Shown: positions 1 through 43,839 of the stretch, one piece after another
How the letters are laid out: every line of letters begins with the position of its first letter
Position numbering within the stretch: position 1 is the first letter of the stretch
IMG/VR virus record: IMGVR_UViG_3300046838_000123
Location: 1 to 43,839 of that record
Source of the DNA: a virus
Length of the DNA stretch: 43,839 nt
Direction: 5' to 3' (one strand)
Made by a program: the position numbers and the translations under genes
The notes under the pieces: model-generated
The model's input: only the letters and a program-made list of their open reading frames with translations
Told to the model about the DNA's origin: nothing
The model's database searches: none

Positions 1-127
1 CCGCCGGGAATGACGCCCGGTAAGCCTGCGCCCGTGGTACCGGAGCGGCCCGCTCCGCCATCGCCCCCATTGGCGCGTCCTGTACCGCCCGCGGAGGCAA
101 CTGCATTATTCCCCGCGCCCGTCCCGT
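1..127. repeat. Terminal direct repeat (circular closure), left copy
   Basis: Bases 1-127 are identical to 43713-43839. The length equals a common maximum assembly k-mer and the repeat lies inside a coding sequence that reads through it, so it most likely marks a circular or circularly permuted genome, not a packaged terminal repeat. The unique genome is then 43,712 bp. Confidence 0.9.
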
Positions 128-548
128 CTGCGCCTTCCCCACCGCCGCCCGCAGTGGTGCCGGAACCGTTGGCACCCGCACCGCCGCCGAAGTGCACATC
201 CCCGGTACTGCCGTCAGCACCCCCCGCGGATCCGGTGGGATTGTTCGTTCCCGGCGCGCCGCCGCCATTGGCATTGAGCGTGCTGGAATTGACCCAGAAG
301 CTCGCAGTCCCCGCCACTCCTGCGGTGGTGCCGCCGACCCCAACCTGAAAGGCATACGTGTTGCCGGGCGTGCTCGCGAAGGCGTTCAGCTTCGCATAGG
401 CGCCACCGCCTGCCCCACCCCCGGCTCCGATCGCAGTCTGTCCGCCGCCTTTGCCTCCCGCGCCCCAGATCTCGACCTGGACAGCCGTCACGCCGGCCGG
501 ACACGTCCAGGGCGATACGCTCGCCGTCGTGAGAACTTGCGTCGTCAC
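1..548 (-). CDS. Glycine-rich tail fibre protein, N-terminal part (continues at 43712)
   Basis: This is the 5' part of a gene that crosses the circular junction. It starts with GTG at 548, one base after the TGA of the upstream 147-aa gene (552-550), and stays in frame into 43712 and on to the stop at 42974. The full protein is 428 aa. It begins VTTQVLTTASVSPWTCPAGV and then runs for about 150 residues of Gly/Ala-rich sequence, as in glycine-rich phage fibre domains. A conserved VQVEIWGAGG motif near residue 20 resembles the start of known Gly-rich fibre modules. Probably a virion-surface adhesin. The start is inferred from frame and spacing. Confidence 0.8.
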   Translation of the reverse strand, partial: MTTQVLTTASVSPWTCPAGVTAVQVEIWGAGGKGGGQTAIGAGGGAGGGAYAKLNAFASTPGNTYAFQVGVGGTTAGVAGTASFWVNSSTLNANGGGAPGTNNPTGSAGGADGSTGDVHFGGGAGANGSGTTAGGGGEGADGTGAGNNAVASAGGTGRANGGDGGAGRSGTTGAGLPGVIPG

Positions 549-549
549 G

Positions 550-993
550 TCAGTCCAGCGTGACTACGAGCGCACCTATCGCATAGGAAGGAGTGATGCC
601 TGCGGTCACCGCAAGAGAAGCCGTCAGCGCACCGCTGGCAATAATGACGCTCGCGCCTGAAGTGGCTACTCCCACGGAGAAATAGGTACAGGTGCTGGAA
701 CCGGCCGTGCAGGCGCCAAAGGTGACTGCCGCGGCATTGGCCACCTGTGTGGTGCCCGAAACCGTGAATCCGGCACTCGATCGTGCTACTGCAACCCGAG
801 CATAGCCGGTGTACGTAGCCTCGCTCGTGGTCTGATCGCCTGCCTCACCCGGATCCGCGGTATGCAACGCGATGAACAGGGATCCTGCCGTGCTCGAGCC
901 TCGCAGTCCGGTGGCATCACCGACATTCGCCATGTTGGTGTTATTGAAGATGAGCAGTAAAAACGCGGATTCGGCTGCATTCGAGGCGCTCAT
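550..993 (-). CDS. Tail fibre-family virion protein, 147 aa
   Basis: Small structural protein of a family often annotated as phage tail fibre protein. The pattern is an N-terminal helix, then FIALHTADPGEAG, TGYARVAV, and a beta-rich C-terminus. A diverged second copy lies at 6487-6882, with the matching parts YGALFTSTAS and SYARVALTF. It sits between the portal gene (stop at 1007) and the glycine-rich fibre, and is probably co-translated with the fibre since only one base separates them. The exact position in the virion is not known. Confidence 0.8.
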   Translation of the reverse strand: MSASNAAESAFLLLIFNNTNMANVGDATGLRGSSTAGSLFIALHTADPGEAGDQTTSEATYTGYARVAVARSSAGFTVSGTTQVANAAAVTFGACTAGSSTCTYFSVGVATSGASVIIASGALTASLAVTAGITPSYAIGALVVTLD

Positions 994-1006
994 ATCTTCG
1001 ATATTC

Positions 1007-3301
1007 CTAGTTGACGGTCGCGCCGCTCACGCGACCCTGTGAGTCACGTTCGACGGTGATCTTGCGGGACTTGGGCTTCTCACCCTTCGTCTCTTGTTGT
1101 GCTGTGGTGGCCGCACGCGCTTTCTCGCGCTCCTGATGCAACTGCTGGTTGTGAGTAACTCCCAGATCTGCCATCTGTTTATCGCGCTTGGCTAAATCGG
1201 CTGCGTGTTGATGCTGCTGCGTTTCCAACTTCGAGGTCAGCACATTGATAGCCGCTTCCTTCGCTGACCCGTCCACCACCGCATTGGCCGCATCCTGCGT
1301 GGCTTTCAGGTTCTGCGCGGCGAGCAGCTGCAACGACTTCAGCTCGATCTCCTTGGCGTTCAGCATTTCCATCTGCGCCTGTGATTCCAGTTGCTTCGCG
1401 GCCTGTTCGGCTTGGAACGCTTTCTGCTGCGCTTGAAATTGATCCATCTGCGCTTTCAACTGAACCTGCTGCAACTGCGCTTGGGCCTTCAGCTGCGTCA
1501 AGTCCTGCTCGGTCTGTTGCTGCTCCTGGGTCTTTTGGGCTTGCGCCTGGGCGATCTGGTTGATCTGCGCTTCCTTGGCCTGGAGCATCTGCTGAATTTG
1601 AGGTGGGATCTCCGTCCCATCCGGCAACTTGCCGCTCATCGCGTCCAAAACCTTCTTCTTGGTCGCACTCGACAGCCCGGAAGCCTCGATCAGTGCCTGC
1701 GGAGGGATCTGCACCTTGGCGTCCCCCGCCAGGCTCACCATCGCCTGGAAGTCCTCCTGCTGCACCGTCGCAATCTCAGGGGCCTCATCGATGGTAATGT
1801 CCATTTCCATCTCAGCCATGACGTTCATCGGCGCACCGGGTTGTTTCATCCCCTTTTGCACGTGCGGATGGTTGTCCGGGTAGGACGAATTCAGCGGCAT
1901 GAACTTCGTATTCTCACCTTCCGTGATGCGGATGTACTGCTCACTCGTCCAGAACTGCTTCATGCGGTTGTACGCCGCCGTCATCACCCGCTTTTGCCAG
2001 AAGCGGATGCTGTCACCCTGGATCCCTAAGGTGATGATCCCGCCCTGCTGGTCCAACTGCTTGGCACGACCGGAGATATCCCCGCTTTGACCCAAAAGCG
2101 CTTCGTTCGGACCCGTGGCCGAGAGCGCCATCTGCGCTTCCTGCAGCAGCTTGAACTGCCCTTCGGCCAGATCCGCGTTCTCGCGCACCTCGAGCTTCAT
2201 CCCGGGGGTGTATTCGACGAAACCATCCGGTCGGGACAGCTCCTTGCGCGCATCCTCCTTGTTCTCAACCGCGCCCTTCTCAGCGAGCGCCTGGTTGACT
2301 GAGAGCAGATGTAGGGATTTGCTCCTGCGCTTGTTGATCTCGTCCTGCAGATCCTTGTAGCGCTTTACAATCCCGTACCGGTTGCCCTCCTTGTCCACGT
2401 ACATCGACTGCAGGATCAGCGGGCACTCCTTCTTGCCCGTCTCGCTGTCGAGATAGACCGATTCCGCGGGTTCCTCGATGAATCCGGCGCGTGAGAACAC
2501 CGCCCGATGCCACGTGTCGCCCTTGCGGAAATACTGCTCGTGGATCTGCACCCGCTTATGTCCGCGATCGAACCACCGGGGTTTGTCGTCGTAGGTCGGG
2601 GAGCCGGGAGCGAAGGACTGGGAGGTAAAGAAGTCGAACATCTCCGACATCTTCGGGTACGCCGCTTTGGCTTCGTCCAGGTCCATCCATTTGATGATTC
2701 CGTTGTATCGCGAATCGCTGAAGTCCTTCGCCAGGCTGTGACCATCGAAGTACAAGCGGTCCCAGCGGATGTAGCGAATCAGCACCTTCTTGTTCTGCGT
2801 CTTGGCGTAGGTCTGATTATCGACGATGACCTCGCAACCCCCGAATCCTTCGATCGCGAGATTCTCGAAGACGCTCGATTTGGTCTGCGCGAAGTGATTG
2901 CACTCGGCGACGTATCGTAAAGCACTGGTCGCCGCATCCGCGCCCGCGTCGTCTTCGGGCGTTCGGGGTTGGGCCTTGGGGTCGGTCCTGAGCTTGCGCT
3001 CGAGGCCCAAGGTGTAGTCCACCTTGTCCTTGATGCGGTTGTCGGTGATGGCGGGCTGGCCGCGCTTCTCCAGGATCTTGAGCTCATCCGAGCTCCATTG
3101 CTTGCCATCGTAGTAATCCCGATAGCACTCCGATTCCTTGCGGGCACAGGCGGTCGTATCGCAGGACTGATTGAAGTTGAACACCAGCCGGGCGAGCGTG
3201 GGATCGCCGCTGTCGATCTGCGCATAGGCCTCGTCCACATTCGCGCTGGACAGCAGCTTATCGAGTTTGTCAGCCGGCTTGGCTTTCTTAGCCTTGGCCA
3301 T
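1007..3301 (-). CDS. Portal protein, P22 gp1-like
   Basis: The 764-aa product is recognisable as a P22-type portal: ECYRDYYDGKQWSSDE, LEKRGQPAITDNRIKDKVD and TLGLERKLRTDP near residues 58-105, RLYFDGHSLAKDFSDSRYNG near 182-201, and a C-terminal third of Gln/Ala-rich helix that would form the portal barrel or crown. Dodecameric portals form the DNA channel at the capsid vertex and bind terminase and the tail. P22 gp1 is 725 aa, so the length fits. The ATG at 3301 follows directly on the TGA of the small upstream ORF. The late-operon order terS-terL-small ORF-portal supports the call. Confidence 0.93.
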   Translation of the reverse strand: MAKAKKAKPADKLDKLLSSANVDEAYAQIDSGDPTLARLVFNFNQSCDTTACARKESECYRDYYDGKQWSSDELKILEKRGQPAITDNRIKDKVDYTLGLERKLRTDPKAQPRTPEDDAGADAATSALRYVAECNHFAQTKSSVFENLAIEGFGGCEVIVDNQTYAKTQNKKVLIRYIRWDRLYFDGHSLAKDFSDSRYNGIIKWMDLDEAKAAYPKMSEMFDFFTSQSFAPGSPTYDDKPRWFDRGHKRVQIHEQYFRKGDTWHRAVFSRAGFIEEPAESVYLDSETGKKECPLILQSMYVDKEGNRYGIVKRYKDLQDEINKRRSKSLHLLSVNQALAEKGAVENKEDARKELSRPDGFVEYTPGMKLEVRENADLAEGQFKLLQEAQMALSATGPNEALLGQSGDISGRAKQLDQQGGIITLGIQGDSIRFWQKRVMTAAYNRMKQFWTSEQYIRITEGENTKFMPLNSSYPDNHPHVQKGMKQPGAPMNVMAEMEMDITIDEAPEIATVQQEDFQAMVSLAGDAKVQIPPQALIEASGLSSATKKKVLDAMSGKLPDGTEIPPQIQQMLQAKEAQINQIAQAQAQKTQEQQQTEQDLTQLKAQAQLQQVQLKAQMDQFQAQQKAFQAEQAAKQLESQAQMEMLNAKEIELKSLQLLAAQNLKATQDAANAVVDGSAKEAAINVLTSKLETQQHQHAADLAKRDKQMADLGVTHNQQLHQEREKARAATTAQQETKGEKPKSRKITVERDSQGRVSGATVN

Positions 3302-3475
3302 TCAATCCACCACTTTGATCCAGCCCAGGCGGTTACCGCAGCGGAGACCGATCCGATACCTCACGGCTGGAAGGGGCGTGTTTGGCCGCCCGGACTGAAA
3401 TAGAGGCTGCCCGCGCAACAATATTTCTACCGGCTCGCGGGCGTAAGCAATAACGTTGCTCAGAGTGGTGCTCAT
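3302..3475 (-). CDS. Small hypothetical protein between terL and portal
   Basis: ORF of 57 aa from ATG 3475 (MSTTLSNVIAYAREPVEILL...) ending in TGA directly followed by the portal ATG, which suggests translational coupling. It has no recognisable domain. An upstream GTG at 3493 would lie inside the parS-like palindrome and is less likely. The Shine-Dalgarno sequence is weak. Confidence 0.5.
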   Translation of the reverse strand: MSTTLSNVIAYAREPVEILLRGQPLFQSGRPNTPLPAVRYRIGLRCGNRLGWIKVVD

Positions 3476-3486
3476 TGTGTCGTTTT

Positions 3487-3500
3487 GTTCCACGTGGAAC
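3487..3500. promoter_or_regulatory. parS-like palindrome (candidate host ParB binding site)
   Basis: GTTCCACGTGGAAC is a perfect 14-bp palindrome that fits the bacterial chromosomal parS core GTTNCACGTGNAAC and is the form known from pseudomonads. The wider site reads TGTTCCACGTGGAACG. It is the only perfect copy noticed in the genome and lies in the intergenic stretch between terL (ends 3543) and the small ORF before the portal. No ParA or ParB gene was recognised, so any ParB would come from the host. The match is seen directly; function is inferred. Confidence 0.6.
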
Positions 3501-3540
3501 GATACTGATTCAGCTAGCTCAGTACGTATCCAGCTAGCTG
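3501..3540. repeat. Palindrome-rich segment beside the parS-like site
   Basis: AGCTAGCT occurs at 3512-3519 and 3532-3539, exactly 20 bp apart, and the second copy is part of the 10-bp palindrome CAGCTAGCTG (3531-3540). In addition GATAC (3501-3505) faces GTATC (3526-3530) and TACTGA (3503-3508) faces TCAGTA (3519-3524). It directly adjoins the parS-like palindrome and lies 3' of terL. It could be a protein-binding site or RNA structure; there is no U-run, so it is not a typical terminator. Confidence 0.4.
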
Positions 3541-3542
3541 CA

Positions 3543-5015
3543 TCACGCTGTCTTCCATGCCTTGGTCTCGGGTTCCTCGAACAGCTTTGCGTAGCTGTCG
3601 GTGGGTTGCTTGGATGACTGGGCGGCCGTGCTCATCCAAGGGCGGGACATGCATGCATACCGGGTTTCATCGCCTGCGTGATCCTCGGAATCGGTATCCA
3701 CGTCCTCAGCCTTGGTGGAATCGTGCTGCAGCATGGGCAGCGTGCGAATCGTGTGGATGCAGGTCTTGAAGAAGTACAGCATCGGCCTGCCGTCCTCTCC
3801 CACCAAACGACCACGCAGCTGATCCCAGCCTGGGATGCGTTTGTTATCGCCATCCTTGAACATCACTGGCGCCATGCGGGACTTGATACTCGGGCCCCCG
3901 TCCTCAGCAGAGGCGGACGGGTCTATGACGCCATAGGCGATCTTGTCGCCCTTCTCCCGCTCCACGATGCCGGGGATATCCTTCTGCCCCGCAATGCCCT
4001 TGACGCCCGTCCTGAGCTGTTCTGCGGTGAGCTTCAATCCGACGTTCGGTTGGCCGTCCTTCATGCCGTACCACTCGCGGTACTTGATCAAAGCACCTCG
4101 AGGGAACTGTTTCAGCTCACCGTCGGAGACCGCGTACCAGCCGACACTGAAGGGCTTGGACGACCCCCAGTCCATAGCCCTGAAGCGCGTCCAGTGAGCC
4201 GGTAGCGTGAGCGGTTCAACGACGTGCTTGCGTTCGTTGAATTCGGGGAAGAACGCGCCCTCGATGACACTCCAGTCGCCTTCCTTGATCGCACGAACGA
4301 AGGTCGGGGATCCGGCGCCTTCAAGGCGAGCCTCATAACCCGGATCGTGGGCAATCCCGATCTTGTTGTCCTTCAAGCGCGCCTTGACGAACAGGCGCTT
4401 CATCCCCGAACCGTCGTCCGGCTCGAAAACATGATCACCCAGCGGATATTCGTCGATCTTCCAGTAGGCCCGCACATTGTGATGGCCGGGGCCGCCGGGA
4501 TTGGCAGAAGCGCGAATGCGCTTGTTCGGAATACTCGCCGAGGCACTGCGTAACCGCGCTTTCATCCGCTGGTAGGGCGTCATGCTGGCCCACAGCGCAA
4601 GTTCGTCCCAACCGATCCAGGTATAGGCGTGGCCCCAGTACTGCATCCAATCGTCGTCCGACTCCATGAAGCGCATCTTCAGAGTCGCCCCGTTGGGCCA
4701 GGTCCATGTTTTGGTCTGATTGCTCCAATTCACCCCCGGGAACCAGGGTGGATAGATCTCCTTGGAGCGCGCTATGAGATCTTCGAGCTGCGGGTAGTTC
4801 TTCCTGAACAGAATGCCGTGCCAGTGCTTGCCATACGGTCGCGGGACATCCTGCGCAAAATCACCCAGCAAAAAGTCGCTCTTCCCCCCGAATACGGCCC
4901 CGCCGTACAGCAGTTCATCAACCGTGTCCCGGCGAATGGCCGTTAGTTGCGGGCCCGGCTGCGCTCTCCAGGGCGTCACTGTCGCGCTGCTCGACGGGGA
5001 TGGGCTGGGCTGCAT
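3543..5015 (-). CDS. terL: Terminase large subunit
   Basis: The 490-aa packaging ATPase/nuclease has a clear N-terminal motor domain. The entry motif is TPWRAQPGPQ, the Walker A-type loop is LLYGGAVFGGKSD (near residues 36-48), and the Walker B-type segment is YTWIGWDEL (near 130-140). A C-terminal nuclease domain follows, with Asp-containing strands such as FRAMDWGSSKPF and YGVIDPSASAEDGG. The ATG at 5015 overlaps the end of terS by 98 bp; an in-frame GTG at 4979 would shorten the overlap and still keep the motor. TerL drives ATP-dependent DNA translocation into the prohead through the portal, whose gene lies two ORFs downstream. Confidence 0.95.
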   Translation of the reverse strand: MQPSPSPSSSATVTPWRAQPGPQLTAIRRDTVDELLYGGAVFGGKSDFLLGDFAQDVPRPYGKHWHGILFRKNYPQLEDLIARSKEIYPPWFPGVNWSNQTKTWTWPNGATLKMRFMESDDDWMQYWGHAYTWIGWDELALWASMTPYQRMKARLRSASASIPNKRIRASANPGGPGHHNVRAYWKIDEYPLGDHVFEPDDGSGMKRLFVKARLKDNKIGIAHDPGYEARLEGAGSPTFVRAIKEGDWSVIEGAFFPEFNERKHVVEPLTLPAHWTRFRAMDWGSSKPFSVGWYAVSDGELKQFPRGALIKYREWYGMKDGQPNVGLKLTAEQLRTGVKGIAGQKDIPGIVEREKGDKIAYGVIDPSASAEDGGPSIKSRMAPVMFKDGDNKRIPGWDQLRGRLVGEDGRPMLYFFKTCIHTIRTLPMLQHDSTKAEDVDTDSEDHAGDETRYACMSRPWMSTAAQSSKQPTDSYAKLFEEPETKAWKTA

Positions 5016-5289
5016 AGGTGCCTAAGGCTCCATCCACATGCGCATCGACACTCGAGAGCTTGGGTTTCTCATAGCCAATCGCTTTACCCGCCGCATCGAT
5101 CCGCAGCACCAGCGGCTGGGTGGTGTCTTTGTAAACGGTCATCAGCATGGCGTGCGCATCGCCATCAAAGGCCGTCGGCCCCAGCGCTTGGGTGATCTGC
5201 TCCTGGGCGTGTTCAACGGCCGCTTCGCGCTCCGCAGTGATGCGATTGCGCGTGCCCTTGCGGCGACCGCCCGTCTTCAAACCTTTCAT
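4918..5289 (-). CDS. terS: Terminase small subunit (probable)
   Basis: Protein of 123 aa starting MKGLKTGGRRKGTRNRITAE, the basic Gly/Lys/Arg-rich N-terminus typical of one class of phage small terminase or terminase-adjacent proteins, followed by helical sequence (AVEHAQEQITQALG, LRIDAAGKAIGYEKP). Small terminases recognise the packaging site and load TerL. The position directly before and overlapping terL supports the role. Two copies of a palindromic 12-13 bp repeat lie directly upstream (5298-5332) and are candidate binding sites. Confidence 0.75.
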   Translation of the reverse strand: MKGLKTGGRRKGTRNRITAEREAAVEHAQEQITQALGPTAFDGDAHAMLMTVYKDTTQPLVLRIDAAGKAIGYEKPKLSSVDAHVDGALGTYAAQPIPVEQRDSDALESAAGPATNGHSPGHG

Positions 5290-5297
5290 CTACCCGC

Positions 5298-5332
5298 GTC
5301 TACTTTAGAAGTGTGAAGGGTCTACTTTAGAC
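5298..5332. repeat. Tandem palindromic repeats before terS
   Basis: GTCTACTTTAGA occurs at 5298-5309 and again at 5320-5331, 22 bp apart start to start. The second copy extends to GTCTACTTTAGAC, whose arms GTCTA and TAGAC are inverted repeats. The pair lies between the 105-aa gene and terS and includes that gene's stop codon. Two helical turns of spacing suggest a protein-binding site, possibly for TerS or a late regulator. Confidence 0.5.
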
Positions 5333-5644
5333 GCCCTGCAGATTGACGAGGTCGTAGCGCTGGTATCCCGTAAATGCATTCTCCGGCGGATCCGCATTCG
5401 CGAGAAATGACACGACCTTGCGCTCGACGGGATTCGAAGAGTCAATGATGGCGTTCAGGGTGGCATCGATCTGTACTTCGACTACCGCCGCGGGGGTAAT
5501 GGGTGTCCAGTCGAGCAACGCGGTGCCGGTGGTTTCGCAGTCCACCCGATAGCTCAAGGAGCTGGCGATCTGAGGGGTTTCGGCGTTGTCGTAGAACTTC
5601 GCCTTAACGAAGCACCGGCTTCCTTCGTTCAGCGTGGGGATCAT
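5327..5644 (-). CDS. Conserved phage structural protein, 105 aa
   Basis: A beta-rich small protein starting MIPTLNEGSRCFVKAKFYD with SYRVDCETTGTALLDWTPIT and a C-terminal SFLANADPPENAF. It resembles small Ig-like hypothetical proteins seen beside tail genes in other phages, where the core YxVDCxTTGTxLxDWTP recurs. Function unknown; position between tail genes and terS suggests a virion component. Its ATG overlaps the TGA of the preceding small ORF (ATGA at 5644-5641). Confidence 0.7.
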   Translation of the reverse strand: MIPTLNEGSRCFVKAKFYDNAETPQIASSLSYRVDCETTGTALLDWTPITPAAVVEVQIDATLNAIIDSSNPVERKVVSFLANADPPENAFTGYQRYDLVNLQGV

Positions 5645-5829
5645 GCTAGGGCTCCGTTTGGAGTAAAATCAATTTGGCGGCTTCGAAGTCCCCAGCGCAC
5701 TGCAGCGTTGGGGTCTAGCGGTGATTTCCAATTCAAATCGGTGGGTACTCGCCCTCTCGCGCACCGGATTAAACTTCCGGGCAGGCGGACGAGGGACCGA
5801 CGAGTGATAACACCGCCGGGTTCCTTCAT
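5641..5829 (-). CDS. Small uncertain ORF, 62 aa, overlapping a second frame
   Basis: An ORF from ATG 5829 to TGA at 5641 that overlaps the next gene by ATGA, a coupling seen repeatedly in this phage. Another frame of the same strand, 5863-5669 (64 aa), instead overlaps the stop of the 207-aa gene by ATGA. Only one is likely to be translated in full, or the two are remnants of a single frameshifted gene. No domain is recognisable in either. Confidence 0.3.
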   Translation of the reverse strand: MKEPGGVITRRSLVRLPGSLIRCARGRVPTDLNWKSPLDPNAAVRWGLRSRQIDFTPNGALA

Positions 5830-5859
5830 CGCGAATCGGAGCCGCCCTCATTTCCATAA

Positions 5860-6483
5860 TCATCCTTTCCGGAAGAAGGTACGGATTTCATCGGCGCTGA
5901 AGGTGAGGCGCATCTGAGTGGCCAAGGTGGGAATGGCGTATTGACCGGTGGCGGTCAGTCCCATCGTCAGATCGCAGGAGGCGGCGTCGAGACTCACAGG
6001 TTGTCCAGCAAGCGTAAGCAGGAGTCCGACACTCGCCGTGGGAGTGAGCGTGCCGCCTGTGAGGGTCGGTGTACCCGTCAGATCGCATAGGATTGTCTGC
6101 GTGGCCCCTGGCACCACCTGCAGCGCACCGGTCAGCCCACAGGCTATGCCCGCACTGGCGTTGCCCTGGAGCGTCCCACCGACCGTGCCCGAGAGCCCTA
6201 TGAGGATGCCGAGCGTGGGCGAGGCGGTGAATCCGCCCAGTGCCGGCAGATTCAACTGCGTATTGAGCGTCGCGCTGTTACTGATGAACCCGCTGGAGAT
6301 GCCACTGAGGCCTAAATGGACGTCCGGGGTGGCAAAGACGTTGAACTCAATCGATTCAGGCGGCGTCAACCCTAGTTTGACGTCGAGACTCGCCGTCGTA
6401 CCGGCGATACCGGACAATCCCAGCGTGATGCCGAGACTGGCTGCCGCGGCGCCACCAATGACCGACCTGAGCAGCAGCAGCAT
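5860..6483 (-). CDS. Repetitive beta-rich virion protein, 207 aa
   Basis: Begins with a hydrophobic stretch (MLLLLRSVIGGAAAASLGIT) and continues as irregular repeats of about 25-30 residues built around LGLSG or LxGLTG turns, for example LGITLGLSGIAG, VHLGLSGISSG, ILIGLSGTVGG and ILCDLTGTPTLTGG. This suggests a repetitive beta fold such as a fibre shaft. The N-terminus could act as a signal anchor. No family was recognised. It lies in the tail-gene cluster, three bases after the previous stop. Confidence 0.65.
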   Translation of the reverse strand: MLLLLRSVIGGAAAASLGITLGLSGIAGTTASLDVKLGLTPPESIEFNVFATPDVHLGLSGISSGFISNSATLNTQLNLPALGGFTASPTLGILIGLSGTVGGTLQGNASAGIACGLTGALQVVPGATQTILCDLTGTPTLTGGTLTPTASVGLLLTLAGQPVSLDAASCDLTMGLTATGQYAIPTLATQMRLTFSADEIRTFFRKG

Positions 6484-6486
6484 GGA

Positions 6487-6882
6487 TCAATCGACCGTTT
6501 CGGCCAGCGCTCCGCTGTTGAACTGGAACGTGTTCGAGGTATTCACCGTCACATCGGAGCTCAGCTGCGCATAGCTGAGTACGTTGCCCGCCGTGCTCGC
6601 ATCCATGACCGCCACATAGCGAATCGTGCCCCAGCCGGCCGTGGCCGTGGGAAACGTGGTCGTGGTCGCGGAGCCATCGCCGTCCGTGGGAGCCCCGAAG
6701 GTGAGCGCTACACGCGCGTAGGAACCACCTGTCACCTCATTCGTGAGTGTCCCGGCTTTGATCTCGGCCAGGGAGGCGGTCGAGGTGAAGAGCGCCCCGT
6801 AGACAGCCGCGGGACTCGTGTAGTTCGTCGCGCGATAGACGTGGTTCGCGATCTTGTTCGCGAGATAAGTCGATGCGGGCAT
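6487..6882 (-). CDS. Tail fibre-family virion protein, 131 aa (paralogue of 550-993)
   Basis: Member of the same small tail-fibre family as 550-993. It has an N-terminal NKIANHVYRATNYTSPAAVY segment, YGALFTSTASLAEI, EVTGGSYARVALTFGAPTDG and a C-terminal GTIRYVAVMDAST block. This NKxxxHVxR...VYxALFTS...GGSYARxAxTFxAP layout is common in siphovirus and podovirus tail regions. Duplication of the family within one genome suggests two related fibre or baseplate parts. Confidence 0.8.
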   Translation of the reverse strand: MPASTYLANKIANHVYRATNYTSPAAVYGALFTSTASLAEIKAGTLTNEVTGGSYARVALTFGAPTDGDGSATTTTFPTATAGWGTIRYVAVMDASTAGNVLSYAQLSSDVTVNTSNTFQFNSGALAETVD

Positions 6883-6895
6883 GAGGGAAACTCCG

Positions 6896-7393
6896 TCAGA
6901 TCAGGACGTAAACGAGGGAGCCCCCAACAGCCAGGGCACTACCGAGGTTGATGTTCAAAGCTTGGTTGGCGGCGGTCTCGAAATGTCCCACGGGACAATA
7001 GCTCTCACTGATTCCGCCATTAGCGGCAAACTGCATCGCGCCACAGATATCCGTGGTTGCACTCTGGAACTTCACCGTGTTCGCCCCCGCACTGACCACG
7101 GCGTATTTCAGGACGCGGATTTTGTGGGTCGCATCCGCCGCAACGACCGCCGTATTGCCACTGGCGCTCGAGGTGATAACGGCGAATTTCGGCGTAACGA
7201 TCGTGCCGGCATTGGACATCTGGGTTGATTCAAGTGTCGCTTGCACGGGCAGCGGCTGGGCTACCTGTGTGTCGGTTCCGGTACCATCCGCGCCCCAAAC
7301 CGGCTTGACCCGTTGGGCGAGGACTCCGCTGCCCAAATCATCGGCAGCGATCGTGGTTCCGCTCCCGGCAGTAATGGCAACGTTATCGACCAA
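6896..7393 (-). CDS. Conserved virion structural protein, 165 aa
   Basis: Starts MVDNVAITAGSGTTIAADDL and continues GVLAQRVKPVWGADGTGTDT, a pattern shared by a common family of phage structural proteins of unknown role. The second half is beta-rich (THKIRVLKYAVVSAGANTVK). It lies between two tail-related genes in the late block. Probably a tail or fibre-associated protein; the exact place in the particle cannot be told. Confidence 0.75.
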   Translation of the reverse strand: MVDNVAITAGSGTTIAADDLGSGVLAQRVKPVWGADGTGTDTQVAQPLPVQATLESTQMSNAGTIVTPKFAVITSSASGNTAVVAADATHKIRVLKYAVVSAGANTVKFQSATTDICGAMQFAANGGISESYCPVGHFETAANQALNINLGSALAVGGSLVYVLI

Positions 7394-7402
7394 GGGATGC
7401 TC

Positions 7403-8098
7403 CTAAGTACCAACGCCCAACAATGAGCGCGTAGGTGTTATGACTGCCGCTGACGCCATGCCGAGTGCAATCATGGTGGCCTGCATGGACTGCGCGCTAC
7501 CGTCTGCAATCGAGCCGTTGAATCCCAGACTGGAGGCCACCGCTGTAGCCGTGGTTTGAATCCAGTAGGCCACGACAATCGACGGATTCGTGCCGTTGTT
7601 GTGACTCTGAGCTGCAATGGTCCAGTTGGTCGGCGTGCTGTAACTGGTGCCATCCGAGGTCGAGGTCTTATTGCGTTCGCCCAGGAACCACATGATCGCA
7701 TTGTTCTGACTCGGCGTGCGCGTGGACCCAATCCCCACAATGTTGGCATTCGAGTTGGAGATTCGTTCGGCGGCGGAGATCAGATTCGTCAGACTCGAAT
7801 CCACCCCCGTCAACGTGCATAGCTGGGCGAATCCCTGCGCCGTCGCGCCCCAATTGACCGTGGGAATCGTCTCGGACGTCGAGGTCGCAATCTTGCCGTA
7901 GACCTGAACCTGCTTACAGCTGACATTCGGCGTCAGCAACGTATAGGTATTGTCCGGGAAAGTCAGGGTGTTAGATCCCTGATACTGCCCGGTGTTGTAT
8001 AGAATCAGATCGCCGATCGCATACGTTCCGCCAAAGGCCGGCGTTCTGTTTCCTGTCCCGATCGTGAAAGCGCCGATCGTCCCAATCGCGATCGTCAC
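7403..8098 (-). CDS. Putative tail structural protein, 231 aa
   Basis: GTG start at 8098 overlaps the TGA of the large upstream tail gene (GTGA, 8098-8095). The protein is Ser/Thr/Gly/Asn-rich and beta-predicted. It opens MTIAIGTIGAFTIGTGNRTP, has a central CKQVQVYGKIATSTSETIPT segment and ends in small hydrophobic residues. No family is named with confidence. Translational coupling with the 857-aa protein suggests that they are used together at the tail tip. Confidence 0.65.
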   Translation of the reverse strand: MTIAIGTIGAFTIGTGNRTPAFGGTYAIGDLILYNTGQYQGSNTLTFPDNTYTLLTPNVSCKQVQVYGKIATSTSETIPTVNWGATAQGFAQLCTLTGVDSSLTNLISAAERISNSNANIVGIGSTRTPSQNNAIMWFLGERNKTSTSDGTSYSTPTNWTIAAQSHNNGTNPSIVVAYWIQTTATAVASSLGFNGSIADGSAQSMQATMIALGMASAAVITPTRSLLGVGT

Positions 8099-10668
8099 GC
8101 AGCAAAGCCTGTTTTAAGCGCGTAAAACAGGTGATCTGAGGCAATCGCCCACTTGTAGTGCATGTGGTTGTTGAAGGCGAGCGCGTTCATGGCGGACGGC
8201 CCCAAGGAGAGTGCAACCTGATTCCAGGCGTTCTGCGTCATGACGCCCGGCGTCGGCCAGGTCACATACGGTGCGCAATCGCCGACGTTGTTACCGACCA
8301 GAACATCCCCTTCCTGCGTCAGGACGCGATTTCCTGCGGACACCTGCAGGCCCGCGATGTTGTTGGAGACAATCTGTGTGCCGCCGCTCGAGGTGTATCC
8401 GGACGATCCTCCCGTATCCCGGTTGAACATGCCCGTGCTGGTTCCAATCAGCGTGTTGGTGCCGAAGGTCTGATTGGCAAAGGTCAGTGCTCCTGTGACG
8501 GCATTGACCGCGCTGACGACACCCTCGATGTTGTAGGTGGTCTCCGTAGGGCCCATGAGAATGGCCCCACCCACGGGAAAGACGAAGAACACGAACCGAC
8601 TGTAGGGTCCGAGATTGAATATACCGTTGGATCCCAAGGCGGGATTCTGCAGCAGGATGTTGACCAGAAGCCCAAATCCTTGGCCAGCAGTCTGCGGCGA
8701 GCACTCCACCATGTGCTGATTGGTGAATCCAAATCCAGTCGGATAGGCCGGTGCAACACGGGAAGGCACTTGAGAATTGACAGTGGCCGCTCCCGGATCC
8801 ACATACCGCACCACCTGGAAATCGAAATAGCCGTCATGCCACAACGAAGACAAACCAACCTGTGAGCCCCCACACTGTACGACGTGCATGTTGGCGCCAT
8901 CTGTCCAGGTATCGGTGAATGCACTCGCCGACACACTGTTGGAGGCGGCCGAGTAATTGCCCGCTCCGTTGGAATTTCGGGCGCGGATCTGCACCGTCTG
9001 CGCAATACCTGCGGGGACGTTGTAGAAGTCCACGCGACACGATTGCATGTCAATGCCGTTGTTGGCCGCAGGCGTGAAGCGGGGTTGCACTCCCGTTATG
9101 CCAGAGGGCGAAAGCAGTCCTTCCAACTGCGTGATCTGCGGCCCCCCGTTCGGCGCGGGCATATCACAAATCGCATACAGCGTCGTCGGCGTCAGATCCG
9201 AATAGAGCTTGATGCTCTGGGGCGCTGCGGGAACCGGACCCGAACTCACCGGGAAATTAGCCGGATAGGCTGTATTGGTGATCGGATTGGCGTTGATGAA
9301 CGGGACAATCTTGGACGACCAGTCGTAGTTGGTACCGGATACGTAGGTCCATAGGAAATACGAGCACCGCAGCGTTTGCGCGGATGCGAAGTTATCCGCC
9401 GGTCCCTTGGTCGGGAAATGCGTGTAGGTGGCTTGTTGCGCAAAGCCGATGCAGGGAATGCTGTTGCGATAATCGGTTCCGCCGGGCGTAAAGCCCGAAC
9501 CATTCCACCGATTGCCCATGTAGACGTTCTGGGCGATGGTGGGAAAACCACCGGCGGCCGTGGGGTAGACATCCGGACTCGACATCGCCACTGCCGGACC
9601 GGCCACCGCCAGGTTGTCCACAATCCCATTGATCGTGAGCGCGTTGGCAATGACGAAGTTGATCTGCGGTCCCACCAAGGTATGGGGGAACGCCGCCACC
9701 ATCCGGTTGACCTGGGTGTTGAAGTTGTTGGCGAAATTGGTGCTGTTGTAGTCAGAACCCGCCTGCAGGTTGAGGGAGGTTTCCTGGTTAAAAATGAACT
9801 CAATCAGCGGATGGGTATCGAATGTGAAGGTCTGTCCCGCATAGGGACCGGAGGTCGTGACGAACGAGGTCGTGGCCAGATGCTCGAACATCCGCGTATA
9901 GCGGTCGTTGACGTTGGTGCGCCAGATCGCCGCACAGGCTCCCGACTGACCGGCGCCGAAGTCCTGATTCCAGTAGCCGAAGTGAACCCCATCCGAACCG
10001 GGTCCGTAGATGGAGTTGTTCAGGATGTAGGCCGGGGTTCCCAGTCCTGTTGCTCCGGTACCGCTGAACTTCTCGCACCAGATCATGGGTCCAAAACGCT
10101 TACCCGGCGCGACCGACTGCAGGTAATTGAAATCCTCGATGATGTTGGCGAAGTCATAGCCGCCGTCCGAGAGCTCGCAGACGTCCCACGTGTAGATCGT
10201 CTGGTATCCCAGGACATTGGGCCCCGAGGCGGCCAGGATGTTCATCTCGTTCTGGTTACGCCCGTTGCCTCGGGTCACGCTCCCGTTGATGTTGTTAGAC
10301 CCCATGTAGTGGCCGGGATGCCACTTCACCGGTTGACCGGTCGCCGGACTGCAGCCCACAACCGCGGAGGTATTGCCGGTCTGGTACTGGTCGAAGGCCT
10401 CAACCCGGTAGAACTGCGTACCCGGCAGGGTGTCCGGAAGGCTGGTCGCCGTCGTGGTCGTGATGAGGGTGAAGGGACCGCCGGCGGTGGGGCCCTTGTA
10501 GAGCCGGTAGCCGGCGATCACGGACTGACCGGTGGGGATGGGAGGGGTCCAGCTCAATGTCGCCGTGGAGCCGCTCACAGAGGCTTGCAGCTGGGGGGCG
10601 GCGAGGATACCCGTGAGGGTACGGACGGCCGTCAGCTGCATGTCAGTGATCGCACGGGGAGTGGCCAT
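8095..10668 (-). CDS. Large receptor-binding/tail protein with FN3 modules and glycosidase-like core
   Basis: Protein of 857 aa. Residues about 22-110 form a fibronectin type III domain (TATLSWTPP, GYRLYKGPTAGGPF, YRVEAFD). Next comes a region of about 350 residues starting VKWHPGHYMGSNN, with aromatic- and Asp-rich segments (YQTIYTWDVCELSDGGYDF, GPMIWCEKFSGTG, HPLIEFIFNQET) that looks like a TIM-barrel glycoside-hydrolase fold. A second FN3-like stretch (VQIRARNSNGAGNYSA) and a beta C-terminus follow. Likely a tail-tip adhesin or depolymerase acting on host surface glycan. The enzyme assignment is inference. Confidence 0.75.
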   Translation of the reverse strand: MATPRAITDMQLTAVRTLTGILAAPQLQASVSGSTATLSWTPPIPTGQSVIAGYRLYKGPTAGGPFTLITTTTATSLPDTLPGTQFYRVEAFDQYQTGNTSAVVGCSPATGQPVKWHPGHYMGSNNINGSVTRGNGRNQNEMNILAASGPNVLGYQTIYTWDVCELSDGGYDFANIIEDFNYLQSVAPGKRFGPMIWCEKFSGTGATGLGTPAYILNNSIYGPGSDGVHFGYWNQDFGAGQSGACAAIWRTNVNDRYTRMFEHLATTSFVTTSGPYAGQTFTFDTHPLIEFIFNQETSLNLQAGSDYNSTNFANNFNTQVNRMVAAFPHTLVGPQINFVIANALTINGIVDNLAVAGPAVAMSSPDVYPTAAGGFPTIAQNVYMGNRWNGSGFTPGGTDYRNSIPCIGFAQQATYTHFPTKGPADNFASAQTLRCSYFLWTYVSGTNYDWSSKIVPFINANPITNTAYPANFPVSSGPVPAAPQSIKLYSDLTPTTLYAICDMPAPNGGPQITQLEGLLSPSGITGVQPRFTPAANNGIDMQSCRVDFYNVPAGIAQTVQIRARNSNGAGNYSAASNSVSASAFTDTWTDGANMHVVQCGGSQVGLSSLWHDGYFDFQVVRYVDPGAATVNSQVPSRVAPAYPTGFGFTNQHMVECSPQTAGQGFGLLVNILLQNPALGSNGIFNLGPYSRFVFFVFPVGGAILMGPTETTYNIEGVVSAVNAVTGALTFANQTFGTNTLIGTSTGMFNRDTGGSSGYTSSGGTQIVSNNIAGLQVSAGNRVLTQEGDVLVGNNVGDCAPYVTWPTPGVMTQNAWNQVALSLGPSAMNALAFNNHMHYKWAIASDHLFYALKTGFAA

Positions 10669-10725
10669 TTACAGCCGACACGTCGGTTTCGGGCCGCGCC
10701 TGAGCCAGTACCGAATCCACAGCAT
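10669..10725 (-). CDS. Tiny ORF, 18 aa, tiled between two tail genes
   Basis: Reads MLWIRYWLRRGPKPTCRL. The ATG at 10725 shares a base with the stop of the 109-aa gene (TGATG), and its TAA is followed directly by the ATG of the 857-aa gene. The exact tiling suggests it is translated, perhaps only to couple its neighbours. No function can be inferred from so short a sequence. Confidence 0.35.
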   Translation of the reverse strand: MLWIRYWLRRGPKPTCRL

Positions 10726-11054
10726 CAGGCAAGCATAAAATCCGAGACGGGCCCCGGCACCTTCGCGGCGATGGCGAATGCGAACTCGTTACCCCACTTG
10801 GCGACCGCACCATCCTTGGTCACCGCTCGAGCAGCGGCGAACCAGTTGCCGATCGCGAGATTGCTGGGCAGAGCTCCGGTCTGCTTACCCGCAGTCACCG
10901 TGAGGTCGGCGTCGTCCACCACGAGGGTGTAGGTGCCCGACACCTGACCGAAACCATATTGGTACTTCGTGATAGTCCCGACCGGGATGGCGGTGCCATC
11001 CTCGAAGGTGGCGGGCGCGGTAAAACTCGCCGTAACCGGGTTGGTCACAGACAT
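10725..11054 (-). CDS. Small FN3/Ig-like virion protein, 109 aa
   Basis: First gene after the terminator-like hairpin that follows the NusG paralogue. The pattern ASFTAPATFEDGTAIPVGTITKYQYGF...GNWFAAARAVTKDGAVAKWGNEFAFAI resembles a compact fibronectin/Ig-like domain. A GGAG Shine-Dalgarno lies before ATG 11054. Probably a decoration or tail-associated protein; the role is not known. Confidence 0.7.
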   Translation of the reverse strand: MSVTNPVTASFTAPATFEDGTAIPVGTITKYQYGFGQVSGTYTLVVDDADLTVTAGKQTGALPSNLAIGNWFAAARAVTKDGAVAKWGNEFAFAIAAKVPGPVSDFMLA

Positions 11055-11064
11055 GGGAGACTCC

Positions 11065-11092
11065 AGAAAAAGAGAAAGCCCGCGATGGCGGG
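11065..11092 (-). terminator. Terminator-like hairpin between the NusG paralogue and the structural genes
   Basis: On the minus strand CCCGC-CATC-GCGGG (11092-11079) is followed by CTTTCTCTTTTTCT. The stem is short but fully paired and the tract is U-rich, although broken by C. It lies 3' of the NusG-like gene and just before the first structural gene, the classic place for a terminator overcome by a phage antiterminator. Confidence 0.6.
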
Positions 11093-11153
11093 AAATCGAC
11101 CGTGGGGAAACGGAGGAATCAGCTCGGGATGAGCTTTGGCGGACGCTGCCGCC

Positions 11154-11170
11154 TGTGAGACCAGCTCACA
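11154..11170. repeat. 17-bp inverted repeat TGTGAG-N5-CTCACA
   Basis: Perfect 6-5-6 inverted repeat TGTGAGACCAGCTCACA in the 133-bp gap after the NusG paralogue. Its geometry and outer bases match TGTGAT-N5-ATCACA at 12964-12980. It could be a protein operator or an RNA hairpin with a five-base loop of the boxB kind in the late leader. Confidence 0.45.
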
Positions 11171-11187
11171 TCAGTGGGTTATAGCAC

Positions 11188-11688
11188 TCAAGCGCATAGC
11201 TCAACAAGCCCTCCCGACAGCGATACGGGAGTATCCCGGCCCAAGATGTTCAGCAATATGGTTACCCGGTCATCCGATGACTCGTTGAGGAAAATCCCCT
11301 GCCAGTGATTGAATGCCCCGCCGGTAATGCGTACGCGGCACTGGGGCTTCAAAGGGTCTTCGATGCGACGTAACTGTACGGCCGGATCTTCGTACTGTCG
11401 TAGGCCGTCTATGACAGGCTGGGGCACCACGGCGTACTCCTCGCCGAAACGTACGAGGCCCAACACGCCTTTGGTGGACTTCGCCGGCGCGAGGTTCTGG
11501 ATACCGACCGCGAGCTGCAGGAATAGATACTGCGGGAAGAGTGGCGAGACCGCCTGAATTCTTCGTCCAAACCGCCGGCGACGGATAATCAGACGCGGAC
11601 AGTATACGAGGTAATCCTGATCCTGCAGCCGCTCCTCCGCGAGGGCTTCACACCCCGCCTTGGTGCGAATGACATACCAGCGATTCAT
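11188..11688 (-). CDS. NusG/RfaH-like transcription antiterminator
   Basis: Protein of 166 aa with the two-domain plan of NusG paralogues. The N-terminal NGN domain starts WYVIRTKAGCEALAEERLQD and has YCPRLIIRRRRFGRR and SPLFPQYLFLQLAV (residues 4-60). A C-terminal KOW-type domain has VRITGGAFNHWQGIF and ends in SLSGGLVELCA. RfaH-type proteins bind RNA polymerase, suppress pausing and termination, and act on selected operons. The ATG at 11688 overlaps the rusA stop (ATGA). The gene sits at the front of the 30-kb late block with a terminator-like hairpin behind it, so late-operon antitermination is a strong inference. Confidence 0.9.
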   Translation of the reverse strand: MNRWYVIRTKAGCEALAEERLQDQDYLVYCPRLIIRRRRFGRRIQAVSPLFPQYLFLQLAVGIQNLAPAKSTKGVLGLVRFGEEYAVVPQPVIDGLRQYEDPAVQLRRIEDPLKPQCRVRITGGAFNHWQGIFLNESSDDRVTILLNILGRDTPVSLSGGLVELCA

Positions 11689-12047
11689 CCCGGCACGCGC
11701 GCCGCTTCACCAATACGCACGACGGTGCGAGCAGGTTTACCAATGCTCTGGATGTAGGTCGTGGTCAAGTGCGTTGCGTCATCGTCCACGAAAAAGCCTT
11801 CGCTCACGAGCGCATCTTGGAGCAATTTGCACCCCCCGCAGAAGTTATCCGGGTCGAGTTTGCGCGGACTGATGCGCTCGATGGTCAAATATCCGTGCGG
11901 CACCGTCACCACCTTCACGTGGGCTTCGAGTACGGCCGCTTTCACCAGCCACTGCCAGGTACCCCGCATGCGATAGCGACGCGCCCAGTGGAGTTTGTCC
12001 ATGACGTTGCGCGAGAGGATCGGCTCGGGCAGCTCGAGTGTGATCAT
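11685..12047 (-). CDS. rusA: RusA-family Holliday junction resolvase
   Basis: Product of 120 aa from ATG 12047, preceded by a GGGGG Shine-Dalgarno; a longer upstream reading has no such support. It shows the RusA signature: SRKLDPDNF-type core (here ISPRKLDPDNFCGGCKLLQD), then ALVSEGFFVDDDATHL, with acidic residues for metal binding. The usual family length is about 120 aa. RusA dimers resolve four-way junctions; here that would debranch DNA before packaging or complete Bet-mediated recombination. The gene is coupled to the NusG paralogue downstream. Confidence 0.9.
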   Translation of the reverse strand: MITLELPEPILSRNVMDKLHWARRYRMRGTWQWLVKAAVLEAHVKVVTVPHGYLTIERISPRKLDPDNFCGGCKLLQDALVSEGFFVDDDATHLTTTYIQSIGKPARTVVRIGEAARVPG

Positions 12048-12069
12048 GCGGTTCCCCCAAGGAAAAACA

Positions 12070-12480
12070 TTACAGCGGCTCGTTGTACAGCGATTCAAAC
12101 GCCGCGCGCCAGTCAACCGGCTTGCGATCCTTCGCCCCAATGATGACGCACTCCAGGCCGCTTGTTTTAATGGCTTCTCGGAATCGTTCTTTTCGCGTGT
12201 TGGTATCCGTGGTCCCGTCAAACACATCCAAACCGCAATGGTCCAACATGCGTTTGGCGAGCCACGCTTCGTTGTCCAACTGGCTCAGTTGCGTCACCCC
12301 CCGTTGCTGAGGTCCCTTCGCCCCAGCGACCCGCTGCTCCAGCCGCGCCATCATTTCATCGTGCCCGTGGACGGTCGGAGTGCGATCGAAGTAGCCTTTG
12401 GGAGTGCTCACTTTTTGACCATGTGGTATTTTATGCGCATGAATCTTGCTTTCCCCGTACGTATGAGCGCCCTTCTGCAC
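12070..12480 (-). CDS. Hypothetical protein, 136 aa
   Basis: Soluble, charged protein (EMMARLEQRVAGAKGPQQRG, LDNEAWLAKRMLDHCGLDVF, KPVDWRAAFESLYNEPL) upstream of rusA in the late block. The listed start is a GTG at 12480 with AGGA nearby; a GTG at 12411 would give a protein of 113 aa. No domain is recognised. The position between a zinc-binding protein and RusA hints at DNA metabolism. Confidence 0.65.
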   Translation of the reverse strand: MQKGAHTYGESKIHAHKIPHGQKVSTPKGYFDRTPTVHGHDEMMARLEQRVAGAKGPQQRGVTQLSQLDNEAWLAKRMLDHCGLDVFDGTTDTNTRKERFREAIKTSGLECVIIGAKDRKPVDWRAAFESLYNEPL

Positions 12481-12491
12481 CTGATCCTGGC

Positions 12492-12728
12492 CTACCCGGA
12501 ACGCTTCGAGCGTGCGGGCTTGCCGTGCGCCCTACTTCCGTTCTGGGAAGTTGCATTGGATGACTTGCGCAGAAACTCATTGACGCGCGCCTCGTGATTG
12601 GCGGCGCGGACCTTCTCGCGCGTGGGTCTAACCATGCCTGCACAGATCTCACGGTGATCAACCTCGCCTGAGTACGGAATTTGGTGTCGCCATTCAATCT
12701 GTTCTCCACAGAATAGGCATCGGCTCAT
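12492..12728 (-). CDS. Small zinc-binding protein, 78 aa; first gene of the late block
   Basis: Starts MSRCLFCGEQIEWRHQIPY and has EVDHREICAG, so Cys4, Cys7, a His and a later Cys could bind zinc in a minimal ribbon or HNH-like fold. The C-terminus is basic and disordered. A GAGAGG Shine-Dalgarno lies before ATG 12728. No family is assigned. As the first gene leaving the control region on the minus strand it may be regulatory. Confidence 0.7.
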   Translation of the reverse strand: MSRCLFCGEQIEWRHQIPYSGEVDHREICAGMVRPTREKVRAANHEARVNEFLRKSSNATSQNGSRAHGKPARSKRSG

Positions 12729-12876
12729 CTAAAACCTCTCGCCCACACAGAACCCCTTTCCCCTCTTGGTGCTATCACCGGGTACTAGGCCGTCCCCATA
12801 TCAGACCAGGATGCAAGTGGTCAGCAGAGCCTGGAATTCAGCCTTTGGCGATCTAGTTACCTAGCTCCATCGACAG

Positions 12877-12893
12877 GAACGGAATGGCCGTTC
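12877..12893. repeat. 17-bp inverted repeat GAACGG-N5-CCGTTC
   Basis: Perfect 6-5-6 inverted repeat in the 247-bp non-coding stretch 12729-12975 that separates the late block from the control region. It is one of three repeats of the same geometry within about 100 bp. It is a candidate operator for late control; no convincing minus-strand promoter was picked out here. Confidence 0.4.
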
Positions 12894-12916
12894 ACCAACG
12901 TATTCCGGTCGTCACC

Positions 12917-12945
12917 TTGAAGTCCGATCGAAACTGATAGATACT
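12917..12945 (+). promoter_or_regulatory. Predicted sigma70-type promoter for a short RNA
   Basis: TTGAAG (12917-12922), a 17-base spacer and GATACT (12940-12945) on the plus strand. The -10 box lies inside the inverted repeat GATAGATACTGTCTATC (12936-12952), so a regulator bound there would block it. No ORF of useful length follows before the terminator at 12982-13016. Confidence 0.5.
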
Positions 12946-12952
12946 GTCTATC
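12936..12952. promoter_or_regulatory. Candidate operator GATAGA-N5-TCTATC
   Basis: Perfect 6-5-6 inverted repeat covering the -10 box and probable start of the predicted short-RNA promoter. Its sequence is unlike the CACT-N3-AGTG operators of the switch, so a different regulator is likely. Confidence 0.45.
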
Positions 12953-13016
12953 GACACGTTGCATGTGATAGACGATCACAGAACCCCCGGATGGTCTTCC
13001 GCCTCCGGGGGTTTTT
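12952..13016 (+). ncRNA. Candidate small RNA (about 65 nt)
   Basis: The interval runs from the predicted start site to a strong intrinsic terminator. It contains one hairpin (TGTGAT-AGACG-ATCACA, 12964-12980) and the terminator hairpin, and has no useful ORF. It is antisense to the last 14 codons of the zinc-finger gene 12976-13257. Existence of the transcript is inferred from promoter and terminator alone. Confidence 0.45.
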
Positions 13017-13257
13017 CATTTGGGGAAACCGCAGGGCAGTCGCCGAAGGCGAAACTCCGTTCTGCGCTGATCCAGAACCGACCACGCAGCACCATGCCCA
13101 CTACCCTCATCTCTTCGGCAGTGCGGCACCGTCGAGTCATCGGACGGAACGTGCCAGTCCGATGTTTCTCGAACGCGAACACACTCTTGAAGTACTGCCC
13201 GCACGCGCGGCACAACGACTGGTTCCCGTGCAGCGGCAATTCGGATACTTCGGTCAT
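12976..13257 (-). CDS. C2H2-like zinc-finger protein, 93 aa
   Basis: The N-terminal half has CRACGQYFKSVFAFEKHRTG (Cys-x2-Cys ... His) and then TRRCRTAEEMRVVGMVLRGR, the layout of a small conserved phage protein in which CxxC...FxxxxxFxxHRxG is followed by RRCxTxEEMxxxGM. Probably a zinc-dependent nucleic-acid-binding protein. The last 14 codons coincide with a plus-strand terminator and candidate sRNA. It is separated from both the late block and the Cro-like gene, and could be read with the latter. Confidence 0.75.
   Translation of the reverse strand: MTEVSELPLHGNQSLCRACGQYFKSVFAFEKHRTGTFRPMTRRCRTAEEMRVVGMVLRGRFWISAERSFAFGDCPAVSPNEKPPEAEDHPGVL
12982..13016 (+). terminator. Intrinsic terminator
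   Basis: AACCCCCGGA (12982-12991) pairs with TCCGGGGGTT (13004-13013), followed by a T-run ending at 13016. This is a strong plus-strand terminator. The minus-strand reading lacks a U-run. It would end a short plus-strand transcript and shield the switch region from read-through. Confidence 0.8.
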
Positions 13258-13399
13258 AAGGAGCGCCCGGCTCCGTAGGGAGCACGCCGAGAGGAGCTCA
13301 GCGTATGGACGGGCGCATAGAACTCTATGAATGCCGCGTTAAGTCGAATCGCGCCGTGCGGCTGTGTGCGGTATGGCACAGTGGATGGCACAAGAATAA

Positions 13400-13642
13400 C
13401 TAAGCCGACGCGGCGAACTGCTGTACTACCGGCGGTTCGCGCGGATACAGGTCAGGACGCAAATCGTGACGAGAGACGCCCGTGGCGCGCTCTACTTCCA
13501 GCACCCGCTCGGCAGGCACCCGCTTATCGCGGAGCAGCCAATTGGAGATGGACCCTTGGGACTTCAGCCCCAAAGCTCGAGCCAGGGCGGTCTGGCCGCC
13601 GGCATTGTCAATGGCCTTGCGTAACGCTTCTATGCGATTCAT
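13400..13642 (-). CDS. Cro/YdaS-like HTH regulator, 80 aa
   Basis: Compact helix-turn-helix protein: ALRKAIDNAGGQTALARALGL then QGSISNWLLRDKRVPAERVL and VERATGVSRHDLRPDLYP, the pattern of the YdaS/Cro antitoxin-like family. The ATG at 13642 lies where transcription from the predicted promoter (-10 at 13654-13649) should begin, so its mRNA may be leaderless. It diverges from the CI-like gene 29 bp away and operators O1 and O2 lie between and inside their starts. It probably controls the early operon together with the CI-like protein. Confidence 0.85.
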   Translation of the reverse strand: MNRIEALRKAIDNAGGQTALARALGLKSQGSISNWLLRDKRVPAERVLEVERATGVSRHDLRPDLYPREPPVVQQFAASA

Positions 13643-13648
13643 CAATCG

Positions 13649-13678
13649 CTTATACCACTATTGGTGATTACGTGGCAA
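13649..13678 (-). promoter_or_regulatory. Promoter for the Cro/YdaS-like gene
   Basis: On the minus strand TTGCCA (13678-13673), 18-base spacer, TATAAG (13654-13649). Predicted start is at or next to the ATG at 13642. Operator O1 lies between the two boxes, so a bound repressor would exclude polymerase. Confidence 0.65.
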
Positions 13679-13690
13679 CCACTCAAAGTG
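13654..13690. promoter_or_regulatory. Operators O1 and O2 of the genetic switch
   Basis: O1 is CACTATTGGTG (13656-13666, within ACCACTATTGGTGAT) and O2 is CACTCAAAGTG (13680-13690). Their centres are 24 bp apart. They follow the consensus CAC(T)-N3-(A/G)GTG. O1 sits in the minus-strand promoter; O2 lies in the first codons of the CI-like gene. Two further copies occur at 14183-14215. Confidence 0.75.
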
Positions 13691-14154
13691 ATTTGAATGC
13701 ACGGCAAACTAAAGCCGTGCCGAAACCTGCGAAAACAAGTCCTCTGTGGTCACGCTTCTGGGATGCGCTCACCGACGTCCGCAAGCCGGCCTTTCCCGAT
13801 CCGTATGATCAAACAGTGATTGGCAAGGCCATCGGCGTGGGTCAGACTATGGTCTCAGCGATCAAAACAGGGGATAAGTTGCCTGGGGTGGAGACCGCGC
13901 TAGCAATGGCGCAGTACGCCCAGATGAGCGTGATTTACCTACTCCAAGGGGAAGGCCCGCAGAGGCCATGGAGTGACATGGACACCGAGTTCCGGTCGCT
14001 GATTCAGTTCTGGGAAGCCCTCGACGATGCCAATCGCGGGGAGTTGCTCAAGCGCGCGGACGAGCTGTTCAGACTTCAAGAAACCTCAAGACGCCCACGT
14101 TTTGCGCCGCAACCAACATCCTCCCGCAAAGCCACAAAAAAGCCCGCTCACTGA
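13672..14154 (+). CDS. CI-like HTH transcriptional regulator, 160 aa
   Basis: GTG start at 13672 with GGTGAT just upstream, giving VATTQSDLNARQTKAVPKPA; a longer upstream reading crosses the promoter and is unlikely. The HTH is YDQTVIGKAIGVGQTMVSAI followed by KTGDKLPGVETALAMAQYAQ and VIYLLQGEGP, the usual XRE/CI fold. The C-terminal part (FRSLIQFWEALDDANRGELL) may dimerise; no LexA-type autoprotease domain is visible. A terminator follows directly, so it forms its own unit between the two operator pairs. Likely the lysogeny-side repressor, though a Cro-type role is possible. Confidence 0.8.
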   Translation: MATTQSDLNARQTKAVPKPAKTSPLWSRFWDALTDVRKPAFPDPYDQTVIGKAIGVGQTMVSAIKTGDKLPGVETALAMAQYAQMSVIYLLQGEGPQRPWSDMDTEFRSLIQFWEALDDANRGELLKRADELFRLQETSRRPRFAPQPTSSRKATKKPAH

Positions 14155-14170
14155 CCGTCGGCCTTTTTTT
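14136..14170. terminator. Terminator after the CI-like gene
   Basis: AAAAAAGCCCG (14136-14146) pairs with CGGCCTTTTTT (14159-14169) with one mismatch. A-run before and T-run after make it bidirectional in form. It separates the regulator gene from the early promoter 25 bp downstream. Confidence 0.65.
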
Positions 14171-14182
14171 CGCTCCTGATAT

Positions 14183-14222
14183 CACTATTGGTGTTGACGT
14201 GTACCACTGAGAGTGATAACGT
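14183..14222 (+). promoter_or_regulatory. Early promoter with operators O3 and O4
   Basis: TTGACG (14194-14199), a 17-base spacer and TAACGT (14217-14222); GATAAC at 14215-14220 is an alternative -10. O3 CACTATTGGTG (14183-14193) abuts the -35 and O4 CACTGAGAGTG (14205-14215) fills the spacer. O3 has the same 11-bp core as O1. This is the expected PR-like promoter of the plus-strand early block, repressed by one of the HTH proteins. Confidence 0.75.
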
Positions 14223-14229
14223 CTCTCCC

Positions 14230-14322
14230 ATGGCCTCGCAACGTGAACAACCGCAACAAGATTCGTCAGGACCGGGCGGGCGATTTGCGTCGCGGGGCCT
14301 CCATCCACGGGAGCTGACATGA
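14230..14322 (+). CDS. Small ORF, 30 aa, first of the early operon
   Basis: MASQREQPQQDSSGPGGRFA... ends in TGA overlapping the next ATG (ATGA at 14319-14322). No Shine-Dalgarno is visible, but the predicted transcript start falls at about 14229, so leaderless translation is possible. It may serve only as a coupling leader. No domain. Confidence 0.4.
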   Translation: MASQREQPQQDSSGPGGRFASRGLHPRELT

Positions 14323-14504
14323 GCGAGTTACGCGAGATCCTGCAGGCACAGACCAAGGCCATGGCTGGCGCCTTCAGTGCGGGGCATACGGCCGGGTATC
14401 GGGAAGGCTTCAACGCGGGGATCGCTGAAGCGGAGAAGATCTTCGCGAAAGCATTCCCGCAGTACAAACCAACCTTGTCTGCCAACACGGGAGCGAAGTC
14501 GTGA
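14319..14504 (+). CDS. Hypothetical early protein, 61 aa
   Basis: MSELREILQAQTKAMAGAFS followed by AGHTAGYREGFNAGIAEAEK is a helical, Gly/Ala-spaced small protein of a type common in phage early operons. It overlaps the next gene by ATGA or GTGA, as most genes in this block do. The upstream GGAG lies five bases before ATG. No function assigned. Confidence 0.7.
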   Translation: MSELREILQAQTKAMAGAFSAGHTAGYREGFNAGIAEAEKIFAKAFPQYKPTLSANTGAKS

Positions 14505-14836
14505 GTCATACACCGGGACCGTGGACGCTGGACACTGTTCGGACATCGATCGGCAGTTGCCACAAGATTGGCCCCTTCCCTAGCCACGGCTCCCGCGACA
14601 CTACACACGCATGTGTGTACGTCGATGGTGTTGCACCGGATCAGCAGACGACGATTTCCCACGAGCTGCTTGCCAACGCTCGCCTGATCGCCGCTGCGCC
14701 GGACCTGCTGGCCGCACTGAAACTGCTGATGACCGAAACCGAGTTGTCCGGCAATGCCGGATCGAAGGACTACGGATGGCCTGCCTGTGTTGTCGCATCC
14801 AGAGCGGCCATCGCCAAAGCGGAGGGCCAGTCATGA
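14501..14836 (+). CDS. Conserved phage early protein, 111 aa
   Basis: GTG start giving MSHTPGPWTLDTVRTSIGSC, with the HTPGPW opening and the ending LLANARLIAAAPDLLAALKL that mark a widespread family of phage proteins of unknown function. The stop overlaps the next ATG (ATGA, 14833-14836). Family known, role unknown. Confidence 0.8.
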   Translation: MSHTPGPWTLDTVRTSIGSCHKIGPFPSHGSRDTTHACVYVDGVAPDQQTTISHELLANARLIAAAPDLLAALKLLMTETELSGNAGSKDYGWPACVVASRAAIAKAEGQS

Positions 14837-15069
14837 AAGAGCCTGTCTACTTCGTCAACCGAGTCCCTCCCATGGGTGGACTGGCGTTGATGGCACTGCG
14901 ATTGACAGAACAACGAACGGGCTATGGTCCCTTCGTGGGGGAGTTCGAGAATCCGGCAACTTTCCTAGAGCCACGGAAACATCTCGATCGTTTCCCCGAG
15001 GATTGGCTTCAATTCAGCCGAGAATATTATTCGATCATCGACCGCATCGCGCGTGGAGCGAAGCCGTGA
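14833..15069 (+). CDS. Hypothetical early protein, 78 aa
   Basis: MKEPVYFVNRVPPMGGLALM through LQFSREYYSIIDRIARGAKP. It starts in an ATGA overlap and ends in a GTGA overlap, which fixes its frame. A soluble alpha/beta protein with no recognised domain. Confidence 0.65.
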   Translation: MKEPVYFVNRVPPMGGLALMALRLTEQRTGYGPFVGEFENPATFLEPRKHLDRFPEDWLQFSREYYSIIDRIARGAKP

Positions 15070-15239
15070 CCGTCTTCTCCAGCCGCACGTACTTGGCCGG
15101 CGAACTCACGCGCCTTCGCATCGACATCGAGTTGCGCACGCTGGCCGGCGAACACTCCAAAGCGCTGCAGGCGGATGCGATGTTGTTCCTGCAGACGGCG
15201 CTGCAGTTGAAGGCCATGACAGAGGCACGACTGCAGTGA
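15066..15239 (+). CDS. Hypothetical early protein, 57 aa
   Basis: GTG start in a GTGA overlap. The product is almost entirely helical (TYLAGELTRLRIDIELRTLA, ALQADAMLFLQTALQLKAMT). No domain recognised. Frame supported by overlaps at both ends. Confidence 0.6.
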   Translation: MTVFSSRTYLAGELTRLRIDIELRTLAGEHSKALQADAMLFLQTALQLKAMTEARLQ

Positions 15240-15427
15240 GCATGTCGCACGCCTTCATGGACTTCGGCCTGTGGACGATCGCGATCCTATGGTTGTGTCA
15301 GTTCATCGCCGCGCATCTGAGGACGAACCCGCCCAAGCGCAGGTTGCCGCCACCGTCCATCTGCTGTGAGCGCACAGGCGATTGGCGCATGAATCTACCG
15401 TCGATGGCGCGTAGGCAAGGGGAATGA
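15236..15427 (+). CDS. Small membrane protein, 63 aa
   Basis: GTG at 15236 overlaps the previous stop (GTGA); ATG at 15242 is the alternative. One membrane helix, FGLWTIAILWLCQFIAAHL, is followed by a basic Pro-rich tail. No family recognised. Confidence 0.55.
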   Translation: MSMSHAFMDFGLWTIAILWLCQFIAAHLRTNPPKRRLPPPSICCERTGDWRMNLPSMARRQGE

Positions 15428-15428
15428 C

Positions 15429-15635
15429 ATGGACATGCAAGTGCGCGCCGCGGCGATCTGTTGCATCTGCAAATGCTCCGTGGATATCCACGCACCGCAT
15501 GCGATCGTCAAACACGACTATGCGCATTTGGATTGCGCGGACGCTTACGATGCGCAGGATCTTGGGAGCATTGACCTGATTGAGGATGTCTTTGCCATGG
15601 ACGAAGAAACCGAATTCGAGGAGGAATACGAGTGA
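15429..15635 (+). CDS. Small Cys-rich protein, 68 aa
   Basis: MDMQVRAAAICCICKCSVDI contains a CxxC pair, then His and Cys residues (HAPHAIVKHDYAHLDC) that could bind zinc, and ends in an acidic tail EEYE. It precedes bet and overlaps it by GTGA. Possibly a DNA- or Bet-associated accessory; function unknown. Confidence 0.65.
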   Translation: MDMQVRAAAICCICKCSVDIHAPHAIVKHDYAHLDCADAYDAQDLGSIDLIEDVFAMDEETEFEEEYE

Positions 15636-16462
15636 ACGCTGTAGTAACTGTTCCGCGAGTAACGAGTTCAACTTCTGTGCTTGTCCGCATGGCCGGCAAG
15701 TACGGCGTTGATCCCGAAAAGATGATGTTCACGCTCAAGGCCACAGCCTTTAAGGGTGAGGTCAGCAACGAGCAGATGATGGCTCTATTGGTCGTGGCCG
15801 ATCAATACGACCTGAATCCGTGGACCAAGGAGATTTATGCCTTCCCCGCGCAGGGGGGCGGCATTGTCCCGGTCGTTGGTGTAGACGGATGGTCGCGGAT
15901 CATCAATTCCCACCCGCAACTCGACGGTCTCGACTTCATCGAGGGCGATCTCAACAGCAAGAGCATCCCAGCGTGGATCGAGTGCCGCATCCACCGCAAG
16001 GACCGCAGTCACCCGACGTGCGTCAAAGAATACTTCGATGAGGTGTACCGGGATGTGGGTCCGTGGAAATCTCATCCGCGCCGGATGCTGAGGCATAAAG
16101 CGCTGATTCAGGCGGCTCGACTCGCGTTCGGGTTTGTTGGAGTCTACGACCAAGACGAGGCTGAGCGGATCATCGATGTCACATCCCAAGTGCAGATCGG
16201 GAAGATGGACCCGAGAGGCGATCTGTCCGACGTTGATATGACCCTGCGTGATAAGTGGGTCGATGACATCAAGTCGATTCTGGATCAGGACAAGGAAGAG
16301 CACGAGATCGCGGCAGAAATGCGCGAGGTGGCCGCCGAGCTGAACAAGCACCATGAATTGTACATTTGCGTGCTCGATGAACTCGCCAAACGCGACATCA
16401 TCACGAAGAAGAATTTCAAGAAGATCACGGCGCTGGACGCTGAACGCGTTCACGGTGGGTGA
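15632..16462 (+). CDS. bet: Phage recombination protein Bet (single-strand annealing protein)
   Basis: Protein of 276 aa of the Bet/RecT superfamily: LATAFKGEVS-type core (here TLKATAFKGEVSNEQMMALL), YDLNPWTKEIYAFPAQGGGI, PVVGVDGWSRIINSHPQLDG, then CRIHRKDRSHP and MLRHKALIQAARLAFGFVGV. These proteins coat single strands and anneal complementary DNA. Lambda Bet is 261 aa. The GTG start at 15632 has a strong GAGGAGGAA Shine-Dalgarno. The exonuclease partner usual in lambda-type systems was not recognised nearby, so Bet may work with a host nuclease or the Ref-like protein downstream. Confidence 0.93.
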   Translation: MNAVVTVPRVTSSTSVLVRMAGKYGVDPEKMMFTLKATAFKGEVSNEQMMALLVVADQYDLNPWTKEIYAFPAQGGGIVPVVGVDGWSRIINSHPQLDGLDFIEGDLNSKSIPAWIECRIHRKDRSHPTCVKEYFDEVYRDVGPWKSHPRRMLRHKALIQAARLAFGFVGVYDQDEAERIIDVTSQVQIGKMDPRGDLSDVDMTLRDKWVDDIKSILDQDKEEHEIAAEMREVAAELNKHHELYICVLDELAKRDIITKKNFKKITALDAERVHGG

Positions 16463-16941
16463 TGGAACTCCTTTTCCAAAAGGGCTCGACAGGGTTGGTC
16501 TCTGCGTGTGAGGAGGCCGCCCAGTGGCTGAGCAAGAAAAAGCTTGGCGCAACCATCCTTGTAGAGCCCCGGGAGATGCGCAACGGTGCGTTCTTCAAGA
16601 AATGGTTCGCGTTGGTTGAAATGGCCTACGGCTATTGGGCCGAAGCTGCCGAAACGCTGGAGTTCAAAGGTCAGCCGGTGCGGCCTGCGTTCCTGCGCTT
16701 TCGCAAGGACGTAACGATCCTCGCGGGTTACTACGACCCGGTCGTGAATCTCAAGGGTGAGGTGCGGATCGAAGCTGCTTCCATCGCCTGGGCTAACATG
16801 AATGAGGAAACCTTCACCAAGCTCTACGACGCCACGATTCAGGTACTGCTCGCCAAGGTGTTCAACGGCAAGGTCTGCAAGAGTTGGACGGAACGACAGT
16901 TGCGCGATGTGGCTAACCAAGTGTTGGAGTTTGCAGCATGA
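16462..16941 (+). CDS. DUF1367 family protein
   Basis: Protein of 159 aa: ILVEPREMRNGAFFKKWFAL and VEMAYGYW near the N-terminus, a central KDVTILAGYYDPVVNLKGEV, and SIAWANMNEETFTKLYDATI near the C-terminus. These are the conserved blocks of DUF1367, found next to recombination genes in lambda-like phages. Its role is unknown. ATG 16462 overlaps the bet TGA by one base. Confidence 0.88.
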   Translation: MELLFQKGSTGLVSACEEAAQWLSKKKLGATILVEPREMRNGAFFKKWFALVEMAYGYWAEAAETLEFKGQPVRPAFLRFRKDVTILAGYYDPVVNLKGEVRIEAASIAWANMNEETFTKLYDATIQVLLAKVFNGKVCKSWTERQLRDVANQVLEFAA

Positions 16942-17288
16942 ACAGGATGGAACAGCTACGAGTCGAACGAATGATGCGTCTGGGATGCATTGCGTGCGCG
17001 TGGCTGGATATCCCGTGCGTCGCCCAGGAATGTCACCACATCCTGTCTGGCGGCAGACGTATGGGGGACTGGTGGACGCTGCCGCTGTGCCGCGGTCACC
17101 ATCAGGGCGACTGGACCATCGAGCAACGGCGCGTCATTGGGCCCCGATGCCTGGTTGCCATCTCGGACGGCAGCAAAGCGTGGGCCGAGAGCTATCCAAC
17201 ACAGAAAGAGCTGTGGGAGTTGGTGCAGGAGCGGTTGGGGTTGATGTGGCCGGTGGGTAGCAAGATCGTACCGAGGGTGCAAGCATGA
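16938..17288 (+). CDS. Ref-like RecA-dependent HNH nuclease
   Basis: Protein of 116 aa with LGCIACAWLDIPCVAQECHH, ILSGGRRMGDWWTLPLCRGH and HQGDW: paired cysteines and the HH...C..HH metal centre of the P1 Ref family (recombination enhancement function), which nicks DNA within RecA-made loops. P1 Ref is longer, with an extended N-terminus; this form is the compact core seen in many phages. Clustering with bet and DUF1367 supports a recombination role. Confidence 0.85.
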   Translation: MNRMEQLRVERMMRLGCIACAWLDIPCVAQECHHILSGGRRMGDWWTLPLCRGHHQGDWTIEQRRVIGPRCLVAISDGSKAWAESYPTQKELWELVQERLGLMWPVGSKIVPRVQA

Positions 17289-17674
17289 AATGCAGCGTCG
17301 AAGGATGCGAACGGCCGATCCAGTGCAAAGGCCTGTGCTCGCGCCACTACATGCGCCTGCATCGCACCGGGAAGCTCACCACGGAGCGTTTTACCGGCGA
17401 CTTCTGGACCAAGGTTGAGATGGGCGCCCCTGAGACGTGCTGGCCGTGGAGAGGCTATAGGAAGCCTTCAGGGCATGGTCTGACGAGCATGAAAGGACTG
17501 CCTGTCGGTGTGGATCCATTTCGAGGCGCATTGCCTGCCTTGGCTATCGAAGGCGCGGTTGGCGCGGATCATGAAGTCATGACGTGGATATTCATCGGCC
17601 TGCTGATTGTCACGACGGTGTTGATGCTCGCGATGGTCGGTGCGCGCACGTTGGAGGGGTTACGCGATGAGTGA
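17285..17674 (+). CDS. Truncated HNH-type N-terminus fused to a membrane helix, 129 aa
   Basis: Residues 1-65 read like the start of an HNH endonuclease: CSVEGCERPIQCKGLCSRHY, MRLHRTG, then FWTKVEMGAPETCWPWRGYR. The HNH catalytic half is absent; the frame continues through low-information sequence into a single membrane helix, MTWIFIGLLIVTTVLMLAMV, which alone has an ATG at 17579. Likely a deletion has joined an endonuclease remnant to a small membrane protein gene. The second part may be translated separately. Confidence 0.55.
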   Translation: MKCSVEGCERPIQCKGLCSRHYMRLHRTGKLTTERFTGDFWTKVEMGAPETCWPWRGYRKPSGHGLTSMKGLPVGVDPFRGALPALAIEGAVGADHEVMTWIFIGLLIVTTVLMLAMVGARTLEGLRDE

Positions 17675-17719
17675 GCGGATGGCCGAAACCCACAACACAT
17701 TGTAACTAAAGGTAAAAAC

Positions 17720-18577
17720 ATGGGCATTGATGCAGAACTTCTAATCCGTGGTGTCTCGGCAAAAACGGTGAGCGATGAGTGGCTGCGCGAGACTTCATGG
17801 CGCCTGTGTCAGTCCATCGGAGCGAAGCATTTCTTCATCACCGACGGATTAACACCTGTCGAATATGTCGTTGCTCATAAGGCGTGGCATGAAGCCTTCA
17901 ATTCACATCCGTCGTACCCACAGTTTGATGCGGCATCCAAGGCGTCGAACAACTACCAAGATCCACGCTCTGCTGAATATCGGGCTCAATGGCAGACCGC
18001 ACGTAACGCGATTATTGCGGATATCGGCGAATCTCCGAAGGAGCGCCGATTGGCTATTGAGCGCACGCTGACTCGTTACCGCGAAGACGACGATCCGCCA
18101 CCAGGCGCAGAGTATCGCGAGGATTCGGATACCCCTATCAAGGCTCGCAGGGACGAGTGTCTGCTAGAACTGAGCCTATATGGGCGCTACTACGGCCCCG
18201 GATACGAGCGTGGTGACATTCTCATCTACTGCGCCATGGCTGAATGGCTGGAGGTCAACATCCCCGGCTGTGAGGTCTGGTATGGCGGGGATAGCTCCGG
18301 GGTCTGTGCGGAGCCATTCACCGAGGCCAAACGTCGCGACCTACGCAACCATTTGTACGGCGCTCAAGGCCGCGATTACTTCAATCGTGATGGCTGGGGC
18401 GGTAAGCCTCCAGTGATGCCCAAGGCGTGCTCGCTCTGCCCTATGGATCGCTATCACGGCAACCAGTTCGGCTTCGGCCAGCATGGAGCGTATGCAGCGT
18501 TCCATTGCGACGGCTGCGGCAAATCAGTTGAGACACGCGACAGCGGCTCAACTTGGACGGAGAAGAAAGATGACTGA
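17720..18577 (+). CDS. Conserved hypothetical protein with C-terminal zinc ribbon, 285 aa
   Basis: The N-terminal part (MGIDAELLIRGVS, WRLCQSIGAKHFFI) and the middle motif LSLYGRYYGPGYERGDI...WLEVNIPGCEVWYGGDSSGV...EPF belong to a conserved hypothetical family in phages and plasmids. The C-terminus adds a zinc ribbon, ACSLCP...HCDGCGK (two CxxC pairs). An AAAGG lies upstream of ATG 17720. Function unknown. Confidence 0.75.
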   Translation: MGIDAELLIRGVSAKTVSDEWLRETSWRLCQSIGAKHFFITDGLTPVEYVVAHKAWHEAFNSHPSYPQFDAASKASNNYQDPRSAEYRAQWQTARNAIIADIGESPKERRLAIERTLTRYREDDDPPPGAEYREDSDTPIKARRDECLLELSLYGRYYGPGYERGDILIYCAMAEWLEVNIPGCEVWYGGDSSGVCAEPFTEAKRRDLRNHLYGAQGRDYFNRDGWGGKPPVMPKACSLCPMDRYHGNQFGFGQHGAYAAFHCDGCGKSVETRDSGSTWTEKKDD

Positions 18578-18860
18578 AGAAACAAACAGCACGCTCACCA
18601 CTGAAACGCTGTACTACCTGCAGGATACGCGGGATTTCGTCGGCAACTCGATGCTGTGGTGGCGGCAGAACGGTGCCGGCTACTGCTGCGACGTGCGCGA
18701 GGCCCATGCCTACACCAAGGCGCAAGCCTATGCCCAGCACAAGATGCGCGCCACCGACCTGCCGTGGCCAAAGGAGTACATCGATGCTCGCGTGGCTCAC
18801 CACGTTGACTTCCAACGAGTCGATCGAGAACTGGCGCTAGCCGCTTGGGAGCCGAAATGA
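18570..18860 (+). CDS. Hypothetical early protein, 96 aa
   Basis: From ATG 18570, overlapping the previous gene by 8 bp: TETLYYLQDTRDFVGNSMLW, WRQNGAGYCCDVREAHAYTK, AQAYAQHKMRATDLPWPKEY. The phrase YLQDTRxxVGNxxxWWxxxxxGYxCxxxxAxxY recurs in small phage proteins of unknown function. Stop overlaps the next ATG. Confidence 0.7.
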   Translation: MTEETNSTLTTETLYYLQDTRDFVGNSMLWWRQNGAGYCCDVREAHAYTKAQAYAQHKMRATDLPWPKEYIDARVAHHVDFQRVDRELALAAWEPK

Positions 18861-18943
18861 GCGAGCGCTACAAATGCCCAAACTGTGGCCAATGCATGCG
18901 AGCCTGTCACAGAGCGAGATGCCCAACGGGGCCAACGCCATGA
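18857..18943 (+). CDS. Tiny zinc-ribbon peptide, 28 aa
   Basis: MSERYKCPNCGQCMRACHRA followed by RCPTGPTP. Cys7, Cys10, Cys13, Cys17 and Cys22 could bind a metal. ATGA overlaps at both ends (18857 and 18940) support translation. Function unknown. Confidence 0.5.
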   Translation: MSERYKCPNCGQCMRACHRARCPTGPTP

Positions 18944-19158
18944 CCGGAACAGAGCGAACGCTACCTGCAGAGAAGCGCGATTGGTATGACTGGATCGTCA
19001 CCGTCCTCGCTTCGGTCGTTGTTGTGTTCATTTGGAAATTCGCGGCATGGGGAGCGACCTTCTTGCCTTGGATATCGATGAACCAAGATCAATGGTTTGT
19101 GATGTTCGTCGCGACGAGTCTCGCGCTCCACCTTCACACAAAGAGGCACGCGTCATGA
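18940..19158 (+). CDS. Small membrane protein, 72 aa, two helices
   Basis: Two hydrophobic helices: WIVTVLASVVVVFIWKFAAW and WFVMFVATSLALHL, with a charged N-terminus (LPAEKRDWYD). Frame fixed by ATGA overlaps at both ends. No family recognised. Confidence 0.6.
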   Translation: MTGTERTLPAEKRDWYDWIVTVLASVVVVFIWKFAAWGATFLPWISMNQDQWFVMFVATSLALHLHTKRHAS

Positions 19159-19400
19159 CCGAGGTTGCACGTCCCGAAGATGAGGAAGTCAAAGCCCTCA
19201 AAGATCGCGTGGCGCTTTTGGAAGGCATCCTGCGATGCTCCCCATGCACATGTATGACGTATGGGCGCGCGAGCTTTCCACCGTCTCCAGACGACTACTC
19301 CACGCGGCAATGGTGTGGCCGCTGTCGGGTACTCGGGTTCGACAAGAATCCCGAGCCCAAGCCGAGCTTTGTGTTCCCAAATCAACTGGTGATCTCATGA
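19155..19400 (+). CDS. Cys-rich hypothetical protein, 81 aa
   Basis: A short coiled-coil start (EDEEVKALKDRVALLEGIL) precedes CSPCTC and CGRCRVLGFD, four to five cysteines that could form a zinc knuckle. Coupled to neighbours by ATGA overlaps. Function unknown. Confidence 0.6.
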   Translation: MTEVARPEDEEVKALKDRVALLEGILRCSPCTCMTYGRASFPPSPDDYSTRQWCGRCRVLGFDKNPEPKPSFVFPNQLVIS

Positions 19401-19753
19401 CAGTTGTAGGTTCATCGGAAAAGGACACCTATCCGACGCCGGAGCACGGATGGACGTGCTTCCATTGCGGCGAGCACTTCCCGCCGACATTCGCTGGCCA
19501 TCAAGCAGCGCGCCACCATTTCGGCGACGGCCCCACCGAGGACCCGGCTTGCCGCATCAACGCGCGCCAGTTTCGTGCCATGCAAGATCTAACGCGCAGA
19601 TACCAGTCGGAGGACACCGAGCTGCATCGAGAAATAGCACGAATGCAGGCTGATCACGCGGTGGCTCTGCGGCGCGAGGAAGAGAAGGGATACGCGCGCG
19701 GCCTGGAGGATGCGAAGACATATCCCGAAACGCTCGCGAGGGTAGGCACATGA
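19397..19753 (+). CDS. C2H2-type zinc-finger/coiled-coil protein, 118 aa
   Basis: WTCFHCGEHFPPTFAGHQAA then RHHFGDGPTEDPAC gives a CxxC...H...H finger near residues 20-45, followed by a long charged helix (RRYQSEDTELHREIARMQAD). This CxxCGExF...HxxxHFG layout is shared by a widespread phage protein family of unknown role. Confidence 0.75.
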   Translation: MTVVGSSEKDTYPTPEHGWTCFHCGEHFPPTFAGHQAARHHFGDGPTEDPACRINARQFRAMQDLTRRYQSEDTELHREIARMQADHAVALRREEEKGYARGLEDAKTYPETLARVGT

Positions 19754-20214
19754 CCAACACAACAGACTCCCTCCCCTCAAATCCGATGGACACAGGCGAG
19801 CTATGGCCCTTCCTGCGTTCACTTCTGTCGCGCGGCGGCGATATCTGGATCGACCACCAACAAAAGTCGTATGAAGAATATTCGGCACGGCTCGACGTGG
19901 CGGCACGTGAACAAGTGCCAAAACTCATGCAACTCCTGAGCGGCAAGATCAAAGCGCCACCGTCCGAGACGGATAAGCCCCCCATGACCTCCGCAGATGT
20001 ATTGAGAGTTTTTGCCCCGTTGCCACCGGATGAAGCCGCAGCACTGCGCGAATACGGCATCGATCGTTCAGCGGACGAGACGGGAGAGCGATGCAATTGC
20101 GGAGCATACGAATGGCCGCCGGGCACGGCCCGGATCGAAGACTCACTCGGCTTCACGCATCGGCGTCATGTGTCCTGCGATACACCCGCTCTGAAAGCCA
20201 GAGAACAACCATGA
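19750..20214 (+). CDS. Hypothetical early protein, 154 aa
   Basis: Helical N-terminal half (ELWPFLRSLLSRGGDIWIDH) and a C-terminal part with CNCGAYEWPPGTARIEDS and a later Cys, giving a possible metal site. No domain recognised. Overlaps both neighbours by ATGA. Confidence 0.65.
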   Translation: MTNTTDSLPSNPMDTGELWPFLRSLLSRGGDIWIDHQQKSYEEYSARLDVAAREQVPKLMQLLSGKIKAPPSETDKPPMTSADVLRVFAPLPPDEAAALREYGIDRSADETGERCNCGAYEWPPGTARIEDSLGFTHRRHVSCDTPALKAREQP

Positions 20215-20534
20215 GGGACGAATTCTTCGAGCCGAAGGCCACAACGCACTCCGACGATAGCAACGTCATCTGCCCGTATTGCAAACACGGGTTCCAGCCC
20301 GAGGCAGAGGACTACTCGGAGGATATCCGCACGCACGAATGCTTCGAGTGCGGGAAGAAGTTTCGCATGTACCAAGTCTTCAGCGTGTCCCACTACAGCA
20401 AGCCGGACTGCGAGCTGAACGGTGAGGCACACGACTGGGACGTGGTCTCGGCCCGCACTACCAATTACCAGTCGTGCGGCAACTGTAACAAGTGGCGCCC
20501 AACGCCTGCGCCCGCTCTGAGCGACAACGTATGA
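20211..20534 (+). CDS. Multi-CxxC zinc protein, 107 aa
   Basis: Two CxxC pairs form a ribbon (ICPYCKHGF ... HECFECGKKF), and a second metal site may use CELNGEAHDW and CGNCNKW. The pattern resembles phage zinc-ribbon proteins of unknown function. Coupled to neighbours by overlaps. Confidence 0.7.
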   Translation: MRDEFFEPKATTHSDDSNVICPYCKHGFQPEAEDYSEDIRTHECFECGKKFRMYQVFSVSHYSKPDCELNGEAHDWDVVSARTTNYQSCGNCNKWRPTPAPALSDNV

Positions 20535-20659
20535 CCTTCTGGGATGGATACGTGATTGGCGTGGTGACCATGGTGGTCTTAAACATCGGCTTCAATCTGA
20601 TCTGGGTACGCCTTGCGTTCCGCAGTTTGTTGGGCAAGGGAGCGAGTCATGAAAGTTGA
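20531..20659 (+). CDS. Small membrane protein, 42 aa
   Basis: MTFWDGYVIGVVTMVVLNIG continues FNLIWVRLAF: one strongly hydrophobic helix. The ATG overlaps the previous stop. It shares 11 bases with the next gene. No family recognised. Confidence 0.5.
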   Translation: MTFWDGYVIGVVTMVVLNIGFNLIWVRLAFRSLLGKGASHES

Positions 20660-20846
20660 ATTCTACTGTGACGTGCCAGAGTACGCCTACCATGGGATGG
20701 CGCTTTGCGCTTGGACACACATTCCTGGCTACGCGGTGTCCAATGGCTATAAGCGCCTGAAATTCACGGTCGATATGCCCATCAAGGAATACGACCAGTT
20801 TCTTGCTCAAGTTGTACCAACGGAACAGCACAACGAGCAACCCTAA
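20649..20846 (+). CDS. Hypothetical early protein, 65 aa
   Basis: MKVEFYCDVPEYAYHGMALC, ending VVPTEQHNEQP. A small beta-rich protein of unknown function. The TAA overlaps the next ATG by one base. Confidence 0.6.
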   Translation: MKVEFYCDVPEYAYHGMALCAWTHIPGYAVSNGYKRLKFTVDMPIKEYDQFLAQVVPTEQHNEQP

Positions 20847-21244
20847 TGGGCTACTTCCCCAATGGCACAGCCGGCGAGGCCTATCACGCGGAGTACTGCT
20901 CCGAGTGTATCCACGACCAGCAGGAGGGCGGTTGTCCGATCTGGTTCCTGCACGGGCTGCACAATTACGACGAATGCAACAAGCCGGATAGCTTTCTGCA
21001 CATCCTCATTCCACGGACGCCCGACAAGCTGAGTAACGAGGCCTGTAGCATGTTTCTGCCGTCCCTTGAGGATAGGCCGAGTCCGCGCACCGCGACCCAT
21101 TGCGCGCGTTGTGGCGAGCCCTACCACGGTGGCGCGTGTAAGCCAGTCTATACGCCGCGCGATGTGGCCCAGATCCTTTGCGACAACTCGCCGCGATGCG
21201 ACGACAGTTGCACCCATACATCCGAAGGTACAAAACATGACTGA
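20846..21244 (+). CDS. Cysteine-rich conserved hypothetical protein, 132 aa
   Basis: The first half (GEAYHAEYCSECIHDQQEGG, CPIWFLHGLHNYDECNKPDS) has the CxxC...CPIW...YNYxxCxx pattern of a known hypothetical phage family. The second half has HCARCGEPYHGGACKP. About ten cysteines suggest two metal sites. Function unknown. Confidence 0.72.
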   Translation: MGYFPNGTAGEAYHAEYCSECIHDQQEGGCPIWFLHGLHNYDECNKPDSFLHILIPRTPDKLSNEACSMFLPSLEDRPSPRTATHCARCGEPYHGGACKPVYTPRDVAQILCDNSPRCDDSCTHTSEGTKHD

Positions 21245-21464
21245 CGAACAAATCAAGCACATGGTCAATCGCTTCTTGGGATGGCGGCTGCCGGAGAATT
21301 TCCAACCGGATGCCGGGATCAGCTTCAAGGCCGAGTTCAACGAGCACACGGCGCATCCGATGAAGCACCAGCCCAGCGGCACCAATCTGTTCGATGCCAG
21401 CCAAGCGGACGCAATGGTTCGCTATATGGTCGAAGGGATGCCGCGAGATGAGTTCAATGGATGA
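21237..21464 (+). CDS. Hypothetical early protein, 75 aa
   Basis: MTDEQIKHMVNRFLGWRLPE, FQPDAGISFKAEFN, DASQADAMVRYMVEGMP: a pattern common in phage early regions (MTDEQIxxMVxRFLxWxLPxxFxPDxGISF). The family is recurrent but without known function. Good frame support from overlaps. Confidence 0.75.
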   Translation: MTDEQIKHMVNRFLGWRLPENFQPDAGISFKAEFNEHTAHPMKHQPSGTNLFDASQADAMVRYMVEGMPRDEFNG

Positions 21465-21651
21465 CCACCTCTGTCCTGAATGCGCGCTCTGGTATGACCC
21501 AGCATCGAGCGTGCCTCACACCTGCGCGGGTGTCATGGGGTTCCAGCGGGACCTTTATTGCAAGAAGCACGGGGAGCAAAGTGAGATTCCGTGCCCGTGG
21601 TGCCAGCTAGAAGCTGGAGCACATCCCAGCGCAAACGAGGGGCAGAAGTGA
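21448..21651 (+). CDS. Cys-rich hypothetical protein, 67 aa
   Basis: CPECALWYDPASSVPHTC and YCKKHGEQSEIPCPWC give two CxxC-type metal sites. ATG at 21448 is used here; ATG at 21457 is an alternative. Function unknown. Confidence 0.6.
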   Translation: MSSMDDHLCPECALWYDPASSVPHTCAGVMGFQRDLYCKKHGEQSEIPCPWCQLEAGAHPSANEGQK

Positions 21652-21767
21652 CCACACAGGAGGCCGCAGTCGCCATTGGCGGCATGGCTTTGATTAGTGC
21701 CGTCTGCTGGGTGACGCACAGCGCCGAGCCCTTATTGGCGCTTCTGATCCTGCTGTTTTTTCTATGA
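21648..21767 (+). CDS. Small membrane protein, 39 aa
   Basis: GTG start in a GTGA overlap. Reads VTTQEAAVAIGGMALISAVC and ends LLALLILLFFL, largely hydrophobic, with one or two membrane passes. No family recognised. Confidence 0.5.
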   Translation: MTTQEAAVAIGGMALISAVCWVTHSAEPLLALLILLFFL

Positions 21768-21814
21768 ACACTCCAACCGTGCCCGTGCAACAGTTTTCAA
21801 CCGAGGAGAAGTGA
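21764..21814 (+). CDS. Tiny ORF, 16 aa
   Basis: MNTPTVPVQQFSTEEK begins in an ATGA overlap. Its last codons carry the GAGGAGA Shine-Dalgarno for the Gp49-family gene, so its main role may be coupling. Translation is uncertain. Confidence 0.3.
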   Translation: MNTPTVPVQQFSTEEK

Positions 21815-21815
21815 A

Positions 21816-22130
21816 GTGTCAGAAGAAGCAATCGAGCAAGAGATCCAAGCCAAGGGCCTGAACGCCCCACGGCTCACGCCAGCCCTGATAGATGCCACCA
21901 TAGCCAAGGAGCAGTACCACGTGTTCGCGGGCTCCTGCCTCACCGTATGCTGCCTCACGCTGCAGAACGGATTCACGGTGGTTGGTGAGTCGGCCTGCGC
22001 GAGCCCGGCCAACTTCAACGCCGAGTTGGGCCAGAAGATCGCCCGCGAGAAGGCGCGAGACAAAATCTGGGCGCTGGAGGGCTATCTGCTGAAGCATCGA
22101 TTGCACCACGAGGTCGGACAGGCTGCATAA
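21816..22130 (+). CDS. Gp49-like family protein (N4 gp49 / Sf6 gp66)
   Basis: GTG start with GAGGAGA upstream. The 104-aa product has TIAKEQYHVFAGSCLTVCCL, TLQNGFTVVGESACASPANF and GQKIAREKARDKIWALEGYL, the signature of the N4 gp49/Sf6 gene 66 family. The biochemical role is unknown. Length matches the family. Confidence 0.9.
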   Translation: MSEEAIEQEIQAKGLNAPRLTPALIDATIAKEQYHVFAGSCLTVCCLTLQNGFTVVGESACASPANFNAELGQKIAREKARDKIWALEGYLLKHRLHHEVGQAA

Positions 22131-22294
22131 TGAACGTGGCTCCGCCGCAGAGATCGCTCCCGCCTGGCAAGCCAGAGTCGCTTACGCAGACCCGCAAGGG
22201 CTGGACAGGCAGCGTCCTCCGCCAGTGGCGCATGCGCCTCTCACGGGTACCCCTCTGCGCCGGAGCCGCTACTAACTCAGGAGTTGGGCGGTGA
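22130..22294 (+). CDS. Small basic ORF, 54 aa
   Basis: MNVAPPQRSLPPGKPESLTQ and a basic middle (LRQWRMRLSRV). ATG shares a base with the previous TAA, and the stop overlaps the next GTG. No domain; weak on composition alone. Confidence 0.4.
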   Translation: MNVAPPQRSLPPGKPESLTQTRKGWTGSVLRQWRMRLSRVPLCAGAATNSGVGR

Positions 22295-22485
22295 TCACGA
22301 AACCTTATTTCGTCATGATCTACGACCAGCACGACGGGGTGTATTGCATGTCAAATGGGGATGATGTGGACCCGCGGCCGATGCTGTTTGCAACTGAAGC
22401 GGAGGCCGAGGAAGTTGCGCGTGGCAACGCGATGGCACGTGCTTGCGGCCATGAGGTCCACTGTTTAGGGGAGGTATGCGGATGA
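22291..22485 (+). CDS. Hypothetical early protein, 64 aa
   Basis: GTG start in GTGA overlap. ITKPYFVMIYDQHDGVYCMS and LFATEAEAEEVARGNAMARA form a small alpha/beta protein resembling phage proteins in which a short beta-hairpin precedes an EAEEVA helix. Function unknown. Confidence 0.65.
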   Translation: MITKPYFVMIYDQHDGVYCMSNGDDVDPRPMLFATEAEAEEVARGNAMARACGHEVHCLGEVCG

Positions 22486-22643
22486 CAAAGCTGCGCGCCT
22501 GGATCCTGCGCAAGCTCAAGCAGGTATCGCTCTACGTGGCCTGGTGGTGGATGCGAAACCTGCCCCATCCGTGGGACATATTGTGGTGTGCTTGGGTGCT
22601 CGAGAATCGCCGATGGTTCATTGACGTGCGGAGATCACAATGA
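22482..22643 (+). CDS. Small Trp-rich protein, 53 aa
   Basis: MTKLRAWILRKLKQVSLYVA then WWWMRNLPHPWDILWCAWVL: amphipathic and rich in Trp, possibly membrane-associated. ATGA overlaps at both ends fix the frame. No family recognised. Confidence 0.5.
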   Translation: MTKLRAWILRKLKQVSLYVAWWWMRNLPHPWDILWCAWVLENRRWFIDVRRSQ

Positions 22644-22924
22644 CAACTGCCCTTCCGGAAGTTCGTATTGCCGCCGCATTGGATATTGCCATGCGCTACG
22701 GCAGCATTGACGGCGCTCACCATAAAATGTGGGTCATCGATCAAATGGTCAGGGCGCTGCACGGCGTGCCGCTTGAAAGCTTTGTGGGAACCGATGTGCG
22801 CGGCAATCGATACGAGTTTGATGCGCAAGGTGTCAATGATCAGTATGCCGAATGGATACGCCTGCACAATTCCGGCGAGGACGGCCCGAATACCTATTCT
22901 TGGGACACGGGAGTGCCGCCATGA
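22640..22924 (+). CDS. Conserved hypothetical protein, 94 aa
   Basis: ALDIAMRYGSIDGAHHKMWV, IDQMVRALHG and EWIRLHNSGEDGPNTYSWDT. The GSIDGAHHKxWVIDQMVRxL core followed by a C-terminal GEDGPxTYxWDxGxxP recurs in phage and prophage hypothetical proteins. Role unknown. Confidence 0.75.
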   Translation: MTTALPEVRIAAALDIAMRYGSIDGAHHKMWVIDQMVRALHGVPLESFVGTDVRGNRYEFDAQGVNDQYAEWIRLHNSGEDGPNTYSWDTGVPP

Positions 22925-24354
22925 CAGACCACACGAGTTCGTCGAACACAACCGACCGTCTCACCCGCATCCGTGCCCTCAAAGGTGCGATCGGTGTTGC
23001 GGATGCGGAGTGGCTGCTGGGGGAGTTCGATAAGCTGCAGATGGAGGTGAAGACCGCCCGCGATGCTCAGGAGCGAGCTGAATTGCCCTACCGGCAATCG
23101 GTGGCGGAGTGCCAGAAGCTGAGGACGGAGCGACATCAGCTCCAGAATGATTTGACGGCGGCGCGGTTGGAGGGCGAGCGGCTGCATAAAGCGCTGGAAT
23201 CAGTTCAGAATCTTGCTAGCGGTCACCCTGTTGAGTGTGAGTGTCGGCAATGCGAGATATTCGAGTTGCTCGAACCGATTGTCGGCAACAGCAGCCCTAG
23301 AAGCACTCCCGAACCGAACCCGACTCCATGGCGGTCGATTGAGACTGCGCCGCGAGGCATAGATGCGCTGTTCTGGGTTCGTGCCGGTACGTGCGACGAC
23401 GGTGAGTGGTACTGCGACACCAACGGGAATCCGATCCTATCGAAATGCGAGCCGCATCTGCACATTGGCAAGTATGGCACATGGTCATCGCTGATGAAGG
23501 CAACGGCTTGGATGCCAAAGCCGAATGGGCCAACCGCCCCTCCCCACACCACCGAGGATGACTTCCTGCACTTTCTGTCGTACTCGAACCTCAGCTGCCA
23601 ACAGGCAGAGGAACTGCTTCATCTGAGGCTGGCCTATTATGCGGGTGCGGATGTAACGCCCATCGAATCAGGCGCGCCTCGACGGGAGGCAGGCGACCGC
23701 GCTGGCCCTCGGGTATCCCGTCATACCGAGAAATCGCCAGCCGAACCGGGAGAAAGTCTTAGAACCCCGCAGGGTGAACCGGCGCTAACCCAGACGGATG
23801 GGTTGCCGGGTACGAGGGAGCCAGTCGTGATAGCGCCACAAGGCAACGCTGGCGAAAGCCCTGCACTTACCTGTGATTGCAACTCTGCAAAGTGGGATGG
23901 GGCGCACGCTGGCTGGTGTGCATCGGTGAAATCGGCCATTGTGCAAGGCGCAGACTTCGTGCTCGCGCCGAAATCGAGCGATGCAGTGGGCCGAGCGCTC
24001 TACATGAAGGAAGGTGGCCGCGAATGGAATGAGCTTACGCAGCTGCAGCGCGCCGAATGGACGAAGCACGCTCGGAAATCGTCCGAGGTGTGCCCTCGAT
24101 GTCAGCAGAGCATGCCGGGAGGTGTCGCGTTACATACCGATCACTGTCCCGCTCTAAAGTCGTCTGACGCTCTGCGCACTGATGACGATCCGTTGAAACC
24201 CATTGTGCAAGGCGCAGACTTTGTGCTCGCGGCTCCATCACTCTTCACCTGCGACGAGTGTGGCGCTGCGCTGAAGTGTGGCCCAACTGAGTGGGAATAC
24301 GAATGCGGACATGGACCCGCGCCGAAATCGGAAGCGGTTCCTGATGGCAAATAA
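22921..24354 (+). CDS. Large mosaic early protein, 477 aa
   Basis: From ATG 22921. Residues about 1-95 include a coiled coil (QLQNDLTAARLEGERLHKAL). About 135-200 resemble a DUF551-like module (PWRSIETAPRGIDALFWV ... SLMKATAWMPKP). Later come Cys pairs (CDCNSAKWDGAHAGWC, CPRCQQSM, CDECG) and a YMKEGGREWNELTQLQRAEW segment. The motif IVQGADFVLA is repeated at about residues 339 and 427 with near-identical DNA. It looks assembled from smaller early genes. Function unknown. Confidence 0.65.
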   Translation: MTDHTSSSNTTDRLTRIRALKGAIGVADAEWLLGEFDKLQMEVKTARDAQERAELPYRQSVAECQKLRTERHQLQNDLTAARLEGERLHKALESVQNLASGHPVECECRQCEIFELLEPIVGNSSPRSTPEPNPTPWRSIETAPRGIDALFWVRAGTCDDGEWYCDTNGNPILSKCEPHLHIGKYGTWSSLMKATAWMPKPNGPTAPPHTTEDDFLHFLSYSNLSCQQAEELLHLRLAYYAGADVTPIESGAPRREAGDRAGPRVSRHTEKSPAEPGESLRTPQGEPALTQTDGLPGTREPVVIAPQGNAGESPALTCDCNSAKWDGAHAGWCASVKSAIVQGADFVLAPKSSDAVGRALYMKEGGREWNELTQLQRAEWTKHARKSSEVCPRCQQSMPGGVALHTDHCPALKSSDALRTDDDPLKPIVQGADFVLAAPSLFTCDECGAALKCGPTEWEYECGHGPAPKSEAVPDGK

Positions 24355-24937
24355 TAGTCTGCCGCGACCACGGAAGGCTGGTGGCGCTGATTGGTCCGAT
24401 GCGGACTACATGGCGTATTGGCGCTCGAGAAGCATTATCACGCCCACTGGCTGTATCGAGTGGCAGGGATGGAAGATGCTCGGCAAATTCATGTACGACC
24501 GCGCCAAGGGGTATCCGATAGCAGGGTATCGCGGGAAAGCCCAACGGATCACACGAGTGGTACTAGGCTGGAAGCTCGGCCGTCCACTGACGAAGGATGA
24601 GTTCGCCTGCCACACCTGTGACAATCCACCCTGCATCAACGATGAGCATCTGTGGGTAGGAACCGTAAGCGACAACACGCAGGATAGGATCGCCAAAGGT
24701 CGCGATCATCACAGCAGTCTAACGCATTGTCCGCGCGGGCATGAATATGCCATCCATGGGCGGCAGTACAACAGAGGCACCAAGAAAGGCTGGCGAACAT
24801 GCCTCGTTTGCCAGCGGGCGCGATGTCGCATCAAGGCAGGCTGGCCGGAAAATCTTGCCTATTCAACAGATGTCGTTCCGCACGGCTATAGAGTCATGGG
24901 GAACAAAGCGAGTGGAAAGAGAACCTCCTCCGAATGA
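24344..24937 (+). CDS. HNH endonuclease, 197 aa
   Basis: From ATG 24344 (MANNSLPRPRKAGG). An N-terminal CIEWQGWKMLG segment is followed by the HNH core FACHTCDNPPCINDEHLWVG and TVSDNTQDRIAKGR, then a second zinc site HCPRGHEY...CLVCQRARC. Such free-standing HNH genes cut DNA and spread by homing. It overlaps the mosaic gene by 11 bp and the next HTH gene by 4 bp. Confidence 0.88.
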   Translation: MANNSLPRPRKAGGADWSDADYMAYWRSRSIITPTGCIEWQGWKMLGKFMYDRAKGYPIAGYRGKAQRITRVVLGWKLGRPLTKDEFACHTCDNPPCINDEHLWVGTVSDNTQDRIAKGRDHHSSLTHCPRGHEYAIHGRQYNRGTKKGWRTCLVCQRARCRIKAGWPENLAYSTDVVPHGYRVMGNKASGKRTSSE

Positions 24938-25167
24938 CTGAGCCGGAATTCACCGCCGATCAGGTGCGCAAGAAGCTATGGCTTGCCATTGGACCTCCGC
25001 CAAGGCACACGCAGCTATCTCTGGCGCGCAAGCTGGGGATCTCGGCTCAGTTCCTCCATGACATCCTGCACAGCCGACGCGATCCCTGCGAAGCGGCGCT
25101 GGAATATCTAGGCTTGGAGAAAGTCGTGATCTATCGAATTCCAAAGCGACCATCGACGCGTCGATGA
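24934..25167 (+). CDS. Small HTH protein, 77 aa
   Basis: TQLSLARKLGISAQFLHDIL then HSRRDPCEAALEYLGLEKVV is an XRE-like helix-turn-helix with the typical LARxLGxSxxxLxxxLxGxRxP spacing. It may regulate late or early genes, or be a companion of the HNH genes. ATG 24934 overlaps the HNH stop. Confidence 0.75.
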   Translation: MTEPEFTADQVRKKLWLAIGPPPRHTQLSLARKLGISAQFLHDILHSRRDPCEAALEYLGLEKVVIYRIPKRPSTRR

Positions 25168-25177
25168 GCGTGCGCAT

Positions 25178-25462
25178 ATGAAGCTTAACTATCTAGGACG
25201 CGGGATGTACACGCTGATTGAGAAGCCGGGTGATTTTGCGTATCGCATCGACGGCGCTGATTGGCAACTGGCTATGCACTGCCCGAAGTTCAAGGTGTGC
25301 TACACGCCAATCCATCAGGCGCCTCCAAGCGAGACGCCGCGGCGGACATGGCAATGGGACGGGAATGAAGCTGCGCCCACCATCACGCCATCCATCGGCT
25401 GTGATCATGCGCCTCGCTGCGGAGCGCATCGAACGATACAACGCGGCGAGTTGCTCGGATAG
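25178..25462 (+). CDS. DUF6527-like protein, 94 aa
   Basis: Contains CPKFKVCYTPIHQA and WQWDGNEAAPTITPSIGCDH then CGAHRTIQRGEL, matching the WxWDGNxxxPTxxPSI...CxxHxxIxxG pattern of DUF6527, a small zinc-binding phage family. The likely metal ligands are the Cys and His residues in the C-terminal third. Function unknown. Confidence 0.75.
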   Translation: MKLNYLGRGMYTLIEKPGDFAYRIDGADWQLAMHCPKFKVCYTPIHQAPPSETPRRTWQWDGNEAAPTITPSIGCDHAPRCGAHRTIQRGELLG

Positions 25463-25520
25463 CGGAGTCTGACCTCTCTACCCTATATGACGCTCGAGCA
25501 CGGTAGATCGAGGTGAGTCG

Positions 25521-26099
25521 ATGAAAAAACGTGGCCGTCCCGTTCGTGATCTAGCAGGCCAGCGTTTCGATGGTTGGATAGCCGTTCGGTATGAAAAGCC
25601 GCACTGGCTATGTCAGTGTGATTGTGGAAAGGAACGAAAAATTAAGCCTTGGGCCCTTCAACATGCAAGCCCTCTCTCTGAATCGAAGCACTGCGAATGT
25701 CAGGGACGATTGAAACGCGGCTATTCCAGTAGCCACAAACGCGCTCACCAATCGTGGACAGCGATGCGAATGCGATGCAACAACCCAAATCACAGCGGAT
25801 TCCCCAAATGGGGAGGGCGAGGCATTAGGATTTGTGCTAGATGGGATTCGTTTGAGAATTTCTTGGCTGACATGGGCGATCGACCTGCTGGCACCACATT
25901 AGATCGCTATCCGAACAACGATGGCAATTACGAACCGGGAAATTGCCGCTGGGCCGATGCTTTTGCTCAGTCTAATAACCGCCGCAACAGTCACTGGATT
26001 ACATTCCATGGCGAAACAAAGACGATTGCCCAGTGGGCACGCGAGAAAGGACTTAGACCGCGCGCCGTTAAGAGGGCCCTATCTGAAGCAGGAAAGTGA
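25521..26099 (+). CDS. Homing-type endonuclease-like protein, 192 aa
   Basis: Starts MKKRGRPVRDLAGQRFDGWI. A CQCDCGKERKI zinc site precedes WTAMRMRCNNPNHSGFPKWG, GRGIRICARWDSFENFLADM and TLDRYPNNDGNYEPGNCRWA. This array marks a common phage family of AP2/HNH-type free-standing endonuclease-like proteins. The C-terminal HGETKTIAQWAREKGLRPRA may be an HTH. A 58-bp gap and GAGGTGAG Shine-Dalgarno before it differ from the overlapping neighbours, which suggests later insertion. Confidence 0.75.
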   Translation: MKKRGRPVRDLAGQRFDGWIAVRYEKPHWLCQCDCGKERKIKPWALQHASPLSESKHCECQGRLKRGYSSSHKRAHQSWTAMRMRCNNPNHSGFPKWGGRGIRICARWDSFENFLADMGDRPAGTTLDRYPNNDGNYEPGNCRWADAFAQSNNRRNSHWITFHGETKTIAQWAREKGLRPRAVKRALSEAGK

Positions 26100-26146
26100 A
26101 AATAAAGTTTGAGCGCACCGCGGCGTGACCCTCGAGGAGGGATTTC

Positions 26147-26308
26147 ATGAAGAAAAAGGTGATGGGGGTGCTGCTGATCGCAGCTGGACTCGCGTTATTG
26201 ATTTTGCTGCGCATGCACCCGGATGATTCGTGCGAGCACAATCCGTCCGTCGTCCTGAAGGGAACGCACGCGGATTGCGAGGCGAGGGAAATCAGGCCAC
26301 GTTCTTGA
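26147..26308 (+). CDS. Small membrane-anchored protein, 53 aa; last early gene
   Basis: MKKKVMGVLLIAAGLALLIL is a signal-anchor-like start, followed by a short periplasmic-type tail with two Cys (DDSCEHNPS, ADCEAREIRP). A GAGGAGG Shine-Dalgarno lies six bases upstream. Its 3' end overlaps the end of the holin gene on the other strand by 17 bp. Could be a lysis or superinfection-exclusion accessory; this is a guess. Confidence 0.6.
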   Translation: MKKKVMGVLLIAAGLALLILLRMHPDDSCEHNPSVVLKGTHADCEAREIRPRS

Positions 26309-26708
26309 TTTTCTCAGTCGTCCTCAATGTTCCGAGGCCCAGCAAGCCCCCCAGAAGCGTCAGGAGCGTCGCGGTGTCCAAGGCAGGGAAAGTCATCGGG
26401 TGACCGGCCAAAGCCGCTCCCCAGCTCGCTATGGGCGCCAGGATGAACTGAATCCCCAAGCCCGCAGAGCAGATCCAGCCCACCGAGGGCCGCCAGCCCG
26501 CTTTGAACAGATCACCGGAAGCGGCTTCCGTATTGTTGACCGCAATCTGCGCGAGGTCCCGTTGCAGCTGATTGTCGAGTTCCTTGAACTCGCCGGCCTG
26601 GTTCATCTTCATGACTTCCAGCTGCATGGCCGCTTTCTGCGCTGGGTCGGGAACGAGTTTGTCGATGATATGCAGCACCGGGCCTGCGATGAGGTCGAAG
26701 ATGCCCAT
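26292..26708 (-). CDS. Holin, GTA_holin_3TM-like
   Basis: From ATG 26708, which overlaps the lysozyme stop (TAATG); a longer reading lacks support. 138 aa: GIFDLIAGPVLHIIDKLVPD, a charged helix QLEVMKMNQAGEFKELDNQL, then GDLFKAGWRPSVGWICSAGL and two further hydrophobic helices ending LLGLGTLRTTEKIKN. This is the 3-helix holin family found in gene transfer agents and podoviruses. Pairing with lysozyme supports the call. Confidence 0.87.
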   Translation of the reverse strand: MGIFDLIAGPVLHIIDKLVPDPAQKAAMQLEVMKMNQAGEFKELDNQLQRDLAQIAVNNTEAASGDLFKAGWRPSVGWICSAGLGIQFILAPIASWGAALAGHPMTFPALDTATLLTLLGGLLGLGTLRTTEKIKNVA

Positions 26709-27118
26709 TATTGCGTTCCCCCGATCAGCAGCAGTTGTGCGAGTTTTTCGTAGCGGCCCGCGAGCTCGGGATTGGTCACCCGGCATTCTGTAGCGGCGCT
26801 GGCCCAGTCCTGCCGGGACAGAGCCGCGATCATGTGAGGGAAGTTCAGCAGTCCATGGGTGCCGTTGTTAAAGGCAATATCGAGACATACGGATTGACGG
26901 ACTGGATCGAGAGCCGCGTACCATTCGAATCCCATAAGAGCTTGATGACGTTCCGTGGCCTGAGCCCCGAGTAGTGCTCCTGCAGCACCCTGACTGATTC
27001 CGGCGTCAACATTGAATCCATAACCGATTGTAAGATGTCCTTGGGTGTCGGTGTACTTGGTAGCACGGAAGCCTTCCTCTGTTTTAAGCCTCGGCAATAC
27101 GATATCAACGGCGTTCAT
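26708..27118 (-). CDS. Lysozyme (GH24, T4-type endolysin)
   Basis: Protein of 136 aa with LKTEEGFRATKYTDTQGHLT then IGYGFNVDAG. Glu15, Asp24 and Thr30 match the T4 lysozyme catalytic triad Glu11/Asp20/Thr26. A later CLDIAFNNGTHGLLNFPHMI block is also typical. It would hydrolyse peptidoglycan glycan strands. No signal peptide is visible, so release through the holin downstream is expected. Confidence 0.93.
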   Translation of the reverse strand: MNAVDIVLPRLKTEEGFRATKYTDTQGHLTIGYGFNVDAGISQGAAGALLGAQATERHQALMGFEWYAALDPVRQSVCLDIAFNNGTHGLLNFPHMIAALSRQDWASAATECRVTNPELAGRYEKLAQLLLIGGTQ

Positions 27119-27221
27119 GTAGCCTTTTCCACCGCTTTTTATCGATCAAACATCGCACTCCCGTCCAAATGAGAGCGGCCAGGATTCCCGCCGTATTGAT
27201 CCATTCGTGGATCACGTCCAT
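27105..27221 (-). CDS. Small membrane protein, 38 aa, in the lysis cassette
   Basis: MDVIHEWINTAGILAALIWT then GVRCLIDKKRWKRLHERR: one membrane helix and a basic tail. The ATG directly follows the TAG of the upstream gene, and the 3' end overlaps the lysozyme start by 14 bp. Possibly a holin regulator or spanin-like piece; unproven. Confidence 0.5.
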   Translation of the reverse strand: MDVIHEWINTAGILAALIWTGVRCLIDKKRWKRLHERR

Positions 27222-27440
27222 CTAACAGTGCGTTGCCAGCAGGATCATCGCAGCCAATGCCTGAATATCCTGCTCCGTGACCGAACCGGGCGCTTTCGCG
27301 CAAATGGTGTCCACGGTCAACTTGCAATTCTGCGGGAGCGTGTTGTAAATGCTCGAATCCGTCGCCGCAGGCTTCAGCACGGCCAAACGCTGGATGATGA
27401 TGCCGCCGCCCTGCTGCTGCTGTGATCGCTGTTGCTTCAT
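27222..27440 (-). CDS. Hypothetical protein, 72 aa, lysis region
   Basis: From ATG 27440 with AGGAAG upstream: MKQQRSQQQQGGGIIIQRLA, then CKLTVDTICAKAPGSVTEQD and a hydrophobic end. Gln-rich start and three Cys. No family recognised. It lies between membrane proteins and lysozyme. Confidence 0.55.
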   Translation of the reverse strand: MKQQRSQQQQGGGIIIQRLAVLKPAATDSSIYNTLPQNCKLTVDTICAKAPGSVTEQDIQALAAMILLATHC

Positions 27441-27760
27441 GGTGTCTTCCTGCACTGTTGGGGACCGAAAGCCTTGATGAGAGCATCATCCGTATCCACT
27501 CGCGCCTTGAGTTCGGCGAACGGACCGGACTTGAACTGATTCAGATCATAGTCAGATAGCCATTGTTGTGTGTGCATATCCTTGTACGCACTGAACAATA
27601 ACCACGACTCGAATACGATCACGACGATAGCAACCGCAAGGATCGTATCCTGAGCTCGGGTACCGCCGCCAAAGATGTTTTTGACACTCTGAATGACCCC
27701 GTGAGGGGCATTCCTGTTGGATTCGTCCGGCGATGCCGTGGTGGACCCGATTCGCGTCAC
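27437..27760 (-). CDS. Single-helix membrane protein, 107 aa
   Basis: GTG start at 27760 overlaps the stop of the next upstream gene (GTGA). VTRIGSTTASPDESNRNAPH leads into one membrane helix, TILAVAIVVIVFESWLLFSA, and a soluble C-terminus. An upstream reading to 27928 is a different-frame shadow of the preceding gene. Possibly a lysis or inner-membrane injection accessory. Confidence 0.6.
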   Translation of the reverse strand: MTRIGSTTASPDESNRNAPHGVIQSVKNIFGGGTRAQDTILAVAIVVIVFESWLLFSAYKDMHTQQWLSDYDLNQFKSGPFAELKARVDTDDALIKAFGPQQCRKTP

Positions 27761-28209
27761 GGGCTCCCCCGATAGCGCGGTTCCACTATCCGCTTCACCT
27801 CCGTGACTTGGGTCTGCAGGCTGTCCACTTTTGCCTCCAGTCCCGAGAGTTTGCCGAACATCGCCACGCCCCCGCTCACCGCCGCCACTGCCAGCAGGCC
27901 CATCACCCAGACCGCTTTGTCCTTCCATGATCCACCCTTGTCTTCGTTGTACCCGTGGATCTCGACATTAGCGCGGCGCGCCCCTTCCCGTACAGCCGAG
28001 GCTAAGAGGTTCCGCAGATCGCTTTCGTTCTTCTCATAGTCCTCCGGCCCCCGGTCTGACCAGTGTTTCATCGATTCCTGGAAGCGCTTCAGCACATCCT
28101 TGAAGTCGTGAACCACGCCTCCGAGATTGAACACCCACTTGCCCAACGCAATTGTTTTGTTCTCCAAATTATCCGCAGTATCCGGAAACGCTCCCTCTTC
28201 AGCCCCCAT
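27757..28209 (-). CDS. Membrane protein with coiled coil, 150 aa
   Basis: N-terminal soluble region (FKDVLKRFQESMKHWSDRGP), a membrane helix (AVWVMGLLAVAAVSGGVAMF) and a C-terminal coiled coil (LEAKVDSLQTQVTEVKRIVE). This layout is common for small phage membrane proteins next to lysis genes. No named family. Confidence 0.65.
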   Translation of the reverse strand: MGAEEGAFPDTADNLENKTIALGKWVFNLGGVVHDFKDVLKRFQESMKHWSDRGPEDYEKNESDLRNLLASAVREGARRANVEIHGYNEDKGGSWKDKAVWVMGLLAVAAVSGGVAMFGKLSGLEAKVDSLQTQVTEVKRIVEPRYRGSP

Positions 28210-28218
28210 GATGTGTCC

Positions 28219-30006
28219 TTATGCGATCAACTTGTATCGGATGGGCCCCGGTACAGTCCCCTTCGTACCCGAACCGGTAAAGGTCGAGTTGAACGTCAAC
28301 GTCCCGGAGGTTGCGAGAATCTGAAACGCCGTGAACGCCGCCGCCCCATTGTTGAGCGCGACGCCAGCCCAGTTCTGATCGGTGGCGGGTTGGTATTTCG
28401 CCGGGATTCCGGTGATAGTGCAGGCGGTCGAGTTGCTCGTGGCAGTCAAAGAAGGCATCTCAAACGTGCAATCACTCCCCTGCTGCACGACCCCAATCGT
28501 GGCCGTGGGCGAGGTTGTGCAACCCGTGAGCGTGCCTGTGAAGCTGTCCAGCCGTCCGGAATACTGGTGAACGCCGTTGCCGGTGACGTTGTGATAGGTG
28601 GGCCATACGATCCCGGAATCCGCCAAAGTGGAGCATCCGGTGTTATCCAGCAACCCTTGGTTACAGGTCAGATCCCACTTGGATGTGGGGCTGCCCGAGG
28701 TGAAATTTTTGATCGCGAGCATCCAGGCGTTGGACACGAGGATCGCATGCCCGAAGCCACCCGAGGTGTCATCCGCGATGGTGAATCCATTCGAGATCGA
28801 GATCTGCGACTGCCCGGACGCCGGTGTATCAACCTTGATGCCCCAGCCATTGTTAGCTTCGAGCCACAGTCCATCCAAGGCAATGATGGACAGTCCCAGC
28901 GTATTGTTGATGTTGGCGCCGATATGAACGGCGCCGGTGGTGAAATCACCGAGCGTGCCATTACTCTCGATGTCGCAGTCGAGCATGTGCAGGTGCGAGC
29001 CGCCGTCGTAGTCCAGCCCAAAGAGAGTGTTGGAGTTGAAGGTGCAGTTGTAAAAGAGTATTCGATTGTCCGCAGAGCCGGTGGTATCGGTACGGCAGTA
29101 AGCCCCATAGCGGGCCAGTACGAACTGACACGTATCGAAGTAAGCATCCAGACACGAGCGCAAGTTCACACACGCGCTGAACCCCAGGAAGATGACGTTG
29201 CGCATCACCACGCCTGCAATGCCGTGCAGCGAGATGCCATCCGTGACCGCCATGTGCGCACTGCCTTGAAGCGAGATGTTCTCAATGACCAGTTGGGCCG
29301 GTTGCGGTGCTCCGGCCGGAGTGGGACCCAGGAAAGTCATCAGCGCACTCGGAGTTCCGGTGAGCGTCAGTAAAGACTTCGCGGTGGAGGATCCGGTAAT
29401 GCGCAAGGAGCAATTGCCAATCACTCCCGTCAAGGTGAGCGACAGGTTGCCGCACTTGAAATTGCAGTTGGGTCCGATCCAGATGACGCCATGGCATTGC
29501 AACGCCACATTCAGGGCGTTCTGCATGGCCGCGGTCGAATCCGCGCTTCCGGTGGGATCGGCCCCATAGCGACGCGGATCGATGTAGGGATCCACTGGAT
29601 ACTGATAGTGGATGGGCGTGACGCTCGCGTCGATTTCCGCTTGGGTCCGCGGCTGAGTCTGCGGCCAGAACAGGCTGACAAAAGCCGCCGCATCGAAACT
29701 GGCGTTATACGGATCGATGGTCCCCCGAGCTCCGGGCACGACCGCACCCGGAATCAGCGGGTTGTTCTGATCCGGGTAGAATAAAATGACCTTGTAAGCC
29801 GGCAGTGCATCGTTCAGCCAGATTTGGGGAAACACTCCATTGCTGTCGGACTGGATGGGATTACTTAATGCAATCGACAGCGCGGCGTCCGCGTAGATCG
29901 GTTGCGGAGTGCTCGTGGTCGTGGCATAGAATGCGGCGAATGCACCCGGAATCGGTGCGTTGCCCTGGTCCGTCGCGCGAAAGTAAGGGGCGAAGAGAAT
30001 TGCCAT
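28219..30006 (-). CDS. Tailspike with pectate-lyase-type beta-helix, 595 aa
   Basis: The N-terminal head-binding-like part (ILFAPYFRATDQGNAPIPGA, AFYATTTSTPQPIYADAALS) resembles modules that attach spikes to podovirus tails. DPRRYGADPTGSADSTAAMQNALN near residue 145 is the usual entry to a Pectate_lyase_3 beta-helix, followed by parallel beta rungs to about residue 500. The C-terminal domain (GLAWS-like region with TFNSTFTGSGTKGTVPGP) is probably a trimerisation or carbohydrate-binding cap. Likely binds or degrades host surface polysaccharide. Confidence 0.85.
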   Translation of the reverse strand: MAILFAPYFRATDQGNAPIPGAFAAFYATTTSTPQPIYADAALSIALSNPIQSDSNGVFPQIWLNDALPAYKVILFYPDQNNPLIPGAVVPGARGTIDPYNASFDAAAFVSLFWPQTQPRTQAEIDASVTPIHYQYPVDPYIDPRRYGADPTGSADSTAAMQNALNVALQCHGVIWIGPNCNFKCGNLSLTLTGVIGNCSLRITGSSTAKSLLTLTGTPSALMTFLGPTPAGAPQPAQLVIENISLQGSAHMAVTDGISLHGIAGVVMRNVIFLGFSACVNLRSCLDAYFDTCQFVLARYGAYCRTDTTGSADNRILFYNCTFNSNTLFGLDYDGGSHLHMLDCDIESNGTLGDFTTGAVHIGANINNTLGLSIIALDGLWLEANNGWGIKVDTPASGQSQISISNGFTIADDTSGGFGHAILVSNAWMLAIKNFTSGSPTSKWDLTCNQGLLDNTGCSTLADSGIVWPTYHNVTGNGVHQYSGRLDSFTGTLTGCTTSPTATIGVVQQGSDCTFEMPSLTATSNSTACTITGIPAKYQPATDQNWAGVALNNGAAAFTAFQILATSGTLTFNSTFTGSGTKGTVPGPIRYKLIA

Positions 30007-30015
30007 GATTACCCT

Positions 30016-30162
30016 GTGAAACCGTGGGAATGGGCCGTCGCAGCACGACCGTTAGGCGCGCTGATCATCATGTTTTGCGTGGTGGCGCCCATCCGCTGGG
30101 CGATCATGAAATGCGTCCCCGAGGGACGAATCAAACGGTTGCTATTGACCCGACTGAATTAG
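30016..30162 (+). CDS. Small membrane protein on the opposite strand, 48 aa
   Basis: GTG start: VKPWEWAVAARPLGALIIMF, then CVVAPIRWAIMKCVPEGRIK and RLLLTRLN. One membrane helix followed by PxGRxKRxLL, a pattern seen in small phage membrane proteins. It fills the gap between the tailspike and the 563-aa gene, and overlaps the end of the latter by 21 bp. No clear Shine-Dalgarno or promoter. Plausible but unproven. Confidence 0.45.
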   Translation: MKPWEWAVAARPLGALIIMFCVVAPIRWAIMKCVPEGRIKRLLLTRLN

Positions 30163-31833
30163 CGGCAGCGTCGCCGCCGTAGCCGGTAGAACCGCATTTG
30201 GGGCTTGGCGCAGGCTTTGAAGGGCGGCGGTTCCGAGCAGGCCGGGTGCATAGTTCGGCGTCGCCAGCAGTCGTTGGCCAGCCCCGCTCAGAAGTCCTTG
30301 CCGCACCGCATAGGGCGCGGCTGTGCCGGCGGCCGCGGCAGCCGCCAGGGGAATGTTGCCCGTCGCCAGCGCGTACAGCGCGCCACTGCCGCCGACGGTC
30401 GCGGCCAGTTTGGATACCCCGACGCCGCCCTTGGGCAGTTTGGTGGCATCCCCAAAGTGATCGGCGAACCGCGCCACGAGCCCGAAGCCGTCGGACATCG
30501 GCTTGCCTTTCTGCAATTGGGCGGCCAGGCGTTGGGCATTGACGTTACCGCCTTTCAGCGCCGCTTCGGCCTGGTAGGACTTGGCGATCGTGGTGCGTGC
30601 TTGTTGGAATGCGGGTAAGAGATCCGTATTGCCGCTGACTTCCAGATGGCGACCGATCATCTCCTCGAGTGCATTCGCGCCTTGCGATTGAGCTTGGGCG
30701 ATTGCCCGCGTATCGGCGCTTTTTGAAACCGCCGCTTCCGCGAAATTGGCTGAAGCCTGCTGCCTCAATCGTTTGGAATATTCGATGGCGCCGGCCGCAG
30801 AGAATTTATCCTGACTGAGCGAGTTGACCAGCGTATCAATTTTCTCAGCTGCTGCAGTGGTGGCGCCGGGAAACTCCTTGGCGACTTCTTCCGGGACATT
30901 GGTCAGCTTGGCCAAATCATCCAAGTACTGCGAATCGGTCGCGATCTGCCCGACTTGCTTGATCTGGGCATAGATCTGCCCTGCTTTCGCACGGACGTCG
31001 GCCAGGGCCTGTTGAGTGATGGGCGCGGTCTTGGGCAGTCCTAAATCCGTAGCGACCAACGAATTGGTTACCTTCTGATTGACCGCCTGAGCGCCCTGTT
31101 TCGTCGCGGCTTTGCCCGAAATGCTCTCCAGCGCCGTTGCGGCCGCACTGGGATTGACCTCGGTGGGAGGAACGACATAGCCGGCCTGTCGGCCTTCCTG
31201 CAGTACGGCATCCCGCACCGAATTGGTCGCGGTGGCATCGACCGCGCTCTGAACTCGCCCAGCCAGAATGCGCTTGGCGCCTGCGGCCACAGCATTGCCG
31301 ACCGCCTGCCCTCCGGCTCCTAGGACGCCCCCCACGGCGAGATTGCGCAGGGTCTCACCGGTTGAGACTGAAGGCTGCAGCGCCCCCATAACGGCTCCTA
31401 CGGCTCCTGCGCCGGCGATGGTATTCGCACCCGGAATGGCCATGGCGGGCAGCGTATCGACCACGTTGCCTACGACATTGCCGACTTTGCCGGCGCCCGT
31501 GCTCATCAGAGGCGCATCGAGCCGCCGCGATTCCGCCACGTCCTGCCGATTGACCAGCCCCAGATACTGCCCGGCTCCCCGACCAAGGTCCGCCGTGGCC
31601 TTGCCGGCACCGGCCAGGAAGTTCTGCACGCCTTGACCAATCGGAATATGGGTATCCAGTGGACCCAACTGCAGGGTATCGCCGCCGGTCGCGGGATTGG
31701 GCGGTGGCTCCGCAGTGGCTTGAGGGGCGGTGCCTTGCGCGCGAATGTAGTCCGCCAGCTGCTTTGCGCCCGCGGTATCGCCTGCGGCATCGGCTTTCTG
31801 CAGTGCGGCGTAAACGGGGACAAGATCGGCCAT
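30142..31833 (-). CDS. Putative internal virion / DNA-ejection protein, 563 aa
   Basis: Begins MADLVPVYAALQKADAAGDT with AGAKQLADYIRAQ, a motif found at the N-terminus of many podovirus injection proteins. Gly/Ala-rich amphipathic stretches follow (NTIAGAGAVGAVMGALQPSV), then long helices (SKSADTRAIAQAQSQGANAL) and a hydrophobic C-terminus. It sits as the third of three consecutive injection-type genes, as in P22 (gp7, gp20, gp16). It would be packaged and enter the host envelope with the DNA. Confidence 0.75.
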   Translation of the reverse strand: MADLVPVYAALQKADAAGDTAGAKQLADYIRAQGTAPQATAEPPPNPATGGDTLQLGPLDTHIPIGQGVQNFLAGAGKATADLGRGAGQYLGLVNRQDVAESRRLDAPLMSTGAGKVGNVVGNVVDTLPAMAIPGANTIAGAGAVGAVMGALQPSVSTGETLRNLAVGGVLGAGGQAVGNAVAAGAKRILAGRVQSAVDATATNSVRDAVLQEGRQAGYVVPPTEVNPSAAATALESISGKAATKQGAQAVNQKVTNSLVATDLGLPKTAPITQQALADVRAKAGQIYAQIKQVGQIATDSQYLDDLAKLTNVPEEVAKEFPGATTAAAEKIDTLVNSLSQDKFSAAGAIEYSKRLRQQASANFAEAAVSKSADTRAIAQAQSQGANALEEMIGRHLEVSGNTDLLPAFQQARTTIAKSYQAEAALKGGNVNAQRLAAQLQKGKPMSDGFGLVARFADHFGDATKLPKGGVGVSKLAATVGGSGALYALATGNIPLAAAAAAGTAAPYAVRQGLLSGAGQRLLATPNYAPGLLGTAALQSLRQAPNAVLPATAATLPLIQSGQ

Positions 31834-33300
31834 TTACTTGTATTTCTCGAGCAACGATTGAATCGCGGCCGGATGAGCGCTCTGTGCTGGCGGGGATCCG
31901 CGGAGTGTGCTGAGTACCTGCTGCGCATGCGAGTTCAACAACGTCAGTGGATCGGCCGTCGTGCCCATGCCCTGGTTGTACTGATCGCCGATCGCCGCCG
32001 TACGGGAGGCGAGCAGTTCGGTGATGTTCTTCACGGCCGCTTTCTTCTGCTCGAGCGAGGCATTGGGATCGAGTTCCTCGAGATAGCGCTTCACATCGGC
32101 TTCCGCCCCGCCCTGACCTCGAAAGACCGCCGTCAATTCGCTCGCCAGCGCACTGGCCGTTTGCTTGAACTGTGTCGGTCCCGCGCTTCCCGTCAACTGA
32201 GCCGCCTGGTTCTGCAGATAATTCAGCGGCGTCAGCGCGTGACTGGCGGTACCCCCAATCTGCGAATCGAGCGTGCCCAGATGCCCGATCGCCGTATTGA
32301 GCGACTTGATGTTCTGTGCACTCTTGCCAGAGGTGAAGTCGTTGCGCGTCTTCGCTCGCGCGTTGTAGTTCACCGCATCAAAGTTCGGATCGTACTGACT
32401 CACCGCCGAGATCATCTGCTGCCAGTAGGGAGATTTCAGCGCAAAGCCTGCAGGAAATGCCATGCGGCCTTCCGCAAGCGCCTTGACTTGAGCCTGTTGG
32501 GTGGGACCTAACGTAGATAGGAAATCCTGTCCCGTGAGGCCATTGGCCGCGCCACCGACCATCCCTCCAGGGAAGTAGGTCGCTGCGTTGAACGCCTGCT
32601 TACCAGCGGCTTGGGAGGCTGGGGTGTAAACGGGCAACCCATCCGGTCCCACGACGGGCTTGAGATCGTTCGCCGCCGTGATGTTCTGTCCCCGCATCGT
32701 CACGCCCCGATTGAGCGCTTCCTGTTGTGCGCGGGCCTCTATGGCCGCCTGTGCACGGGCTTGTTCTCCACCGGGTCCTTCCTGCTTGTAGTGGTCCTCG
32801 ATCATCTTCTGGTGCGCGTCGAACTGCTTCGCTGGGTCCACCAAGCCGGCCATAGACTGTTGAGCCACTTGTGCGGCCTGCTGTCTCAAAGCATTGGGAT
32901 CCTGCGCCAGTTTCGCGAACGCGCCCGGCCCATGATGTTGATCATACTGCTGGATGAAATCCGGAGCCTTCTGTTGAATTACCGCGGCTGGATTATCCGA
33001 GTTCGCAGCCTCGGATGCGACGAGATAGGTTTGCCGATAGTGATTGGTCAAATCAGCAATGTGTGCCTCGGTCAACTTCTGAGAGGCCGAAACACCTGCC
33101 ATCCCTCCGCCAGCCTTGATCAGCGTGGGAAGATCAGCGTTGGGATTTTGTGTGAGCGCCGTATCGATGCCGCTCTGATCCTGCTGTTGCTTCTGCGCTT
33201 CTGTCAAAGCCAGCGCATTCATCTGCTGCTTCTGCTGTTGGCCCTTGATCGCGCCCACTTGCTGCAGGACATCGCCGAGATTAACCGGGTTGTATGCCAT
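31834..33300 (-). CDS. Putative DNA-injection protein, 488 aa (P22 gp20-like position)
   Basis: Gln-rich helical start (DVLQQVGAIKGQQQKQQMNA), Ala/Gln-rich middle, and a C-terminal helical domain with SLNTAIGHLGTLDSQIGG and AVFRGQGGAEADVKRYLEEL. Composition and order match podovirus ejection proteins. The last segment resembles a conserved C-terminal module of phage DNA-transfer proteins. Only two bases separate it from the upstream gene. Confidence 0.75.
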   Translation of the reverse strand: MAYNPVNLGDVLQQVGAIKGQQQKQQMNALALTEAQKQQQDQSGIDTALTQNPNADLPTLIKAGGGMAGVSASQKLTEAHIADLTNHYRQTYLVASEAANSDNPAAVIQQKAPDFIQQYDQHHGPGAFAKLAQDPNALRQQAAQVAQQSMAGLVDPAKQFDAHQKMIEDHYKQEGPGGEQARAQAAIEARAQQEALNRGVTMRGQNITAANDLKPVVGPDGLPVYTPASQAAGKQAFNAATYFPGGMVGGAANGLTGQDFLSTLGPTQQAQVKALAEGRMAFPAGFALKSPYWQQMISAVSQYDPNFDAVNYNARAKTRNDFTSGKSAQNIKSLNTAIGHLGTLDSQIGGTASHALTPLNYLQNQAAQLTGSAGPTQFKQTASALASELTAVFRGQGGAEADVKRYLEELDPNASLEQKKAAVKNITELLASRTAAIGDQYNQGMGTTADPLTLLNSHAQQVLSTLRGSPPAQSAHPAAIQSLLEKYK

Positions 33301-33301
33301 G

Positions 33302-33979
33302 CTATGCCGCCAATGGAGCTGCAGCCGCCGCTGTACTCGGATTCAAATATTTATAGAGGAGATAGTTAGATGCTAATCCATTCGCCGTACTACCGATAGT
33401 TTGTCCGACCTCTCCATAGGCCGAGGCGCGTGCATTGCCAGCTGACATCAGCGCGCCGCTGTTTTGATTCGCCATGTTTGTTCCAGCAGCCTGCGTTGCA
33501 TTCGTAGCGGCTTGTCCAGCACCAGCAACACCTGAAAGACGGCTCACATAATCGCCAAAGTTCTGATTGGCCAAGCCGGTAGCATACGTCGCGCCCGCTT
33601 TGACCGCAGCACCCGAGAGTAATCCTCCACGAGCCGCAGCAGATCGGTTGATGGCATCCTGCCCTTGCCCCAGATTGAACTGGAAGTCGGGCGAGGTTGA
33701 GAAGCTGGAGAAATCCGCTTTCCCGCTTCCCTTCACCACATTGCCATTCGCATCGACCGAATCTAGACCGTAAAGCTTGGCGATCTGATCCAGCGCGCTG
33801 GCTCCCGTGGTTCTCCAGGGAGCCTGATCTGATCGGGTTTGCTGATACTCAGAACCTTGCTGAGCAATGGACGCATTGGTCGCTGATTTGACAGCGCCGG
33901 CTTGCTTATTGGCGGAATAGATCGCAGCGCCTGCACCGACGACCGCAGCCGTCCCAATCGCTGCAACAATAGCACTCAT
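33302..33979 (-). CDS. DNA transfer protein, P22 gp7-like, 225 aa
   Basis: Clear family features: a hydrophobic Ala/Gly N-terminus, then DQAPWRTTGASALDQIAKLY, SPDFQFNLGQGQDAINRSAA and ARGGLLSGAAVKAGATYATG, LANQNFGDYVSRLSGVAGAG. This is the podovirus DNA-transfer/injection family. In P22 gp7 leaves the virion during infection and inserts in the envelope. Confidence 0.87.
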   Translation of the reverse strand: MSAIVAAIGTAAVVGAGAAIYSANKQAGAVKSATNASIAQQGSEYQQTRSDQAPWRTTGASALDQIAKLYGLDSVDANGNVVKGSGKADFSSFSTSPDFQFNLGQGQDAINRSAAARGGLLSGAAVKAGATYATGLANQNFGDYVSRLSGVAGAGQAATNATQAAGTNMANQNSGALMSAGNARASAYGEVGQTIGSTANGLASNYLLYKYLNPSTAAAAAPLAA

Positions 33980-34440
33980 GACAATACTTCCCGATGAAGG
34001 GCCGCGCCCAACTCTTTGACCGATTCCGCAGATTCGAAAATATCAGCCTCCAGCATTGATATATCCCGCGAATCCGTTGGATTCGGATGAATGGTTCTGG
34101 CCACTACCGGCGTCGCCGTATATAGCACCATTTGATATCCTGGCAACGTGAGAATCTCTGATGGAGCTTGAAACGCCTCTTGATGCCCTTCCCTGTGAAT
34201 GAGGACTAATGACCCCTCCAACAGTTGGCATACATGCCCGTGGCGATGGATGCGGCCCACAATCAGAACATCTGCGGGAATACGAATCTCGCGAATATAG
34301 AGCCCCTTCTCAAACTGGTGCTGGAGCGGACATTCCGTTTGCTCCATAGTCAGGAACTGGTGCGTCAGATACGCCACCTTTTCCGTCCATGTCAGGCCCG
34401 GCAACTGGTCCCATTGGGGGATAGGTAGCTCGTTTGACAT
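33976..34440 (-). CDS. Cupin-like conserved phage protein, 154 aa
   Basis: QFEKGLYIREIRIPADVLIV, GRIHRHGHVCQLLEGSLVLI and APSEILTLPGYQMVLYTATP give a single-domain cupin beta-barrel pattern with IHxxGH as the likely metal or ligand motif. Similar proteins accompany injection genes in other podoviruses, role unknown. Its ATG follows AGAGGA. The ATG at 34440 lies within the preceding 73-aa frame. Stop overlaps the next ATG by ATGA. Confidence 0.75.
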   Translation of the reverse strand: MSNELPIPQWDQLPGLTWTEKVAYLTHQFLTMEQTECPLQHQFEKGLYIREIRIPADVLIVGRIHRHGHVCQLLEGSLVLIHREGHQEAFQAPSEILTLPGYQMVLYTATPVVARTIHPNPTDSRDISMLEADIFESAESVKELGAALHREVLS

Positions 34441-34531
34441 CGGTCATCCTCTGCAAGCACAACAAGGTCGAGACAGCACCGTTCAGTTTGATCAGCTCGC
34501 CCAGGATCTGTCGCAGTAAGTCATCGTTCAT
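34310..34531 (-). CDS. Small ORF, 73 aa, overlapping the cupin gene by 131 bp
   Basis: ATG in an ATGA overlap with the upstream gene. MNDDLLRQILGELIKLNGAV is a convincing amphipathic helix; the rest is Pro/Gly-rich and lies in the overlap. The N-terminal part is probably translated, and the long overlap may be a non-essential extension. Confidence 0.45.
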   Translation of the reverse strand: MNDDLLRQILGELIKLNGAVSTLLCLQRMTDVKRATYPPMGPVAGPDMDGKGGVSDAPVPDYGANGMSAPAPV

Positions 34532-35157
34532 GGATCAACCCTCGCGGACAGCGTGCCGGAGGCAAGATCTAAGAGGCCCCCGGATTCATTTTGAAATCGC
34601 ACCGACACCGTATTAGTGGATGACACCCACGCGGTGATCGTGATGCCCTGCGTGTCGAGCGAGAACGCGGCGCGTGCGAACTGCCCCAAGGCCGCCCCCG
34701 TTACTGTCACCGTGGTTGTGGCACCGGCCCCGTCAGCCAGGGAAGGCGGGTCGTACGTCGCTGAGCCGGTCAGGGGTAATAGCTGATACCTCGCATCCGT
34801 GAGCACCAGTACCGCGGTCGTTTCGGCGGCAATCGCGGCCGTGACTTCGGAATCCCGGGCGATGGTTCCCGGGATATCGGTATCGGCCAGCAGACCGAAG
34901 GTGAGCGCGCCTGCGCGGCGTACGAGGAATGTGTCGTTCGCGCTCGCCACAATGTCCGCAGGCGTGCCAGGTGTACCCTGCAGTCGTCCGATGACACTCG
35001 CGGGCGCACTGTCGCGCAGTTTCGGGTTCGTGACCGCGCCGTCCTGAAGCTTGATGATCGCGACCGAGTTGTCATCGGGAACGACCGGCGTGCCCCGACA
35101 AAACCGATCCCAGTCCGCCTGGCTGGTGGGCGGAAAGCCCGGCGGTCTAAGCGGCAT
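34528..35157 (-). CDS. Fibre-like structural protein, 209 aa
   Basis: Short N-terminal virion anchor (PGFPPTSQADWDRFCRGTPV), a repeat-type segment (KLQDGAVTNPKLRDSAPASV) and a C-terminal beta module (TTTVTVTGAALGQFARAAFS, ISGTLSAR-type end) shared with phage fibres and spikes. Probably a head or tail decoration or short fibre. Follows the gp10-like gene with an 11-bp overlap. Confidence 0.65.
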   Translation of the reverse strand: MPLRPPGFPPTSQADWDRFCRGTPVVPDDNSVAIIKLQDGAVTNPKLRDSAPASVIGRLQGTPGTPADIVASANDTFLVRRAGALTFGLLADTDIPGTIARDSEVTAAIAAETTAVLVLTDARYQLLPLTGSATYDPPSLADGAGATTTVTVTGAALGQFARAAFSLDTQGITITAWVSSTNTVSVRFQNESGGLLDLASGTLSARVDP

Positions 35158-36532
35158 CGCTGGTGAACGCCTGCACTAACGTACGACGCACAGGGTCGCT
35201 CAAGGAATATCTATAGCACCGACCCTGATTTCGATTGGTGCCGCCCAGCCGGTTGATCCGAGCCGAGCGTTTGAAATCACCGCGTTTTCCCAACCCGCGC
35301 CAGATCTCATTGCTCCACGTGCGGCCGTCATCGTCCGAGAATTGCACCATGACTTGAGGATCGGAGCCCTGCCCTGTCACCACGCCCACCCCTTGCTCAA
35401 ATATGAGCTCGAGGTAGGCGTGATCCAAGGTCGGCTCATCCGCAGGGTGGGGAATCGTTGGAGATGTCACGACGGACACCAGCGGATCGCCCCACTCCGT
35501 GAAGGTCTCGGGGTCCAAAATGCCCAAGCGGTTGGACGTGCGATCACCCACCAGCGTGAGGTTATTACCCCGGATCGTGAAGGCCGCCCGCCAATTCGGG
35601 ATGCCGTAGCTCTTGCGCTCGTGCCAGAACTTGGTCGAGATATCCAGCGTCCAAGTCGCCTCCTGATAGGTCAGCGAGTACATGGCATGCCCGTTTTCGA
35701 TCCAGTCGTTGCCTACGCACTCCTGGGAGGCGTATTGGGCGATGGCCTGCTCCATGGCCGTGGTGGAGACGCGCACCGGCGTATAGCCCTCCACGCGTCT
35801 CACCGTGCCGTCGTGCGCCGGAAAGTAGATCGTGTTATCGACGTTCCGCGGTCCATATTTGGACGTGCAGCCCACCTCCATGTAACCGGAGGCGGTTCGG
35901 GTCAGCGGGAACGCCGGATCGCCCGAGTTGTACCAGACTTCCGTCGAATCCCGACCGAAGAGAAAGACCTCGCGGTGATTGGTGATCCCCACCACGATGT
36001 CATCCGGTGCCGCTTCCGCCGAGGCAAAGTCCAGCGCATCCCAGTTGGACGGATCAAAGGCCGTGTGATTGAGGCAGACCCGTCCATCACCGGGTCCACC
36101 GATCATATAACCGTCGAGGAAGGCCACCCACTCGTAACCGGGGAAGTCCGGATCTGCGATGGGTGCGGTCACCGCGCCATCCCATAGATACGACGGTCCG
36201 TTCACCGTCACCATAACGTGCGAGCCATCACCGTCCATGAAGACCGGCCCGCTGCCAGGGATATCACCCAGCGTGGTGATCGTCCCAACATCCGAGATGC
36301 TGTAAAGCTTGACGCCAGAGACGACGTAGAACGTCTTGTTGACGATGATCCCGCCGCGCATCGGGCCCGTGCCGACCTGAAGGTAGTCCCGAATTCCATG
36401 ACAGCACACGACGACGTAGGGTGTCTTAGATCCTGGAGGCGCGGGCTCCAGATAACTGTTGACCATCTGCTGGGCGGACACCGGCAGGGAGGCGTGTTGG
36501 TAGCTTTGCAGCCCAAATGCGATGGCCGGCAT
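35147..36532 (-). CDS. Packaged DNA stabilisation protein, P22 gp10-like
   Basis: Protein of 461 aa: YQHASLPVSAQQMVNSYLEP opening, GIIVNKTFYVVSGVKLYSIS, PSYLWDGAV, and WVAFLDGYMIGGPGDGRVCL are the repeating blades of the P22 gp10 tail-hub family. P22 gp10 is 472 aa. It closes the portal channel after packaging and links to the tail needle. Its GTG/ATG start overlaps the gp4-like stop, the same order as in P22 (gp4-gp10). Confidence 0.9.
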   Translation of the reverse strand: MPAIAFGLQSYQHASLPVSAQQMVNSYLEPAPPGSKTPYVVVCCHGIRDYLQVGTGPMRGGIIVNKTFYVVSGVKLYSISDVGTITTLGDIPGSGPVFMDGDGSHVMVTVNGPSYLWDGAVTAPIADPDFPGYEWVAFLDGYMIGGPGDGRVCLNHTAFDPSNWDALDFASAEAAPDDIVVGITNHREVFLFGRDSTEVWYNSGDPAFPLTRTASGYMEVGCTSKYGPRNVDNTIYFPAHDGTVRRVEGYTPVRVSTTAMEQAIAQYASQECVGNDWIENGHAMYSLTYQEATWTLDISTKFWHERKSYGIPNWRAAFTIRGNNLTLVGDRTSNRLGILDPETFTEWGDPLVSVVTSPTIPHPADEPTLDHAYLELIFEQGVGVVTGQGSDPQVMVQFSDDDGRTWSNEIWRGLGKRGDFKRSARINRLGGTNRNQGRCYRYSLSDPVRRTLVQAFTSDAA

Positions 36533-36906
36533 CAGAAATACTCGGTCCTGACGACTTGGCTGACGACCGTGGGCGAGAGAATCTTCCTTAACTGCCGCTC
36601 TGCCATGCTCGTCGTGGGCAGGCCCAAAATACCTTCCTGTGCGATCTTCGAACGTTTCGGCTCGCCTAACATGAAGTCATCGACCAGCAAAGCCGCGACC
36701 ATGGCGATGATCGAATCCACCATCACATCCTCGATGCCGTCATCGAAGTCAATTGTCGCGATGTCCAAATCCTGCAGTTGCTTTTGGATGGCATCGCACT
36801 TCTCCCCGATCAGCTCCCCGTCCTCCGCGCTCAGGGAGTTTGAGACGGCCAACACTCCCAGTTTCCGGGCTACGCGCTCCTTGAATTGCGGCAGTGACAC
36901 ACTCAC
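36532..36906 (-). CDS. Head-completion/tail accessory factor, P22 gp4-like
   Basis: GTG start at 36906 with GGGAGG upstream. 124 aa including LPQFKERVARKLGVLAV, EKCDAIQKQLQDLDIATIDF and a C-terminal helix. Family members bind the portal after packaging to form the adaptor ring for gp10. Length and order match P22 gp4 (166 aa, C-terminally longer). Confidence 0.82.
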   Translation of the reverse strand: MSVSLPQFKERVARKLGVLAVSNSLSAEDGELIGEKCDAIQKQLQDLDIATIDFDDGIEDVMVDSIIAMVAALLVDDFMLGEPKRSKIAQEGILGLPTTSMAERQLRKILSPTVVSQVVRTEYF

Positions 36907-37042
36907 GAAACCTCCCGGTATTCAACAGTCCCTTGGCAACACCTGATGGAACGTCCTTGCTCCATCCCCTCGTAGCGGCAACCGGCCCGTAGTCGGGGAA
37001 CTCCCCCGACCACGAGCCTTCGCCGATGAACTCAACCTTCAC
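36749..37042 (-). CDS. Small conserved-looking ORF, 97 aa, overlapping the gp4-like gene by 158 bp
   Basis: The first 45 residues (MKVEFIGEGSWSGEFPDYGP, VAATRGWSKDVPSGVAKGLL) look like a small beta protein seen near capsid genes in other phages. The remaining half lies in the gp4 frame region and is Gly/Arg-rich and disordered. The ATG overlaps the upstream stop (ATGA at 37042-37039). The N-terminal half is probably the functional part. Confidence 0.55.
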   Translation of the reverse strand: MKVEFIGEGSWSGEFPDYGPVAATRGWSKDVPSGVAKGLLNTGRFRECVTAAIQGARSPETGSVGRLKLPERGGRGADRGEVRCHPKATAGFGHRDN

Positions 37043-37452
37043 TGATTGACGCAGAGTACGATCAGATTGAATAACCCGGCCGCCGGTGTGGTAGCCACCG
37101 TGGTTATGTTGATCTGCACCTTACTCCGTGCTGTGAGTGCCAGGGGCGCCGGAGAGACGCCCCAGAACGCCGAGCCCGCTCCTGAGCCAGTGGTCACGCC
37201 GGTGATCGCATCGGTGGAACCGATGGTGATCTTGTAGACCAGGGCGGAAGCCGCCAGTGATGCCGTACTCACGATGAAACCCACCACCGTGACATTCTCG
37301 GGCAGATACCCGAGTTCCACGATATCGCCCACATCGTCGAGTGATGTGGTGGCGAGCGTGGCCGAGAACGGATAGCCGACGAGACCGGCCGAGTAGGGCT
37401 TCGGAACTTGGTGGATAGCCGATGCTGCCACCGATACAGTCGCTGCTGTCAT
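37039..37452 (-). CDS. Putative capsid-associated/decoration protein, 137 aa
   Basis: Beta-rich, Ser/Thr/Ala-rich protein (PYSAGLVGYPFSATLATTSL, LGYLPENVTVVGFIVSTASL, ITIGSTDAITGV). Position directly after the capsid gene in operon order suggests a head-decoration or stabilising role. GAAGGAA lies upstream of ATG 37452. The HNH gene has inserted between it and the capsid gene. Confidence 0.65.
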   Translation of the reverse strand: MTAATVSVAASAIHQVPKPYSAGLVGYPFSATLATTSLDDVGDIVELGYLPENVTVVGFIVSTASLAASALVYKITIGSTDAITGVTTGSGAGSAFWGVSPAPLALTARSKVQINITTVATTPAAGLFNLIVLCVNQ

Positions 37453-37505
37453 TTCTGTGTTTCCTTCAAAAAGATGATAGAATTCGCGTCATTCGGAGGT
37501 GATGC

Positions 37506-38045
37506 ATGACTGAAGTCTGGAAACCCGCATTTGGCTTTGAGGGCCATTACGAAGTCTCTAATCTGGGTAGATGCCGTAGCGCCAAAGCGACGTGCGGAAC
37601 TCGAATCGGCCTAGTACTCAAACCCGGCCTATCGCGAGGCTACTGTCGCGTTGTACTTGTGAACCTGAACATTCGGAAAAACATTCAAGTGCATCGCCTT
37701 GTCTACGAATCGTTCGTTGGACCCATTCCCAGTGAGATGCAGATAAACCACATAAACGGCGTGAAGAATGACAACCGCTTGGAAAACCTTGAGGTTGTCT
37801 CAGCGAGTGAGAACAAACTCCACGCCATCCACGTGCTGGGAAAAAAGACCTACATAATTCCCTCTCAGGGGGAGAAGAACGGTCGAGCGAAACTCAAACA
37901 AGCCGATATCCCGGAGATTTTTAGCCTCCGGGAGCGTGGTTGGTCCCAACAAGAGATTGCTGACATTTTCGGCGTTAACCAGACCAATATCAGTCGGGTT
38001 TTACTGGGTAAAAGCGGATTCGAAATTCCCAGTAAAATCAAGTAA
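37506..38045 (+). CDS. NUMOD4/HNH homing endonuclease, 179 aa
   Basis: NUMOD4 motif EVWKPAFGFEGHYEVSNLGR at the N-terminus; HNH core VHRLVYESFVGPIPSEMQIN, HINGVKNDNRLENLEVVSAS; and a C-terminal HTH (GWSQQEIADIFGVNQTNISR) for target binding. It faces the opposite way to the late genes, has its own GGAGGTGAT Shine-Dalgarno and a weak promoter-like TAGAAT upstream, and ends at 38045, directly next to the capsid stop at 38046. A mobile insertion in the head module. Confidence 0.93.
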   Translation: MTEVWKPAFGFEGHYEVSNLGRCRSAKATCGTRIGLVLKPGLSRGYCRVVLVNLNIRKNIQVHRLVYESFVGPIPSEMQINHINGVKNDNRLENLEVVSASENKLHAIHVLGKKTYIIPSQGEKNGRAKLKQADIPEIFSLRERGWSQQEIADIFGVNQTNISRVLLGKSGFEIPSKIK

Positions 38046-39197
38046 TTACGCGTCACCCACAGAGCTGAAAAATCCGGTGACAAGGCCATTGTCCTTCAGC
38101 GTGGTGGTATCGGTAGCTCCTGTGCCGAACTGGATCTTCCCGACCTCATATACCTGCCGAACGGCAATACCGTGCTTCTCCTGATAATCCCTTTCCTGTG
38201 TGCGGGTACTCCAACGCTCAGCCAACGCATATCCCAATGCCTGCGCGCCGCAGAGGTAGACTTCGCCGACATCGATGCTCGAGGCACCGAGCGCGAGCCA
38301 TTTGTTCTGGCTCATCTCCGGGATCTCGCGCACGATCACGCCATCCCAAATGATGTCGCCGTCGGTGAACAGAGGATTCCCCTCACCCCGCTCCAAGGCG
38401 TACTGCCGGGAGGCAATGATGTTGGCGTCGAGTTTCAGATCCCGGAAAGGCTCAGAGCCTGCGAACATCACATACCACTCCTCATCCCCGTTCACCTTGA
38501 TGGGACGAATCTTCGGATTGGAATTCTTCGCCAGCCGCTTCATCACGGACACCGCCGATGAACTCAGCTTGTCGGCCGTTGAATCGACGTTCAGGAGTGC
38601 GGTGGCAAAGGTGGCGTTGTAGTTCGAGACCAGTGCGCCGTAGAGCGTGCGGTCCTTGTTCTCCACCGCCCACGCATTCAATGCCGTGGCATTCGCGGTC
38701 TGGAAGGTGGCCGTATTGCCCAGCCCCGAGCCGGGACCTGTGCCGTTGGTGAAGTTCTGTCCCGCGCCCGATGCAACGGCATCCTTCGATCCGAGCGCTG
38801 CGAGAAACTTGTCCCGCGTATGCTCCATGGACCAATTCATCAAGATTTCCCGCCCCGCATCCCGAAGAGTAATCGCCGTCACCTGCTCTTCAAACTCAGG
38901 TACCACTACCGCATGGCGATAGGAGGCAACCTTGAGCTCCCAGGACCGCTGGCTGATGTCTTCCTCGAATCCTTCCAGCGTCTGATTGTTCTTCTTGCCC
39001 GGAGCCTGCAGGCGATTGATCAACTCAAAGACGATCGACTCGCCTTTCTTCTTGCTCAGTTGCTCGCGCACCTGAACAACGGAGTTCGTATCCGTTCCCA
39101 TGTAGCGAGCGAGCCGGTTGCCACGGATGTACTCGGTGAAATAGTTGTCATCCCATACCTTCACGCGAAGAGCGGTAGGGACGGTGGTATCAGCCAT
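38046..39197 (-). CDS. Major capsid protein, N4-gp56 family
   Basis: Protein of 383 aa with the family landmarks: VWDDNYFTEYIRGNRLARYM, EQLSKKKGESIVFELINRLQ, VVVPEFEEQVTAITLRDAGR near the N-terminus, MKRLAKNSNPKIRPIKVNGD and YVMFAGSEPFRDLKLDANII in the middle, and a C-terminal GQALGYALAERW-like block (GAQALGYALAERW). HK97-fold capsid subunit. The scaffold gene precedes it by five bases. Confidence 0.93.
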   Translation of the reverse strand: MADTTVPTALRVKVWDDNYFTEYIRGNRLARYMGTDTNSVVQVREQLSKKKGESIVFELINRLQAPGKKNNQTLEGFEEDISQRSWELKVASYRHAVVVPEFEEQVTAITLRDAGREILMNWSMEHTRDKFLAALGSKDAVASGAGQNFTNGTGPGSGLGNTATFQTANATALNAWAVENKDRTLYGALVSNYNATFATALLNVDSTADKLSSSAVSVMKRLAKNSNPKIRPIKVNGDEEWYVMFAGSEPFRDLKLDANIIASRQYALERGEGNPLFTDGDIIWDGVIVREIPEMSQNKWLALGASSIDVGEVYLCGAQALGYALAERWSTRTQERDYQEKHGIAVRQVYEVGKIQFGTGATDTTTLKDNGLVTGFFSSVGDA

Positions 39198-39202
39198 AGC
39201 GG

Positions 39203-39994
39203 CTATCTCCTGGAATCGTTAATACGTAAAATTGATTTGAGCGATGGCGGTCCCTCGTAAACCGGGGCCGTGACCGCAGGTGAGCTGTCAGAGTTGAGGG
39301 AGGCAGGCACAGCAGGAGCGGGTTTGGCCCCGTACTTTGCTGCATACTCAGCATCCAACTTGGCTCGCAGGTCCGTTTCGATTTTGGTGCGATAGGCGAC
39401 TGGATCGCCGTTGACTGCACCCAACTCGCGATGCAATACGCCGTGTCTGTAGGCAAACTCGGCCGGATTGCGCTCCTGTCGCAAGCGCGCAAAGAGCGAC
39501 GGATCGGCTTCCGCTGCCTCCAGAAAGACCGCTTGCATCTCGTCGTAATCGGTGTGACGTTGGCGCGCGATCTCGGCCGTGAGGTTGCAGCGCTCGACAA
39601 AGAGCGTTTCCTGCAACTGCTCCCGCTCACTCTTCAGAGCGCCGGGTAAGTCAGTCCAGGGATCGATCGGCTCTTTCTTCGGCTGTTCCAACTCGCGCAA
39701 TCGCGCTTCAGCGGCCTGGCGCTTCTCGCGCTCAGACTGCATCGCCTTCTTGTAGGCTTGTTCCTTCTCGGATTCCGCTTGAATGGGCGGCGGAGTAACC
39801 ACGACCGGCTCAACCGGCTTCGGTGTGACTTCCGGTGGCGTGATGACCGGGGGATCGACCTTGGGAGGAGTTGCCTCAACCTTCGGGGGTTCCTTCGGCT
39901 CCTCGGTCGGCGTCACCGAGACAAAACGCCCGTTTTCATCACGCGCACGCGTACCAATCAAGCCCTCCAGAGAGGGACTGCTGTCCTCAGCCAT
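39203..39994 (-). CDS. Capsid scaffolding protein, 263 aa
   Basis: From ATG 39994 (MAEDSSPSLEGLIGTRARDE). Pro-rich low-complexity stretch (PPVITPPEVTPKPVEPVVVT) followed by a long coiled coil (KKAMQSEREKRQAAEARLRE) and further helices, the usual makeup of scaffolding proteins. Upstream in-frame codons to 40156 lack support and run into the tailspike end. Directly before the capsid gene. Confidence 0.82.
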   Translation of the reverse strand: MAEDSSPSLEGLIGTRARDENGRFVSVTPTEEPKEPPKVEATPPKVDPPVITPPEVTPKPVEPVVVTPPPIQAESEKEQAYKKAMQSEREKRQAAEARLRELEQPKKEPIDPWTDLPGALKSEREQLQETLFVERCNLTAEIARQRHTDYDEMQAVFLEAAEADPSLFARLRQERNPAEFAYRHGVLHRELGAVNGDPVAYRTKIETDLRAKLDAEYAAKYGAKPAPAVPASLNSDSSPAVTAPVYEGPPSLKSILRINDSRR

Positions 39995-40140
39995 ACATCT
40001 ACCTATCGTTGTAGTTACGAAGCGCCCGAACAGCGGCGACCTGTTACCCCGTTGACGCAGGGATGCGCGAATTCGCCCGTTTAAGTCGGCGGCACTTATT
40101 GCTTGTGCGGCCTCCCTGCCGTCCGCTATGCGCCTATCGA

Positions 40141-42609
40141 TCAGCGCGCGTTGCACTGGAATTGAACGACATCCCCGTTGGCAGGCGCTGAACTGAAGGT
40201 AATCGTTACTGCGGTGGTGGACGCTGCCCCGCTCTGGCGCGCCGTGATGGATGCCGAGGTGCGATCCAACGCACTGCAGATCCAGTCGTTCGGGGCTGTC
40301 GGCATACCGAGCACGCCCGTCGTCGTAGGACTTCCCGTCGCCCCTTCCGTGACCTGAAAGGCGAACGTATTGCCGCCCGCCACACTGGGGCTCGTTCCAA
40401 ATCCGCTCGTGACCGTGGGGGCGATGTTGTAGCCGATGAGCGCGCCCCCGATGTTGATCTCATTGCTAGTACTGCTCGCCAAGGTATCGATAGCAGAACT
40501 GGTCCCGATCAATATGTTGCTGCCGCCTGTCACAAGCGTAGTACTGCCTACTGAGGCACCCAAACATAAATTACTCGCGCCAGAGGTGATCTTGTTGCAG
40601 GCACTTCCACCTAAGGCACTGTTATTGTTTCCTGCAACAACACTCAAAGCACCATTGCCTACCGCCGTAGTACCGCCGCCGCCAGACCCTGCACCGGCTG
40701 CATTGGCGCCGATGGCCGTTGAGTTTGTGGCGGCAGTCAAAGACGACAGTGCTTGGAATCCCAACGCGGTGTTACCCGTAGCGGTGGTCGTTGCGGCTCC
40801 CGCCTTCACCCCAACCAGCGTGTTATTGGCTGAGCCGGTAGTTCCGTAATTGGCTCCCGCTCCGATTTCAATGGAGGAGCCCGAAGTACTTTCCTGAATG
40901 CCAGTACTGTAGAAACCCAGCGATGTACTGCTCATGGGGAGCGAATAGCTGTACTGCTGAGCCCAGTTTCCCTGCACCGCATTATTCCGGTTATCCGTGC
41001 CGATACTGATGATCGTGCCCGTGCCGGTGTTGGCGGTCGTATTCCCTTTGACGACGGTTACGCCACCGCCCGTTGCGCTGACATAGGGAACTGAAAGCGT
41101 GGCCGGCGGCTTCCACTGCATCCCCTCAATGTCGAGGGTGCCTGCAGTCTGGCTGAAGGCGTGGAAAGTCCCCAGCCCTCCATAAACCAAACCTCCCATA
41201 ATCTTGAGGGAGCCGCCTGACACACAGACTGAATCAGTGCTCTGAGTGCCACTCTCCTGCAGCCAAACATGCTGCATGAACGTTGTTCCGCCCGTGACAG
41301 TAAAGGGGCAGGTGGCTGTATGCGTATACCCGGCGATTTGGACATTGGAGAAGAAATTAGCGATCCCCCCTTGAATCAGGAATCCCGATTCATAACTGTC
41401 GGTATGCACATTCTCGTAAAGAGAGACGGCAACAGAGTTGTTCGCATTCGCAGTGAGCACCAGCTTTGCGTTTTCGAACGTCAGGTCGGTGGCGTTCAGC
41501 CCATCCATCCGCCCTATCGACCACGCAACGGTACTACCATCCGCAAAGGCTCGTGAGTAGCCCGAACCGCTAGTGCCTTGGAATCCCCAGTTCCACGTGT
41601 GCCAGCCTTTGACATGCGAGAAGTCTTGCGCGCCGTCCGCTTCCCAGCCGATGTTAAGAGCCCCGCACTCGATGTTCTCCAGCCAGACGGGCGTGTTGGA
41701 TGGCGTGCCCGCGCCTGGAATCACGGTATTGATACAGTTCCACATGCCCTCCATGTGGAGTTTCCAAGCCCGAAGGCGACCTGCTCCTACCGCGTAAATG
41801 CCGGGTGGGTACTGACAGCCGGTATAGGTCGAATTGCACGTTCCCAGCGCCACATAATTGGTGCGACTGGGATTAACGATGATCGTATCGCCAGTGAGAA
41901 GCCCCGTGACGGTGGCGGACAGTGTCAGTGTGGTGCCGGCGATGTTCGTGATCGTCGTCTGCAGCGGGATAGCCGTCGTGACGGTCGTGTCTTGAACGTA
42001 ATTGCCGACCGACATATTGGCCGCTGAGGCAACTTGGATTGTCGTGCCAGAGGCTTGATCTGCGCTCGCAGTGGTCGAAAAACCCGTGGGCTGGACACCC
42101 AAAACTATCAGATCATGGACGCATGGCGCATTCAGCTCTGAACCGGTGAGGACGATCAGGCCGGTGGCTGAAGGTGCGAATCCTGAGCCTGCGACTAGCT
42201 TGGTCTTATGATCGCCATCCCCGTAAAGGCACTGGCCGCTCGACACGTTAATCTGCTGGGTAATCGAGCACGTTCCCATGACGTGCACGGCTTTGCCCGT
42301 CGCGAGCGCTGCATTGATGCCCACGTCATCGCCGCTGTTCGCGCAGACATAGTTGACGATGGGCAGCGCAGTGGGAGCGGCAGACGCGGAAGTCGCATTG
42401 CCCAGCTGCGTGAATGCGGCTTGCGGCGGAAGCAAAACACCCGATGGCAACGCTGTAATCGCACTCGGCGCCGCCGTCCCCCCGCTGGTGTTGCCGAGGA
42501 GGGTGCCGTCCGCGATTGCAGGCAATTGGGCTGTGGTTGAGGGCGCGGGGCCGGAATGAATTGCTGCGCTCCCAATGATGGGAAACAGCATCAAGATGAG
42601 CCAGCGCAT
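40141..42609 (-). CDS. Large tailspike/adhesin with signal-like N-terminus and YadA-like repeats, 822 aa
   Basis: MRWLILMLFPIIGSAAIHSG looks like a Sec signal peptide. Residues about 30-100 are Ser/Ala-rich, then a parallel beta-helix of the pectate-lyase type (SGQCLYGDGDHKTKLVAGSG, AWKLHMEGMWNCINTVIPGA) runs to about 560. About 595-690 carry YadA-head-like repeats (NTALGFQALSS, NSTAIGANAAG, GTTAVGNGALS, NSALGG). A C-terminal beta domain follows. Position before the scaffold gene says virion adhesin; the signal peptide is unusual for a spike. Confidence 0.75.
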   Translation of the reverse strand: MRWLILMLFPIIGSAAIHSGPAPSTTAQLPAIADGTLLGNTSGGTAAPSAITALPSGVLLPPQAAFTQLGNATSASAAPTALPIVNYVCANSGDDVGINAALATGKAVHVMGTCSITQQINVSSGQCLYGDGDHKTKLVAGSGFAPSATGLIVLTGSELNAPCVHDLIVLGVQPTGFSTTASADQASGTTIQVASAANMSVGNYVQDTTVTTAIPLQTTITNIAGTTLTLSATVTGLLTGDTIIVNPSRTNYVALGTCNSTYTGCQYPPGIYAVGAGRLRAWKLHMEGMWNCINTVIPGAGTPSNTPVWLENIECGALNIGWEADGAQDFSHVKGWHTWNWGFQGTSGSGYSRAFADGSTVAWSIGRMDGLNATDLTFENAKLVLTANANNSVAVSLYENVHTDSYESGFLIQGGIANFFSNVQIAGYTHTATCPFTVTGGTTFMQHVWLQESGTQSTDSVCVSGGSLKIMGGLVYGGLGTFHAFSQTAGTLDIEGMQWKPPATLSVPYVSATGGGVTVVKGNTTANTGTGTIISIGTDNRNNAVQGNWAQQYSYSLPMSSTSLGFYSTGIQESTSGSSIEIGAGANYGTTGSANNTLVGVKAGAATTTATGNTALGFQALSSLTAATNSTAIGANAAGAGSGGGGTTAVGNGALSVVAGNNNSALGGSACNKITSGASNLCLGASVGSTTLVTGGSNILIGTSSAIDTLASSTSNEINIGGALIGYNIAPTVTSGFGTSPSVAGGNTFAFQVTEGATGSPTTTGVLGMPTAPNDWICSALDRTSASITARQSGAASTTAVTITFSSAPANGDVVQFQCNAR

Positions 42610-42971
42610 TAGACACCAAACCCTACGGTGAAATAGACCGTGCCTGTACCGGATGCGAGAATCGCCGCCACATAGGTGGCCTCGGGCGGAATGCTCAAGA
42701 CCTCCACCGCGCCCACCGCAATAGGGACGCTGGTCGAAGTGTCGGCTGTAATGCTCGACCCACCGAATGCGATGAACGCCACCGCGCCTGCGTTGTTGAA
42801 TATGCGCAAGCTTCGTGCCGGTATTCCCGAGGGTAACGCCACACTCCCCGAACTCGTGGTCGCCGCTATGTTGACGGTGGATGTGTTGGTGATCGCAAAC
42901 GGAGCTTGCGCTAAGGCAATCGGGCTCAGGAATGCGAATGAGATGATCCCTGCTCGGATGAGCTTGAGCAT
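42609..42971 (-). CDS. Small exported-looking protein, 120 aa
   Basis: MLKLIRAGIISFAFLSPIAL then AQAPFAI gives a textbook signal peptide with a likely cleavage after AQA. The mature part is beta-rich (RSLRIFNNAGAVAFIAFGGS, EATYVAAILASGTGTVYFTV). Its ATG/TAA junctions with the fibre and the 822-aa gene are tight; the stop overlaps the latter's ATG. Perhaps a chaperone or partner of the spike; unknown. Confidence 0.65.
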   Translation of the reverse strand: MLKLIRAGIISFAFLSPIALAQAPFAITNTSTVNIAATTSSGSVALPSGIPARSLRIFNNAGAVAFIAFGGSSITADTSTSVPIAVGAVEVLSIPPEATYVAAILASGTGTVYFTVGFGV

Positions 42972-42973
42972 GG

Positions 42974-43839
42974 CTAGTCCTCCAGTGAGGTCAGAATGAG
43001 TACGAGAGCTTCCTCATCGTCTCGTTCTGCCTGTTCACGCATTAGATATTCGATTTCCCGGTCGATCCGCGCACTTAAGGCTGCGGGCGCTTCGCCCACT
43101 CTTTGGGCAAGGCTCGTGAAATCGGGAACCGTGTCGATGACCGCTTGCGGCAGCGTCTCGGCCGGCGAGATAAAGACTGACTCAGTAGCTAGCTGGATCA
43201 GCTTTTTCTTGCGCTTGCGCCGGTACCATCCTTCCGCGCTGCGGGGGCTATCGACCGGGCCCGGCTGAGTCGTTGTAAGTGGGTCGAGCGTCCCGAAGGC
43301 ATCGAACAGCATGGCCGCACTGCCGGCCAACGTACCGGTGGCGGTGAGCGTTCCGGAAGCGGCGAACGTGATCGCACTCGTGCCGCTGATCGCGCCCGAG
43401 TCGGCCGTACCACTGGCGCCAAAGACGAGGGCGGATGAGCCGGTGAGCGCCCCGGCCCCCGCTATGGCGCCAGTTTGACCGAAGATCAGAGCGCTCGAGC
43501 CTGCTAACGCTCCAGATCCGGTGACCGCACCGGTCTGACCGAAGACGAGTGCTGAGGTGCCCGCGAGTGCACCGGCTCCTGTGAGCGTGCCACTTTGACC
43601 AAACTGAAGGTCCGCTTGCCCGCTCGAGGCGAAGGTGAGAACGATCTGACCATCCGCGCCGCTGCCCGCCAGGCTCGTTCCCGAGGTGGTGCGCATCGCG
43701 CCCCCACCCCCACCGCCGGGAATGACGCCCGGTAAGCCTGCGCCCGTGGTACCGGAGCGGCCCGCTCCGCCATCGCCCCCATTGGCGCGTCCTGTACCGC
43801 CCGCGGAGGCAACTGCATTATTCCCCGCGCCCGTCCCGT
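42974..43839 (-). CDS. Glycine-rich tail fibre protein, C-terminal part (continues from position 1-548)
   Basis: Residues about 190-428 of the fibre that starts at 548. After the Gly-rich domain come about five 20-residue repeats with the pattern FGQ(S/T)GxLTGAGALAG(T/S)SALV, likely forming a repetitive beta shaft. A basic patch (WYRRKRKKKLIQ) then leads to a helical C-terminus (ALSARIDREIEYLMREQAER). Bases 43713-43839 duplicate 1-127. Confidence 0.8.
   Translation of the reverse strand, partial: GTGAGNNAVASAGGTGRANGGDGGAGRSGTTGAGLPGVIPGGGGGGAMRTTSGTSLAGSGADGQIVLTFASSGQADLQFGQSGTLTGAGALAGTSALVFGQTGAVTGSGALAGSSALIFGQTGAIAGAGALTGSSALVFGASGTADSGAISGTSAITFAASGTLTATGTLAGSAAMLFDAFGTLDPLTTTQPGPVDSPRSAEGWYRRKRKKKLIQLATESVFISPAETLPQAVIDTVPDFTSLAQRVGEAPAALSARIDREIEYLMREQAERDDEEALVLILTSLED
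43713..43839. repeat. Terminal direct repeat (circular closure), right copy
   Basis: Identical to bases 1-127. Reading across the closure keeps the glycine-rich fibre frame intact: GTG 548 to the stop at 42974 is a whole number of codons (1287 nt) on the 43,712-bp circle. Confidence 0.9.

Follow-up and report, generated by a model that had tools for sequence, protein, structure and literature searches.

Phages are known to control their late genes by means of Q-type proteins, polymerases of their own and sigma factors. NusG paralogues are already known as antiterminators, and so is recruitment at the ops element. In E. coli, changes at G4, G5, A7 and G8 of ops abolish the recruitment of RfaH, the T at position 6 is flipped into a pocket of RfaH, and the T6A change costs about 3-fold (PMC5995543). 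The T11G12 of ops induces pausing. That a NusG paralogue can work through a hairpin in the leader ahead of a terminator has its precedent in LoaP (PMC12691694). The literature also mentions rfaH-like genes on plasmids and in prophages (PMC7593976). In the open-access literature, we found neither a NusG paralogue that a phage encodes as its late switch nor the Rhizobiales leader RNA treated below described in any paper.

The window, that is, the whole 43,839-base bacterial-virus record IMGVR_UViG_3300046838_000123, carries a 127-bp exact direct repeat at its ends (1–127 and 43713–43839) and is, therefore, probably a complete genome. The minus strand holds the structural genes (portal, terminase, major head protein, head closure), and the plus strand holds early genes from 13.3 to 26.1 kb, e.g., those for a Bet-like annealing protein and a regulator. 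Since the end repeats allow joining, the minus-strand late block would run across the record ends; the 30-kb block of the original prediction has about that length only with the ends joined. The nusG gene sits near the 5′ end of this block and is, as stated there, its fourth gene. Its placement before the structural operon is conserved as well: the order early genes, nusG, leader, structural genes is common to the window and two viral relatives, L002 and L071, and the placement recurs in an unrelated phage family. The features are as follows.

12492–12728, minus strand: ORF ahead of nusG
12070–12480, minus strand: ORF ahead of nusG
11685–12047, minus strand: RusA-like Holliday junction resolvase gene (profile match and sequence)
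11188–11688, minus strand: nusG, an RfaH-like NusG paralogue of 166 aa with NGN and KOW-type C-terminal domains (profiles, PDB, AlphaFold2)
11178–11207, minus strand: possible promoter TTGTTG-18-TGC-TATAAC with extended −10, its −35-like hexamer inside nusG; CGCTTGAGTGCTATAACC is identical in L002
11122–11197, minus strand: leader block conserved in L002 (7160–7238; 82% identity over 79 columns)
11154–11170, minus strand: hairpin 1, TGTGAG-CTGGT-CTCACA (TAGGAGA-GCTGG-TCTCCTA in L002)
11143–11153, minus strand: ops-like element GGCGGCAGCGT, its core GGCGGCAGC present in the window, L002 (7206) and L071 (3526)
11121–11135, minus strand: hairpin 3, AGCTC-ATCCC-GAGCT (GGCTC-ATTCC-GAGCC in L002, one compensatory pair)
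11066–11092, minus strand: terminator-like hairpin CCCGC-CATC-GCGGG with T-rich tract, directly ahead of the first structural-block gene
10725–11054, minus strand: first gene after the leader, an ORF of 109 aa without a family match in profile searches
8095–10668, minus strand: next block gene, for an fn3-domain protein (profile match)

The nusG ATG overlaps the stop of the RusA-like resolvase gene, an overlap that points to probable translational coupling of these two as the last early genes. The second gene after the leader also encodes an fn3-type protein in L002. Upstream, the divergent intergenic region contains operator-like repeats, GATAGAtacTGTCTATC then GTGATAGACGATCACAGA (12935–12995), which adjoin the plus-strand regulator gene at 13327–14154.

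The identification of the protein as a NusG/RfaH paralogue with an NGN domain is borne out by profile searches. Pfam NusG/NGN (PF02357) matches at E = 3.6e-15, with 56.7 bits over a curated cut-off of 22.2; phrog_6386, “transcription antiterminator”, matches the 166-aa protein at 3.8e-22; and the best NCBIfam match is the RfaH model (E = 4.5e-34, residues 4–157). The 144.5-bit cut-off of the RfaH equivalog TIGR01955 is missed by all three viral proteins (window, 117.7; L002, 123.4; L071, 144.3), and that of the LoaP model NF033641 (125 bits) is missed by the window protein at 32.6. RfaH structures are the best sequence relatives in the PDB, and the profile aligns to structures of the RfaH C-terminal domain (CTD). 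The KOW-type region that had been predicted is spanned by the RfaH profile and modelled as a barrel but has no separate Pfam match. In the tree, the three viral proteins form one clade (support 100/97) separate from bacterial RfaH.

AlphaFold2, run with a 20-row alignment of collected proteins, gives a model (pLDDT 85) with the NGN domain and a five-stranded CTD β barrel at residues 118–164 (pLDDT about 86), without an α hairpin; rhizobial NusG paralogues make up much of this alignment and may bias the CTD toward the β form. A three-sequence run is too poor (pLDDT 48), yet the CTD strands are there as well. Fold matches of the model include NusG and ops-bound RfaH. In the E48–R138 salt bridge of E. 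coli RfaH autoinhibition, R138 is retained in the window protein, and position 48 is Ser (Val in L071). With S48 and a β CTD in both runs, the structure prediction does not support the RfaH-type fold-switching, α-helical autoinhibited CTD that had been raised earlier. Because the CTD is predicted as β and E48 is replaced, a non-autoinhibited protein is to be expected; autoinhibition is unlikely on these models.

The leader occupies the 133 non-coding nt between nusG and the next gene and consists, in order, of an extended −10-like TGCTATAAC, hairpin 1, GGCGGCAGCGT, two more hairpins, and a terminator-like stem with a T-rich tract. It folds with z = −1.8 (6 of 200 shuffles were as good). The promoter is a weak candidate since the consensus scan did not find it, and TTGAGTGCTATAACC was rejected as a widespread phage promoter, its 54 viral matches all being chance except L002. 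What the original prediction called a 17-bp inverted repeat at 11154–11170 is present but amounts to a hairpin of 17 nt, its arms 6 bp long and its loop 5 nt. Its proposed part in recruitment gains from its retention in L002 through altered pairing, but the adjoining GGCGGCAGC, within the ops-like GGCGGCAGCGT that was missed at the time, is a more specific candidate. The hairpin with a U tract likewise exists, its stem CCCGCcatcGCGGG-CTTTCTCTTTTTC lying at 11092–11079, but is no commoner than in shuffles, with 3 terminator-like matches observed versus 2.5 expected, the chance level. As the scan does not rise above shuffles, support for a terminator comes from its position and from the stronger terminator-like hairpin that L002 has in the same place (7270–7288). 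Rfam gave no match at or above the gathering score in the window or the related loci, and the leader's single sub-threshold match was dismissed as chance.

The element GGCGGCAGCGT is one mismatch from GGCGGTAGCGT, the RfaH recruitment site ops of E. coli, and is the sole zero-mismatch match to GGCGGYAGCG in the whole window. Compared with ops (GGCGGTAGCGTG), 10 of 11 bases agree; T6 is replaced by C. The element retains G4, G5, A7 and G8 as well as C3. T11G12 occurs in L002 only, where alone G12 is found, the window having T-C and L071 A-C. In the protein, the ops-contact residues K10 and Q24 are retained and position 73 is basic; the window has K10, R20, D23 and K73 at the contact positions, and L071 has H20, Q23 and R73. 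R23 is changed to D or Q, and H20 to R in two of the three viral proteins. A co-evolved specificity of D23 with C6 was ruled out, since two bacterial relatives (L266 and L271) have D23 with the canonical T6.

We found only three viruses of the window's family, and two of these are close. L002, a virus of 43 kb, has a NusG protein 87% identical to the window's, and in it about 0.65 kb with small ORFs (6502–7150) is inserted between nusG and the leader. The leader block is 82% identical between the two and the gene 79% at the nucleotide level, and since that insertion separates them, the leader appears to be maintained as a separate unit. Hairpins 1 and 3 are both retained in L002 through altered pairing. 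The order antiterminator gene, loading region, terminator, late genes is found in the window and L002. The L071 protein is 42% identical to the window's. There, GGGCGGCAGCC begins about 51 nt after the nusG stop, ahead of the terminase genes; by eye, its leader does not evidently align with that of the window, no terminator was found in its 169 nt, and the fold beside the motif is weak (55 of 300 shuffles as good). Nevertheless, the exact 9-mer GGCGGCAGC lies in all three leaders, against chance expectations of 0.003, 0.002 and, for L071, 0.0007 per region. A conserved cis element is found at the place expected of an antitermination loading site.

Among 20 bacterial relatives, four (L266, L271, L274 and L278) carry an exact GGCGGTAGCGT 82–302 nt downstream of the rfaH-like gene on the same strand; they represent three lineages, as L266 and L271 hardly differ. 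The canonical ops in the four means that a layout of gene, then ops, then operon exists among the protein's kin. In these four, the RfaH homologue adjoins the operon that is probably its target. Other candidates were set aside. L003 was a chance match, the hairpin-plus-ops DNA pattern had L002 as its only real match across viral contigs, and a search of genome contigs with the viral alignment yielded no relative. The Salmonella contigs that match RfaH in the “phages” collection are bacterial DNA, as is the gut “phage” MT838961, with its secE-nusG-rplK neighbourhood; the E. coli and Citrobacter “plasmid” matches are chromosomal segments. L059, L060, L076 and L078, although recorded as phages or plasmids, are chromosomal DNA of bacteria (a Salmonella rfaH contig, gut secE-nusG-rplK and fadBA-ubiD-rfaH-tat “plasmids”).

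The description of such a gene as unusual in phages has to be qualified, since annotated rhizobial phages (Rivra, phi2LM21, phi3LM21, vB_MseS-P1 and PPF1) carry NusG paralogues in the same position. They belong to a second phage family, of the same PHROG (6386) but about 20% identical and in a separate clade, whose members occur in rhizobial phages as well as the “Nostoc” phage Nsp-JY10, always as the last gene before the HNH/terminase genes. The recorded host of Nsp-JY10 (L075, PP395642.1) may be doubtful because the relatives of its NusG and leader are mainly in rhizobial phages. The leader element of this group consists of P1 (CCYTGA/TCARGG), a covarying P2 and a CAGTGCNNNAGCTATG tail. Examples in phages and prophages are the following.

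L075, 8591–8662: Rhizobiales leader RNA
L080, 3694–3765: Rhizobiales leader RNA
L081, 4726–4797: Rhizobiales leader RNA
Loci L087–L255: further Rhizobiales leader RNAs

Matches to GAYTCARGGNCAGTGCNNNAGCTATG, a pattern so specific that chance does not explain them, were obtained in 118 viral and 51 genome stretches; by title, all the genome records are Rhizobiales. The NusG paralogue ends 86–182 nt upstream of the element in 164 of 164 testable copies, i.e., those with enough upstream sequence (9 fell short). The copies are partly dependent, with about 68 remaining at <72% flank identity. A terminator-like hairpin follows within 120 nt downstream in 152/170 (89%), versus 60/568 control windows, and TerL is on the leader's strand in 65 of the 76 long-enough loci. 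The two helices covary, with 55 both-side changes versus 19.1 when shuffled and a score of 0.271 versus 0.129 (0/500), and sliding the helix partner destroys the covariation. An Rfam search with this leader RNA gave no match. An unrelated rhizobial phage group has, on its sequences, evolved the same nusG-leader-terminator arrangement.

We propose the following course of events. The NusG paralogue would be made as the last early gene. Host RNA polymerase, coming from the local promoter or from upstream, would transcribe the hairpin and then GGCGGCAGC, which the NGN domain would read in the exposed non-template strand while binding the polymerase. The polymerase so modified would pass the terminator-like hairpin (11092–11066) and then, further along the ~30-kb late block, sites of pausing, Rho action or termination. 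On balance, we favour this model as a whole, a phage-borne, RfaH-like late-gene antiterminator in the position of λ Q, with its loading site in an ops-like leader. The most likely function is processive antitermination, in which host RNA polymerase carrying the phage protein transcribes the late block, and a late switch-on by antitermination is probable because an RfaH-like gene precedes a conserved signal and a stop signal heading the structural genes. From the protein family, gene order, conserved leader, motif recurrence and predicted β-barrel CTD, which this analysis shows, we infer motif-based recruitment, antitermination, and termination at the hairpin. Counted against the ops-like model are the C at position 6, the absence of T11G12 in two of three leaders, the R23 and H20 changes, the L071 leader with no terminator found, a window hairpin scan at chance, and the small number of viruses, three.

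The same antiterminator role could be served by LoaP-like recruitment to a nascent-leader RNA hairpin, 1 or 3, with GGCGGCAGC being part of the RNA structure. The persistence of both hairpins in L002 with altered pairing, the clearly covarying leader RNA of the Rhizobiales system and the need of LoaP for a leader hairpin (PMC12691694) all fit. However, the protein scores 117.7 bits as RfaH against 32.6 as LoaP, and in L071 the 9-mer is exact beside a hairpin that 55 of 300 shuffles equal. We regard this reading as possible though rather unlikely and favour ops-like recruitment in the non-template strand over it. The lost E48 and the barrel CTD, suggestive of a constitutively active form, would also suit a protein acting on the whole programme, e.g., by replacing host NusG (anti-Rho, transcription–translation coupling), with no dedicated loading site and a gene position that sets timing only; monomorphic β-RfaH homologues act without ops and adjoin their own operons (PMC13015549). 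Against this stands a leader conserved like the gene even when separated from it (82% versus 79%), with its ops-like motif, and we consider such action improbable. Finally, the pair might be an accessory morphon from a bacterial rfaH locus with an ops-like site and little effect on the phage. Bacterial loci of this kind exist and just three viruses were found, but the arrangement is conserved between viruses 42% identical in NusG, coupling and position are retained in 3/3, and the viral clade is distinct from bacterial RfaH, so that a morphon is very improbable.

It is an even call whether phages have captured NusG paralogues as late antiterminators at least two times: in the window, L002 and L071 from RfaH, with an ops-like leader, and separately in Rhizobiales phages, with an undescribed conserved leader RNA as the loading signal. 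If the model is true, a universal elongation factor has been reused as a late switch with its cis signal adjoining, a new solution, and the Rhizobiales leader would represent an antitermination RNA of a new class, present in many prophages. The protein and a leader of roughly 130 nt make compact, testable pairs and offer a likely route for RfaH-type regulators moving between genomes.

With λ Q and AlpA of P. aeruginosa (PMC7969949), the locus shares the layout of antiterminator, promoter/loading region, terminator and late genes, but the protein family is unrelated, and Q and AlpA have their binding sites between −35 and −10, whereas the candidate site in the window is in the transcribed leader. 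LoaP (PMC12691694) is alike as a NusG paralogue with a leader hairpin, a pause and an intrinsic terminator before a long operon; in contrast, it binds a UNCG-loop RNA hairpin and serves antibiotic operons in Gram-positives. The rhizobial-phage paralogues share PHROG 6386 and the position before HNH/terminase genes, but their clade is separate, at about 20% identity, and their leader is a covarying RNA without ops. The monomorphic β-RfaH homologues (PMC13015549) resemble the window protein in the predicted β CTD, the lost interdomain contact residue and the gene beside a long operon; they act on bacterial operons and do not need ops, whereas the phage late block retains an ops-like motif. From RfaH/ops of Enterobacteriaceae, the window protein differs in being phage-borne and adjoining one target, in its score (117.7 versus 144.5), in E48 being Ser, in a predicted β CTD with no sign of autoinhibition and in the C at ops position 6. 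Like RfaH, it combines NGN and KOW domains, has RfaH as its best PDB sequence match and among its top fold matches, and goes with a long operon whose leader contains an ops-like sequence.
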